From Paramarasmius palmivorus (lineage: Eukaryota > Basidiomycota > Agaricomycetes > Agaricales > Marasmiaceae): DNA of 64,000 bases. Under the pieces are notes generated by a model that worked only from the letters and a program-made list of their open reading frames with translations, made no database searches and was not told the origin of the DNA. The position numbers and the translations under genes are program-made. Below, in pieces: positions 1 to 64,000 of this stretch; position 1 is the first letter of the stretch, and each line of letters begins with the position of its first letter. The stretch lies in NCBI GenBank assembly GCA_037176845.1, contig JAYKXP010000141.1, forward strand, positions 51,342 to 115,341, in the 5' to 3' direction.

Positions 1-1
1 T

Positions 2-989
2 CCGGGGGAAAATAACACACCACAAGACGAAACAGCCGCCGACATTGACAATGATCCTTTTGCCTACTACTTTACATCCGAGGAGGACCCAAATATACCC
101 CCAAAAGTTCTCATAACAACCTCACCAAAGGCGTCAAAAGCCACATACGAATTTTGCGATGAAATTGTCGGTGTTTTTCCTGGAGCTGAATTCATTCGGA
201 GAAAGAAGGGGAAAGGCTTTGAGATGGGTCGAATTGCAGGGTGGGCTGCGGGAAGAGGTTACAAACACATGTGTGTAGTGAACGAGGATATGAAAAAACC
301 CAGTGAGTCGTCTCGTCCTTTTTTCTTTGGCTTTGTGCTCATGGATGTAGACGCGATCACACTGATCCACTTACCGAATGGACCCACTGCATACTTCAAA
401 CTCTCGTCAGTGGAACTAACGAGGCAAATATACGTGAGTAATGGAGGCTCCCGACACACACATCTCATTAACATCTCGCCCATCAGGGACACGCTCGCGC
501 GACACCTCACAACCCTGAACTCGTTCTGAACGGTTTCGTCACACGGTTGGGCCATACAGTCGGTCGAATGTTCCAGACTATGTTCCCAGCATTACCCGAA
601 TTCCAAGGGAGACAGGTCGTCACGCTGCACAACCAGCGAGATTTCCTGTTCTTCCGGAGACACCGATACGCTTTTAGGAGCACGGAAAGGGTTGCATTAC
701 AAGAGATTGGGCCGAGGTTTACGTTGAAGCTCCGGTCGCTGAGGAAGGGTATTCCGGCTGTTCAAAATTACGGGGAGAGTGCGAAACCATTGGAGTTCGA
801 CGATGCCGAAGAGCAGGCAGAAGAAGCTAACCCAGAATCCGACCCAGAACCTACAAAGGTTGTTCCACCAAAGCAGGACGAGTATCTTTGGAAATGGAAG
901 GTGCGTTTTCATCTTACATCGCTCGACATACGGCTAATTCCCTATTCCAGCCTGAACTGGAGACAACACGGCGCACCTTCTTTCTTTAG
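2..989 (+). CDS. RPF1: Ribosome production factor 1 (Brix domain), 3' part
   Basis: This is the 3' portion of a Brix-domain ribosome-biogenesis protein; its start lies before the window. Exons read 2-302, 351-433, 487-900 and 951-989, with GT-AG introns of 48, 53 and 50 bp that keep one frame to a TAG stop. Visible hallmarks are [12 protein letters not shown] near the beginning of the Brix fold, [16 protein letters not shown], a [20 protein letters not shown] segment and FFRRHRYAF, followed by an acidic linker and a short C-terminal tail. In yeast the family acts in the nucleolus on maturation of the 60S subunit and processing of 27S pre-rRNA (family knowledge). It is the only clear housekeeping gene in the window and marks the edge of the accessory region to its right. 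Identification is firm; the exact amino terminus cannot be seen. Confidence 0.95.
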
Positions 990-1184
990 ATACATGACAT
1001 TGGTGTATTATGATTACATGCGCCAATATATTGATCCTATAGACTGTGTGGTATGGTGTGAGTCATTGTGATATACACTTTTCAAAGTTCGTAAAAGGTT
1101 CGCTTGAATCGTTCGGTGGTAAAGCTTACAGAGCGGCGAGCTAAAAGAGTGAGAGGTAGATAAAAAGGAATTTGAAACGCATTC

Positions 1185-1650
1185 TTGTGCCTTGGCCCTG
1201 TAAACAGCCCAATGAAGCCTGTTCTACTATGTGCAACGAGTTTGTCCCGAATTCTGGAATCCAAGAATTTCAGGTCGCTCATAGACCGACTGCGGTCGAA
1301 CCAACTACCACGTCGTACAGAATCAGCCCAAACGCTTGTGTACCTCCAGCGGGAAGAACTCGAGTTGGAGCGATACGATCGGGAGATTCTTCGTCTGCAC
1401 GAAGCTATGGAAGAGCTAGAGAGGCAGCGAAGCAGCCTTTCAACGAGGATCCAGCTCCGCCGTAGCTGAATTTCGCCAATCCGTCGGCTGCCTGTTGAAG
1501 TCCTTGAGGAAATATTCAAGGCTGTCTGCTCCGGCTCCTCCCTTGATTCGCCGTCTTTCACCAAAGAATTAAGACAGAGTTTGCGCCCACATTGATTCTC
1601 GGACAAGTCTCTCACCGCTGGAGACACTGTCAATGCGTCCGATAACTTGA
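1185..1650 (+). pseudogene. F-box gene remnant (CxxC/coiled-coil subfamily)
   Basis: The translation matches the N-terminal part of the intact F-box genes at 2128-3729 and 57990-59600. It shows LRSNQLP, then a Glu/Arg-rich coiled coil, then SPIRRLPVEVLEEIF, the F-box core. An in-frame TGA at about 1467-1469 sits where the paralogues have Trp (RRSW or RHSW), so one G-to-A change explains it. About 110 bases later the frame changes: the APTLILGQVSHRWR segment, homologous to the paralogues, continues in another frame and soon stops. The CxxC start and the leucine-rich C-terminal two thirds are missing. It faces the intact gene at 2128-3729 and is read here as a dead duplicate. Confidence 0.8.
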
Positions 1651-2127
1651 ATAAAGTCTTGTTTCAAGACTAGACGTGCGTATGGTTGAGACTTGGCTGG
1701 TTGAAGCCTTGTTTTTTGAAGATGTGAAATTTCTGTCTCGAGTGAGTATACTGAATGAAGGCAGGATTTTGGGTGCTAAGATGATGGTTGAGAAGAGAAG
1801 AGACAGAGCCGACGCGCCAGTGCCAACTCGGCGCTGTGACTCGGAAGCTCGACCCGTTCCCAGGAAACGACATTCAGTACTGCAACATATACCAACACCA
1901 GACAAAATAATATTATTATACACAATCAGACAGTCAGTCTTCAGAGGTAAGTTTCCTATATACAACGGTACTAACTTGAAACATCAGACACTCTCCGGCG
2001 CGTCCAATGCCATCAATCACACACCCCACACTGTCCCAATACCCATCACAAGTGATGGTGCATAGATATGAATGAGTGAACGGCATCACGGTATCAAGTG
2101 GACAACAAGTTACCTCAAGAGCAGGCA
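1651..2127. other. Intergenic, no gene seen
   Basis: Short open frames exist on both strands, but none resembles a family or is joined by credible splice sites. This is the space between the F-box remnant and the convergent intact F-box gene. Confidence 0.5.
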
Positions 2128-3729
2128 TTACTTGCTTTCATTCGGAACAGGGAGTGGGGCCCACTTGAGACCACTCTTCGCAAGCTTCTCTATCCTGCTC
2201 CTGAATCCTTCCAAAACATCCGGAGCACATTCCGGTAGTGCTCCGAACCTAAGATCCCACTTCCATCGTGGAACTGGTACCCTAGCCCTGTAATCCTTCA
2301 ACGCCCCAATACGTGCTTCTAACTTGCCGAGGAGAACATCTACGGTCTCTGGATCGAGAGTAGACCATCGTTCGGAGGCGATGACATAGGACAATTTGGG
2401 AGAAGGAATAGGTGTTTGGTACGAACTGACTGGAGACAGTACATCCAAAAGCTGGCACACAAATGCCCCTGGATGCATATTCTTGCGAGATGGATCTGCT
2501 ACCACCACTTCAAAATGTGATAGCTCTGGACACGAGGTTAGGAAGTTGCGAAGGTCGACGTCTGTCACATTGTAGCGGCCAGAACGTATTTCCATTGTGA
2601 ATTCTTCGAGATGGCACCCCGAACGACGGACGAGGTCTGTGACAAGTTCGAGAGATCGAGAGTCGTTGTACGATGAAATCCGGAAAGAAGATAATGAAGG
2701 TAGAACAAACTGCGGAAGATTAAATGCAGGTTTGTCTGCGTGGCGACAATAAGCGATCTCAAGTCGGCGCAAAGATGGAATTTCGACGAGATCTTCCATC
2801 TCGTGGCGGCTGGGAGAGAATAGATGAAGCGTTAGGGAATGGAGATTATTGCAAATCTCAAGCGGCACAGGCTCAAGAGGCCAAGGATCGGTGCAGACAA
2901 TCTTCAGCACCCTCAGCTGGTGGCACGGGAGTATACGATATTCCGGAAAAGCGTGGTATATCGTCATGTCAGAGAGCTTGGGTACTATATCGTTACGGAG
3001 AGAATCCGCGAGCCATTTTGGGATACGGGACTCAGGAGGATAGTCCACGTCTCCTCTAAGGTCAAATCCTGCAATGCGCGGAATGTGTGGGGCGAGCAGT
3101 CGTGGTATTGGATTGATTTGGCCGTCCTGGAGGTAACCTGCGCAATGGAAGTTTACCAGGTGCAATGGATGGTCCCTTGACTTGGTAAGGTAATGAATCA
3201 ACAACGATTGGATTTGGTCGATTTGGTCCCCATTGATACGTCCATATGGTAGCCGGAGTCGTATGAGAGACCATAGTGACGGAGAGGCGTTGATTACCAC
3301 TCTCCAATGATGGGAAACGTGCGTGAATGCAAGAACTGGTGCGGATATCGGCCGAAGTCCCACGTCCAGAGCGAATGTACCAGACTCTGGTGTAAAGACA
3401 AATGCGAGGATATTCACGAGGATCTCCACCGGTAGTCTGCGAATTGGGGAAAACCAGCTTCGATGACGCTCGATACGTTCGACCAAGTCCACTCGATGTG
3501 CTTCCAGCTTTGCCAGAGCATCGTTCAAACGGGCAATCTCCTTTTCGCACTTCGCCAGCTCAAGGCTTTCTGCCTCAATGTACGAGCGTGCTTGTTGCAT
3601 GTTTGTACTATGGGATGGGAGCTGGTTTGACCTCAATAGATCGTTCAAATCGTTGGCGGTCGGAAATTGCGGGATGTCCTTTGGCAAGAAGCTGTACTGA
3701 CAGTTGTCGCAGAGTACGATCTTCTCCAT
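2128..3729 (-). CDS. F-box protein, CxxC/coiled-coil subfamily (533 aa)
   Basis: Single-exon coding sequence of 533 aa. Order of parts: CDNCQYSFLPKD module at residues 7-18; a linker ending LLRSNQLPS; a coiled coil at about 45-92 (ELAKCEKEIARLNDALAKLE); the F-box core SPIRRLPVEILVNILAF at about 95-112; FTHVSHHWR at about 135-143; then irregular leucine-rich segments (LHSLTLHLF, LPSLSSFRI, CPELSHFEV) to the end. Such proteins usually act as substrate adaptors of SCF ubiquitin ligases, with the F-box binding Skp1 (family knowledge); the substrate is unknown. The start codon is supported by identical N termini in paralogues and by a leader intron just upstream. It is the intact partner of the remnant at 1185-1650. 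Confidence 0.85.
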   Translation of the reverse strand: MEKIVLCDNCQYSFLPKDIPQFPTANDLNDLLRSNQLPSHSTNMQQARSYIEAESLELAKCEKEIARLNDALAKLEAHRVDLVERIERHRSWFSPIRRLPVEILVNILAFVFTPESGTFALDVGLRPISAPVLAFTHVSHHWRVVINASPSLWSLIRLRLPYGRINGDQIDQIQSLLIHYLTKSRDHPLHLVNFHCAGYLQDGQINPIPRLLAPHIPRIAGFDLRGDVDYPPESRIPKWLADSLRNDIVPKLSDMTIYHAFPEYRILPCHQLRVLKIVCTDPWPLEPVPLEICNNLHSLTLHLFSPSRHEMEDLVEIPSLRRLEIAYCRHADKPAFNLPQFVLPSLSSFRISSYNDSRSLELVTDLVRRSGCHLEEFTMEIRSGRYNVTDVDLRNFLTSCPELSHFEVVVADPSRKNMHPGAFVCQLLDVLSPVSSYQTPIPSPKLSYVIASERWSTLDPETVDVLLGKLEARIGALKDYRARVPVPRWKWDLRFGALPECAPDVLEGFRSRIEKLAKSGLKWAPLPVPNESK

Positions 3730-3744
3730 ATTCCTGGATTAACG

Positions 3745-3799
3745 CTAGAAAATACGTATTTGAGTTCAATAGGACAGACTCAGTGACCAGGTTACTCAC
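3745..3799 (-). other. Intron in the 5' leader of the F-box gene
   Basis: On the minus strand a GTGAGT donor (3799) and a CTAG acceptor (3745) enclose 55 bp, ending 15 bases before the ATG. Introns at the same place occur ahead of the F-box genes starting at 11640, 59600 and 63421. It is therefore a conserved, probably ancestral, leader intron. Confidence 0.65.
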
Positions 3800-5145
3800 T
3801 GCGATGTGGCGGAGACGGGGAATGATGAAGGTAAGGTGCAAGGTGCGGAGTAAGTAGGGCATCGGCGCTCTTCCTGCAACCATCACCATGCCAGAATTCT
3901 ATCGCCAGCTTACAGCCATTCTATCAACTCGAACCAATGCTTCAACATAGCTCTTCCTCATTGAACTGCAGTGTTTTCACCAACGGAGAATACAACTCGT
4001 AAACATCAAACATCCTCAAGATTACGCGTACCTCAATGTCGACGTTTCGTCCCAACCAAGACAAGCTTTTCTACAACCCCTTGCTGTCCAAACCCTTCGC
4101 AAAGTCTCCAAAGACGGCGTAGGTGAGTTGCCTTTTGATATATGCCGTCCAGCTCCCGCTCAATTCTCCTCAGCAATGGTTATTCAAGCTTTGGAATACA
4201 TACGGAAGAAGATGAGGGAATTCGTTGAAAGTGCGTCAGTTTCATTAGCTTTTTTGGTCTGTAACTTACTCGATTTTCGCTCCATCCAGCCATTGGCCGT
4301 TTGCGAAATGTCCAGGAGCTTCAAGAGGCAGAGTTTCCGGTGGGAGTGGGATCTTCGAGACGTATAGCCTGAGGCGAAGATCTACGAGTCGCGAGGTACA
4401 TTTCTTCCTCTTTCTACGCCCATTCTCGCTCATTTATCTTTCTACTAGCTACCGATTGCCTTGGACGAGAAGGACGACACTCCCCGCGCAAACATTCGCC
4501 ATTTCTTAAGAATATATCATCGTTATCGGTTCACCCAGTCCTCGTCATGTGTGCCTATCAAACTCAAACTCAATGTTCAGTGCCCGTAGTACACCTACAA
4601 CCAGGTATGAGCCAGGTCTTTACTCATCCAACCCAGACCTCTGAGCGTTTGCCAGGACGACTTCGAGTTCACACCTGCACCGACTATCGAACCTTCGAAA
4701 GATTACAAGTTGGAGGTGTCAGTCAAGATGCGGAGCAGCAAACGCGGGGCGTAGTGGGAAGAGGAAGTACAAGATGCAAACAGACATCTTCGAGACAATA
4801 GCCTGCTGTTTTCGACGTCGACGCTGAGCACATTTCGCCACGTGCTTGGAAGGAAGAGTAGTAGATACTCGATACATATCCACCGTAGAGCCACAGCGAC
4901 ACTAACGCGCTATCGGTTGGAACAATAGCTGGATCTTTTGACTCGTGCTCCGAGAATGTTCTGTATTCGAGTGGTATATCAGAGAATGAGCCGAGTAGGT
5001 CCGCCATGAGCTAGAAGCCTAGATTCATTCAAAGAACTGGGGCTAGTGAGCATCGAAGAGCTTGAAGCTTTGAACATTGAACAGACATCTGAAATACAAC
5101 TACAAAACGCAAAGAATGAACCCAAGTACATCTAAGCGTACCCCA
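3800..5145. other. Intergenic with decayed duplicate segment
   Basis: No intact gene was found. The part at about 4255-4520 is similar, at a level I judge to be roughly 60 percent, to 6985-7240. Shared landmarks are a CCATTGGCC or CCAATGGCC block, GGAGCTTCA, and TTTATCTTTCTA(C/G)TAGCTA. Possible exon-like pieces around 4038-4370 do not join in one frame, so it is treated as a remnant of an unidentified duplicated gene. Confidence 0.45.
4255..4520 (+). repeat. Diverged duplicate segment, copy 1
   Basis: Copy 1 of a pair whose other member is at 6985-7240, in the same orientation. The similarity covers both an exon-like stretch and the following intron-like stretch that ends in CTA(C/G)TAGCTA. 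The two copies flank the seven-helix membrane gene at 5146-6122. Confidence 0.5.
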
Positions 5146-6122
5146 TCACCGCACCAAACTCCCCAAAACCACCACCACCCCAGCCAGCGAAAGCGATACC
5201 ACACTTAATATCATACATATCTTCGGTAACCTCGACCGAAAACTCTCCAAGTTGCTCGAGGCAGTCCTATCCCAGGTGATACTGCCGATACAAAGCGGCA
5301 CCAGGAAGAAAGTGCTAGCCGCAAAAGAGATCGAAAATTCGAGGATACGTTTAGTTATCCCCCTAGGTATGACGATAACCAGAAACTCCGATTCAGGCGA
5401 CGTTTCGACGAGTGAAGTTTGTACGAGGAGGAACAGGTCAATGGTGGATACAACGATGCATACTCCAAAAGCGAGCAGCCATTCGCTTCGAAGGTGATCT
5501 GTTTGGGCGTTAGCGTTCAGCGCGGCGTGGTAAGAAACTTGAACGGCTCACCTAAATCTACTTTCGGGAACGTAAAGAACGTCGAAAAAAACCACCAAAT
5601 ACGTTCAGATCTCGCACCACTCGCCATCCAACACATCCTAGCCACTGTCAACCATGCCGCCCCAATACACATCGCGTACGATACTGGCCGTGAGATATCG
5701 TATATCGCGAGATTGGTGTAACCAAACCAAGCGGGGAGAGACATTCCAAAAAAGAACGCAGATAGAGCTACGGTTGAGGTGGTTTTAACGAGAACAGAGC
5801 GTATGTCTGCTGGCCCGGGGTTGGCACCGGTGGTCCATGTAGCGCTGCAGATTCCGAGCTGGAACGCGACTAGGAGGTATGGTATGGGTTTTTTGGTGGG
5901 AGAGTTGAGAACGCCGATGATGGAGATAATGCTGAGGAAGAGTCCTATAAAGCTCATACGAAATGCGGAATCTGGTAAGGGGTTATTGAGGATCGATGCA
6001 TCGAGGATGGAGGACTACTCACCCCGAATCGCTTGGGCTTTGGAATCATCCTTTGCCACTAGAGGTTTAGATTCATTGACCACTACTCGCATTTTGGCGC
6101 TGGATTTGGAGAGAGATCTCAT
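5146..6122 (-). CDS. Seven-helix membrane protein (290 aa)
   Basis: Three exons on the minus strand: 6122-6023, 5971-5552 and 5498-5146, with 51- and 53-bp introns, both phase 1. The product is 290 aa. Seven hydrophobic segments are visible at about residues 40-55, 63-80, 98-118, 131-149, 180-199, 228-247 and 266-288. The first 39 residues are polar and carry no obvious signal peptide. I do not recognise a named family. The gene at 17201-18179 has the same length, the same intron phases and the shared motif (N/H)L(A/G)IYD, so the two are paralogues. Seven-helix topology could mean a receptor, but no GPCR signature was recognised. Start chosen at the first ATG of a continuous frame. Confidence 0.75.
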
Positions 6123-7706
6123 GGTTGTGGTGGTTTGTGAAAGGGAGATGTTGTCTCAGACATGGCTGCTGTCGAGCGCACGTGCCAGCGATCGGGACAG
6201 CACATTCTACAACTCTGTAAAACGACGTATCGCTAAGCCTGGATTTGGGCGTCGAACTGAGCTAGAGGACGTGAATGAACAGTGGTACACCGAATCGTCA
6301 TGGGTGTCCAGTTCAGAGTTGTTGCTTGGGCGCTTAAATTGCATGTTTGTTTTCCGCGACGACAATCTCGGCCCCAACTCGGAATTCAAATGCTGCTCAA
6401 ATTTCAAAGGCCTTAACCTCTACTACCATCATCAACTCAACTCAACATCGAATCCCGAGCAAGTTTCATGATGATTCATCCGAGTCGCAGGGCCGAACCT
6501 CAAGCCATACTTACGACGAGTCTATCTGTTGTCTACACCGTGGTTCGACACAAAGGATGATTCAGAAAACGGTGACTATGACCCCCAAGCCTTTTCTTTA
6601 CACTTCTACGGATAGCTAATCACCCACACCACCACTGCTAGGCTTCTCTTCCTTGGCGTAACACATTCCAACACCTGACTAGGCCTGACTCTTACCTAGT
6701 GTCTTAACCGCATGTTCGTTCTTGCTTACAACTTCCGGGCTCTTGTGCGCTTGTTGGGTGATTTGCAGTGGATGCGTGTGCTCGTTCTGGTGCCGGCTGC
6801 TGTACTTTTCGTATGAATGAACATTTGGTGATGCAACACCGTGACTGGATAATGTGTTCGACGTGGCAGCTCTTTCTCTCGACACTCATCCTCATCTCGG
6901 TGCTCAAGGTCCTGTCCTCCTTAAGGCCCATTCGAGCTTTGTGACATGGAAAAAGGTGCGTCAGATCTCCTTAGCCCTTCTTAATCTGCCACTTGCTCGA
7001 TATTCTCTAGACCTCCACTCCGATCAACCAATGGCCATTTGCACATACCTGGGAGCTTCAGGAAGCAAATTTCCCGGGTTGGACGTGTAACGGAGTTGAT
7101 TCGGATGCGAGGATTACATATCGTACCCACTTCAAGGTATGATTCTCCATCTTTTTACTCTCATTTTCAGACGTTTATCTTTCTAGTAGCTATAGACTAA
7201 GGCACTACCCCGAGAAGATACTTTGCACGTAAACATTGACCACTCCTCTCGATTAGCCGCTGTGACGTCCGCAAAAGCTCTACGATGCGTACGATTCACT
7301 ATATACGTCTGGAATTCCGTTTTATCACCGCGGTGAACGGATACTTGCCCTGACGACGATAGTCCTCTTCTAACTGTATTGTTTTATCTCACTCAGTACG
7401 TTGGTTTTCGTTCCAGACGTGATGTACGTATGATTTCAAGAACGTACACACTGCCTCCTCACATAACTTTTCCTTCCAGTTGAGGATGAAATCATTGAAA
7501 CACTGTTATGTACTTCGGAGCAGCCCGTCAATCTGACACATCCTTCCTTCCTTTCTACCTCGCAACATCGACAGGGACTACCTACTATCTCTACGCACTA
7601 TCAATCTGCTCCTTACACTAGGTATGGATTAGGAAGGTCAATTTGTTTTCTTTGCTGAAGGCTTTACAGCTATCGCAGAGGTATCCCTCGTCTGGAACAG
7701 CAAAGC
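6123..7706. other. Intergenic, no intact gene
   Basis: Contains the second copy of the diverged duplicate (about 6985-7240). Other open frames are short and lack family resemblance or consistent splicing. Confidence 0.45.
6985..7240 (+). repeat. Diverged duplicate segment, copy 2
   Basis: Partner of the segment at 4255-4520. It shares CCAATGGCC, GGAGCTTCA and the TTTATCTTTCTAGTAGCTA region in the same order. It lies upstream of the broken F-box gene at 7707-9415. Confidence 0.5.
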
Positions 7707-9415
7707 TTGGACTATCGCCTGTGCATGGAGATGCCAGAAAACTACCCAAATCTCACTGGTCAGGAGAATGAGCAGCCCAACTTCGAGGAGCTCAAACCTA
7801 AAAATGTCCCATTGGCACCCATCTACAAACTCGCTCTCGACAATCTCCTCGAAATATTCGCCGCGTCATGCGACAAGAACATGCTAACTAGGGAGAGATT
7901 TTGCCCCTCACTCGCCCTTTCCGCTGTCTGTCGTACATGGCGAGATCATCATGCTCTCCACACCTGATCTTTGGTCATCTATTGAGGTCATATACCGCTC
8001 TAGCGAATGGCCTTCAAGCATAGGTTCACCATCCGACTTTCGCGACCTCCTGATTCAAAGAGTACACCTCTTCATGGACCGATCCAAAACGACACCTCTG
8101 GATCTGAGCGTGTATATCACTGACTGGGATGTACCAGGCCCAGGCGCGCGCTGCGTTTGGAGTCTCCTGGCAGGGAATTCGGAGAGGTGGCGGAGCCTGC
8201 GTTTAGCTGTGCCTCGCGCGACATTACTCATGGATATTCCCCTTGAGGTGTCGCAGGTCGCCTTGCCTCTCTGAAATATCTGGCTCTTTCGCACCGGGGG
8301 CATCCACCAGGTCACCTACAGTGTAGGCGGTGCGGTGTCGCCCTCAATGGAATAGCAAGAGACAAAGAGGCCTCAGTACCCCGGGTGCTATCAGATGTTA
8401 TCCGCCCTTTGTTCCCTTTGTTCAGCTGTCCTGGCTGTCTAAGATACGGGAAGGAGGCGACTCTGCAACGCCTAGAGTGTAGGTGACCAAGAGATTGCCC
8501 GCGGTGTCGGTAGGGGAGAACGCAGATGTCCCGGTTACGGCGCCTTTCGGTTTACCGGTCCGGTTCTTTAGAACTTGCCCGTCACTCGATACCATTGTGC
8601 TCGAAAACGTAAACCCAGATAATCTGGTTTTTCCTTATCCACAGATCAAGTCGTTGACTCTCCGGGACAATACTGTTGGAGAGAGCTTTTTGACATTGTT
8701 TCCGACCTTGGAGGAGGTGGTCCTTTGGGACTCACGGTATCCTTTTCATCCGGCCCAACAACGCACTAGCCTCTCCCAGATACGGAAGCTGAAGATCAAA
8801 ACCTGGAAAACAGATCCAGATGACGACTTCTTCGATCCCCTTCGCGCACTCACCTTTCCCAAACTATCATCCTTACACATCTCATACTTAAACGTCATGT
8901 CGTTGGATGACAACAGCCGGAAGCCTTTCGACGAGCAAGCTCTGACGAGTTTCTTGACTCATTCGCAATGTTTCATCACCGAACTCGTTCTCGAGTGCGC
9001 TCCGATATCTGATGTGCAAACTATTAGACTGATTAAGCTCATGCCTACTCTTCGTAGCCTACACATCGAGGAGTGTCCGAGTCCGAACGGGGTGCCAAAG
9101 AACATGGTCATCACTTCGACGTTCCTCAAAGCTATCTCTGTTACGACGGAGATGGCTCCGTTGGCCCCAAGCCTCAGCGAGCTTACGCTTGTGTTACATC
9201 CATCGGCGATGGGGTTCGACTGTCAAGAGCTCGTGAAGGCTTTGAGCTCTCGACGCTTGCGCATTTCCACAACTGTGCACGGTCTATCTTCGGCGAATAT
9301 CGGATTTATAGGGCCGGAAGAGGCCAATCCTTGTATCATGCAACAGCTCAGTACCGTGCGGGCTGGAGGAAAGTTTGGTGGAGGCTTGAACATGAGAATT
9401 AGATGGGTAAGGTAG
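7707..9415 (+). pseudogene. Frameshifted F-box/leucine-rich gene
   Basis: The F-box-like start (LAPIYKLALDNLLEIFA, then SALSAVCRTWR-type sequence) and the leucine-rich end are recognisable, but reading must change frame at least three times. At about 7943 an extra G interrupts the path from CRTWR to IIMLSTPDLW; the paralogue at 22144-23620 lacks that base. Near 8250 the frame changes again to GRLASLKYLAL, and near 8484 a TGA ends that frame before the CPSLDTIVLENV repeats resume in the third frame. The last 310 codons (8483-9415) stay open. It is a second F-box subfamily, without the CxxC module. A sequencing error could explain one break but hardly all three. Confidence 0.75.
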
Positions 9416-10038
9416 CTTGAAAAGGAGACATCTTAGGAGGTATGGTTTAGGTTGCGCTTTCATGGGTATGGCATAGCAATGAATTGAGCTTCGAGTAGTA
9501 TGCGAAACAGACTCGCCCGGCGAAGAAAGTCAAGTTTGTGTACACTATAGCTTGAGAAATGACTTTTTCCCCTGGAAGTTTGGGATAGGATCGTTCAGTC
9601 CTTTTGTACAACCATTACAAACCGCCCAAGCACCTTCTGCTTTGGCAATAATCTACTCGGACTCTATCCACAGGTACCCTGACCAAGATTCGGCTTCACG
9701 GGTTCCTTATTCAGTTCAGCGGCCATTTCTGTTTCCCGTGTACGCCCCTTGTTATCTGGGCCACGGTTCCACCTTCACCACCATGACATCTTGCCCCCAG
9801 AAACCTCGACTCTGAGGTACAGAACCGCCGATGGAAGTAGCTGTTTGGATGTATACGCGGATACAAAGTCGGACATCTCCCACGCTGGCAGCTCGGTACG
9901 TGCTACTGATATCCCAACACGATGGCTCTAAACCGCAATCTAGACATTGACACAAACCTGGAACCTACATTGTTCAAGTTTAGGGTACAGAGAACACGAA
10001 AGACACGCAGTTAAGATACAAACCAAAACGCAGGTATG
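9416..10038. other. Intergenic, nothing recognised
   Basis: The space between the broken F-box gene and the convergent intact F-box gene. Only short open frames are present. Confidence 0.5.
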
Positions 10039-11640
10039 CTAGATCCGCTCGCTTTCGCTGACGGTAACCTTCGCCCACTTGATTCTACACACTAATCCCC
10101 TTTCCGTAAGCCTCTCCAACTTCGCATTGAATGCCTCCACATCATCTTTCGTACATTCCGACAATATACCAAACGTAAGACCCCACTTTATAGGTACCTT
10201 GTTATTGTTCAGAGCTGTGACTCTCATCTCCAACATGTCCAGCAGTGCGCTGGCAGTACCTGAATCAACGGAGGAACGTTGTTCGTGTACGCTCAGCTCT
10301 GCCAAATGGGGTGCTACGACTCTGAGGCTCTCCTGGCTAGGTGCCTGGCATAACGCCTCGAGGAGCTGATAAATCAACATCTTCGCACTACCAGGTTGCG
10401 AGCCCATATCCGAGCTATACTTAAGCCGAAGCTTAGTGAGCTCAGAACAGGATGTAAGAAACTGGTATAGTTCGGTGGTCGATGTATTCAAACAGTGATG
10501 AACCATCAACGTGAACTTTCGGAGACGACGGTACCCTGCGTTTATCAAAGGCGCGAAAGATTTCATTTGATGGATTGAGATATTGAGAGAGACGAGCGAG
10601 GGAAATCCAAAGTGTCGAGAGATAAAAGAGAGATGGGTATCATCGTATATAGCAATATAAAGGCGGCATACTGAAGGCGCCTCAATTCGAATGTCTTTGT
10701 CGACTTGCTCCGGAGAGGTCCTAACAATGCATAATGACAAGGTGTGGAGCTGAGTGCAGAGCGGAACCAATCGAATGAGATCCTTGCAATCATGCACTTG
10801 TAGGATTTCCATCGCCGTTAGCTGGTGGTATGGGAGCCAGGACGACCCGGGGGGTCGGATCATCTTGACGTTTGTAAGTCTCGACGCCCCCATTCGGAGA
10901 ATATCCCAAACCCAATGCGGGATGTAAGGGGACCTAGACCTCAGATGTGTAGATAAGGCGGAAAGATCGAGCCTTGCGATGCGCGAAACATGTGGAGAGA
11001 TCATATTGAATATCGAGGGGTTGTTGTACGTAGTAACTTGAAGTTGCCAGAACTGCAAGTCCAGTGAGTGTCCCCTCGACCTGACAAGGTAACACTCTAG
11101 AAGATACATTATCTTCGTTATAGCTAATGTGGTCGGAGCTGCTATTTCGAGCTTTATCGTCGACCACAATCGTGCAGAGCTATTGCCAATTGATCTCCAG
11201 CGATAGGAGACTTGTGTAAGTGTCAACGTGGGCGCAGCTCTCTGTGGTGAGCCTCCGGGGAAGGGTGTATCATAAAGCCTGAGGGAATGACATCCATGTT
11301 CTGCGATGCAATTCATTGCGAATATGTTCTCGAGAATTTCGTTCGGTATTCTTCGAATTGGAGAGAGCAAGCCCTGGCAATGCTCGATGCGCTTCGACAC
11401 AGCGGCTCGGTGCATCTCGAGCTTTTCCAGCGCATCGCGTAATCGCGTAATCTCCTGGTTACATCGTTTCAATTCACGCTCTTCTCCTTCAATACATGAG
11501 TGTATCTGGGCTGTATCTGTAAGGGATGGATGGGGTGACCTCACTAGGTCGTTCAAGTTGCGAAGAGCAGGAAAGAGTTGTGTGGTATCCTTTGGTAGAA
11601 AGTCGTGCTGACAGTTGTCGCAGAGGAGAATGGCATCCAT
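10039..11640 (-). CDS. F-box protein, CxxC/coiled-coil subfamily (533 aa)
   Basis: Intact single-exon coding sequence of 533 aa. It has the CDNCQHDFLPKD module at residues 7-18, a coiled coil with ELKRCNQEITRLRDALEKLE, the F-box core SPIRRIPNEILENIFA, LTQVSYRWR, and leucine-rich segments in the C-terminal two thirds. The length equals that of the paralogue at 2128-3729, although the two differ widely in the repeats. This suggests old duplication with length kept under constraint. The expected role is an SCF adaptor in which the variable C-terminal part selects the target (family knowledge). It neighbours the aegerolysin pair with no evident functional link. Confidence 0.85.
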   Translation of the reverse strand: MDAILLCDNCQHDFLPKDTTQLFPALRNLNDLVRSPHPSLTDTAQIHSCIEGEERELKRCNQEITRLRDALEKLEMHRAAVSKRIEHCQGLLSPIRRIPNEILENIFAMNCIAEHGCHSLRLYDTPFPGGSPQRAAPTLTLTQVSYRWRSIGNSSARLWSTIKLEIAAPTTLAITKIMYLLECYLVRSRGHSLDLQFWQLQVTTYNNPSIFNMISPHVSRIARLDLSALSTHLRSRSPYIPHWVWDILRMGASRLTNVKMIRPPGSSWLPYHQLTAMEILQVHDCKDLIRLVPLCTQLHTLSLCIVRTSPEQVDKDIRIEAPSVCRLYIAIYDDTHLSFISRHFGFPSLVSLNISIHQMKSFAPLINAGYRRLRKFTLMVHHCLNTSTTELYQFLTSCSELTKLRLKYSSDMGSQPGSAKMLIYQLLEALCQAPSQESLRVVAPHLAELSVHEQRSSVDSGTASALLDMLEMRVTALNNNKVPIKWGLTFGILSECTKDDVEAFNAKLERLTERGLVCRIKWAKVTVSESERI

Positions 11641-11649
11641 GCTGTAGTG

Positions 11650-11701
11650 CTATTTGAGAGCATTGGTGAGGAAGAGAAGAGGGAGTTTAGGTACCACTCA
11701 C
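11650..11701 (-). other. Intron in the 5' leader of the F-box gene
   Basis: Minus-strand GTGAGT donor at 11701 and AAATAG acceptor at 11650, 52 bp, ending nine bases before the ATG. It is positionally equivalent to the leader introns of the other CxxC F-box genes in the window. Confidence 0.65.
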
Positions 11702-12746
11702 CGTTGTTACTGACTCAAGGTGGTGGTAAAAAGCAGGCAGCCGCGACACTCAACCCGGAACCATCATGTAACCGAATCTCATCCTCGACCTCCAGCATGC
11801 CTCGCAGCCGAACACCAATATGGCAGCGTAATGATTCAGGAAACTTGAAAGAGCAGGAAGCACATTTCGAAATGAGGCTTGAGCGCACAGGGTTTGGGGG
11901 AAGACGTAATTTGAAGACTAGTTTGGTGTATGGTGCGTATCTCAGGCTTTTCATCTATGCGTCATTTCAGCTCAATTCTACTGCAGCTACGAATACCTAC
12001 AAGAAGCGGTCGAAAGTAGTGGACACATCGTCAAGATTTTTAATATATTCCGACTCGGAGGACGGCCATACACTTTCCTTGCTCTAGCCCTTCGTTTTTG
12101 AATCGACGCTCATTTCTCCAATGAATTGTCTGTTTAATGTGCACCTCGAATACTGGGATACCATGAGGAGTGAACGGAGATCCGAGGGATTCCTCTAACT
12201 CTATTTACTTACCCTGAACTCTGTAGGTGTATTGTTCTTCTCGTATGCTTGAAGACTGAAGCATTATCAAGGAAGACGACGAGGATACCGCCAGCTAGGA
12301 CTCAGAAGAACGGATACTCGGAGATCCAGCTCGGTGGTGGATCGGGTCACGTCTTCGTGCGAGACGATGGTACTTGGGAAAGGGCGGGGACAGTGGGCCG
12401 CCAGGAAGGCGGAAATCGATGAGGATATAGCGAATCTACTACGTTCATCGTGGCGGATACAAGCTGTTGGGGCATTTGGTGTCAGGGTATTGGGGATAAG
12501 CGGTATACATATTGGTCTTCGTTAGGGTGTAGCAAGGATGGAAAGAGTTGGACAAATAAAATGGATGAAACCGGTCATATGGGGACTGTCAGGTCATCTT
12601 TGTTCACAAACTGCGTTCATTGAAGTTGAAATATTCTTTACAGAAATGGTTCCGATTTCCATGTAGATGCCACCGTCATCACCCTAAATTATCTTTGGTG
12701 AATTGTAACTTGCCGCTGATTGCCTCTGAAACCCACTTACCACTGT
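11702..12746. other. Intergenic, nothing recognised
   Basis: Open frames up to about 160 codons overlap the F-box leader or lack coding character. The frame at 12334-12525 (+) has no recognisable relatives here. Confidence 0.45.
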
Positions 12747-13236
12747 TCAGTTTCCTTCCTTCATAACGTCGACAGTGATGACTCCGAGGGCACCTTCCAA
12801 ATTTGCACCTTTATCTTCAACCGTCCACTGGGAGTTGGAGCCACTGACAGTCCATGTGTTGGGCTGGGCGAACCGAGGACAATCCCAATAAAAGCGACGA
12901 ATGACTTTGTCCCCATCATTGGCGTCACATAGATCGAACTTCCCAGTCGTACCGGAGGGAGAGTTCATTCGTTGGTGTCCGTTTAGCTGGAGCTTCTTAT
13001 CGGGTCCGATGATACAGCCCTCATACTTGTCTGGGCTGACCTCCTCATCCCTGTTTCCTTCATTTTATCATCAGTGAGCAAGTCCTCCCTGGCAGTGAAA
13101 TTATCTGTTGCTTACCATCAGCATGAAGCATTCCCCAGGTGACTTCCAGGTTTTTAAGTTTCACATCGTCGTTCCCAACGTTGTGGATGATGATGACGAC
13201 CCATGATGCATAGTTTTCTGGATTTTTATCGTTCAT
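12747..13236 (-). CDS. Aegerolysin-family protein, copy 1 (143 aa)
   Basis: Two exons (13236-13116 and 13057-12747) joined across a 58-bp phase-1 intron give 143 aa, the usual size of aegerolysins. Family marks visible are an N-terminal WVVIIIHNVG strand, the FDLCDANDGDKV region, RRFYWDCP and NTWTVSGSN, ending in TVDVMKEGN. Aegerolysins are small beta-sandwich proteins; many bind particular membrane lipids, and some need a MACPF partner to form pores (family knowledge). No MACPF gene is in this window. The sequence is more diverged than copy 2: the NACGR-type segment before the middle is altered, so activity cannot be assumed. No signal peptide is visible, as is normal for the family. Confidence 0.9.
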
Positions 13237-13600
13237 GACTTTGATTCAGTTTTGGGATGGAGTTTTGATGCACAATGCACAGTTGAGATTTCGTTTTATA
13301 TGCATTGCATGGACGATGATGGCTCCGAGCGCCAGCCTGAGGTAACTCCTCGGTGAAGGTTCTGCTTCGCTTAACACCGAAAAACGTCAACGGCGTCTCA
13401 TCGAATGAAGTATACCTTTCGTGTAGCTAACAGAAAGGAGGAAAACTAATCACATATCCACGGTGTATATTCATAGTACTGGGATTCTCGCTCGGGTCAT
13501 TGATTGAATACAAGCAGGCTATTCTTTGGGTTCCACCTTCGTCACTGTTCCCTGGTGAGTGATATATCATCAGCTACCTGTCGAAAACACTCACCACTAT
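13237..13600. other. Intergenic between aegerolysin genes
   Basis: This holds the promoter of copy 1 and the 3' flank of copy 2. No gene was seen. Both aegerolysin genes are transcribed leftward in tandem. Confidence 0.5.
13294..13303 (-). promoter_or_regulatory. TATA box of aegerolysin copy 1
   Basis: On the minus strand CATATAAAAC lies about 60 bases upstream of the ATG at 13236. Copy 2 has a TATA box at nearly the same distance. Confidence 0.6.
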
Positions 13601-14105
13601 TCAATTTCCCTTCTTCATGACGTCGACAGTAATGGTTCCAAGGGCACCCCCGTCCAGATTAGCTCCACTATACTCGACCATCCACTTGGAGTTTGAACCG
13701 CTAACAGTCCAGGTGTTCTTACTGCTGCCCCATGGGCAATCCCAGTAGAAATGACGGATGACTCTGTCGCCGTCATCAACGTCACATAGGTCAAAGTCTC
13801 CCGTCGTCCCGGAAGGACTGCTCTTTCTGCCACACGCATTCATCCGGAGTGTCTCATCGGCCGTGATCACACGTCCCTCGAACACGTCTTTGCTGACCTC
13901 CTTGTCTTTGTCATCTATGATAATTTGCCATTAGTGAGTGGATCCTTCCTAGAAGTGGTAGCGTCTACTAACCATTAGCGTGAAGCTTTCCCCAGGAAAC
14001 ATCCAAATTTTTGATCTTGACATTGGCGGTCCCGACGTTTTTAATGTTGATGATCACCCATTGTGCGTAATCGTTGGGGTCTTTAGGCACGTTGGAGGAA
14101 TCCAT
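13601..14105 (-). CDS. Aegerolysin-family protein, copy 2 (148 aa)
   Basis: Two exons (14105-13973 and 13914-13601) with a 58-bp phase-1 intron at the same place as in copy 1; the product is 148 aa. It carries the full set of family marks: YAQWVIINIKNVG, SWGKLHAN before the intron, NACGR, HFYWDCPWGS, NTWTVSGSN, and a closing TITVDVMKKGN. The start at 14105 is preferred over the in-frame ATG at 14159 because it fits copy 1 and the TATA spacing. The tandem arrangement, identical intron position and matching promoters show local duplication. A role in membrane-lipid binding is expected from the family; toxicity to any target is not shown by the sequence. Confidence 0.92.
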
Positions 14106-14170
14106 GTTTGAGAGTAAGCCTTTGAGAGTATCTGAGAATTGTTGCTGATGAAAATGCACTGCAGCGCATC

Positions 14171-14180
14171 CCTTTTATAT
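14171..14180 (-). promoter_or_regulatory. TATA box of aegerolysin copy 2
   Basis: ATATAAAAGG on the minus strand, 66 bases upstream of the chosen ATG (14105). It resembles the box ahead of copy 1. Confidence 0.65.
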
Positions 14181-14821
14181 TCCTCGAATAAAGTGTCACC
14201 AGACATTCAACCTCACCAAAGTGGCGTCTGTAACATGACCTCCATACTGTACTCGTACGTCTTGGTGTTGCGGTCAACTCCCGAATAGAAATCGATTGCC
14301 ACCCTTGACGTCCGAATATACCTGTATCCGCCTCGCGGAGTCCAATGGAAATTGTGGCAAAGCGAATAGAAGACTCTCGTACATGCCTACTGCCCTTCCC
14401 GTGCGGCGTGCATAGGAGATATTCTTTCGCCGACCGTGCTATTACTTCACAAAAGAGAACCTTGTCATTGCAAGAGAGTATTTGTCGCATGATTGGGACA
14501 TTCCAGGGGCTCGGTGTCCACAGATCAGCGAGTCCTTCACGGTAGCTTCTGTCAAGTCGACGTCTCAACGATCTAGCGAACCGAGAATCTTTTTGTTGCT
14601 GGTATTAGCTGTCAGGGGGTGGCATCACATGTGAACGATTAAATGACTCGTGAGGCGCTGAGTGTAGTTTGATACATGTATTTTATTTCATGTCGATGAC
14701 ACGTATTTCGAACCGTAAACATAGATCATTAGAGCGGACTTTCATCACATTGCATTCAAGAGTATGAACAAAACAACATGGAAAGGGGCGAACATGAGTG
14801 CTACCGTTTCCGAACTTGTGT
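14181..14821. other. Intergenic, nothing recognised
   Basis: Upstream flank of the aegerolysin pair and 3' flank of the next membrane-protein gene. The long minus-strand frame 14083-14568 overlaps the aegerolysin promoter and is not considered real. Confidence 0.45.
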
Positions 14822-16039
14822 TCAACCAAACAACTTGGCGCCTGCTACCGCTCCGATGCCTACTACGAGGAACGTGCCGGAACAGACAATAAAGCTCTGG
14901 ATTATTTTGCACTTGACATGGAATCGTGCCATATCCTCGTCGTTGACGTCGGTTTGCTTCGTCTTCATGTGATCCTCGAACTCCTGATCAGCGCTAGGCT
15001 TCTCCTTCGCCACATCCACATTCTCTGCGGTCGCTTTAGGCGCGGCCTTCGAACTACTGGAGCCCGGAGGGATGGCGAGTAACGAAATAAAGACGCAAAG
15101 GAAGCCAGCTCCAGCTGAATAACCGACGATGGTGTGCAAGGTGTCGGTGATACTTTCCGAGACGTTGATGATAAACGGCGGTGGTATCGAAAGCATGTCT
15201 GTTTTTGAATCCGAGAATGTCGGGTCTGGTGCCGAAGAGATGGGTCGAAGTGAGGAAAAGAGCATGATGTTGGTAAGGTAGCAAAGCATCCCCATGTGGT
15301 AGCAGAGCCACATTTTGCGTTGCAACCATGCATGCATATCGTGAACTGCCAAGACAACATTGTAGTTTTAGCACAGTTCAAGAGGTCTGGTTGGAAGCTC
15401 ACCGTCTAATCTGAGCTTTCCTTTTGATTCCAGGTCCTTGACCGCAAACTCTCCGTCTACGCTTCTCTTCGGCTTCCTCGATATCATGGTAAAGATCGCT
15501 ATGACCAGATACCCCAAACTACACCCATAAGTGACGGCTGATGGCAGGATCCGTAACAACAGCGTCCTGAGGAGGACGGGTCCGAGGACACCGGCAGAAA
15601 AGGCTGCAAATATTCCAAGGAGGAATACCTCAAAGAAACATGAAGACAAGACTGGGGCTGAACATATAACCCAAACGGCATAACATAGACCACATATTGC
15701 AAAGCCAAACGAAGCCCAAACGTAGTGAATCAGGGCAGTGGGTTTTAAAAAGTCTTCTCTGAAGGACTGAGACGAGAAGTTGAGGAGACCAATGTCGGCA
15801 AGGAGCAGTAAGAGTAAGGCTGTTGTGATGAGGGCTAAATGTTTCCGTTGCTTTGAATTGTCCTCAGTGGTGTCCGAGCTGTCTGAATTGGTTTCTTTGA
15901 AGAGGATGAGATAGGGCAGGTAGTTGATATGGACGAGCGACTTACTCCTATCGTCATATCCCAGAAGCGCCATTGTTTCAGGTTTACCTGCTGCAGGTGC
16001 AGGTAACTTTTGAGAGTCGTGTTCACTAGAGGAATTCAT
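14822..16039 (-). CDS. Multi-pass membrane protein (386 or 369 aa)
   Basis: Exons 16039-15403 and 15345-14822 join across a 57-bp phase-1 intron to give 386 aa. A second possible 51-bp intron begins at a strong GTAAGT just after the YDDR residues near the start; removing it keeps the frame and gives 369 aa, so both forms are possible. About six to seven hydrophobic segments are visible, among them ALITTALLLLLLADIGLLNF, a Cys-rich one (AICGLCYAVWVIC), FFEVFLLGIFAAF, and two near the C terminus. A polar, Lys/Glu-rich loop precedes the last helix. The first helix resembles that of the gene at 21192-21870 (ADIGLLNF against VDIGLYIFG), suggesting distant paralogy. No named family was recognised. 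A TATA box and an inverted repeat lie upstream. Confidence 0.7.
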
Positions 16040-16115
16040 GATGGTTGTGGACGTTACAGATGTGGGTTCGATTATATATGTAGCTTTGAGGCAATGTTTG
16101 AAATCCGAGTCAGGA

Positions 16116-16127
16116 GCTATATACACC
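16116..16127 (-). promoter_or_regulatory. TATA box upstream of membrane gene
   Basis: TGTATATAGC on the minus strand, about 80 bases before the ATG at 16039. A second AT-rich TATATAAT lies closer to the ATG (about 16072-16081), so the true start of transcription is uncertain. Confidence 0.4.
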
Positions 16128-16129
16128 CC

Positions 16130-16174
16130 TTGTCTCAGCACGAATCGCCGCCTGGTAGATTCGTGTTGAGACAA
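16130..16174. repeat. 17-bp inverted repeat, 11-bp spacer
   Basis: Left arm TTGTCTCAGCACGAATC (16130-16146) and right arm GATTCGTGTTGAGACAA (16158-16174) are complementary at 16 of 17 positions around an 11-bp spacer. It sits directly upstream of the TATA box of the membrane-protein gene, which makes a dimeric regulator site possible. Confidence 0.8.
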
Positions 16175-17200
16175 ACAGTTCAACAGTTCATGAGCAAGTG
16201 CATGGCATAGCATAGAGCATGTATCGCACACCTATTGTCCCTTTCCGATGTAGCCTCTCCCCCAGCTTGCTGCTTTGTATTCGTATTCCGTAGCCCTTGT
16301 GCTTTCGTTCAAACTCGGTCGGCTTGCGGCTAGACCTCGTGGAGATTCCATCGTGCAAGGATCCTTTTTGTTTTTCGAAGAGGTCGTAAAAGACCAGAAT
16401 GGAGGTCATGGTCGCGGTCAAAGTGTTACAAGCGCCAGGCGACTTGTCGACATTTCCGACTAGAAGGCGCGGGCGCAGCCCGCTAATACCTTGCGACTCT
16501 CGTATCAGCTAAGGAAAACAGTGAAAGTATCCATTCATCTGATAGACTTTGTCAGACGGTGATGCGATCCAAAGCTGATTAGTTACTTTGGTGAACAGTT
16601 GTCTAACTCTGACACAGAAGCATGGGAAACATTTCGGAGAGAAGAGTGTAATCTAGAGAATATGCCGTGCTCAGGGGAGGAATCTAGCAAGGAAAGATGG
16701 CTGGTCGAACTTGTACTACCAAATAGACGGGCGGGATCCCATACCGTTTAATAAATGCCTTCAATTCGTCCGTCTTGCACAATATCCCTATCTGTGGTTT
16801 GAGTAGCTCATTGCATGAAACTAAGACGACATATCTAATCTCAACATTTTATTCTTCCAGCTCAACATACTAATTCAGGGTCTAAGACCCCAGAAGTCAT
16901 TCCAGTCAGTCTAGTGAGTCGATGGATTATCCCTCTGCAATTGAACGGCAATTCCCGGGGGCGGTGTAAGGCTGTTCTGGCGGAACTGATGGGCGTCAAT
17001 TAACGGCGCTTATTTTTTTTGTCGAGGGATACCTTGCTCCAGAGTCGCAAGGTAATAAGTAGCAACGTGCCCATATTCGTACATTCATACAACCACACGT
17101 CGTACAACTACATATATTGCCCAACCCCGTAGCCAACACTAGCAAAGTCCTAGAACTCGCCATACATAACTTCGCGAGATCGACACGTGCTTCATGCCAT
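16175..17200. other. Intergenic, nothing recognised
   Basis: The region between two leftward membrane-protein genes. Only scattered short open frames are present. Confidence 0.5.
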
Positions 17201-18179
17201 TCATCCAAGCACATTCTGCAGAACTGCATACAGAACGGAGCAGGCAGCGAATACCAGTAAAGCCCCAGAGCCAACCATACACAACTTGGGGACGTTAAAC
17301 CGCACACGATATCCTTTCATGCTTACACCAGGTGGTGACAGCCAAAGCATCGAAACCATTCCGCATATTCCAATGATTGACGAGCTCTTAAGAGACATTG
17401 GCGCCGTTTTGGGAAGTCGCTCCCCCCAATAGAGAAATGTGACAAACGAGGTGAGAGTGATTGAGAACAGCATCCTGAACTGCATTGACAATTCATGAGA
17501 GACTTGATCTTCGAAGACTTTTTCTTTGGGCAAGGCATCGATTACTTGGCGAACGCGATAATGTTCAGAATAGCTCACCTGAGTCGTCTTGGATTCGAAG
17601 AGAACCATACCAGACATAATTACTCGCTGAGAAGAATCGACGAATACCTTCGGTTGACCTTTCACTGACAAACCAGACTGATGTAGCGCTCTGCAATGGA
17701 TAGAAAGCATAGTTTGCGGCATCCAAAATGTCTTGCGGCAGGTCATATATCCCGAGATGGACACCAAATACGGCGAGGACAAGGGGAAGGCAAGAAAGTC
17801 CTGAGAAGACCGTGCAGGCAACAGATATGCACAAGGCATTCTGGGTAGACCCGCTGTCCTCGGTCAGCTGCGATATCCACAGTATTGCGTATATCCCAGA
17901 TTGGGCCGACAATGAGATGAAGCTTGCCGATTTGGGGCGGAAGAGAATGAGCATGACGCTGACGAATATGAAAGATGCATTGGCGCAAATAAGTATGAGC
18001 GATAATTTGAGAGTTTTGTTTCTGCCTTAAATCGACGTTGAGTGCAGACTCTAGAGCGAGCAAAAAAGAACCTCACCCCTATACAATTCCTCGTCCGCAT
18101 CCTTCTTGACTACGGATTCAGCTTCCGCGTGGGTTTGTACCACAATCTCCAGTTGTGAGTCGAGCTTTCTGGCATCCAT
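17201..18179 (-). CDS. Seven-helix membrane protein (285 aa)
   Basis: Three exons (18179-18077, 18025-17579, 17508-17201) with introns of 51 and 70 bp, both phase 1; the product is 285 aa. After a charged 38-residue N terminus come hydrophobic segments starting with LKLSLILICANASFIFVSVM and continuing through SGLSCLPLVLAVFGVHLG, two helices in the middle of the last exon, and VGSGALLVFAACSVLYAVL at the end. Overall size, intron number, intron phases and the HLGIYD motif match the gene at 5146-6122, so the two form a pair 12 kb apart. Function is unknown. A receptor or transporter role is only a guess from the helix count. Confidence 0.75.
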
Positions 18180-19641
18180 GTTCTGGGCTTCTTTGCGATG
18201 ATGGAGGTAGAAAAAAAAGGTGTTTGGGAGTGTCTCGTGTTTTTTTTTTTTTTCTTTGACCCGGTTGACCCCTTAACATACTCGGTGAGACGGGGGCTCC
18301 ATCTCGATTCCCCAGCCAAGGAACAAACTGCATCGCCGCATGAAAGTAGTGAGAACAACATTCAAAGATGTCCTGCTTAACACCTACCTTCTGTCATCCA
18401 GACGAGGGCAACAGAGCTCCACGCAAGCGGTATAGAAGGGACTGTAGAAGCTTCAATCACAGCTCGAGGGGTCAAATATTAATGGACGTGCCCTTCGCAA
18501 AGTCCCAAATTGAAACGCAAGGCAGTTCCTGTCACCGATGGCCTATTGGTCGAGTCAATGACCCCTCTTATATCAGTGCTGGTGACAAATGAACCATGAG
18601 ATGCAGGACGTAGATTTCCAGAGGAGATAACTCACCGTGTACTATCGATATCTGGACCAGGAAAATACGATTCCGAAGGAAACATCGACAAGGCTGGGAG
18701 TTTTTACACCTGCCGACAATGGCTACTTCCGAGACCAATATCACCACCACATTCTACTGTAATCCTTGGTGTCAATTCATGTTTATCTCGACCTGGCGAG
18801 GCGTTGAAGACAGCGGAAGGAAAGTAGACGATAGAGGACATGGAAGTTAGCGTCAAGCATAAGCGCTTGTTCCACAACATGAACCACCACGATAACATTG
18901 ATAACATTGATCAACCTGCTATGGACCGACCTCGATCAGTGCAGGGTTCCGTACTACATGCACTCTGGCAGAATATAGGTACATGCTACGGGTATCTACT
19001 AGCTACACCAATACAGGATAAATCCAACTCGCTGCCATACAACGATGTCCTCTGTAAACGAGATTTCTCCCTCCTTTCGTGCACTTTCCATTTCACCAAC
19101 TAGATTTGTTCAATGAGATGCATCTGGTTCAGGGAAGCATACCACAAGCCAAACACCAAAACACAACCTGCAACCTTTGTCTCTTCCCGGTTCGGATTCC
19201 AGGATTACGCATTGTGTCACAAATCATGGAAAGGAGAGGATAATTAGTTGGGGAGAAAGGGGAGGAGGAGGGATAAAAGTAGCAGGAATATAGGAAGGGA
19301 GCCGGATACTGCACGGTGCGTTCGTCTGACGATTCTGAACTTTGCGGCCCATTGACGGTATATTAAAACGTAGCCAATAGAAAAAGAAGGAATATCAAGC
19401 TCTAAAGCTGTTGTAATGCAAGCTGCAAGTGCAATTCGATGCCCGAGTGCGCCTAGGCTTGGTCATTTGAAATCAAGTGGAAATCTGAATCAGGAGGAGG
19501 AAGGTTGTATCCTGGCTTGTCTACCCCGACCATAGCTATCGTGAGTTGGGGCGAGAAATTGCAAAGGTGAGCAGCTTCTTCCCCTGTACGAATCGCACTG
19601 AACAGTCAACCCGATAGGCAGCTCGGTCAAACAAACCTCAA
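18180..19641. other. Intergenic, nothing recognised
   Basis: Includes a 15-base poly-T tract near 18239-18253, just upstream of the seven-helix gene. Minus-strand frames at 18568-18907 are hydrophobic but lack a consistent gene structure. Confidence 0.45.
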
Positions 19642-20464
19642 ATGTCAGCTTCAACGGCTGCCAGTCCTAGTTCTCGTGGCTCTAATGCAATGTCAGTTCC
19701 AGTGATGAATACGGGAGGTGAGCTGCTCATTTCTTTTGCTACCTGATCACGCTAAACAGTGCTTAACAGGGAATCAACCGCAACCCAGTCAAACGCCTGT
19801 CACAGCAGTGACCAGCCTGCAGATACCCCAGGCGACCGTAGCCCCAGTAGCGAGCACTGGAGAAAACGAACGAGGTGGGCGATTCATTTTTGTTGGCCAT
19901 AGCGAATCATATTCAACGATGCTCGAAGGGTCCAATAGATCTGGAACAAGCTCCGAACCCCAAGCCTCGCCCAGCGCTGACCCTTCGGCAGCAGAAGCTC
20001 AACCTGCCACAAGCACGAATACGAGCACCGAAAGTGAGTGATAGGCCATATTCGCTTGACAATCAATACTCAATCTTCCTACTCAAGACCACAAGACGTT
20101 CTTGGTCAAATACCTCGCATGTGTAGTAATCTTCTCCGACTTGTTCATGTTCTTCATAGTGCTCCGACCCAAGAACGATAACGCACCCTCGAGATTCCCT
20201 GAGGCGCTTAGAAGAACTATCAACACAATGATAGCTATCTCGGCCCTGTTTGCATGCTTGAGCTTATTGAGCGCTTGCACCCTTTCAACCCCGCCTCCAC
20301 CTCCCACCTCAACGGCAGAGGCCCCAGCATCTCCAACGACTTCAACTCTATCCAAAACTCCTGTGTATCGAAAGATACCGTTGTGGTTTCTAATCTATTC
20401 AGGGGTGTTGTGGCTTGCGTATGCTGTGACGCTGTTGGTTGCTTTTATTATTTATCGGGGTTGA
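19642..20464 (+). CDS. Small membrane protein with Ser/Thr/Pro-rich N terminus (238 aa)
   Basis: Exons 19642-19717, 19770-20033 and 20088-20464 join through 52- and 54-bp introns, both phase 1, to give 238 aa. The first 115 residues are Ser/Thr/Pro/Ala-rich and look disordered. Three hydrophobic segments follow: FLVKYLACVVIFSDLFMFFI, TINTMIAISALFACLSLL and a long C-terminal one ending LLVAFIIYRG. A proline run (PPPPP) separates the last two. A GTGGGC...GAAG stretch in exon 2 (54 bp, in frame) might be an optional intron. No known family was recognised. It is the third of five membrane-protein genes in this part of the window and the first of two on the plus strand. Confidence 0.65.
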
Positions 20465-21191
20465 TGAGGATGCGGTTCGGGCGTAAGTATCTGTAGCTTG
20501 TTCGTTGTCCAATGTGTACTGTATGTTGCTTGTAATCGCCCTTCCGGCGTTTCTGGTGGGCGCTTGTTCTCCCAGGCTTGAGCCAGTACCACCACGACGA
20601 TTACGATGACCTGTGCTCTTTCACTTCCTCGCATAACCTACCACCACTAGTCAAGTCTTCTAATGCGAAGATCGTGATAAAAGTCGGGACAAATCTTCGG
20701 CTTCAACACTGGTATATATCGAATCTTGTTCGTCTTCTAAGATGAGTCCTACGACACGGAATCTGACGAAGGCATTTTACAGTCGCAACACTAAGCTTGC
20801 CAGCCAGTTGCCAGCTCGATACGACTGGTCTGAAAGATTCCAGGGGGTTTTACTATACACCAATGAAGACAGGATCGATCAGACGCTGCTTTGATGACAT
20901 TGCATTGAAGATACGCCTGAAGGCATGGTGCGTTGCAATACCTCAGTATACTTAAGTCTAGACTTGTTAATTTCATTCATACTGCAGATACGATCGTATA
21001 CTAACGTCACAGAGGAGTCCAGTCAAATCTGCACTGCAATTCAACACCTTCAACGCTACGCTAAATCCCTCATCCGCCGATCGCTACCCCACTGAAGGCT
21101 ATCCAAGACATTAGACTGATACATAAGGAGCTTGTGGCCCCTTATTTCTCTCTTCCAGACCCCCATCAATCACCCTTCAACGCTAGAATTC
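20465..21191. other. Intergenic, nothing recognised
   Basis: The space between two same-strand membrane-protein genes, with no open frame of interest. Confidence 0.5.
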
Positions 21192-21870
21192 ATGGATCAA
21201 CAACAGTTGGACATAGCGGTACACAAGACCGAAGCGTCACCTTCAGACGGTTCAGGTGTAAAAACCAAAGGCAAGTTACTTGAAAGTGTACCAGTTGTTC
21301 CCCAGACCTCATAGACATACCCTAGCCCAAACTCGCGCCAAAGTCCAAGAAACCTTGATGAAGACCACTCTTCTTCTATTTTTCATCCTCGTCGTCGACA
21401 TTGGGCTCTACATCTTTGGCCCCGTTCCACCAACCGACCCCGAGGCGCCAGCAGGGGATGACCGGAATCGCGGACTGAGGCCCCTTATCATCATTTCGGC
21501 TTTCTGCTCGGTGGTCGGGATCTCTTGGGGATTGGGACTTTTGGTTTTGGCCCGTCCTCCCGATACAGTGGTATTGGGTTCATTGTTTGGAGGAAAGAAG
21601 GGTGCATGGCAAGGAAAGAGACAGCCGACCAACCCACAAGGCTGGCAGTCTGCACTGTACTCCGTCCCAAACCATTTCGCGGTACTTTCCGGTCTCACCA
21701 CCTTGTTTATCTATATCATCATGTCCATGATGTTGATCTCCACCCTTAGTGGCGGAGTAGCTATTGGGTCCTTTTTCGTCTGGTTGGTGTTTAGTGTCAT
21801 GGTCTTAGACCATGCTGGGCTAGTAGACACCTCAGATGAACGGAAAAAGCGAAATGGAAACCCGGTCTAA
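21192..21870 (+). CDS. Membrane protein with probable GC-AG intron (207 aa)
   Basis: The N-terminal exon 21192-21270 ends AAAG and is followed by GCAAGT; the next exon begins at 21326 after CCCTAG. Accepting this 55-bp GC-AG intron gives one frame of 207 aa; no GT donor nearby does. Hydrophobic segments are TLLLFFILVVDIGLYIFG, PLIIISAFCSVVGISWGLGLLVL, a weaker one at AVLSGLTTLFIYIIMSMMLI and GSFFVWLVFSVMVL. The tail is charged (DERKKR). The first helix resembles that of the gene at 14822-16039. The function is unknown. A start inside the second exon would avoid the unusual intron but would lose the well-formed N-terminal exon. Confidence 0.65.
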
Positions 21871-22143
21871 GGAGACGTATCGATGTACCTAGTAGTTTAC
21901 TTGTATCATGTAGTCCACGTGCTTTTGGCTTCGAAATGTGGAGGTAGTCAGATGTTTGAGCGCCCTATTTGATGCTAACCCTTTCCCTGTGACAACCATC
22001 ACTATTTCCTTCCAGCCCTCAGGCCTCGTTGAAAACCCGAATATTGAACCGTGAGCTTCAAAGGCATCATTCAGAATCTATCATGTTGAACTCTGTACCT
22101 TCATAGAGCCTTCTACTACCCGGATTCAAGACGTCGCCCGGAT

Positions 22144-23620
22144 ATGGAGCAACATGAAGCAGGACGTGTTATTGAAATTTCGAAGCCTCCACCATTAGCC
22201 CCAATCCACAAAATATCACCCGAGATCCTGCTCAAAATATTCCCTTTTTTGTGCGAGGAGAACTGGCTCAGGAGCCCCTGGGGATGTGTCCCTCACTCAC
22301 TCTGTCCGCTGTTTGTGGTACATGGCGAATCATCATGCTCTCCCATTCGAAGCTGTGGTCCGCCATAGCGATCGATTTCAGCCTTGTGGACCATATGTCT
22401 CGCAAGTACCTCCCTTACCTGCGTCGTACAATACAGCTCTTTATGGATCGCTCCAAGCCAACGTTGCTGTCGCTGACTTTGTATATTGGCGACGAGAGGG
22501 AGTCACCGGAAATACAGGACATTTGGAACACTGTCCTTGCTTCGAATTCGAATCGCTGGCGTAGCCTCCATTTGGGCATCTTCAACGACCGTGACAGTGA
22601 CACTATTGAACTTCACCCTCTCTTTCAGGCCATCACCGGTCGTCTCGAGTCTTTGCAACATTTATCCATTACTGCTATTCCCGTCGAGGTTGAATTGGAG
22701 CCTCGAGACCTATTCAGTGTCTGTCCATCTCTCAATAGCATCGCTCTTGAATGCGTGGACTTGGATACTCTGGCTCTCCCGCACTCCCAAATTAGGTCTT
22801 TGACCATACGATACGGCGCCATAGACGACGACTTTGCTACGTTATTTCCAAACGTGGAGCATATAGTCCTTGAAGACTTGTACTGTCCTTACGACCCAAG
22901 CGACCCAGAACGACAAATTTGTTGCAGCTCCAAGGTTCGAAGCTTGACGGTCACAGCAGGACGGAGTTGCGAAGAAGCGGATGAAATATTCAATCCGTTT
23001 CGCACATTCACACTTCCTGGTCTTTCATCGTTGGGAATTACAGATAGTGCGTCCGACTTCCTCGAGGATTGGAAAACTTTCGACGAGAAAACTGTGGAAC
23101 ATTTCTTGATTCGGTCTCGTTGTTCCATCACCCATTTTCTTCTCAAATCAACGCCCATTACCGACGGGCAAGCTATCAAAGTGATTGGGCTGATGCCTAC
23201 TCTTCAGAGCCTGCATATTGAGAATACCATTGCCAAACGGGTGGGTTTCTCGGGAACAGGATCATCACAGCGAGTTTTCTCAAAGCTCTGTCAATCGACC
23301 CAGAGGTTCGAGAGGGGGAGGATCCGCTGGCGCCGCACCTCAGCGAGCTAACGCTCGTGCTACATGCTTGGCGCCTGGACGCTCAAGCGCTGGTGGAAGC
23401 GCTGAGCTCCCGACGTTCGCGAGATTCTGCATGCGCAGTGACGATGAAGCCAACCACTGACGGTCTCTCTTCTGTGGACATTGTGCTTATAGAGCCCATA
23501 CTGTTCGTACTGTGTCCAAAAGACAAAGAGGTCGCCTCCGAGATCATCCGACGTCTGGATGACGCTCGACTCAAGCTCAATGGCAGAAACTTTAGCATGA
23601 GGATAAGACGTACTATGTGA
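22144..23620 (+). pseudogene. Frameshifted F-box/leucine-rich gene, paralogue of 7707-9415
   Basis: An F-box-like start (LAPIHKISPEILLKIFPFLCEEN) runs in one frame from 22144. Between about 22262 and 22290 the reading must move to a second frame to reach CPSLTLSAVCGTWRIIMLS; compared with the copy at 7707 there are two extra bases. A long leucine-rich stretch (LFMDRSKPTLLSLTLYI, CPSLNSIALECVDLDTLALP) stays open until about 23240. There a third frame is needed for LAPHLSELTLVLHAW and the end near 23620. It is thus broken in two places, neither of which matches the breaks of the paralogue, so the copies decayed independently. Confidence 0.75.
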
Positions 23621-24009
23621 TTCGGAGTAGCTAGGCGAGGAACTTAGACATGGTATAGCCAGGTACGTAGTATCCAGACGCCAATCAAAAAGCACATTAT
23701 AAGTGATTCAGGAGTATAGAACGCGACATAACTTTATTGACCTACATATGTATCACGGTTGTATCGGGCCAATACAATTCTTGACACTAAGCTGTAGCTT
23801 GTCAATGTACCAACACCGGAGGGTATGAATGTCCGTGACGGTGTTGGTTTCAGTCCGATTCACTCTTCATTAACCACCCAGGAACAAGGACAATTGGTCT
23901 GTCCAAGCACATACTTAAAGCTCAAGGTCTTGGGGTCTCAGGCTGCCCATCATCATCCTTCACCGTCTCTAGAAATTTTTTCTTTCTTGACATCTGTACA
24001 ACAAATAAC
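23621..24009. other. Intergenic, nothing recognised
   Basis: 3' flank of the broken F-box gene and 5' flank of the small gene at 24010. Confidence 0.5.
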
Positions 24010-24332
24010 ATGGGAATCTTCACCTGGATTGGCGATACTGCGAAATCAGTCTACGAGGGGATCAACGTCGGTATCCATTTCCAGCCTAAAGTTCTCTCTT
24101 ACTCATTCCCATATAGATTGATACAGCCAGAGAAATTGTAGACACGGCCAAGGCGTTTACAAACCGTGTCGCAGAGCTATCAGAGGCCATTCCTCCTGTC
24201 ATCAATCCGATTAGTTTTCCTGCTCACATGGGTACGTCGTGTATACGCCATATAGCACACATGTCAAGGAGTAACCTGAATTGGTCAGTCAATGCTACCC
24301 TCACAGTCATTTCGGAAAAGTTGGGTGGATAA
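24010..24332 (+). CDS. Small protein of unknown function (71 aa)
   Basis: Three short exons can be spliced in one frame: 24010-24066, 24117-24231 and 24289-24332 (introns of 50 and 57 bp), giving 71 aa. It starts MGIFTWIGDTAKSVYEG, continues with an alanine-rich helix-like stretch (DTAREIVDTAKAF) and ends VISEKLGG. The first donor (GTCGGT) is weak, while the second (GTACGT) and both acceptors are good. There are no paralogues in the window. It is too short for a simple open-frame search to find, so treat it as a candidate that needs transcript support. Confidence 0.4.
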
Positions 24333-24397
24333 AACATCCTCGGCCGCACCATTGATCAAACTAAACAGTCTGGATTCGTGTACATTACATTACATAC

Positions 24398-25646
24398 CTA
24401 GTACAAACAATACCGATTATAACGACGAATTCTTACCACCTCAACGAGTTTGTGCTCAACCCTCTCCTCCAACATCTCTCCACTGAGCCTCGCAGTATCT
24501 CGAAACCTGTCCCTCATCCAATCGCTAGTTCGAAGTCGTTCCGTGCTTTCTCTATACTTCCCAACGCGCTCAGATTTCAATACCCAATCAAATATCTCCC
24601 GTAATTCGTCATATGGCATCTTCGCATCCGGCGACAATCTCGCCCTTTCCAACTCCTTCGCCAAAAGAACCTTTTTGTCTTCAAACGCCCGGACTTGTTC
24701 ATCCGAAGGCTCAGATTGATAGCGTACCCTGAGCACATCTGCCAGGTCATCAAGCAGCTCTGCAAGTTCTCTGTCCGCGAACTTGACGTCGTCCATATCC
24801 CCTATGGAAAGGTGCCGGCGTTTGCCTCTGCCTCCCATGTACCGGTCGTAATGGTAGCTGTATTCGTCCTCGTCAAAAATCTCTTTAATAAGTGCGGAGA
24901 GGCTTGTTGTGCTAAGTTGGTGGCGAGTAAAACGGAGAGCGAGCCATGTAAGGACATGGTAGAACGATTCGAGATCATCTGCGAGCGAGAGCGGTGGAGG
25001 TGTAAGTGTGTCCTGTAGCATTGCGGACATGAATTGAAGCGTTCCCTGTGTTATGCATCAGTGATCCACATGCGAGGGTTTCGAATCGTAGTCATACCGT
25101 TTGACGAACTGGCAATCCCAGTTCCGAATCCGAATCGACGAGTATACCGCCGCGTTAGAGGTGATAAAGATATTTCCAACGCCAATATTGCCATGAAGAA
25201 TTGCGGCTTTCTCATATAATTGCTGGTGAGCTGGGTGCGACATTAGCAGCGTGAAAAGAGGAATAATGGCCCGATACGTACCTTCCGCGGCGTCCGCCAT
25301 CGCCGATACCATTTGCCCAGTGTTCTCAAAATACAACACCTCTCGGCCAAGATCCTTCACGATGATTCGAGTACGGGGAGGCTGACGAGTTTTTGCAACA
25401 ACTCGAGTATCCCAGCTCTCCTTCGGGTGCCCCGTTTCTCCAGGAACAAAGTTCATGTGCGGGTAACGCGACCAAACTTGGCACCAGAGAATACACTGTC
25501 GGCTGAACCGATCTCGCTCTCGAACATGGTTGACATCCCAGGTTCAGCTTCGAAGAAAGCTTGTTGAGTAGGAATTCAAAGATGAATGGGTTCAAGTTCT
25601 GGCGTAGTCGTCGATACGCTGGCTTTATAAAGCCAGCCAATGTCAT
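24398..25646 (-). pseudogene. FunK1-type fungal kinase, decayed
   Basis: The C-terminal part (25030-24398) shows the FunK1 signature around LQFMSAMLQD and DDLESFYHVLTWLALRFT, and the preceding exon (about 25456-25086) gives the catalytic region. The catalytic loop reads LHGNIGVGNIF where active kinases of the family have H-R-D...N, and the metal-binding position reads NWD, so two key aspartate contexts are altered. The splice between these exons (GTATGA donor after VKR, CACAG acceptor before GTLQFMSA) does not keep the frame; one base is missing. The N-terminal lobe is only represented by broken pieces further right (25488-25870). FunK1 kinases are a fungal-specific expanded family (family knowledge). 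Read as a dead copy. Confidence 0.7.
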
Positions 25647-27261
25647 GTCTGGCCGCGATCAAGCAGACAATGCCATGGGCCACGAACTCTTCATTGTTCC
25701 CATTATAAAGGAGACTACGGGAGGCACCGTGTGCTGGCCTACGAGGCGTCCGATAATGAAGGTGAAGTCAAGAAGATGCCACAGGATGTCACCCTTCAAC
25801 TTCAGCCTCTCCGCATATGAACAACACACGGCGCAGTCGGACTCCAAACAAGCAGATGATACTCCACGCATCCAGTCTGCTGGATAGGTGAGATTGGAGT
25901 ATGGTCAACCATTAGGATGACTTACAATTGCAAGACTCAAAAGATGACGCGTCTTTGGAACGGATTTCCGGCGCCGAGCTTGAATACGAATGAGAACCAT
26001 TTAAATCGATAATCTGAGGTAGTCGTACCTGCAACATAAACATCACTCGAGCTTTCCAAGAACTATGCCCACGCTGTGGGGGTCGCTCGCCTCCCACCAC
26101 AGGAATGCTCCCTTGGCTTCCCTTGGCCGGTCATCGCCAGCTCTGCGATCTTCCCTGCTACTTTGAGTTCCCAGAGACGATGCTGGTTGCGTTCTTCGAG
26201 ATGCGAGGTACTTGAGGGACAGCCGATGCCGCCGTTTCGAAGACATAATAAGAAGAGCGCTGAACGAGCTGCAAATTCGTCAGACTGAGAATGAAAATCC
26301 CAAAAGGAGAGACGACGTACACAGCTTAGCATGAGCTTATCTCCATCTCCCCACTACCTCCATAGGCATCGGTAGTCCCCACTGGCATGAACCGCACTCC
26401 TGCACTGGCCCTGTCTGAAATCTTGTGTATCCCCGTAAGATATCGCATCATAGCCTAAAACGTCCACTTCATTTATTGGAAAATACAGGTCCAGTGGCCA
26501 CGAGTGAGCCCTCGAGAGAAGTAACGCGAATTCGCCTGATTATCGAGAGTTTGGAACAGGGAAAGGAGAAGAACTGGCGGAAGACGTATGTTCAACTAGA
26601 GAATGGTAGGTGACCCGAGATATTGCGACTAAGACCACCTTTCGTGCTCCTGGGGTTACGGTGATATTTCTCCCACTGATGCAGGAGCAGTGGTCGGCAT
26701 GCTGAGCTGAAGGACTCGGAGGCTTGAGGAAGGTGGTCGTAGGATGTCAAGAAGTAGCGCCCGAACTCTTCTATGGACCACGATGTGTCCCGGGGGAAAA
26801 GCCAGGTTCTGGTCTGTGTGCGTTGTGGACAGTCTCCGAATAAGGTGTGAAGGTGCGTTCAAAGGTGATTTCATGATTATCGCTCAGCTTATCCGAATAA
26901 ATCTCAAGTGTTCTAGAACAGCAACCACGTAGCAATCTTCAACTTTGGTTCTTCAGGCTCGTATTTGGCCGCCATTCGTCATTCTCATTGTCAACGCACA
27001 TCTTTGATACCACGTTTGGGCCTTGGCGTGTGGGCAAGATTCGTAGCTCAACATGTTCGCGGAGGACAGAGCAATATATATCGCGACGATCACCATAGGC
27101 CTGAGAGATACAGGCTCTCATGGTACTTTCCAGCCTTCTACTCGACGCCTATCCGGCCTGGTGGTCGTCACTTGGCGGAAGTAATAATACAAGATACAGA
27201 ACAACAAGACCTCAGTCATATCCACCTATACACATAACTATGATTGAATTTTAACGCGCAA
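25647..27261. other. Intergenic and remnant sequence
   Basis: Contains further decayed minus-strand frames that may be the 5' part of the FunK1 gene, and the left copy of the direct repeat at about 26040-26900. No intact gene was seen. Confidence 0.4.
26040..26900 (-). repeat. Diverged direct repeat, left copy
   Basis: Similar to about 31240-31920 in the same orientation. Shared landmarks are GATCTTCCCTGCT, CTGAACGA followed by GCTGCAAATTC(G/A)TCAGA, and AGGTGACC(C/G)G followed by GGT(A/G)ATATT or GGTGGTATT. The two copies bracket the broken eight-exon gene. They may be 5' parts of a kinase-like gene, but this is not certain. Confidence 0.5.
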
Positions 27262-30200
27262 TTACCTCGATAAATCTCTTCCATGACCACTTTTCTTTCC
27301 GTTTGCCCTCTGAAAAGATAGATTAGTCAAAGGATGAATGAATGAACAGCCAGGAAATAGAGCGTACCTCCGTGACATCTTCAAACCGACTCTTTACCCT
27401 TTCTTCCCCAACTATCTCCAGCTCAGGATACCCCATATGTCTAGCAAAGTTAGACGTGGTAGGATCAAAGCCCCGGACGACTTGCCAGTCGCGCATGGCA
27501 TCGTAGATTTCTTCTGTCCATGAGGATAGGAGAATCGGGCCCTTGATAGATGGCTCAAGTGTCGGTACCCCCCATTGCTCGTATTCCTCTTCGGGTAACT
27601 CGGGTTGGCCACTCTCATTCAGTGACCAAAAATGTGTTCGGGATTGAGTCCATGACATGGTTTCCAATACGGATACTGGAAGAGGATAGACAAAAAGGTA
27701 AAGTGGCTGAGTACCATGATTTAACGGTACTGAGACCGGACGAAGTAAGAACTCGGGGGGATTAAGGATGACTATCGAGAAAGTGAGTGTAATCATTGAA
27801 TACCCTGACATAGCATTTGTAGCTCCGTACCATGGTCTTCTGCTACTTTGGCCACCTCGTTACAATCAACGACGCGCGCACGTTGCGACAACCAATACAT
27901 CTGTGGTTTGCGCCTCAAGATGTTGTGCAATACAAAGGACGCAGCTCTGTAGGACTTCAAACTGAACCTACATAAATCGGTACTCAGGAGATTCTCAGGA
28001 AGCGCCACCGTTTCACTCACCGGACTAGCCCGTCACTGAGTACCTTCCTGTCGCTGGGTAATTTCTCGCGATAGATCGAATAGTGATAATCAACGGAGCG
28101 CCAGGTTTCGTCATTAATGTCCTCTCGAGGCCTCATCACAGGCTCCAGTGAAAGAGAGTAGATCGTGTCATAACGAAGGTGGCCTATGATATCTATCGGT
28201 ATCTCCTCCAGTTTATCCCACTGGGGATAGTCTTTTGTGAATTCGCCCGAAGTAAGTGAACTATAATATTTGCCCGTCATTTCAGATAACAGCTCTGCAG
28301 GGGAACGCACTATCATGCAGGAGCTTGCGTTGAGTAAAATACTGGCATCGATGTTAGATTCCTTAATAGTAAGGTCTCTTAAATATTGGAGGATATGTCG
28401 CCCTTCTAGCATTCCTATAGTTGCGGAGGGCACGTCCACATAGATTTCTCTCAAGCGCGAACATCCCAAACTAGGTGAAGGTAAAGGTCCTTCAGGCCCA
28501 ATACAAAGCATGCCCTTTGTATTCAGCCATACCTGTAATAGGGAGCAATAGGCATGGGATTCATTGCGACCCTGTAATAGATATAACAATGGGGTATATC
28601 AGAACATTTGCCATGTAACGAAGGCACCGAAAACCGGACGAACCTGGAGTAAACGAAGAAATATGTCTCCCCAAAATGATGGCTTGTAAAAATGCGCCAA
28701 CGGTACCATTTCTGTAGGCCGAACACGACATGATTAGAGAGCAACACTGACATGAGTCTGAGGATGCAGTACCGTGATGAAAAATCAGAAGCGGAACCTC
28801 CATCAGGAAAATTCCAAAATGGGAATTCGGCCAGCTTCGTCCGTATTTCCGCGAAACCGGGACAAAGTGAACAAAAGCGAACAAATTCCCACTAACCGGT
28901 CGAATTTGATGGTTTGAACGATTTGTTCTAATTCAACATCCCATCTGCGGGTTTGTCAAAATTTGTTCAAATTCATACTCATTTGCGTTGATTAGACTTG
29001 ATTCACTCATCCTTAGTTTGCACTATTGAGTCACTTGCAGCAATCGATAAAGGTATGAATTTTTTTAAAGAAACATGTATTGCAACCCTATCAACTCGTA
29101 CATTGCCATGATATACCAGATCTACGTTATCTACAGTACACGACGCATCCCATCTATCCCACCTGAATTGCTGAAGGAGACTGAAATCGTTCTTTGAGAC
29201 TGACAAGCTATAACGAGGCTATAATCAGCTCAGCTCAGTGGCAACAAAAAATGGAGGTGACATACTGCGAGGGGAATGACCAATGAGAGACGTGATTAAG
29301 GGCGGAATATGTGAATGATGTGGGAGGGGGCCTTGGGGAATGTAGTAGCTGTACAAAGGAGAAGAAATTAGACAAGTTGAATGAAGGCTAGATGAAAAAC
29401 TCACCAACTCAACCAGAACCAAACGAACTCAAGCCATATCTAGTAGAGTCGGGTTAGTCTCTGAAGGTTCCGGTTAGAAATCCACTTTGACCTTGACTTA
29501 GAAGGGACGGCGTGAGCAAGCGTTGAAGGAGTTGAAGAAAGGAAGGATGGGGGTGGAACAAGAAAAGAAAATCAAAGTCCAAAATGACGTGACCGTTCCT
29601 TGTTAAATTCTCGGAAGTTACCGAGCAACTGTACAGTTGATGGTGGCTTCGGAATTAGCCGGATCTGGACTCGGCGCCCAAAACTTGACAACTTGCGCAA
29701 AGTACGGCGTGTACTCCGACAAGCCTCAGTGCACCCCTCTAAGTAGACTGCACCACTAGAACATGCTGTATACCTATAACCGTACTTGACTGTATTATAA
29801 TAAAATAGAGTAATGATTAGCATGCTATATGCAGTCCCTTGACTTGGCCCGCCATATCCAGATACTTGACTCAATAACTCCCCAAGAAGCTGGTGTAAAC
29901 TGACACAAATTGCACTGATTTTGCGTCGCGGGCAGCAAAAGGGAACGAACTCACTCAAATTCTCACAAATCTTTCAAATCTGCGAGAATTACCGGTCGTT
30001 AGGGTCGTTAGAGGTCGTTAGCCGAGGTTGCACAAATTCGGCCGAATTCTCATTTTGGAATTTTCCTGATGTCCCCATGATTGAGACCAAAGAGTTGCCA
30101 TCTATTCGGCTTCCTGCCCGCTGATGAGAGACATTGATTGATGAGTTATATGGAAACGAACCTGTTACACGAATACACTGCAAAATCGTCATCCCACCAA

Positions 30201-30600
30201 CTCTGGGCACCTTCACCCTCATATGCAATAGCAGTGAACTTGGCTTGAGAGCCATACAGCTCAACACTGTATATGGTTCTCTGCCCTCGGTGTCGCGCGA
30301 ACCAACCACAGTTTCGTGATTCATAATCGAAGCAGTCATCCGCGTGAATCTCTTTGACATAAATGACATCTCCAAGCTTGACATCTCGGAACTGGAAAAC
30401 GCGGCAGTGAGCCTCCGAAACGATTTTGAAACAATAAAGCTCACCTGGTCGTACTTGGTCCGCTTTGGTACCATTTGAGTGTTGAAATTGACAGTATGGG
30501 CAGATATGTTATTCGTGTTATTTTGGACCCCTTCCACGCGGTTGAAGATGTTTTGACCTTCGAGATCGATAGTGATGTTCGACGAGTCAGAAATGTCCAT
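27262..30600 (-). pseudogene. Eight-exon orphan-family gene split by a transposon
   Basis: Paralogue of the intact 601-aa gene at 54205-56456. Exons on the minus strand: 30600-30445, 30391-30162, exon 3 in two pieces 30113-30074 and 28800-28773, 28711-28644, 28571-28021, 27967-27831, 27771-27368 and 27309-27262. The pieces of exon 3 total 68 bases, exactly the length of exon 3 in the intact copy, and are separated by the 1,271-bp element. With the element ignored, every junction keeps frame (1,662 bases). It shares with the intact copy FRDVKLGDVIYVKE, ARHRGQ(R/K)TIY, MVPLAHFYK, IGHLRYDTIYS and PELPEEEYEQWG. The exon equivalent to exon 8 of the intact copy is missing, so the last residues differ. 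Read through, the insertion brings a stop within a few codons. Confidence 0.8.
28801..30071. mobile_element. Non-autonomous DNA transposon with 32-bp TIRs (1,271 bp)
   Basis: The left end begins CATCAGGAAAATTCC at 28801; the right end, read on the other strand from 30071, begins with the same bases. The two terminal inverted repeats (28801-28832 and 30040-30071) match at 31 of 32 positions. The flanking dinucleotide TC occurs on both sides (28799-28800 and 30072-30073), consistent with a 2-bp target duplication. Removing the element and one TC restores a 68-base exon. No transposase-like frame is present inside. The right subterminal part contains three GGTCGTTAG repeats (29994-30002, 30003-30011, 30013-30021) and several ACAAATT-type motifs. 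The superfamily is not assigned. Confidence 0.88.
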
Positions 30601-30687
30601 CCTGGCAAAACGGGTAGCAGGAGGCAAAATGAACAAAGTGATGGTATCGAAGCAAGAGGTAGCGTGTGCAACAGGAGACCTTGCGAT

Positions 30688-30699
30688 GTTTTTATAGCG
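30688..30699 (-). promoter_or_regulatory. Possible TATA box of the split gene
   Basis: CGCTATAAAAAC on the minus strand, about 90 bases upstream of the ATG at 30600. Confidence 0.4.
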
Positions 30700-31239
30700 G
30701 TCAAACACAGCATTTGACAGCTGAACTTCGACCGGTGATTGCCTAGGGTAAAAGAGTGGACGGTAGAGACAAAAGCGCTCGCTGAGCGCCGATTGGAATG
30801 AAAAGAGGCGCTGACTACCAACGCAGGGTGGAACGAAGGCAAGAGAAATGAGGGCATCGACGCGCGGTCTTGCTTTGCTTTGCTCGCTAGCAACCTCAAA
30901 CACATTGAGGGAGATGTGTAGGCTGTGCATGCCTCGAGTTTCCTATGCCTCACCCAGTCCCGTCCAAATGAGACGTCATCGACTCCGGACTGCGTAGTAC
31001 GACAGTAAAGGTCAAACCGTCCTATGAATGCTGAATGGTGACTGTAGGCGGTTGTTGATATGCAACGCTGAAGCGTTATGGGATCGAGGGAAAGGATAGA
31101 GCGGTGGAGGTGGACAGTTGATGATCTGATTGCATCTAGCCTCCTAAATGGGTGAGAACTAGGTACATAAAGACAGTAATATCGCTCACTTGAAGACTAC
31201 GGTGCTCATTACTATCTGACCGCACCGTGGGCTATGCGA

Positions 31240-31920
31240 ATATCGCACCTCTCGCAACTTCGGACAAATCTTTGCCTTGGTAGGCCATCACACACGCGAG
31301 AAGCTAGTTGAAACCTGGCCGATCTTCCCTGCTTCACCATTGGGTGCTGGATCCTTTTCGAACGGTGATGGAATTGGAAGACCGATCAGGTGTAGCGAGA
31401 AGAGCCTGAACGACAAATGGCTGCAAATTCATCAGAGGTGCAAAGCGAAGCAATTGAAAGGACGACATACATACGTCTTCCCGCATTGCAACCTCTAATT
31501 CTTCAGTGCCTCCATATGTCTCGGTATTTCTCCAATTGACAAGATTCCTGGAGGCCTGCGTCTGGGTCTCGCGTATTACCTTGAATATGGCACTGGACAG
31601 TTGCTTTATCTCCTGGACTGCAAATCACAAATTTGACTGCGCCTCGAAAGGAAGCCGGAAAAGAAGGGAGACCGGAGAAAGACCTGAACGATAGGTGACC
31701 GGAAACATCGCAACGAAGACCGTCTTTCGAGATTTTGGGTTTACGGTGGTATTTTCTTGCAGATGGAGGAGGATGCCGAGGTAAGCAGAAGGTAGTGGTA
31801 GGAGGCCAAGGCGAGACCAAGGTAACCTAAGCGCTGAAACTCTTCTCTCGGGTTGAAACCGGTAAACTAAGCGGTAACCGATGTATTTGCCGCTTTCTTT
31901 CTTCCACACCATCATCGGCA
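31240..31920 (-). repeat. Diverged direct repeat, right copy
   Basis: Partner of about 26040-26900. It contains the matching GATCTTCCCTGCT, GCTGCAAATTCATCAGA and AGGTGACCGG landmarks in the same order. Confidence 0.5.
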
Positions 31921-32459
31921 TCGTTTGCTACTGCTCGCTCAAAGCTCCCTGGGTGTTCCGAGTCTTTCATTTGAACATGTGCATAACGGCCTATCAGAAT
32001 TTATTTCAAGCTCTATCATTCATACAAGTCTTGAGAAATATTACAAAATCCCTCTATGCTTGAAACTCTTTTTCGGATAACCGTCACTCTGGATGCCCGA
32101 CAAGACATGCGAGCATGGTATACATACTCTGCAAGCGCGGAATCATGATAATGCGAGCCTGCCTTCGAGTATCTCACGTGAGCTAAATGTAGAAATTATT
32201 TGAGAAATTATTTACCGGACATTCAATTTTTCCTCTCTGGAGAGTACCAGTAAACTGAGCAGTTGTACGAAGTATCCTCATCCCATGAGGGAAAGTGAGG
32301 GAGATCGAGTGTGGGAAACTCCGAGCGTCAAACTCCTTACATAAGTGCATTTCCTCTTACCGTGACGATTTCCGAACCAGTATCGCAAAACTATAGGTGA
32401 TCATCCTTCAAAGTATTTTTGCACCCTGTCAATTGACGTACATCCACAGCAATAGCACG

Positions 32460-32885
32460 CTCTAGGCAAGCCTTACAGACCCGTGAGGAATTGGAATACT
32501 GCGACCGAGCTCACGAAGAATTGGAATACTGTGACCAAGTTCCGTTTTCATTGCCAGTATCCAAATCCTACAACGGTACCCGGGACATTCACAGGGTATC
32601 AAAATACTGCGGCTGCTTTCCTCAGCCACACAAGGTATTGGGATACTCCAGCCAGTCGTCACACCTCTGCAACGTATCAGAATACTCCAGCCGGTTTCTT
32701 TGGCCTGGCAACGTATCGGGATACTCCAACCAGCCCTCACGCTTCTACAATCTATTAGGATACTATATTTCCGTGCCCACTTGGAGATAGGAATACCCCG
32801 GCTGGTTTTTGCAACAACACGACGTATCAGGATACCCTACCCATTCAGTGTCTCAGGATATCAGGATATTACCACCCCCGGCTTT
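32460..32885 (+). repeat. Degenerate ATAC minisatellite upstream of MYND gene 1
   Basis: About eight units spaced near 40 bp, each with a core close to GTATYRRRATACT. Examples begin at about 32595 (GTATCAAAATACT), 32634 (GTATTGGGATACT), 32674 (GTATCAGAATACT), 32713 (GTATCGGGATACT) and 32824 (GTATCAGGATACC). The core is nearly palindromic. The array ends about 280 bases before the ATG of the first MYND gene. Confidence 0.7.
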
Positions 32886-33167
32886 GACTTTCTATAGGTG
32901 CGCAATATCGCTGGATGATCATAATTTGTCTCTGATATGTTGTCTTGCGCCATAAAATAGAGCCTGAAAGCATCCTTGAAATTATGACGTCACCGGCAAA
33001 GTTCAGAGAATATCTACACTCTGCCTTGGGCGCCTAACCGACCACTCAAAGTATTGATTTTCTACAGCGACAACGTGCCGCTAGTCGAGGTACTTTGGCT
33101 CTCTTTGGTTCCCTTTGCACTGGGGGCATTCGTGGTTCATGCCAGCCGCATGGTGTTCCTTTCCCTT

Positions 33168-33953
33168 ATGCCCCCACCACATCGAACCATCCGCCTCAAG
33201 AATGTCCACGGTCTATGCGGCTTCTGCGAAACGGCAGTAGGAGATGAAGTTGTACGCTGCTCGGATTGCCTTTCAGCTACATATTGCGTGAGTTATCCCG
33301 AGTGTATCGATCTTACCATCGTGTTGACCATACAGCAGCATGGCTTATGCCAAAAAGCCAATCTTCCTGCCCATCAATCGCTTTGCCGTGCAATTCAAGC
33401 ATGTGCAATCAGCGAATCGACCCCACTTGCCATTCGCCTTCAAGAAGCTGGCCGCTGCTATATCAGTGACCACTATAACCTTATCAAGTTCGTCGTCGCC
33501 GAGCGTCTGCTCACCTATCTTGACCGTACGGTCACCGAAACCGAAGATAAAACGTTGAGGCGAGAGCCAGAATCGAGTTTTGTCCATCGTTTCCGTGCCG
33601 CCAATAAGACTTTCCTCTGGGTACTCCCGTTATGCGAAAAAGATGGGGCTCTACGTGAAGGACCACCCCGCGCACAAGACCTCTTCTTTCCACATAAAGA
33701 TCATCCAGTCATTCGCCTAGATCAGGATTTCTGCAACCTCGAAGAACGTTCGATGATGAAAGAGGCCCAGAAACACAAGGCCGCTCTCGACGAGTACAAC
33801 GCGGGCCTCATCGTCCTCGTTAGGATTATGGACAGTGAAACTGTTGTGGTCGCTGAAATTTTCATTTGCGTGGATGTTCCAGACATTCGCAAACTTCAGT
33901 TCGCTCTCCTCCCCGACGATCCTGTTCAGGCCCTGTTCTCTGCCACGATGTAA
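33168..33953 (+). CDS. MYND-finger protein, paralogue 1 (245 aa)
   Basis: Exons 33168-33287 and 33336-33953 with a 48-bp phase-0 intron give 245 aa. The finger spans about residues 17-57: CGFC, then CSDC, then YC and a later C..H...C, the MYND spacing. The intron falls exactly after the Tyr-Cys of the finger, as in the two paralogues. MYND fingers bind short proline-containing peptides and serve protein-protein contacts (family knowledge). The remaining ~185 residues form a conserved part seen in all three copies: FVHRFR, a tryptophan-bearing strand (FLWVLPL), PRAQDL, GLIVLVR and CVDVPDIRKLQFA near the end. I do not recognise that domain. Start chosen at MPPPHRT, which aligns with the other copies. 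Confidence 0.82.
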   Translation: MPPPHRTIRLKNVHGLCGFCETAVGDEVVRCSDCLSATYCVSYPECIDLTIVLTIQQHGLCQKANLPAHQSLCRAIQACAISESTPLAIRLQEAGRCYISDHYNLIKFVVAERLLTYLDRTVTETEDKTLRREPESSFVHRFRAANKTFLWVLPLCEKDGALREGPPRAQDLFFPHKDHPVIRLDQDFCNLEERSMMKEAQKHKAALDEYNAGLIVLVRIMDSETVVVAEIFICVDVPDIRKLQFALLPDDPVQALFSATM

Positions 33954-34270
33954 AGCCTTTCGGTGGGTTTCTTTGACTGATCTTAACGTGTACGTCTCGT
34001 TCATATGCTTTGTTTAACAGGATTTCGTGGAGTTTTCTTGTTAGTCTCGCTGCTGTGTTCCGCATGTACAATACCAGATTCAGAATGAACCAGCAGGGAA
34101 TTTGATACTACTCGCATACCCTCTCGAAGCCCGACATCATCTCACACCGGGAGACAATGTTTGTCAGATCCCGGAGGTTAATAATACTCACAGTCATAGA
34201 AAGAAGGCACATCTGTCAGGCAGTGCCATGCGTAGTATTCCGATACTCTGTCCCGACACTCATCAGGCTA

Positions 34271-34440
34271 AAGTATCTGGAAACTTTGGCGATCTTTCTG
34301 AGGTATGATGGTTCTCTGACTCCAGCATTCTCCGAAATCGCAGTATTATCATACTGAGAGTTGATTGAATTATTATTTAAGGTATCGTGGTTCTCTGACT
34401 TGACCTTTCACCGGAATTGCAGGATCGACATACTGGGAGT
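34271..34440 (+). repeat. ATAC-type repeat upstream of MYND gene 2
   Basis: Two 58-bp units, 34303-34360 and 34382-34439, both start GTAT(G/C)(A/G)TGGTTCTCTGA and end ATACTG(A/G)GAG. The stretch from 34271 also resembles 50351-50443 upstream of MYND gene 3 (AAGTATC(T/C)GGAAACT, then GTATCGTGGT, then ATACTGGGAG). Confidence 0.65.
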
Positions 34441-34497
34441 TCTTCAAACTTCGACTTAAGTCGTCAGCTTTACGGCCTACGATCCCCAACTCCCATC

Positions 34498-35273
34498 ATG
34501 CCCTCTTCCGCCTCCGTCCATCGCAAAGATCACGTCGTTTATGTGGGCAACTTATGCGAGCGATGTCGTGAGCAGATGTTTGGGGTCAGGAGTGTATGCA
34601 GAATGTGCCAAGTGGTCTCGTATTGTGTGAGTGATTGAAATCTCACAGTAATGTTCAGCGCTTATTATCACCCACATAGAGTCGGAGATGTCAGGACAGG
34701 GACTGGCCAGAACATAGTGACAAATGTCGAGCAATGCCCCCGTTTCCCGAAAGTGAACTTTCTTCGCTATCCTATCGACTTCTTTACGCTGGGAGGAAAT
34801 TCACCAATATCTATCGTCCTCGAGTCGCTGTCGCTGCCTTGCATGGTTTTTTTCGTCATTTGGATACCTTTCCCAGCGTCGCAACTGAATCCCCCGAATC
34901 CTTTGTACAGCGCTTTCGCGTCTTGAGCCAACGTTCATTGTGGGTGATCACACTCCAAGAGAAAGAGACCGCATCGCGAGAAAAAGATCCCCGAGCACAT
35001 AATGTCCAGTACCTGGTCAACACCGGGAAAGTTATCCCGCAGTCAGACTTTCCGCGGAAGGGTGTAGCGTTGCAACAACTCGTTGTCAATAGGAATGACT
35101 CTGCGCTCGCTCCGAACGGGTTATCTATCATTGTTGGTGCATTTGTCAATGATAGGGATGGCATCGGGCAAGCCGATTTCTCGATTTCGGTCCCAGTTCC
35201 AGATATTGCAGCACTTCAATTCGCCTACCTGGCAACAACTCCGGAGCGTGATCTGGCTGTCTCAGCGACCTGA
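34498..35273 (+). CDS. MYND-finger protein, paralogue 2 (240 aa)
   Basis: Exons 34498-34626 and 34680-35273 with a 53-bp phase-0 intron encode 240 aa. The finger is the most canonical of the three: CERC, CRMC, then YC split by the intron, SRRCQDRDWPEHSDKC. The C-terminal part repeats the shared pattern: FVQRFR, LWVITLQEKE, PRAHNVQYL, GLSIIVG, and SVPVPDIAALQFAYL near the end. Exon lengths (43 and 198 codons) equal those of paralogue 3. It lies 545 bases after paralogue 1 on the same strand, so it is a tandem duplicate. Possible role: an adaptor or cofactor; nothing more can be said. Confidence 0.85.
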
Positions 35274-36075
35274 AAGTACGTTTTTTGTTCTTTGTATCCT
35301 TCTCTTATTGAGAATATCCATCTAGGCTGTATCGTGCACATCGTCACATGCGGAGCTGGCAAAGCACTCGTTACAAGCGGTTTTTAGAGTAAATAATTAC
35401 AGTACGACGAGGTCCTTGAATACGAAGTGGTCTATTATGCGAACGACATGGTGGAAATGAAAGCTCAACACGAACCTCCGGCACCATCAATGTTCAAGGG
35501 TGGATATAAGCTAGGAGCATCTTGAGCTTGCTTCATAATAGTGACGGTCTCGTCAAAGGATGGATACGAGGTCCTATGAAGCAGTGAGAAGAGTATATAC
35601 ATCAGGAAGGACAGCGAGTATCAGCTTTTGTGAATTCAGGAGTGGGCGTCTAAGTTTGAGGAAGGTTTGGTAATTCCACGTTGACGATGTGACAGTGTGT
35701 CACTGTGACGGGTCAGCGTTTCCTTAACATCCGTCTCCTTCCGTTCTGTGCTGGGGCTATAGGGCCTTCAGGTGAGTTTGAATCCCTAAAGATGCGAAAA
35801 ATATCTTACCAGATTCGTGAATTAGTAATACTCATAACCAGCATCCACACCTGGTACCTTGGAACTCGGATTTTACTCCACACACTGCTCACGAACTATG
35901 ATACTGCAACTATTTTATTAACCATAGGTGAAGTATCAAAATACCCCTCGGTAAGTACCTTAGAGCGTCAGTAACATCGTACTCTGACCACTTTATCCTA
36001 GACGCTCGCGTATACCTGGCGTATCTGCGACTACAGGGCTCGAAAACGTGGGTAAATTTCTGCTTGAAAGATATA
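35274..36075. other. Intergenic, nothing recognised
   Basis: Between MYND gene 2 and the KDZ-associated gene, whose 3' end faces it. It contains one isolated GTATCAAAATACC core at about 35935. Confidence 0.5.
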
Positions 36076-39000
36076 CTATGTACTGAACATACTACTTCTA
36101 ATGCGAAGGCGGTTCCATATGGAAACGAATACCTTCGTGTATAATATTGCCCGGTTTTGTCTCATATAGCTAACCGCTTTCCGAATCCTCCCAATACCGC
36201 TGTTTCCGCACTCTGCAGCACTAGAGTTCACCAGCGAAAGCGAAGCATCTGTTTCCGCATATGTCGAGAGGAAGGAAGCTGTTGAACACTTGGTATGTCC
36301 TTTGGCATGAAATCCATCAACCAAAAACTGAGTTTTCGAAAAGAACTCAGGTTCTCGGGTCATGCAATAGGGACCAAGAGCGCACGCAAAGTCGTATACC
36401 ACTCGTTTGGGAGCTGTCGGCCATCTTGTCAACATCGCAGAGAATACATCGTTCCGCCCTTCGCTTTGAGGAATACAATGAAACCCATAGCAAATGCTAT
36501 GGGTGCACCATGCGCACATGATGCCTCCTGTCAAACGGCGCTCTCCATAGGTTGAATAATACTTGGAGCATTTCTCCCCCCGTGCACTAGCCTTATCTGG
36601 CGCCGCATCTCCTGATAAGTTAGGATACCTTGGCCGTATTCGGATTCGGGGCAGGCTGTAGCAGCACCCTGTCTATCATTGAGCTTCATAGTCAGCTCAC
36701 AAGTCAATAGTTCAGTCCAGTGAGCATACCTTTTTCCAATCCTCCTCAATTGTCCCTGGCTGTAATTTCTCCAACAATTCTAACGATCCTTTCTTTAGTT
36801 CTCCAAACACGGCTCTTGTTCGTGCAACCATCCATCTGCAAAGATCATACAATTCCCATGGCACACTTCCACGTCGGCGCATCTCTCCTTCTAATACCAG
36901 CAGCAACGCCGGTATGTCAATCAATCTAGTTGCATTCTCGAGCGATGGCTGATGAATAAACGCCTCCAGCTTCTCTAGGGCGCTTTCGTTAACCATCTGT
37001 ATGAGCGACTCTTCAGCCGCGAGCTAATAGGTACGTCAGTTTTATTTTGGGATGCATTTCGAGGCAAAACCAACCTGTTCGAACAGAGTAGTGTACCGCT
37101 TCAATAGGGACCGATCAAGCTGGTTGCGTGGCCCTAGTGCATAGGTAAGAACCTTTGCCACTGCAGGTGCAACCGTACCTAAACTTTCGGTGACCTGAGT
37201 GAACAGGTCCTTTTGCATCGTGTGGCTATTTTCCCCAACTTCCCCGGCAGCCTCCTCTGTACCCAGCCATTCCTCCGCCGTCACCAGCCCTACTCTCCTA
37301 CTTCCCCCTCGCAGCCATGCTATGAAGGCCTTTCGCAGCGGTTTCTTCAAACTGAACCATTGTGGGTCCTTGATATATTTCCTGGGACGAGATAGTGATC
37401 CAGGTTCTAGATCCGTCGGTGGTTTCAAGCAACCTTTGAGGTGCTTTCTGCTGAATGCCAAAGTCACGCCATCCCATATTACGGTTTCAGGCATGTCTCC
37501 ACATTTCGGACACGACATGTCGTTCTCCAGCAGCTGCAGTGTGACATAGGCAAACCACACGTTCCGAAACAGATCGTCCCCCATAAATTTCGAACCTCGC
37601 CCCTCGTATATCCTTCCCATTGCCTGCACGAAAGCGGCAAATGGTGTTTCACTACTGGCGAACCGACTGGTATACTCGTCCAAGAGTTCATGCGTGACTA
37701 ACACGCTATTGTTGTAATTGAAGACACCGATATCTCTGGTTTCCGGACCGATGTAGCAATGGTGGCGGCTGGGACAGAATGGGCATGTCTGTAACTCAAT
37801 GGTTGCGGTCCGGCATTCTGTGAGGGTGTAAATCGTGCACTCTCTGCGTATTTTTGGACGAGATGCGTCGTATGTAGCAGGATTCTGGCACGAGGTCCCA
37901 GACATATCCGGTGCGAGTGTCAACAGCGCCGGGATATCTTGCCCGGGATGTGGACGTTGATACAGGGGACGATCTGTTGGCAAGGTAGCCCATAGCGGAG
38001 GCAGTATCGGCAGATATGAGATTGAATGCTCTCCGTTCTCTGATTTAACAAGGTAAGCTATAGGCAACTTTCAGTCACTTTATAAATGCTCACCGACCCC
38101 AAGATTCCGACTCGTCTGCCTCAGTAATTGGGTCACGGTCTCCGGTTTCTGTATCGAGCAAGTCCGTGCCGATAACATGTCCCAAGAACTTTCTCGCCCG
38201 TTGTATGTGTAGACAATCTCTTTCTTTCCTATCTTTCGAGCACCTCCATTGACCCCATCCATTCTCTAGTCCTTCATACGTTACAACCGAACGAGCATTC
38301 AGTGCGCTGGACAAACCCTCAACCGAAAACCTCATGACAGCTCTATCGTCACCCCAGCCCATCGACTCATGCCAGAACATGACAACCTTCCCATCTACGC
38401 CGTATTATCAGCAATTGTTTTGCTCGAATTGGAATATCCTCACCCCGATACCACAAGTGCTCGCGTGGTCCAAAGTGACTTTCTCGAAACTCAAGGTAGA
38501 ACTCCTGGTGAATGCAGGGACGCGTATGGGCCTTTCCCTCTGGACAAAGGCAAGACAAGCGTATTTCGTCCCCCACCAAACGCGCTTCCATATGATACCA
38601 GTTCTCCTGCACACCCAGGCCATTAACGGATGCATTATGAAATATGATTTCACTCTCACCTGGCCTTCCTCCTTAAATCTATCCCATCCTTGGACCACAT
38701 ACAGATAACGTCCTATTCGCTCATATCCAAGACAACCAGAATCCATCATTCGCACGTAACGTTCGAAATTCTCGTCGTCTTTCTCTGGAGTTGGTTCATG
38801 GGACACTCCCGGAACCAAAAGTTGCTGCACAGACGCTTCCTGTGCACCGGTAATGACCGGCTCCACTGTGGATCCTTGTGAAGGTCCCGAAATTGCAGAG
38901 ATCCCGCTCCCTCCTACTTGACCTATCACATCCGATGAGTTGAAGACAGTATCAGTCGTCTTGGTCTTCTTTCGAACTTCGCCGGTCCGACGTCCTTGAA

Positions 39001-39148
39001 ACCGACGCTTGGAGGTCTTGGTAGGACTACGGAGCCATTCACCTTCGTTGTCGCTAGGGACAAGAATTGGCGGACATAAGATTTCTTCCTCGTCCGAGCT
39101 AGAAAGAACGGGTGGTCCGGAACTGCTGGGGGATAACGGAGTGACCAT
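36076..39148 (-). CDS. KDZ-transposase-associated CxC5/CxC6-like protein (955 aa)
   Basis: Five exons on the minus strand: 39148-38452, 38394-38098, 38057-37075, 37023-36730 and 36672-36076, giving 955 aa in one frame. The N-terminal ~120 residues are Ser-rich and disordered. A SWIM-like Cys/His stretch (WRCSKD...CLHIQRA) lies near residue 285; Cys clusters (CPFCPSRHHC, then CPKCG and a later HLKGC) follow. The last exon carries the recognisable core YDFACALGPYCMTREPEFF, VDGFHAKGHTKCS and NSSAAECGNSG. This is the pattern of fungal proteins annotated as cysteine clusters associated with KDZ transposases; whether it is itself catalytic is unclear. Donors of introns 1 (GTATCG) and 3 (GTCGGT, 40 bp intron) are weak. 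No inactivating change was seen. Confidence 0.82.
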
Positions 39149-39214
39149 GCTTATGCTTAGTCATCCTATGGAGGTTGTCAGCAACTCGCAAAACACTTTC
39201 TGATTACCACCATT

Positions 39215-40891
39215 ATGATCCCTCCTGATACTCCTTCTTCCCCAACGCGCCGGTCTCCACGCAAGACAACATCCATTCAGCACGGTCCGCGCCGTCAGAT
39301 ATGCAAGAAATGTACAGGGACCGAGCAACACTACCGGGTTGATTGTCCATATCACAGTGGTAATGCCAAACGGGCAAAACGTTTGCAAGCAGTGCGTGTT
39401 CATCCTCACTGTACAATAATACCCCTTACTTCGTCTTCACAGGCTCGAGACAAACGGCAAAGCGATTTGGCTCAGGCGTCTCAGAACGGCCAAGGCCAAA
39501 GTTCTATTTCGAACAATAACACCATCAGCACGGCATGTCATTTCAACTTGGTTTGCAGTATTCTTCCGGTCACTCATCTCAAGACAGAACACCAGCAGTA
39601 TATCCGAGGTACCTGAAATCATGGTATGTTCCCTATCTTTCCTTGGACAGCAATGGTCACGACTTCATAGCACGAAATCTTGTCGGAGGCGCCAAGGCCG
39701 TCTTTTCCCGGAATTTTCGGCCCACTCTGTACGTGGTCTTCTCGGTGTTTCTTTCAGTTCTGATGCTTATAGGTAGCCATCACAACACCTCCAAATCGCT
39801 CAATGTCTCTCTTCAATCAAACACCCTTCCCCTGTGCGCCATTGGATTCTTCTATAAGCTCGTCGCTCACATCACCGCTTGAAGCAACACAATCCAGTCC
39901 GGTGCTGTCTGGCGATTCCTCTCATTCCCACATAATGAATTCAACGCGTGAGTGTATTCTCAGTTTAGTTGGATTCTCTGACGTCTAAAACCCCAACTGG
40001 CAATAAGCATTCACTCCTATTCGGCCACCAAACATGTCCTTATTTCCGAACACCGCCAACAGCAATCTTCCTACCCTATCTAGCGAGCCTGAGCGTAAGT
40101 GCATGCTGCCAATCCTGATTTGATTTGCCTGACTGGTTTGTTATCTGTACAGCTTCTACTCCTACAAACATGTTTGTGTTTCCGGGGATAGCTGGCCAGC
40201 TCCGTAAGTGCAGTTTACGACAGCTCTCAGCAAGCTGACATCCATTAGTCACAGAAAATAACACAGTGCTCCAACTCCCGACGGTACAGACCCCTCGCCC
40301 TACTGCAAATGATATACAACAGCCCAGTCCGACCCGTACAGTACGTCGAAGACGGCCCCCACTTACCCTTCCGGGTGAACAGCGCGTTAGACCCAGCAAA
40401 TCCAACCCCATTTACGGATTAGTCGATGGAGCTAAGCGAGGTTCAGAGCGATGGGGTGAGTCTTTTGCTCTGACTGCTACATACACTGATCAACTTTGCC
40501 AGAGGTACCACGCAAAGTACCGAAATTTACTATCCTTCCAACTTGGGCCGACTGCAACAAGAAGTTCAATGAGAAGATGCAGTCTATTGTTCGCTTGGTA
40601 AGCCTATTTGCTCTGATCTAGAGGACGAATCACTAACCTCATCCGAAGGCAGAGGAAGTTGCGGATGAGACTGGTTGTTGGATCTACGTGGCGGGCCAAA
40701 TGCCTGGCTGGGACGAACACTCGTTCGATGGTTTTACTATTTCTGAGGCGCGCTGTGGATCGACTCCGCCACTAGGGAAACCTGAGAATAAGGATCTCAG
40801 AAGCTCTCTGGTATCTCTGCGCTCGTCCGCCTGTGAGGCTTCATCGGAAGTCCGAAGAACATCAGGTCCAAGCAGGGCTATGGTACTATGA
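39215..40891 (+). CDS. Multi-exon protein beside the KDZ-associated gene
   Basis: Divergent from the KDZ-associated gene, with start codons only 66 bases apart. Well-supported exons: 39215-39391 (basic, with a Cys motif CKKC...YRVDCPYH), 39773-39947, 40008-40094, 40153-40203, 40249-40455, 40503-40597 and 40649-40891 (stop). Between 39442 and 39623 the splice pattern is unresolved. Most junctions are phase 1. The middle is Pro/Ser/Thr-rich. The last two exons encode a better conserved part, FTILPTWADCNKKFNEKMQ and AEEVADETGCWIYVAGQMP. I believe similar ETGCW segments occur in basidiomycete genes next to KDZ elements, but this is from memory. The shared short promoter suggests co-regulation with the KDZ-associated gene. 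Function unknown. Confidence 0.6.
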
Positions 40892-41088
40892 GTTACACTT
40901 ATTGCTAACAGAGCGATGATACTACGATACCTGAACCATTGACTAAGTCGTTCGAATACACTGGGTCCATATCTATAGCTGAGTTGTCTTTGTGTAGTGA
41001 AGAAAGTGCAAAGTTAAAGAGTGCCGAATAAGATGGAAGGAAGAAAGAGGTTACTTCCCACGGTATCTTTCCAGTTTCCCAGCAAAGG

Positions 41089-43219
41089 ATGTCAGATGAC
41101 TTTTACACGCAACAACGCTATGACCTACAGGGTGAAGCGGAGCTCAGCTTCCTACGTGCTCAAGGACACCAAGACCAGTTCATATTAAACACGCTCCTTC
41201 CCTTGCGGCAAAAAGGTCGACGACGGTGGTTTAATCGCATCAGCGCCAGGCAGAGTTATAGTCGGTATGTCTTGGTACGGGCCTGCCATTGTCGGAAGCT
41301 GACGCCTGTGTTAGAAATCGGGAGACGAGAAAGGCGCGTGCTAGGGTACAAAGCGCAGCCCAACGTGCAAAAATTGGCTTACTAGATGCTGATGAGAAGG
41401 AATATCATCGTCAGAAGAAGAGGGCTCAACAGCAGCAATGGCGGGACCGCAATCGACATAAGCTCGCAGAGAAGGAGAGATTGAGGCGTGCAAGAATTAG
41501 GTGGGTTCTTTCCTTTCTTGCGTACAATATGCCTCTCTGATTGCTTCCTAGAGAAACTATGGTTGTTTAGCTGTCAGACTGTCTATTACGGATGCAAGTA
41601 CGAGTATCACACAACTCCAATGTCTGTTAAAGGGCCATGCCTTAAAAATACACGATATCTACTCTTTTGTGCCCGTCATACCCATGCCTAATGCTGGTTC
41701 ATCTCTACTCCCTTCGCCTCTACTCCCTTCGCCTCTCTTGCCTGAGGAAGTTGACCAGTGTCCTAAACCACAGAGGCCTAACTTAATGCCAATCTCCACC
41801 AATATCACTTCACCCCTCGCTCCTGAATATTCGCCGTTACCTCCTTCGGATCCCCCTTCTCCGTCGACGTCCGAAAGAGAATTCTGGCATACCACGCCAG
41901 TGCTCAGTCGTCCACCACCTAAAATCCCATGTGACTGGAAGCAAACCAACGTTGCTAATGAGTATAGACCGGCCCGGACTTCATTTCACGAGTGGATCAC
42001 TTCCGTGCCCAGCTCACACTCTACTCAAAAGTCTCCAACGCGGAAAGTCTTCCAAGGTAGGAAGATTATTCAGTGTCTTGTACTTTGCTAAGAGTCAACG
42101 CTTTCAGGTAGGAAGCCACCAATACTGTACTCATTCCAGAAAAGGGAATATTGCCCCGTCGATAGTAGTGAGCCTTTCATTACGCGACTATTTACGGTCT
42201 CTTATACTCACCCTTACATTTTTCTCAGGAGAAGTTGAATTGTTCATGACCCGAGCGGGTTCAACCGTGCGAGTGGCGGCCGATATTGATTCGGTTGACG
42301 ATATCAACAGTGACGACCGATTTCCTATCAATGATAACACTGCCGCCCACTCCAGCTTGGTTACGTTTCGGACGAAAAGATACCATGTACCTGATAGAGG
42401 TGAGTAGACTTTATCACCTTATTGGAAGATACTTATCTCTTATCCAGTTCTCGAGCGCAATCCGAAAAAAAGAACGACGAGAGATTCCAACCCAGGTATG
42501 CGAATGTAGCGCTTACCTCTTCAATGATTGACCTTCATAGCATCTTTACACCGTCCCACGCTAATCATTGACACGGGCGATTCCAACGGTCACCGTTACT
42601 CAATCAGTTCTGTATACGCGACACCGACAACAAGAACGTTCACTCGTCACTCAGGTACGCCTGAAACACGCGTCCGAACTAAATTGAGATTAAACGGATT
42701 CAAATTTTTCTTCACACAGAATCCCCGGAAACGCCTAGTATGATCCCAGAAACACCAGCTGTGGTTACAAGGGTCGAATCAACTGTGTCTGGTTTGTCAC
42801 CGACGCGCGCTGGATCACCGAATGATTCCGTGGACAGTCGTTACGCGGCAAACTCTTATAGAAAACGTGCCTGCATATTCAATGATGAGCCGAGTCCCAA
42901 TGAACGTGTGGGAATAAATCGAATCTCGGAAACGCCAAACAGCAATGCTCGTGAAAGGTCCCGGTTCAATGCCAGGATGTATTACGAACGTCATAGGGAT
43001 CACATCCTTATAAAAGCAGCGAAATATCGCCAACGGTACGTTCGCCGTTGCCAGTAGAATAACAAACTAATAAACTAATGTCTGTTTAGGAAACGCGCGG
43101 AGCTGGCAGCTTGCAATGACGAGGAAAAGGAGAAACGCAAAGAAGTTAAGCGTTCCCGACAGCGAGAATACTCGGCTCGTTTCAGGGAGAAACGCCGTGC
43201 GCGTGAGCTATTAACGTGA
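41089..43219 (+). CDS. Basic, Arg/Lys-rich multi-exon protein
   Basis: Clear exons are 41089-41264 and 41315-41500, then, after an unresolved stretch, a Pro-rich segment around 41669-42055, and exons up to 43035 and 43092-43219 (TGA). Two segments are related to each other: RNRETRKARARVQ...RDRNRHKLAEKERLRR in exon 2, and NARMYYERHRDHILIKAAKYRQR followed by KRSRQREYSARFREKRRAREL at the end. Both are strongly basic helices and could bind nucleic acid; that is inference. The region could be two genes split near 41580. It lies head-to-tail with its neighbours on the plus strand. Not assigned to a family. Confidence 0.5.
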
Positions 43220-43558
43220 GGGTATTGATAGCCTTCATTTATATTGGAACGCACCTGAGTACGTATGCCGCCTGCATGTTCAAAGGCATGTACTTACGCG
43301 ATATGAATTGTCAGCAAAACAGACCAAAAGTGCTTTACATACCATTTTGTTCGTGAGTCACTGTCACTGACGAACACTTCGAACAATTCGAAAGATTTTT
43401 AAGATCCCATATGGCAACTATCTGCTCAAATGCGAGAATTGTATCTAATCTATCGCTTTTGCGCCGAATTCTGAGTCCGATGGGGAACTTCGTTTGTCAA
43501 ACATACAAGAATACGACCCCAAACAAGTGGTGCTTCTCCACCTCTAACCACATACACT

Positions 43559-46500
43559 ATGTCTGGAAAGAAGAGAAAAGGTTCAACGAAGAAAAAAGGT
43601 ATGGCACACAGTCTGCTATCTCTCTGGTTTTACTCACTCGTCTCATTGTTGGTCGGCAGAACTATCAGGTATGTGTGATTCGTTCTTCTCTACGTGCCGT
43701 CTTTCCGACGCCCATGTATTGCCCTCTAGAACTCGATATCGCCCTCAAAAAGCACGAAGGTACCTTGGAAAAGTTGGAAAAGGCTACAAGCGCAGCACAA
43801 CGACTTCAAGACGACCTCAACACCCAATCGGCCAAAACGAACAAGACGTCGTCGGATAACGACCGTATCCAGAAAGCTCGCGTCCGGCTCCGCAAGAAAC
43901 AAGAACTCATTGGGTGCCTAGTAGCGGATTTGTTAGTGCAAGAGCGCGAAGTTCAGAGACTGAGACAACTCGAAAGTACGCGGCACGTGTTTCGAATATG
44001 CACGACATACTAATTAACGACTTCACAGGTAGCGTTCTCGAAGATACATCCCGAGGTCAAAACGTTGACGGCGAAGGTTCCGGTGAAGACGACTCGAGCA
44101 ACTTACCTCCGTCGAAGCGGGCCAGGATTCAGACGACGCTCAATAATCTAGGTAAGGTCACATCGCCTGTGTATGGGGGTGTACCTGATGTGTTTTTCTG
44201 CAGATTCTAGCCAATCGTTCCCTCAAGCGCGAGTGATTGCAGAAGCCGGAGCCTTGCGAAAACCACACACGCCCCATCAATCGTCAACAGATGCAGCCTC
44301 TGTTCCTGCATCATTAGGGTCTTCTGCTCAACAAGACCACGATCAGCGTATGTCTTGTATCCTGTCCTTATAACTATGCAGGCAACTAATACCCCTTGTG
44401 TAGAGCAAGAAATCACCAACAGTCTTGAGAATCACCACAACGCTTCTCTTGACCGTGGCCAGCTTCTCTCGGCGCTTCCTGCCGACGACGGTGGACATAG
44501 CAAGAAGCCGGATACTATAGCAGGTGCACCGCTTACGACTGCAACTTCTAAGTTGTTCGGCGCTCCAGCTTCAAACTTTCCGACAACTTTTTCGTTTGGT
44601 ACAGCTCCGCCATGGCCTGGAATGCAGATGGAGCCGCAAACCAATGGTTCTGGCGGACGGATGCCGGCTGGCGAATCATACCAAGAGGGCTTTCGTTTCG
44701 ACAAGCCAAATCTCGTTGCCTTTGGGTCGAATCAAGCCGTTCAAAGTCAACAGGTCATTCAAGGTATGTCAAACGACCTGCGCGTATGAGTAGCTGTGCT
44801 TAATGATCTACAGGCCACCCTCGGATCTCCACAGAACCGATGTCCGGTTTCTCAATGTCCCTAGATGGATCTCTCGGTCTAGCGACAGCGCCAGGGATCG
44901 AGAATAAGACATTCTACCAGCATTTCGGTAAGTTATTGTCAATCGATTATTGGATACGCGAACTCAAAGTGACTGAGGTTTCTCGCCTATACCAGCTGAT
45001 CCAGTGTGTCATCGTCCTCAGATCGTTCCGCCTGGACTCGATGTGCCCATGATGGATCAATATCCGATACCTATCAATCACCAAGACATCATGGGACAGC
45101 CTTTGCTCGGAGATATGTTCGGTCATAGTCATAGTAAGCTTTCGCTACCTTGCCAAACGGTGACGAGAATTGACTGGATGCTGAGAAGACCCGGCTGGGG
45201 GTTCCTCGACTTTGAACACCGAGCAGCTTCAAGAATGGGACACAGACGATTCCTTAGATGAAGGAATGGTGGAAAAAGGTATGAGGTTATTGTTTCCTAA
45301 GAGTATATTCAGCTTTACTTACTCCTCATTTGATACAGACGCTGCTCCACCTTTGTATCCTTACCCATTGCCCGAATATGCTCCTTTGAATAATCCTCAG
45401 GACCCTTGGACTGCAGGCGTAGAAAAGCTTGGGTTTTCAAGTACTACGAACGGTACCGCACTGCGAACATTCATGGACTTTCTACTTCGTCCTCCTGAGA
45501 GTCGGGCTGGAGCCGACGGCATGATTCTCGGGCCCGATCTTCAGGAGACATGGAACTTCTGGAGTTGGGCAGTAGAAACTCAGTGCAAAGGTATTCGAAT
45601 TCATATCTTCTGAGTCTTAGAGGGCCATGTACTGAGAACTCACGCTTAGGTCAAGGAGGCCCAACGACTACCATTCCGAGAAAGCGGACTGTACCTCCTG
45701 CGGACAAGGAGTATATGAAGAAATCCACTGAAAGTAAGTCCACGTTGTTTGCCGTAATAACTACTTGTCTCACTATAATCTAGCGGACGCTCAATACCAT
45801 ATGAGGATGGAAGGTGTGTAACGTTTAGCCTGTTTGACAACCACCATGCTAACTTCACGCAGAGGCAATCATCGAGCTCATTCGACTGTTCCTGAAGACA
45901 GGCGGGAAACACTTCATACCGTTTAAGGCAAGGGACTGGGTTCGCCAGAATGCTTCGAATGGTCGGCTGGCCGGTCTCGTCTGCGCAGAATTAGCAGCCG
46001 TCATCCTCACAACCAACACAGGGATGATCAAGTGTTGCTATCACCATTATAGTGACAAGTTGTTCAAAACCAATGATCACCGGAAGCATGAACTCTACGT
46101 GAAGGCATACGAAGCTCGGATCAAGGCGGAGGAAGCGAAGAAAGCAGCTGAGGCAGCGAAGAAAGCGGCAGAGGAAGCGGAGCAGGAGCTGAGGAGGCTT
46201 GGGCTGTGGCAAGAGGTTGCTGTAGAGCCGATAGAAGCAGCGCCTGCACCGGTAGTGACGGAGAAGGGGAATGGTGCACGGCGAGGAAACCAGAAAGGAA
46301 GAGCGGGAACCTCTCGTAAAACGGAGACAGGTCCCCCGGCTACGGCGGAAGCCAACGGAACCGCAAAGCGGAACACCAAGGCCTCTGGACGGCCAAAGCA
46401 AAAGGGGAAGAAGGGGAAGGGGAAGGGAAAGGGAAAAGGAAGGTCAAAGCCAAAAGGTCCACGCCTTCCCCGTTTCCCCTCATTCTTATCCACTGGCGTA

Positions 46501-47241
46501 CCGGAAAGACCGATTCAAACGGTCCGATTTCGCAATAACGAGGCAAAACGAGCACAGGATAAGGGAAAGAAAAAGGAGGTTGCTGCCAAGCCCAAGAAAG
46601 TGAAGAGAAGAAGAACTGAAGACGATGACGATGACGATGACGATGAAGACGAAGACGAAGACGACGAAGAGGAGAGCGAGGAAGAGGAGAGCGAGGAAGA
46701 AGAGAGCGAGAACGACGAGAACAAGAACGACGAGAACGAGAATGAGGAGAACGAGCCAGAGGCGCAGGCAGAGGTGGAGGTAGATGCTGAGGCGGAGAAT
46801 GATACCAAGGAAGGAGACAACGTCGAAGAATTCGAGATCGCCTCCAAACCCAAAACTGGATTCGGTCACTGCGGCTGCACATTCGAACAAATCCTTGCCA
46901 GCCTGCTTGTCTGGAAGGTTCAGTGCCACTACTCGCCGACGCTCGATATCTATGAAACGTGGAGCGGCACTCGACCCCAACCTCGCTGGCGAAATTTCAT
47001 AATGGATGCGGCTGCACGTTTCGGGGGAATTCGTATTCCAGTAGACGTGTATTCCCATCTGCGAGTCATTACGCCAACGGGCTGGAAGTACGTCGAGGTA
47101 CACCCCGAGACTGTGTTGCTGTACCGCATCGAAGCTATGAAGTCCGTGCTGTCGAAACTAGAGAACGAACGTAGGTTGGTTGAGGAGGCAGTCCGAAAAG
47201 CTAGAGACGATTCAGATAATCAGCCGATTGTGTATTGTTGA
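43559..47241 (+). CDS. 999-aa protein, twelve exons, all introns phase 1
   Basis: Exons: 43559-43598, 43730-43975, 44029-44151, 44204-44347, 44404-44763, 44814-44927, 44996-45133, 45189-45278, 45339-45590, 45650-45733, 45784-45813 and 45863-47241. They sum to exactly 3,000 bases (999 aa plus stop), and all eleven introns interrupt codons after the first base. Order of parts: basic start (MSGKKRKGSTKKK); coiled coil (ELDIALKKHEGTLEKLEKAT); long low-complexity Ser/Pro/Gln middle; a Lys/Ala/Glu helix around KAEEAKKAAEAAKKAAEEAE; Lys/Gly run; a long Asp/Glu run with EEESEEEESE; and a C-terminal domain beginning GHCGCTFEQILASLLVWKVQ. No family was recognised. The mix of charged runs suggests a nuclear protein. 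Whether it belongs to the KDZ element or is host-encoded is unknown. Confidence 0.72.
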
Positions 47242-47579
47242 TATAGTAGTTTACACATACGTCACCGTGTCTTTTCTTGTTCTGAATCTATACTGGCATT
47301 CAACTGTCACTACTACCGCAATAATCAAAGCTCATCCTTATCTTGCTCAAGTTCGTTTCAGTGCAAGACTGACCCGAAATCGTTGGAGATTACTATGGTG
47401 TGTTTCAAATTAAGTATCAGGATACTGACGCAAAACATTACAGGCTCGTCACAGTATCCTCGCACCACGTTCAGAACATTGCCAGTTTCTAAATACTTTG
47501 TGCTCCTTCGGGGGTTTTTAACCCCGAAAAAGTGGAAATTTTCGTTCTTGCTTCCCTCCTTGTACCACCCGACGCCGAA
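47242..47579. other. Intergenic with short hairpin
   Basis: Contains an isolated AGTATCAGGATACT core at about 47413 and the hairpin at 47508-47526. Confidence 0.5.
47508..47526. repeat. Short hairpin upstream of the leucine-rich gene
   Basis: TTCGGGG and CCCCGAA pair across a short T/A-rich loop, about 55 bases before the ATG at 47580. Stability was not computed. Confidence 0.5.
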
Positions 47580-48659
47580 ATGCTACAACTCGATGGTGAC
47601 TCTGTGCTACAGTGTCTGGAAGCCTACATACAAGAACATGGAAGCTGGAGGCAGGCGGAAATACCTTTGCTGACACGTACATTGCTTCCTCGGTGCGTAT
47701 ATTCGCTCATGTTTCTTTTGTAGAAGACTAACACAGTGATTTTATAAAGGATTTACCCAATGTTCTATCGCAATATCGTACTCATGTCGTCGCGCAGCAT
47801 GTATCGCCTCAAGCGAACCCTAGAGGAGAATCCAGAACGAGCTGCCCTTGTTCGTTCCCTGTGGGTTCGAGTTGGAAGAGACGGAGCGCTCGCTCCTGCA
47901 GCAAGAGACATCACTTATCCCTACGAGTATGGTCCTTGGCTCAAGGCGCTTGTCCCCATCACCAAGCCCGATAGTGCTGTCGTCGGCCAGACTATTGGTT
48001 TGGTAGCACCATTCCTCACTCGACTTACCATATCTGCAAGGCTTCATTACCCCCGAATTCGCGATGCCTTGCTCATGACAGAGTTTCCCAACGTGGTCGA
48101 ATTGGAGTTGCCCGTCGACCTAGTTTTGTTCCCGGATTCCGCAGAGCCTTTGGAAGGGCTGTCTCGTTTCCAGAGTCTTAAGAAGCTTCGCCTCGTCTAT
48201 AACTCGGAGAAAGACGAAAACACCGAAATCCTGCCATACCAGAACCTGGCAAATTTTACAACACTCACGCATGTGTACCTTTCATATTGGGCCGAAAATC
48301 GGAGCATTGTCGAAAAGAATATCGTGGCTTTGCGCGTTCCTCATTCTGTCAAAATAGTCGTATTGGAAATCGACACTGGCATCCAGGTTCCAATCAAGCT
48401 CGAGAATCTCCCCTGCTATAGGATTCATCCAAAAGTGGTGTTTGTCATCAAGCGGGGCGTATTCGAGGACATGGATAAGCTCCTCAGACACACACGTCGT
48501 ATGGCAGAACTTCGCAGCGTATCGTTCTTGCTCGATGTTACCATAATTGGGGGAGTCACTATTTGGGAGCTGGGGGCTCAGAAGGTGAAGGAACGGTTGG
48601 CAAGGATGGGTGCTGACGGCGACTGGAGTGGAAACCGTGTTATTTACAGGATCAAATAG
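47580..48659 (+). CDS. F-box-like/leucine-rich protein without complete F-box (340 aa)
   Basis: Exons 47580-47692 and 47750-48659 with a 57-bp phase-2 intron give 340 aa. The start at 47580 is the first ATG of the frame; the upstream extension would need GTG. The N-terminal exon (QCLEAYIQEHGSWRQAEIPLL) is not an obvious F-box. Exon 2 opens with YPMFYRNIVLMSSRSMYRLK, followed by RAALVRSLWVRV, a pattern common in basidiomycete proteins where an F-box precedes repeats. Leucine-rich segments follow (FLTRLTISARL, FPNVVELELPV, LKKLRLVY). The F-box may be truncated or degenerate. It lies between the 999-aa gene and MYND gene 3. Function unknown. Confidence 0.6.
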
Positions 48660-48883
48660 TACTCATGAACTTGTAGAGTTTTGCCAATCCAATGTGACTT
48701 CGTATCATGTCTTGGAATTACTGTGAGGCAAGAATATCTCCACTACAATGATGACATTGTGTAAACTTGTACTACGCGGGTGAATACATGAGCTAGACTA
48801 CTGGTTTCCAAGTACTGAATATCGCGCCGATGAGTGAGCATCTAAGACAGAATATATATATAGGTATCCGCACACCTAAGTTT

Positions 48884-49658
48884 TTACAATACACACAACT
48901 CGAGGTCTCGATCGGGTGTTAGTGAGGAATAGGAGTACTGAAGCCGACAAACGTCCGGAATGTCAATACAGAACATGAATTCCGTCAGAGTCCGGTAGTC
49001 GCAATCCTTGACCCGTAAAACAAGAATAATCCCACTCCTGGAATGACCGAGCCTGTGCTTTGCTCGAAGAACCTCCTTCATGGATCCCTGTATCTGGGGA
49101 TACGTGCATTGTCGAATTTGGTGACCGGAACGTGGGATGTATTGTAGATCACGAGCACGGGGCACATTGACACGAGAAGCATTGTCCCTTTCTTGGAGAC
49201 AAGCCAGCCAAAAGTACTTTGTGGTGACGTTGCGGAAACGCCGGACAAAACTCCAGCGCGGTTCCGTGGACAAATCAAAGGTAGTGTTGTCGAGTATAGA
49301 CATGTAGGAATGGAGAGCGGCTGAGCCAAGATAGCTGGAAAACTCGACGGAGAACTTTCGTGCTGCATCGAGGAGGCGGGTAGCGAGAGGTGTGGGTTCG
49401 TGAAGTGTGACAGTCATTTTCAGGGTGTAGCAAATGTTATAGTGGGTTGACAGGTGAACCAGCAAGCATTCACCGCTCTGCAAAGAAGTGAGATCAACGA
49501 GCCAAAGAAACTACACCCAACAGACGTACGCAGCAAGTCACCGAGCAACACTCGGTGCAATGCTCACAACGCTCCTGTATTGTCGTATCGCAATTATCAC
49601 AGGCAACTGGAAGAGACCGTAGATATATGGTGCGGTGCCGTGGTGGTGGTGGTGACAT
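48884..49658 (-). CDS. MYND-finger protein, paralogue 3 (240 aa)
   Basis: Exons 49658-49530 and 49477-48884 with a 52-bp phase-0 intron; 43 and 198 codons as in paralogue 2. The finger is degenerate: CDNC, CEHC, a CCSVTCC stretch where Tyr-Cys is expected, then SGEC and H...C, so zinc binding may be altered. The C-terminal part keeps FVRRFR, FWLACLQERD, PRARDLQYI, GIILVLRVKD and CIDIPDVCRLQYSYS. The start aligns with MPPPHRT of paralogue 1 (here MSPPPPRHRT). It lies about 14 kb from paralogues 1 and 2 on the opposite strand, with a related repeat array immediately upstream. Confidence 0.8.
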
Positions 49659-49736
49659 GAAGGAGGAGAGGAGAGGACAGCGCATCTGGGGAGAAGTAAT
49701 CGTCACAATCAAAATATTGAAGTATGGACAAAATCG

Positions 49737-50110
49737 AGTACCTTGATCCTCTGTCGCTCTAAGGGAGTGGTTTGGAGTATCGAAATACTGAGACTGGGAT
49801 GCGTCGTGCCATGGAGTGTCGAAATACTATGACTGGGATGCGGCGCGCCATGGAGTACGTAGATACTTTGTCATGCAGCCCGGGGCGTTTGGAGTATCGA
49901 AAAACTTGAGCCAGGTGGTGGTACGAGATAGAGTATTTTGACCCTCTGTTGCGCTACTGTGGTATTGAAATACTGGGGCTGGGATGGGGGTAGGAGACAG
50001 AGTATCTCAATCCTTTGCCGTAGTGCTTGGGGCAATTGAGGTATTGAAATACTTCGACTGGGATAAGGTGTGGAGACGGAGTATCTCGATCCTGACACCC
50101 CATCCAGCAC
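49737..50110 (-). repeat. Degenerate ATAC minisatellite upstream of MYND gene 3
   Basis: Alternating modules of about 80 bp: GAGTAYCTYRATCCTCTG-type blocks (from about 49737, 49931, 50000, 50079) and GTATYGAAATACT followed by GACTGGGAT (about 49777, 49814 as GTGTCGAAATACT, 49961, 50041). The core matches that of the array at 32460-32885. Confidence 0.7.
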
Positions 50111-50953
50111 GGGGATGTGGTATTTGCGAAGGATTCCGATATTTGACGAGCCAATGGAGAGGTATGGAGATGATCTAATTAGAGATACGCCCCAGAAGGT
50201 GCTGAGATAGGCTGTAGATAAGTTATGAGAGCGACGGATGATTGGTATTTCGACGTTCACGTAGATTGTGCATTAATCAGACGATTCGGGCCTGTAGAAA
50301 GTTCAGAAAGTAGATACTCTGATATTCGTACGTACATATCTGCTCACCTGAAGTATCCGGAAACTACGATATCGTTTTCGAAAGTTTGGGGGTATCGTGG
50401 TACTCTGATGAGATTAGGATGTCGGGTATCGTTATACTGGGAGGATGAGAAGAGATTAGCACGCTTACTAAATATGGGGGATTTGATTCCGTGAGCGCTG
50501 ACCGCGGTCCGCAATCCTGCAGTCTCCAAATACTTCACCAAAGAATCTTTTTGTTAAATTTACGACGCCCAAATCATTTACATGTATATTTTAGGCTCAC
50601 GTGGGGTCGTGCCCTTGATGGACATCGTCCTGGCCTGCCAGGCTCGTAGCTCGCTTAAACCAGGTTCGTCTGTTTTGTCGGTCCTCGTCCTTAACGGCTG
50701 CCCCCTCTTTTTGCCTTCTACAAACCCTCTCTGCGATACTCATCGTCCTGTTCAACGACCCCACAACACTTCATGCAGACGGACATAAGGCCTAAAGCTC
50801 GATCATGTGCCCAAAGCGTGGGATACATTCTCGATCGTGCCCACAGAGTTAAAAGACGAGCAGAGGCAACTTGCACAGCATTCGCTTTCTTGAAAGTGAA
50901 CCTTTACCATCTCTGCTTTTGCATCGAGAAACTACTACTTCTTGCGCTCCAAA
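50111..50953. other. Intergenic with further ATAC-type repeat
   Basis: The part 50351-50443 resembles 34271-34440 upstream of MYND gene 2. Short open frames at 50582-50950 have no support. Confidence 0.45.
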
Positions 50954-51446
50954 ATGTTCGTCTCAACTGCTACAATTGCTCGTCCTACCAATGTCGACGC
51001 TACCGCGGTATGTTCCCCTTTTACGCGTCGATTTTGAGACTAGCCCCTTTACTCACTTGGGAGTTTCATAGCTGTCTGGGTTCGTGCAGACGGCCATTAT
51101 CGACATGGTTGATACTCGCAATAGCACTAGTGAGTTATCTGGTGTAGACTTTGTGCCGGAGATGGAGGTAGCGGAGGAGTTGATGAGTGTGTTGGCCGAT
51201 TTTGTTGCTACTGACACTCCACAGCCCAACATGATCGAAAGGACCCCTCTTACCTCTATCGGCAATATACCTAATGCAAGGCCAGCTATAACGACTAGGA
51301 TCACCACTACTACAAGCCAACGACGAAGCCGCGGCCAAAAGGAAAATGTCAAGCCCCTATCCACGAAGAACAACAAGCGCAAGAACCGTGCTACACCAGG
51401 GTCTTTGGTCGAAATCATGCTTCGACCTACGACAAGACCCTGGTGA
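50954..51446 (+). CDS. Small basic-tailed protein of unknown function (142 aa)
   Basis: Exons 50954-51007 and 51072-51446 with a 64-bp phase-0 intron encode 142 aa. The middle is acidic (VPEMEVAEELMSVLADFV), and the end is Arg/Lys/Asn-rich (SQRRSRGQKENVKPLSTKNN). A nuclear protein is possible from the basic tail. There is no recognised domain and no paralogue in the window. A longer 5' part upstream cannot be excluded. Confidence 0.45.
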
Positions 51447-52081
51447 ATGGTTTGATTTCATTTTTTTCTTTGCATCTTGATGTCGGTGCTGAATATGGTG
51501 GTCGACGAGGTCGTGGAGGAGCCCCTATACCCATACCTATGTGCAAATTATACCGGTACGTTTGTGGTCTTGGTATTTATTTCATTCAATTCATTGATAT
51601 GTTACTTGCCAGTTTAGACATACCTCAGTGGTTCGGTTTGGCTTTCTTCTCACCTATACCCTATTTACTTTCGTTCTTCGTTGCGCCACACAAGTTCTGA
51701 TCATCATCTTACAGTGCATCGCGTCACTCCTCTCACATGGTTCAAGCTCACGAAAAAGATAAGTCTCTTTCCGTATTATTATAAGCATCTACGAGTTCGT
51801 CTGCTGTCTCTGTGCTACTGGATATCCCTCTGGTCTGAGGTCTCTCTCTGGTTCTGGCGTCTTGATCCTAGGCAATCTGCGGGCTTCTGCTGTGTTCTAT
51901 GGCTGCTACTGGGTCTATCTAGGGTTCCGAATCTCTCGACTTTGCTCCTGGCTTAATTCTATGGGTACTTCGTCCTCCGCTTGGTTCTCTGTTCTTCGCT
52001 GCTTTTATTTTCCGTTCCCGCCGGTACATTGCTCATCTTCTGCGTTTATGATAGCCGGGCTCGACTCTCGATTGTCTCGAC
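51447..52081. other. Intergenic, T-rich, nothing recognised
   Basis: Pyrimidine-rich sequence leading into the micro-exon gene. Some of it may be untranslated leader. Confidence 0.4.
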
Positions 52082-52523
52082 ATGCCTTCCAAAGGTTTGT
52101 ACACCGCCACGTCGTTTTTCGTTCACCTATGTTGACATGTTTTTATTTTCTGTAGGTATCGAGCAATCGACCCGTAAGTCATCCTATTTCTTCCTTATCC
52201 CCAAACTGATGCTTGCACCTTTAGGTTTCAGTCGGTCACGGTGGCACGGAGTGTCATCCTTGGAAAGAGGTTCGCGCTTCCCTTTTCTTTTCGTAGGTCG
52301 TGACTAATGTGTTTTGGTTTCTTTAGGTCTCGAGCAATCGAACCGTAAGTTATCCTATTTCTTCCTTACCTCCAAACTGATGCTTTCACCCTTAGGTTCT
52401 GGGTGGAACACAGTGGCACGGGAGTATCGTCGTTGCAACAAGGTTCGCGCCTTCGCATTCATTTTGTGAGTCGTTACTGACTTGTTGATGTGCAATTAGA
52501 AGTGGTCTTATCCGTGCCTGTGA
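52082..52523 (+). CDS. Possible micro-exon gene with duplicated exon pair (54 aa)
   Basis: Six tiny exons can be joined in frame: 52082-52094, 52156-52173, 52225-52269, 52327-52344, 52396-52442 and 52500-52523. Exons 2-3 and 4-5 lie in two tandem 171-bp units that resemble each other. The predicted peptide repeats G(I/L)EQS(T/N)R and ends in a basic stretch (REYRRCNKKW). Two donors are perfect GTAAGT; two others (GTTCGC) are weak. It may instead be part of a larger non-coding or longer coding transcript. The duplication itself is firm; the protein is tentative. Confidence 0.35.
52156..52497 (+). repeat. Tandem duplication of a 171-bp exon/intron cassette
   Basis: Units begin at about 52156 and 52327. 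Both contain (A/C)TCGAGCAATCGA(C/A)CC, GTAAGT(C/T)ATCCTATTTC, CCAAACTGATGCTT, GGCACGG and AGGTTCGCGC in the same order. Confidence 0.75.
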
Positions 52524-53470
52524 GTGATGCTCTTGACCTTGATTTCCTCGACCGATGCCAGCGCTTTCAGAAAAGTCGGCGTACAAAGGTCATTAGTATA
52601 CGAATGTTATCCTGATCGAGACTCCGCTACCCCGCCTACTCCAGCCATGTGTTGAAAACTAGTATTACATTCTATTTGTGCCCTGTTTCATATCTACATT
52701 CTGGATGTTTGAAACTGGGACCTAATGCCTAAGTCTCGAATCCAGAATATGTGGTGCTAATCGAACAATGAGCGTGCATTCCGAGCCAAAGGAACAAGCT
52801 TTACGCACTGAATGTAATTTCTCGCGTCCCATTTGACGTCTACGCGACTACGAAAAGTTGGAGGGCTATGTTTCATGCCGGGCTTGATAGTTCCAAGCTT
52901 CCTGCTTGAGCTTTTCGACGGTGGTGGTGGTGCAATGCGAACAGTGTCGTGCCGGTCCGGAAACAGCCGGCAACTTCCTCTCTGCAACTGTCACAAACAT
53001 CAAAACCCAAGACCTCAATATCGATGGCCGACTGTCCTCCTCAGCCGCAGGAAAAGCTGGAATGGGAGGCAAAGCGGTGACAGTAGGATTAGTAGGATAT
53101 AGGCCAGGCGGTGAGCTGCATTCTGCAATGGTACCGTTTCGTCAAAGAAAAATTGCAGGTCACCTAAAATCGCTCGGTTGTCTTGCAACTTTCAAGGACA
53201 AATCAAGATTCAACCACCAGTATATTTACTCGAACGTCGCCCTATTCTTTGCCTCATCCCACTACGTTGGCGTCTTGCTCACCAGTCTCAGTCTCAGTCT
53301 TAGTCTCAGCGGCCTTTGTCTTGGTCTCACCTCCGTAGACTGAAACCACCTCTCAAAATCTCATAAATACCTGCCTCCAATCCTACCGTCCATCCAGAAC
53401 AACTTGACTTTGAACCACAACCATCATCAGAACACTTTGCTCAATCCTGCCACTTGCATCTAAACAAACC
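52524..53470. other. Intergenic, nothing firm
   Basis: A minus-strand stretch near 52866-53072 contains CxxC pairs but no consistent frame. A short run of CAGTCT-type hexamers lies at about 53283-53310. A CATAAATA box at about 53364 may serve the next gene. Confidence 0.4.
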
Positions 53471-53860
53471 ATGCCACTCTCCCCAGAGCCCTTACAATCG
53501 ACCTCAGCTGTCACCCTCGAACAACTCTCACCATCATCTATCACATCCTCTACTCTCATGAACGTCGCAAACACTTCGCTTGCCACCATGCCGCCGTCAG
53601 GGGCGGCTGTACCCCGTTCACCCCCTCATGCATACCAGCGCGTCAGCCCTGGTTCATTGAGCGAACGCAGGGGTTACACATACACTATCGCGTTCCAGGC
53701 GACCAAGCCAATCGGTCAGGTTGCGGTCGCGAAAGGAGATCTTGAACCTAGAGCAGGTTCTTTACCACGTAGGACCCGAAAAAAGGTTCCTGCACCACCC
53801 AAAGTTGTAGAAGACAAGCGTTTCGAGTTGATTCATACAACCATGCACGTCTCCGGATGA
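53471..53860 (+). CDS. Small Ser/Pro-rich protein (129 aa), intronless
   Basis: An ATG-initiated frame of 129 aa. The N-terminal half is Ser/Thr/Pro-rich (SSITSSTLMN, PPSGAAVPRSPP). The second half is basic (LPRRTRKKVPAPPK) and ends with a short FELIHTTMHV segment. An A/T-rich CATAAATA box lies about 105 bases upstream. No domain was recognised and no paralogue is present. The compact frame and its isolation from other genes support it moderately. Confidence 0.45.
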   Translation: MPLSPEPLQSTSAVTLEQLSPSSITSSTLMNVANTSLATMPPSGAAVPRSPPHAYQRVSPGSLSERRGYTYTIAFQATKPIGQVAVAKGDLEPRAGSLPRRTRKKVPAPPKVVEDKRFELIHTTMHVSG

Positions 53861-54204
53861 TTCAGATGATGAATAACTATCATGCTTGCGTCCTGCGACT
53901 TGCTTGTACTATACTTTGCCATTGGACAATCATATATACCCATTTCGAGTTCTATGTCGCGTGAATCAGAAAAGTATCATGTTCAAAAACTGTCAACGTT
54001 ACGTTGAGCGCTGAGCATGGTATCGGGTAGGATATGTAAGACTAAGGCAGGCTACAGCGTTTTCGCAAACAGTCGAATGAATGTTGGAATCCCGCACTGG
54101 TACATGAACGGATGAATCCACGATAGGTCAAATTGGAGAGGACATAATACAAGGCACACAGATACAAAAATGCCAGCCGCAGTCATATTGCACGTATGTA
54201 GGTC
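53861..54204. other. Intergenic, nothing recognised
   Basis: 3' flanks of two converging genes. Confidence 0.5.
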
Positions 54205-56456
54205 CTAGCGCGCAATAGCCCCAATGAATCTTTTCCACGACCATTTCTCTTTCCGTTTGCCTTCTGAAAGAAAAGATTAGCATATAAGCGAACATATGGG
54301 CGTCTAGAGACCCACTTTGACGCTTTGTATCCTTCTTGCGCGCTAATGACACTTCTTCGCTCGATCTCGATTGCTCTTCATCCGCGGCCGGGGTAGGTAC
54401 ATCTTTCGTAGCCTTCGATGCACTCGTATCAGCTACAGTTCGCGTCACCTTCACGGAAGAAAGCATGAGTACAACGAAGGGCCAAATCATACGGTCTAAG
54501 TTCGACATACCTCCGTGACATCCTCAAATCGACACTTAGTCTTGTTTTCCCCAATAATCTCCAGTTCAGGGTACTTCATATGCCGAGCGAAATCGGATGT
54601 TGTAGGATCGAACCCCCGGGCTACTTGCCAGTCGTACATAGCGGTGTAGATTTCGTTTGGCCATGAGCAAAGGAACATTGATCGCTCGCTAGCGGAATCA
54701 AGAGATAACTTCAGTGTTGGTATTCCCCATTGCTCATATTCCTCTTCGGGTAATTCAGGTTGGCCACTCTCGTCCAGAGACCAGAAATGTGTTCGAGCAT
54801 GTCCTTGAGCCCATAACATGGTGTCCAGCATAGATACCGGCGGTGGATACACAAAAAGGTAAAGCGGTCGACTCTCTGAGTCTTGCTTTAAGGGAACTGA
54901 CACGGAGCGGAGGAGGAACATCGGTGGGTTTAGGAAGACTGTCGAAAGTCAGAACAATGGTTGAAAACAACACATTATGCAACGTACAATAGTTTTGAGC
55001 CGTTTTCGTTTCTTCATGACAATCAAAGACTCGCGTACATTGCGATAGCCAAATTTCCCATAATCCGGCTGTCAGGATCCCGAACGATTGTAGAATGACC
55101 TCATCATAAGGATCTAGCTTGAACCTATATACATCATTACCAAGAGAATCACTTGTAGGTGCTTGCCCCACTCACCAGGTTAAACCATTGCTCAGGATCG
55201 TCCCAGGATGGAGTGATTGCTGGTGCATGGGGTGCCAATTTTCTTTCGGCCACCTCATAACAGGCTCCAACAAAGGGGAGTAGATCGTATCGTAACGAAG
55301 GTGACCTATGACTTCCATCGGAAATTCCTCTAGTACATTCCATCGAGGAAAGTCTTCGGGAGCATGGGGATCGAATCCATCCAAAGAGGGTAGGCAGTAA
55401 CTGTCCGCCCTTCTGGTTAAGAGCTCTGTTACGGAGCGCTTTATGTCGCGGGACTTTGCGGCAACTAAAACGGAAAAATCTGTAAGAGATTCCCCAGTGG
55501 TGAGCTCTTTGATACATTGGAGAATGTGTTCCCCCTCAAGCATCTCTATAGTTGTGGTTATGGTTGTTTCCACCTGGATTATCGTTATATCTCCAAAGTT
55601 GATGTCAGACGAATGTGCAGGTCCATCGATCCCATTGCAGAGTACGCCCTTTGAGTTGAGCCACACGTTTTCCGGGAAGTAAGCTCCGAGGTTTTCGTCG
55701 TCGTGACTCTGCAATAGACCCATCGATGGGAATGTGTCAGGCTTTCATGTCCCCGGAAACATCTTGAAAAGCCAGACGGACCAGGAATAGATGAAGAAAC
55801 ACATCTCCCCAAAATGAAGACTTGTAGAAGTGCGCCAGCGGTACCATTTCTGTAAGCCAAACAAAATTAGAGAGTACAGATCAGAAATGAAGATGACGCA
55901 GTACCATGGTGAAAAATCAAAAGCGGAGCTTTCCCGCGATTGAGACCAAAGAGCTGCCATGTATTCGGTTTTCTGGTTGCTTATTAGAGATATCGATTAA
56001 TGAGATTTGGCAGAGACGAACCTAACACGCGAAAAAACGTCGAAATCTTTGTCCCACAGACTCTGAGCCTCTTCACCATCATATGCAATAGCAGTGAACT
56101 TGGCTTGCGAGCCAAATAGCTCGAGGTCGTATATAGTTTTCTGCCCGCGGTGTCGTGCCAAGCAAGTGCCATTTCGCCATTCATAATCGAAGCAGTCATG
56201 TTGGTACATCTCTTTAACATAAATAACGTCCCCGAGTTTCACATCTCGGAACTGTAAACTGCGGTGGTAAGCGTCCGAATTAACTCCCAAGATCGCTTTT
56301 CCGTACCTGATCATACCTGGATTGCTTCGGTACTCTTTGAGTATTGATATTGACGGCGCGAGTGTAGATCGTGTTTCTGGTAATCTGATCACGACCCACA
56401 TTATTGAATGTGTTGTGGCCTTCGATAATGAAGTTAGACGAGCCTGATATGCTCAT
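54205..56456 (-). CDS. Orphan-family protein, nine exons, intact (601 aa)
   Basis: Exons on the minus strand: 56456-56307, 56251-56022, 55972-55905, 55849-55782, 55708-55176, 55124-54988, 54938-54511, 54448-54316 and 54263-54205; they total 1,806 bases (601 aa plus stop). The start MSISGSSNFIIEGHNTFNNV is glycine/asparagine-rich and resembles short N-terminal motifs I associate with basidiomycete proteins of signalling type. Next comes FRDVKLGDVIYVKE, ARHRGQKTIY and FGSQAKFTAIAY, a compact beta-rich domain. A middle part carries VWLNSKGVLC and IGHLRYDTIYS; then LYLFVYPPP and PELPEEEYEQWG; the tail is basic (GKRKEKWSWKRFIGAIAR). The paralogue at 27262-30600 keeps the first seven exons at the same places, confirming the model. 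I recall similar proteins only in agaric genomes, with no known function. Confidence 0.8.
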
Positions 56457-56639
56457 CCTAGTAAAGGCAAGACAGAAGCGACGCAGAGAAGACGATGGTG
56501 CGGAAACAGGAGACAACACGGGCCATGTAACGTATCTACAGCAGTAGAATACGTCATTGACAGATAGAACTCCAATTGGTGATTGCCCGGGCATTGAAGA
56601 GAACAGTGGCGGGACAGTGGCCCAAGGGCGCCCGTTGGT

Positions 56640-57220
56640 GCCGGTAGGCACCGCCCCCCTCATGATGAAAATTATTGAGAAATAGTCATACCACTCGCTG
56701 GCTTGTCTATCACAGCTCCGGACAAGAAGTAAACGTCACAATTGAGGGCGATAAAGATGCCCAGAACTAACAGCGCCATAAATAATGGTGGATTTTCTCG
56801 CGGAACTCCATGTGAGCTAGGCTTAGATGTCAGTCATTGGCAGGTTCAATGAGGAACAACCACTTACATCCATTCTAGTACGGCAGCCCCCATGGCTGCC
56901 ACCATCTAGCCAGTGATTTGACAGTACGACACCTCTTGGCCAGGGTTCTTCACGAATCACGACGATCCTACAACGGGAGGGTCGACACCACTTTGTTCGA
57001 ATACATCAGGTACATAACTTCTTCAGCCGCGATGAAGTTGGTACGACCGTTCAGTGCAGCTCCATTCTCGGACATCGTCAGCTGCAGAAGCTTGCGTTTG
57101 ACGTTGTAGCAGAGGATGTTGGCGTTCCAGTTTTGGCTGAACAAACTGAGGTGGATGGTGCGCAGCCTGAGCCTTAAGGTAACAGGGCAAGAGTCACATC
57201 CGGACGCACGGTACACCTAG
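56640..57220 (-). pseudogene. FunK1 kinase remnant upstream of the 601-aa gene
   Basis: Nucleotide similarity to the catalytic-loop exon of the FunK1 copy at 24398-25646 is visible. On the plus strand it shares ACACCTCT(T/C)GGCCA followed by TTCACGA, and on the minus strand GAGAAA..CC followed by ATCTTTATC and GGTATGACTA. Stops and frame changes prevent translation. It lies directly upstream of the 601-aa gene on the same strand. Confidence 0.5.
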
Positions 57221-57989
57221 CAAGTAAACAATCGTTCCATGGTCTCAGTATTGCTTATAAACCCTCGGAACATACATATGCAAAAGAGACTGACTGAATA
57301 TCTTAGTTATTGCGATGATGAAGGGTTCGTGCCCGGTACCATGATTACTGCATATCGAACAGGTTAACAGTAAGAATCAGAAGACCATAGTGAGGCTTAC
57401 TTGAAGCAAGATGACAATTTCCTACGAATGAGCCCGACAGCTCCTGGATGCTTGTCTTTTCATCTTTGCGACCCAGATGTTTTATCCCTAAAATTCGTAT
57501 AGCTAGCGAACAGAATATCCCATCGCCGGATCAGAAACACCATTGCGTCCGACGCTCGTAAGGTCTGAAGATGTGAACATTAACGAGGGTCTTTTCTACA
57601 CTGGCAAGGATCGTACCTGTAACCCCTCAACTCTCAGCAGCCGCACCACTTCACAATCCTGCCCACGCCATCAGTGATAGCGACTCATTAGTGCTCTTCT
57701 CCTCGAGTTTTGTCACGAAATGTTGGGTATGAAAGGGTAGATAATAGACATGTCCTAAGAGTCAGATGGTCGTGGTCTGGTGAAAAGCGCGAAGAGCGTG
57801 GGATCTCTTGCTGGCGCCGCTATTTTTTCTTGACTACTTGGGCGCATCCGACTGTTCGCTACATTGTAAGGACTAAACGAACCAATACAAGAGCGAGTAC
57901 ATATGACGGAGAACAAGAAAAGGAACTGTAAATCATGATATCGAAGGCGTAGCCTAGGCGTCAACTTCCAGCACCCGCCTTATTTACTG
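57221..57989. other. Intergenic, nothing recognised
   Basis: Between the kinase remnant and the F-box gene at 57990. No credible gene was seen. Confidence 0.5.
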
Positions 57990-59600
57990 CTAGTACAAAG
58001 GGCCTTTAGAACGAATGCTACACATCAAGCCATTCTTGGCAAGGTTCTCTATTCTGGTATTGAATTCCTCCATGACATCCGGAACGCGTTCCCATAGTGT
58101 CTCGAACCAAAGGTCCCATTTCCACCGAAGAACAGGTACTTTCTCCCTATAATTGTTCAATGCTCCTGTTCGCGCTTCCAACTGGCGTAGGATCTTATCC
58201 ACGATTTGAGCATCGAGGGAGTATCCATGCTCATAAATGCTGAGATAAACCACGCCTGATGAAGGAAATGGGATTCCTTGCATGTCGGACTCGGAGGATG
58301 ACACGGACAGAGAGGCTAGTGCGTCTAAAAGCTTGCACATAAATTCCCCTGGTTTTGTAGCCCCGCCTCCTGAAATTGGAAGATTTGCTTCTAGCCGAGA
58401 GAGGGATGGACATGACCTCAGAAAATCGTCGAGTTCGGCGCTTGGAATAGAGGATTTACGTTGTGTTTCCACTGCGAATGCATTGAGATGGCACTTCGAA
58501 CGACAGATGAGATCTGTAACAGGTGCTAGTGACAGAGCATCTTTCGATGATACCAATCGGAAGGAAGACAACGAAGGTAGAACGAGGGGTCGGAGAAGAA
58601 GTGAAAGTCCAAGTGCGCGATCAACAGTGATTGAAAGTTGCTGAAGAGACGGCATCTCGATCCGAGCTTCCGTATCGAGCGCTTGCGTCGACCCAGTGTC
58701 GGGCAAATGAAGTATGAGGGAATGAAGGTTGGTGCAATGCTTGAGAACAGGGGCGATGGACGAAGCATCGACGATGTCAACAACCTCTAGCACCCTCAGC
58801 TGATGACACGGGAGTTTGTTTAGGTCCAGGTGAGAGCAGTATATCTTTATGTCGGATAATATTGGTGCTGTATGGGGTGCATTCCCAAGCCATTCCGGAA
58901 GATGATCATACAATGTTTGAAGAGTTTCTGGACCTACAAGGTCGAGCCTTGCAACACGCGGAATGTGGGGGGTAAGCACCTTGGTTACTGATGCGTTGTG
59001 AGGGTGATAGTAGCACAAGTTTATGAGATGCAATGGATGGTTCTTTGAGTTGCTAAGGTAAAGAGCCAACAACGATTCAAACTGAATCATTCGGTCCTCA
59101 GTCGCTTTGTAGTACGACAGCTCGATTCGTATAGAGGACCACAGCGACGGAGAAGCACTTGCCACAGCCCTCAACCAATGAGAGACGTGTGTGAGGGCCA
59201 AAACTGGAGCACGAATTGACCCACGTCTCCTGAAGTCCAGAGCATATCCACCGGATTCTGGTGCGCAAACCAATCCGAGGATTTTCTCGAGAACCTCGAC
59301 TGGTAATCGGCGAATCGGCGAATGCCAGCTATGGAAACGCTTGATACGTTCCGCCACGGCATTCCGATGTGTCTCGAGCTTTGCCAGGGCATTGTGCAGA
59401 CGGGTGATCTCCTGCTCGCATCTTGCCAATTCCCGGCCTTCTGCTTCGATATATGACTGTTCCTTTTCAGCATCCGTACGAGATGGTAGCTGGTTCGACC
59501 TCAAAAGGTCGTTCAGGTTGTCGAGAATCGGAAACAGCGGTCTGCTGTCCTTTGGCAGGAAGTCGTACTGACAGTTGTCGCAGAGCACGATACTGTCCAT
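57990..59600 (-). CDS. F-box protein, CxxC/coiled-coil subfamily (536 aa)
   Basis: Intact single-exon frame of 536 aa. CDNCQYDFLPKD at residues 7-18, LNDLLRSNQLPSR, coiled coil (ELARCEQEITRLHNALAKLE), F-box core SPIRRLPVEVLEKILGLV, LTHVSHWLR, then leucine-rich segments (LHSLILHLP, LPSLSSFRLV, CPSLSRLEANL) to WDLWFETLWERVPDVMEEFN. It is the closest relative here of the gene at 2128-3729 and of the remnant at 1185-1650, although more than 50 kb away. Expected to be an SCF ubiquitin-ligase adaptor; the target is unknown. Confidence 0.87.
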   Translation of the reverse strand: MDSIVLCDNCQYDFLPKDSRPLFPILDNLNDLLRSNQLPSRTDAEKEQSYIEAEGRELARCEQEITRLHNALAKLETHRNAVAERIKRFHSWHSPIRRLPVEVLEKILGLVCAPESGGYALDFRRRGSIRAPVLALTHVSHWLRAVASASPSLWSSIRIELSYYKATEDRMIQFESLLALYLSNSKNHPLHLINLCYYHPHNASVTKVLTPHIPRVARLDLVGPETLQTLYDHLPEWLGNAPHTAPILSDIKIYCSHLDLNKLPCHQLRVLEVVDIVDASSIAPVLKHCTNLHSLILHLPDTGSTQALDTEARIEMPSLQQLSITVDRALGLSLLLRPLVLPSLSSFRLVSSKDALSLAPVTDLICRSKCHLNAFAVETQRKSSIPSAELDDFLRSCPSLSRLEANLPISGGGATKPGEFMCKLLDALASLSVSSSESDMQGIPFPSSGVVYLSIYEHGYSLDAQIVDKILRQLEARTGALNNYREKVPVLRWKWDLWFETLWERVPDVMEEFNTRIENLAKNGLMCSIRSKGPLY

Positions 59601-59615
59601 ACTTCGAAATTGGCG

Positions 59616-59668
59616 CTAGAGGTGTGAGTTGAGTTATTGAGGACAGTTTCAGTGAACAGATTACTCAC
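59616..59668 (-). other. Intron in the 5' leader of the F-box gene
   Basis: Minus-strand GTGAGT donor at 59668 and CTCTAG acceptor at 59616 (53 bp), ending 15 bases before the ATG. The leader around it is alike in the gene at 2128-3729. Confidence 0.65.
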
Positions 59669-59879
59669 TGAAAGGTGGTGGATGTAGGGAGTGCCAGTGA
59701 AGATGCAGGTGCAGCATGAGCAAGCCACGAGTTTGACAACCGGCAGCTGCCGGCACTCTTTCCGGTTTTGCTACAGTAAGCGCGTTTCACAGAAGAGTTT
59801 TTAGGTTTGAAGAGAGTGGATCTTCAACAAGTCATAGTACGTACATTATGTGTTGACAAGACGTATTTTTACTACCGAA

Positions 59880-61244
59880 TCACACCAAAGTCTCCGCCCA
59901 CTCGATACTACAAGCAAAGCCTTTCTCCGCAAGCTTCTCCAGCCTGGCGTTGAATGCCTCTAATACATCGGCAGTACACACCGATAAACCTCCAAATCGC
60001 AAGTCCCACCTCGGACTAGGTACTAGCTCCCCGATCAAACCAGCGTCAAAGGCTCCTAACCTTGTCTCCGACATGTCCAAGAGAGTATCGGCCGATTCTG
60101 AGTCAATAGCTTCATCTTCCTCGAGGACACTAAGCTCAACCAATTTGGGAGCAACAGCCCTCGGCGAGTGGCTCAACACGTCGAGGAGCTGGTGTGTGAA
60201 TGTCTTGGGACCTTCCTTCTTCGATACATCCTTCAAGATATGAACCTGGAGCTGAGAGAGCTCGGGACATGCCCAAAGGAACTCCGTCAGCGCAGCGTCC
60301 AATACATCTATCACGCTCATCTTTAAAACAAGCTGACTGAGACGGCAGCTAGAGCGATGTATGAGTTCCAAGGTTCGGGCAAAGGATCTCAAGGAGGGCG
60401 AAATGATCTCAAGAGAGACCAGAGATGGTAAGGTGAGGTGGTTGATGTGCCAAGTGAAGTGAGTTTCGTGTGGACATGACAGGGAAAGATGTCGGAGATG
60501 AGGCAGCTGAATATGATCGAACCTCGAAGGTAAAATTCTAGACGACCCCGTAATTTGTAGAGCGCGAAGCTTGGTACAGAACCTAAGGGTTGGGGTTAAA
60601 GGTTCGCAAATGACGTTTAGGATTTGGAGAGATGTCAGTTGATGGTATGGTGCACGAATATAGTGTAGGTGATTGTGATCGAGCCTGAGCTCAGCGAGTT
60701 TAGCTGCATCGCTGAGGCCTTGCGCAAGCCATTCTGGTACGGGGATGCTCCTTTCCTGAGGCTCTGCCTTGGAGATGTCGAGTTTGACAACGTGTCGTAA
60801 GTGTGGTAGGAGTACGTCTCTTATAGACGGATCTCGGTGAGGTTCAAAATACACGAACTTGAGATCCACCGGATGCTCCTGCGAACGAGTGAGGTACAGC
60901 CCCAACAATGGCTCTGCACCCATTCCAACCACGGTGAAGTCGGATAGACAGACTTTGATTGAGGACCATAACTTCGGGAACCCTTTGGCAGTTTGTCTCC
61001 AACGAGAAGAGACTTGGGAAAGGGCCAAAGTAGGCGCTACGCTTGGGATCGTCTTCTCTTCACGATTCTCGTCGATGTCGAGGGAATAACCACCGAACTC
61101 GGGTAGACAGATGATGGAAAAGATTTTTTCGAGGATTTCGGCTGGTACCCGACGGGCTGGAGGAATCGAAAAGAATTCGTGTTCCTGTTCGAGACATGTT
61201 TGCCGTGTTTCTGTGGAGGATATCGGCGGTTGAAAACTCGACAT
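59880..61244 (-). CDS. F-box protein lacking the CxxC module (454 aa)
   Basis: Single-exon frame of 454 aa. It begins MSSFQPPISSTETRQ and reaches the F-box core (RRVPAEILEKIFSIICLPEF) after only about 30 residues, so the CxxC module and most of the coiled coil of its relatives are absent. The rest aligns with the subfamily: LALSQVSSRWRQ, LTPTLRFCTKLRALQI, HLRHLSLSCP, CPELSQLQVHI and WDLRFGGLSVCTADVLEAFN near the end. The loss could be an old deletion, or an upstream exon could be missing; no CxxC sequence was found upstream. Presumed SCF adaptor. Confidence 0.8.
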   Translation of the reverse strand: MSSFQPPISSTETRQTCLEQEHEFFSIPPARRVPAEILEKIFSIICLPEFGGYSLDIDENREEKTIPSVAPTLALSQVSSRWRQTAKGFPKLWSSIKVCLSDFTVVGMGAEPLLGLYLTRSQEHPVDLKFVYFEPHRDPSIRDVLLPHLRHVVKLDISKAEPQERSIPVPEWLAQGLSDAAKLAELRLDHNHLHYIRAPYHQLTSLQILNVICEPLTPTLRFCTKLRALQITGSSRILPSRFDHIQLPHLRHLSLSCPHETHFTWHINHLTLPSLVSLEIISPSLRSFARTLELIHRSSCRLSQLVLKMSVIDVLDAALTEFLWACPELSQLQVHILKDVSKKEGPKTFTHQLLDVLSHSPRAVAPKLVELSVLEEDEAIDSESADTLLDMSETRLGAFDAGLIGELVPSPRWDLRFGGLSVCTADVLEAFNARLEKLAEKGFACSIEWAETLV

Positions 61245-61899
61245 GCTAACCAGGAGGTGCCCGAGGTGTTCTTTGCGAATGAAGTCGTGACTTTACTACC
61301 CAAGAGAGATATATTGAGAAAGGGTAAATAAAATTGAGTGGTGACCGACCTGGCAATGGAGGTAAAGAGACAAGGATGCACCATGCGCCGAGCTTCGAGC
61401 CTTGAGGCGTGCACAGAAGCTGCTCGAGCTCTCGGATCCCCTTATACCAAATGGCACTCTCCTTCCACTTATTTCTTTTTTTACCGGTCGTTGTTTATTT
61501 TTTCATACATCCCAGCCCCAAAGGTCCTGCATGCTCTTCATCAATGACGGCTCTCCTTCCCAATACAGCACCGACGTTTTTTGCTAGTAGTAGATGTAGG
61601 TTGCGAGCATGACTATAGTCGCAAACTCCTGGGCGGGATTGACGTTACCAGCTAAATGACGGTGGGTCTGAGGTCCTCGCAGAGGTTGCAGGGACGAAGT
61701 GTTGCCAATGGGAGAAGAAAAAGGAAAAAAAAGAAACAGAACTCCGGTCCCTGATAACATGCCGGTACTTATGGGTGCTTATGGGTGCCAAATTTGGGCT
61801 AAGTTATCAAGAGTACATTGCGCCTACTGTTTACACAGACACAGGTGTGTACAACTATTCAAACAACCTCTGCCCACCTAATCCTACATACCAAACCTT
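61245..61899. other. Intergenic, nothing recognised
   Basis: Upstream flank of the F-box gene, with A- and T-rich stretches. No coding evidence. Confidence 0.5.
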
Positions 61900-63421
61900 T
61901 CTCCGCAAGCTTCCCCAGCTAGCGTTAAACGCTCCCAGGTCCTGAGCAGAACACGCCGTCAACACATCAAACCGAAGGTACAGCTACAATCCACCGGTTT
62001 TCGCCTCCAACATATCCACCAAAACGTTCGCAGCCCCAGGATCGATTGATGATCCTTGCTCGTCCACACTCAGCTCAACCAATGCGGGAGCCAAGTCCAA
62101 GATCCCTTTTCCTGCGTATCGGCGCCGAAAAGCCGATACGCGAACGTTTCTCGATCCTTCCGTCTTCGGGGCAAGTCCGCCGGATGTGATACCTTCACTC
62201 GAAGCTGAGAAAGTGCTGGACATAATACGAGAAGGTCGTAGAGCTTCGATTCGCTTGGGTTTTGGTCGTACCGTTGGTGGAAATTCAGTACGAGATTATT
62301 GAGGCTGAGATGGCATTTTGAGCGTTGTATGAGGTTGGTGAAAGGCACGAGGGATGCCAGGTCGGGTATCGTGAGTTCTGAGGAGGCTAGTGCGGGTGTC
62401 GAAAGTCGTGAAAGGAGTTGAGAAAGGATGCCGTCGTGGCGCGCGGTAATGGATAGATGTCGCAAATAGTGCAGCGGAGAGTGAGCTGCTTCATCAGTAA
62501 GGAAAATCTTCCATGAAGATTGAGGTGGATAGTCTGAGAGTGTGAAGGCTTCGTGCAGAGGTTGAAGATCGGTATCAGATCCCTCACACCGCCAACGTTG
62601 ACAACCTCGAGTGTCGTCAATTGGTGATATGGTAGCAACAAATTGAGTGAGGTAGCCGTAATGGACCTTTACCTCGACGAGCTCAGTTGCGTCGTTAAGA
62701 AATGGATCCTGGATTATCCAATCCGGCAGCCCAGGCTTTTGACAGAGTTCCAGTCTGGTAAAGCGCGACATGTTCTTGGAGAGAATGCGGACTGCTGAGA
62801 CGGCATTGGTGTAGGAGAAACAGTATGCTTGATAGGTGGGCGTGAGCTCCAAGGGATGATCCTTTGAGTTGGTGAGGTAGTGCCCCAATAATGATAAGGC
62901 GTTATCCGAACCGCAGCGCGCAAACATCTGAAGGTTGATTGACGACCACAGTCGAGGACATGCGGTCACTATAGATCGCCATTGGCAGGATACGTGGGAG
63001 AGGGTTAAGGCAGGGGTAGCAGTGTACGATGGTTCGGGATTCACGCTGCAGAGGCGTCCAGAGTAGCCGCTACATTCACTGAACAAGCAGGCGAACGCAA
63101 ATATGCTCTCGAGGACCTCGGGTGGTAACGGCGAATTGGAGAGTGGATCCAGCTATGGCAATGCTCAATCCGCCGCGAGAGAGTACATTGGTGTATTTCG
63201 AGCTGTAAAACTGCACTGCGTAAACGGAGAAGTTCTTGGGTGCACATCGCCAGCTCGTACTGTGTATTTTCGATGCATGAACGTGTCTGTTCGGCCTCTG
63301 CATGAGATGGTGGTTGGTTTGCCCTTAGCATGTCGTCTAGGTGAAGAGCTTGAAAGTGTGGTGTGCCGCTATCCTTGGGTAAACTGTGATTACATCTATC
63401 GCAGAGGACAATGGCATCCAT
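61900..63421 (-). pseudogene. Broken F-box gene, CxxC/coiled-coil subfamily
   Basis: Starts at an ATG (63421) with CDRCNHSLPKD, LDDMLRANQPPS and a coiled coil. At about 63110 one base is missing in the F-box core: SPIRR ends in one frame and LPPEVLESIF continues in the next. The long middle frame keeps LTLSHVSCQWR and leucine-rich segments. Near 62120 the frame changes again before LAPALVELSV. A stop at 61984-61986 precedes LRFDVLTACSAQDLGAFNA, the usual C-terminal motif. At least three lesions make it a pseudogene. It still has the leader intron. Confidence 0.78.
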
Positions 63422-63430
63422 GATTTAGCA

Positions 63431-63482
63431 CTATGAACGGGAATTGTTGAGCAGAAGGACGTGGAAGTGTGTTATGACTTAC
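63431..63482 (-). other. Intron in the 5' leader of the broken F-box gene
   Basis: Minus-strand GTAAGT donor at 63482 and TCATAG acceptor at 63431 (52 bp), ending nine bases before the ATG. It is the fourth example of the conserved leader intron. Confidence 0.6.
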
Positions 63483-64000
63483 CGCAGATGGAGGTAAAGA
63501 ACAAAGGGAAACGGATATTCAAGTTCCCACAATGAAACCATCACCACTTCTTCCACCAACATATGTCTACGCGTACTTAGGTGTTCAATAGCCTCAGGGA
63601 AACCCGGGCAGTTGCAAAGGAAGTCCTTGCAATTGGGACTTTTCAGAAGATATGTGGGTTCCGGAGGTGCGTACTTCATCGTGACTGTTCAATGTTGCTT
63701 CACTCAATTTCTCATCTACGATCTATTGTAGTCAATTCCAACACCCAGAAACCAGCTTCTAGTCAAATTCATTCATAGTCCTGTTTTTCCCATTCAAAGT
63801 GTCCGCAGCATGTCTTGAAAAGGGAAATACGCCGGTAAATGAGTGCGTAGTCCACTATTCTTTTGACACGATTCTCAAGCTTTTCTTAGCCGAACACGCG
63901 AAGAAGTGACACAAGTTACAACGCCTCACTACTTCCTTCTATTCTGGCCTAAACCTCGAACTGCCAACGCGCCTTTGTGCCTTCATTCTTCCTAGCCCAT
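63483..64000. other. Intergenic to window end, nothing recognised
   Basis: No gene, repeat or structured RNA could be identified. Confidence 0.5.

Follow-up and report, generated by a model that had tools for sequence, protein, structure and literature searches.

An exon of a Paramarasmius palmivorus gene split by a short transposon, probably a non-autonomous member of the PlavakaB group

We analyzed a 64,000-nucleotide stretch (the window) that forms part of contig C141 in the 68.3-Mb genome of Paramarasmius palmivorus, and the whole genome was searched for related sequences. As listed in Table 1, the window carries a gene of seven modelled exons, the third of which is split by an inserted element, and about 26 kb away a paralogue in which the corresponding site is empty. 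The split-gene model was predicted by comparison with the paralogue, and its exon 7 ends at the last point compared, where GT comes next and no stop codon. Part of the paralogue carries the annotation VNI00_016813, which matches 69% of the modelled paralogue at 99% identity. No Pfam family scored above the cut-off in three pieces of the split gene or in three of its homologues, for which the best candidate, DUF4595 in P0122, lay far below it. A minus-strand piece of a fungal-type protein kinase (PF17667, 30.2 bits against a cut-off of 24.1) was found at 25058-25543, some 2 kb away from this gene.

Table 1. Features of the window and transposase-enclosing elements found elsewhere in the genome
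Feature	Position	Strand	Detail	Basis
Probable non-autonomous PlavakaB-type DNA transposon	28801-30071	none	1,271 bp	relatives elsewhere in genome; one terminal ~55 bp common to transposase-bearing copies
Left terminal inverted repeat	28801-28832	+	CATCAGGAAAATTCCAAAATGGGAATTCGGCC	repeat search
Right terminal inverted repeat	30040-30071	-	31/32 complementary to left	repeat search
Target-site duplication, left copy	28799-28800	none	TC	flank reading
Target-site duplication, right copy	30072-30073	none	TC	flank reading
Split host gene	27368-30600	-	7 exons, modelled on paralogue	comparison with paralogue
Exon 1	30445-30600	-		paralogue-based model
Exon 2	30162-30391	-		paralogue-based model
Exon 3, 5' part	30072-30113	-	42 nt, including one TC copy	paralogue-based model
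Exon 3, 3' part	28773-28800	-	28 nt, including other TC copy	paralogue-based model
Exon 4	28644-28711	-		paralogue-based model
Exon 5	28021-28571	-		paralogue-based model
Exon 6	27831-27967	-		paralogue-based model
Exon 7	27368-27771	-		paralogue-based model
Paralogue with empty site	54511-56456	-	modelled to same point of exon 7	sequence comparison
PF18759-enclosing element, C202 (L049)	C202:16644-23023		6,380 bp; duplication CC	paired end motif
PF18759-enclosing element, C63 (L048)	C63:158688-165476		6,789 bp; duplication TT	paired end motif
PF18759-enclosing element, C136 (L053)	C136:58794-66253		7,460 bp; duplication TC	paired end motif
PF18759-enclosing element, C110 (L073)			6,566 bp; duplication TA	search requiring matching duplication

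Exon 3 of the paralogue spans 55905-55972 (68 nt), with AG before it and GT after it. The two parts of the split exon, likewise preceded by AG and followed by GT, add up to 28 + 42 = 70 nt, and subtraction of one 2-bp duplication leaves the same 68 nt, a sum that an earlier note on this DNA had written as 28 + 40. When the flanks were joined and aligned with the paralogue, 446 of 573 aligned positions were identical, and no gap lay closer than about 40 nt to the junction. Ten homologues of the split gene were found in P. palmivorus and Moniliophthora roreri; exon 3 was continuous in nine of them, whereas for the tenth (P0121) the gene model leaves this region out. Outside the interrupted exon, no stop codon or frameshift occurred in exons 2, 4, 5, 6, and 7 over 448 codons aligned with the paralogue, exon 1 had an open translation, GT donors followed exons 1, 2, 4, 5, 6, and 7, and AG acceptors preceded exons 2, 4, 5, 6, and 7. 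The empty paralogous site, the uninterrupted homologues, and the related copies with the same ends described below bear out the earlier note, which had placed an insertion in exon 3 of a gene whose other exons were still in frame. The flanks matched only themselves and the paralogue, and thus no allelic empty site on a second haplotype was found.

The element itself is bounded by 32-nt arms that match at 31 of 32 positions (97% complementary), whereas 20,000 shuffled versions of its sequence reached 19 at best. Its left flank ends in ...CCTC and its right flank starts with TCCC, leaving one TC on each side, and its termini read 5'-CATCA..TGATG-3'. Both the repeats and the paired TC are exactly as the earlier note had described them. 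Its further statement that the element holds no transposase frame was upheld by a scan of six of the open frames (five within the element and one crossing its right end), in which Pfam gave no match up to an E value of 1; the longest ATG/GTG/TTG frame entirely within the element encodes 128 aa. No RNA family was found at 28501-30400 and no tRNA across the whole window, and among the best candidates scored, a genome search for captured host sequence returned family members and ends only.

Reading through the insert from the junction-spanning codon meets a stop after 7 codons, and the insert plus the duplication amounts to 1,273 bp, which shifts the frame by one. In the sense of the gene, the registers allowed by the 2-bp duplication start with GACA, ACAT, or CATC and end with GATG, ATGG, or TGGA, so that none has GT..AG borders. 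Because of the early stop, the frame shift, and the want of a GT-AG register for exact splicing, the insertion should break the host gene, and we infer a null allele. Some non-autonomous DNA transposons create introns, and the 1,271 bp might accordingly be a conserved or newly made, introner-like intron that is spliced out of a working gene; the remaining gene is open and keeps its GT and AG borders, as a gene in continued use would. This is very improbable, however, given that no register at the edges of the insert offers GT and AG (which leaves room for inexact splicing), that the paralogue and nine of the ten homologues have exon 3 without an insert, and that related copies elsewhere in the genome have other flanks.

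Long matches to the window element occurred at six other places in the genome, on C13, C127, C45 (two), C104, and C20, the last being a truncated element. Full-length relatives were 1,262-1,302 bp long. Their alignments with the window copy contained 173-231 gapped columns, and identity over the ungapped ones was 79.5-82.6%. Two of them, C13:721822-723123 (L002) and C127:35782-37083 (L003), both 1,302 bp, were identical at 1294 of 1302 positions (99.4%), while their flanks were unlike and their duplications were TT and AA, respectively. Near-identity at different sites indicates that relatives of the window element moved recently.

The end motif CATCAGGAAAAWHCC had 43 matches in the genome and its reversed-pattern control none; a longer end motif, in which as many as 3 mismatches were allowed, matched 27 times and its control once. 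Each of the 15 distinct insertions whose two ends were paired, the window element included, was flanked by an exact 2-bp duplication, variable in sequence (TC 3, AA 3, TT 2, TA 2, and GC, CT, AG, AT, and CC 1 each), and the chance of 15 matching duplications would be about 1e-18 at 1/16 each. Fourteen of these insertions were paired by motif or family match, and the right end of the one on C35 needed a motif relaxed by one base; the CATCA termini of motif-found copies are true by construction. Twelve of the 43 ends (C2, C13:293181, the truncated C20, C21, C40, C72, C87, C115, C128, C175, C182, and C245) were partnerless in the stretch examined and stand outside the duplication count. The search for further copies that the earlier note had suggested yielded relatives with the same ends.

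The copy on C190 was counted once with that on C14 because their flanks are identical. C14:15203-17861 (L060) and C190:50824-53476 (L062) share ends and flanks across two contigs, as do the copies on C40 (L064) and C72 (L065), which suggests that part of the assembly is present as two haplotypes or as duplicated segments. On C7, a pair of CATCAGG ends lies 16.5 kb apart (C7:1018225-1034760) and is flanked on either side by TA; it may mark a large element or a nested one. No PF18759 stretch on C7 was among the matches listed. A minus-strand frame at L043:1273-1695, adjoining a 3,982-bp CATCAGG element of C22, resembles by eye the last exon of the split-gene family.

The earlier note had called the insertion recent. 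In favor of this are the otherwise open gene and the 99.4% identity of the two siblings, but the window copy is considerably less like its relatives, and a recent insertion is plausible yet undated. Alternatively, the insertion could be old and long dead, lying in a pseudogene. The window copy differs from its relatives by 17-21% over ungapped columns, which implies that its source family is not young, and the dN/dS of 0.29 between split gene and paralogue (448 codons; dS about 1.1) is an average over both lineages, which does not date the insertion and says little on the time since it occurred. Nevertheless, such an old insertion is unlikely in view of the five other exons free of stops and frameshifts at that dN/dS, the retained splice borders, and terminal repeats that still match at all but one position.

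The earlier note had also proposed looking for a related transposase, and one was found. The Plavaka transposase family PF18759 gave 105 matching stretches among 100 scored genome candidates, which were collapsed by hand into 53 loci. Ten of the 43 end matches lay within 8 kb of one of these loci, where 0.53 would be expected, and at C202, C63, and C136 PF18759 lies between paired ends; the C202 transposase frame matched the family at 8.4e-106. Each of these three elements has at one end a terminal stretch of 54-55 bp that matches the window element's ends (79.6-83.3% identity); close to its other end, 60-75 bp match positions 94-168 of the window element (74-77%). Beyond the ends and these 60-75 subterminal bp, no match of the window element to the three was found (blastn, E 0.01; C136 less about 3 kb), which argues against its origin by a simple recent deletion inside one of the transposase-bearing copies. 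Instead, it resembles a passenger that carries the same ends. As would be expected of an element mobilized in trans, it has ends and subterminal bp in common with transposase-bearing copies and lacks a transposase.

An end-pair search requiring a matching duplication was run for TGT..ACA ends, those of PlavakaA, or CATCA ends around nine PF18759 loci (L073-L077, L044, L047, L049, and L052). It detected one CATCA pair, on C110 (L073), and a lone CATCAGGAA end in L074; no such pair was found in L075 and L076, and the right end of the C202 element falls outside L049 in this search. A TGT end candidate on C371 (L077), with 5 mismatches, was rejected as hardly better than the 6-mismatch pairs in three of nine shuffled controls. 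The C110 element was excluded as a test of the duplication because its search had demanded a matching one.

The Plavaka transposases of P. palmivorus contain the H(3)H motif. The published C(2)C motif (available text of PMC12730594) is incomplete here: its position reads CPxG, with the second cysteine changed to glycine, in five of the six loci scanned, namely L049 (C202), L048 (C63), L053 (C136), L044 (C2), and L047 (C245), and the motif was not found in the sixth. The best listed homologue of the P. palmivorus transposase outside the species is from Marasmius oreades (66% identity). CPxG also occurs in the M. oreades homologue, in the four closest homologues, and in 14 of 120 listed homologues in all, some of them from Mycena, so that the second cysteine may have disappeared on several occasions. 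In the C136 transposase a near-invariant acidic residue is altered, and hence not every copy need be active.

These data bear on the classification of the element. Tc1/mariner and other TA-targeting elements insert at TA. The window element resembles Tc1/mariner in its 2-bp duplication but differs in the target, which is TC here and TA in just 2 of the 15 duplications, and Tc1/mariner was rejected. On this point the earlier note was right in calling the duplication atypical of TA-targeting elements; its suggestion that the superfamily may be new was not supported. Mirage elements also make a 2-bp duplication. Several groups do so, Harbinger relatives having duplications of 0, 2, or 3 bp (available text of PMC12730594), and as no transposase domain was found in the window element itself, it might belong to a new superfamily that shares this trait with known ones by chance. 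This is scarcely credible, however, when all five bases of its ends agree with those published for PlavakaB and copies with the same ends enclose PF18759.

PlavakaB DNA transposons, as described in the available text of Kojima (December 2025; PMC12730594), are found in Agaricomycotina and have 5'-CATCA..TGATG-3' ends and 2- or 3-bp duplications. The present family shares with them the termini, the 2-bp duplications, and copies with PF18759, and departs from them in that the window copy is 1.27 kb long with no transposase found, and in that no TET/JBP domain was detected in the six frames of the C202 element scanned, which cover part of the element. CACTA/EnSpm elements belong to the same transposase clade and mostly have CA..TG ends, but fungal EnSpm is described there with 3-bp duplications and CAC..GTG ends, against CAT..ATG and 2 bp here; EnSpm/CACTA proper was therefore rejected. 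In Marasmius oreades, autonomous Plavaka copies were defined by PF18759 and nonautonomous ones classed by shared terminal inverted repeats and duplication (available text of PMC8290104), and the same scheme applies here. The window element is thus very probably a non-autonomous PlavakaB member moved by a transposase from elsewhere in the genome, an assignment made on ends, duplication, and linked enzyme family rather than on tree placement. The superfamily is not new, and the element is a further example of the known Plavaka group. A literature search with CATCAGGAAAA returned no match, and within the literature searched we know of no print record of exactly this element family.

In the mechanism that we propose, the element would belong to PlavakaB, cut-and-paste DNA transposons of the CACTA/EnSpm-Mirage-Chapaev-Transib clade, and would retain terminal and some subterminal sequence resembling the full-length copies. 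Plavaka transposase from full-length copies elsewhere in the genome would excise it at its CATCA..TGATG ends, and the excised element would be joined to exon 3 of the host gene at a cut staggered by 2 bp, duplicating TC. Both the movement of the window copy in trans by this transposase and the cut-and-paste steps are what we infer from the shared ends. It is conceivable, though on balance doubtful, that a Marasmiaceae PlavakaB subgroup lacking the second C(2)C cysteine is still active in P. palmivorus, where it mobilizes several short passengers that have hardly more than the ends in common with it.

Plavaka elements have been called understudied, and KDZ and Plavaka together account for roughly half of M. 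oreades DNA elements (available text of PMC8290104). An exon-disrupting copy, a neighboring empty paralogue site, and candidate full-length partners with similar ends offer suitable material for a test of the ends that Plavaka transposase requires. If the active subgroup lacking the second cysteine were real, the activity of Plavaka could be assayed directly, together with the least that it requires of its ends. In other respects this is an ordinary transposon insertion and a clean example of a known group.
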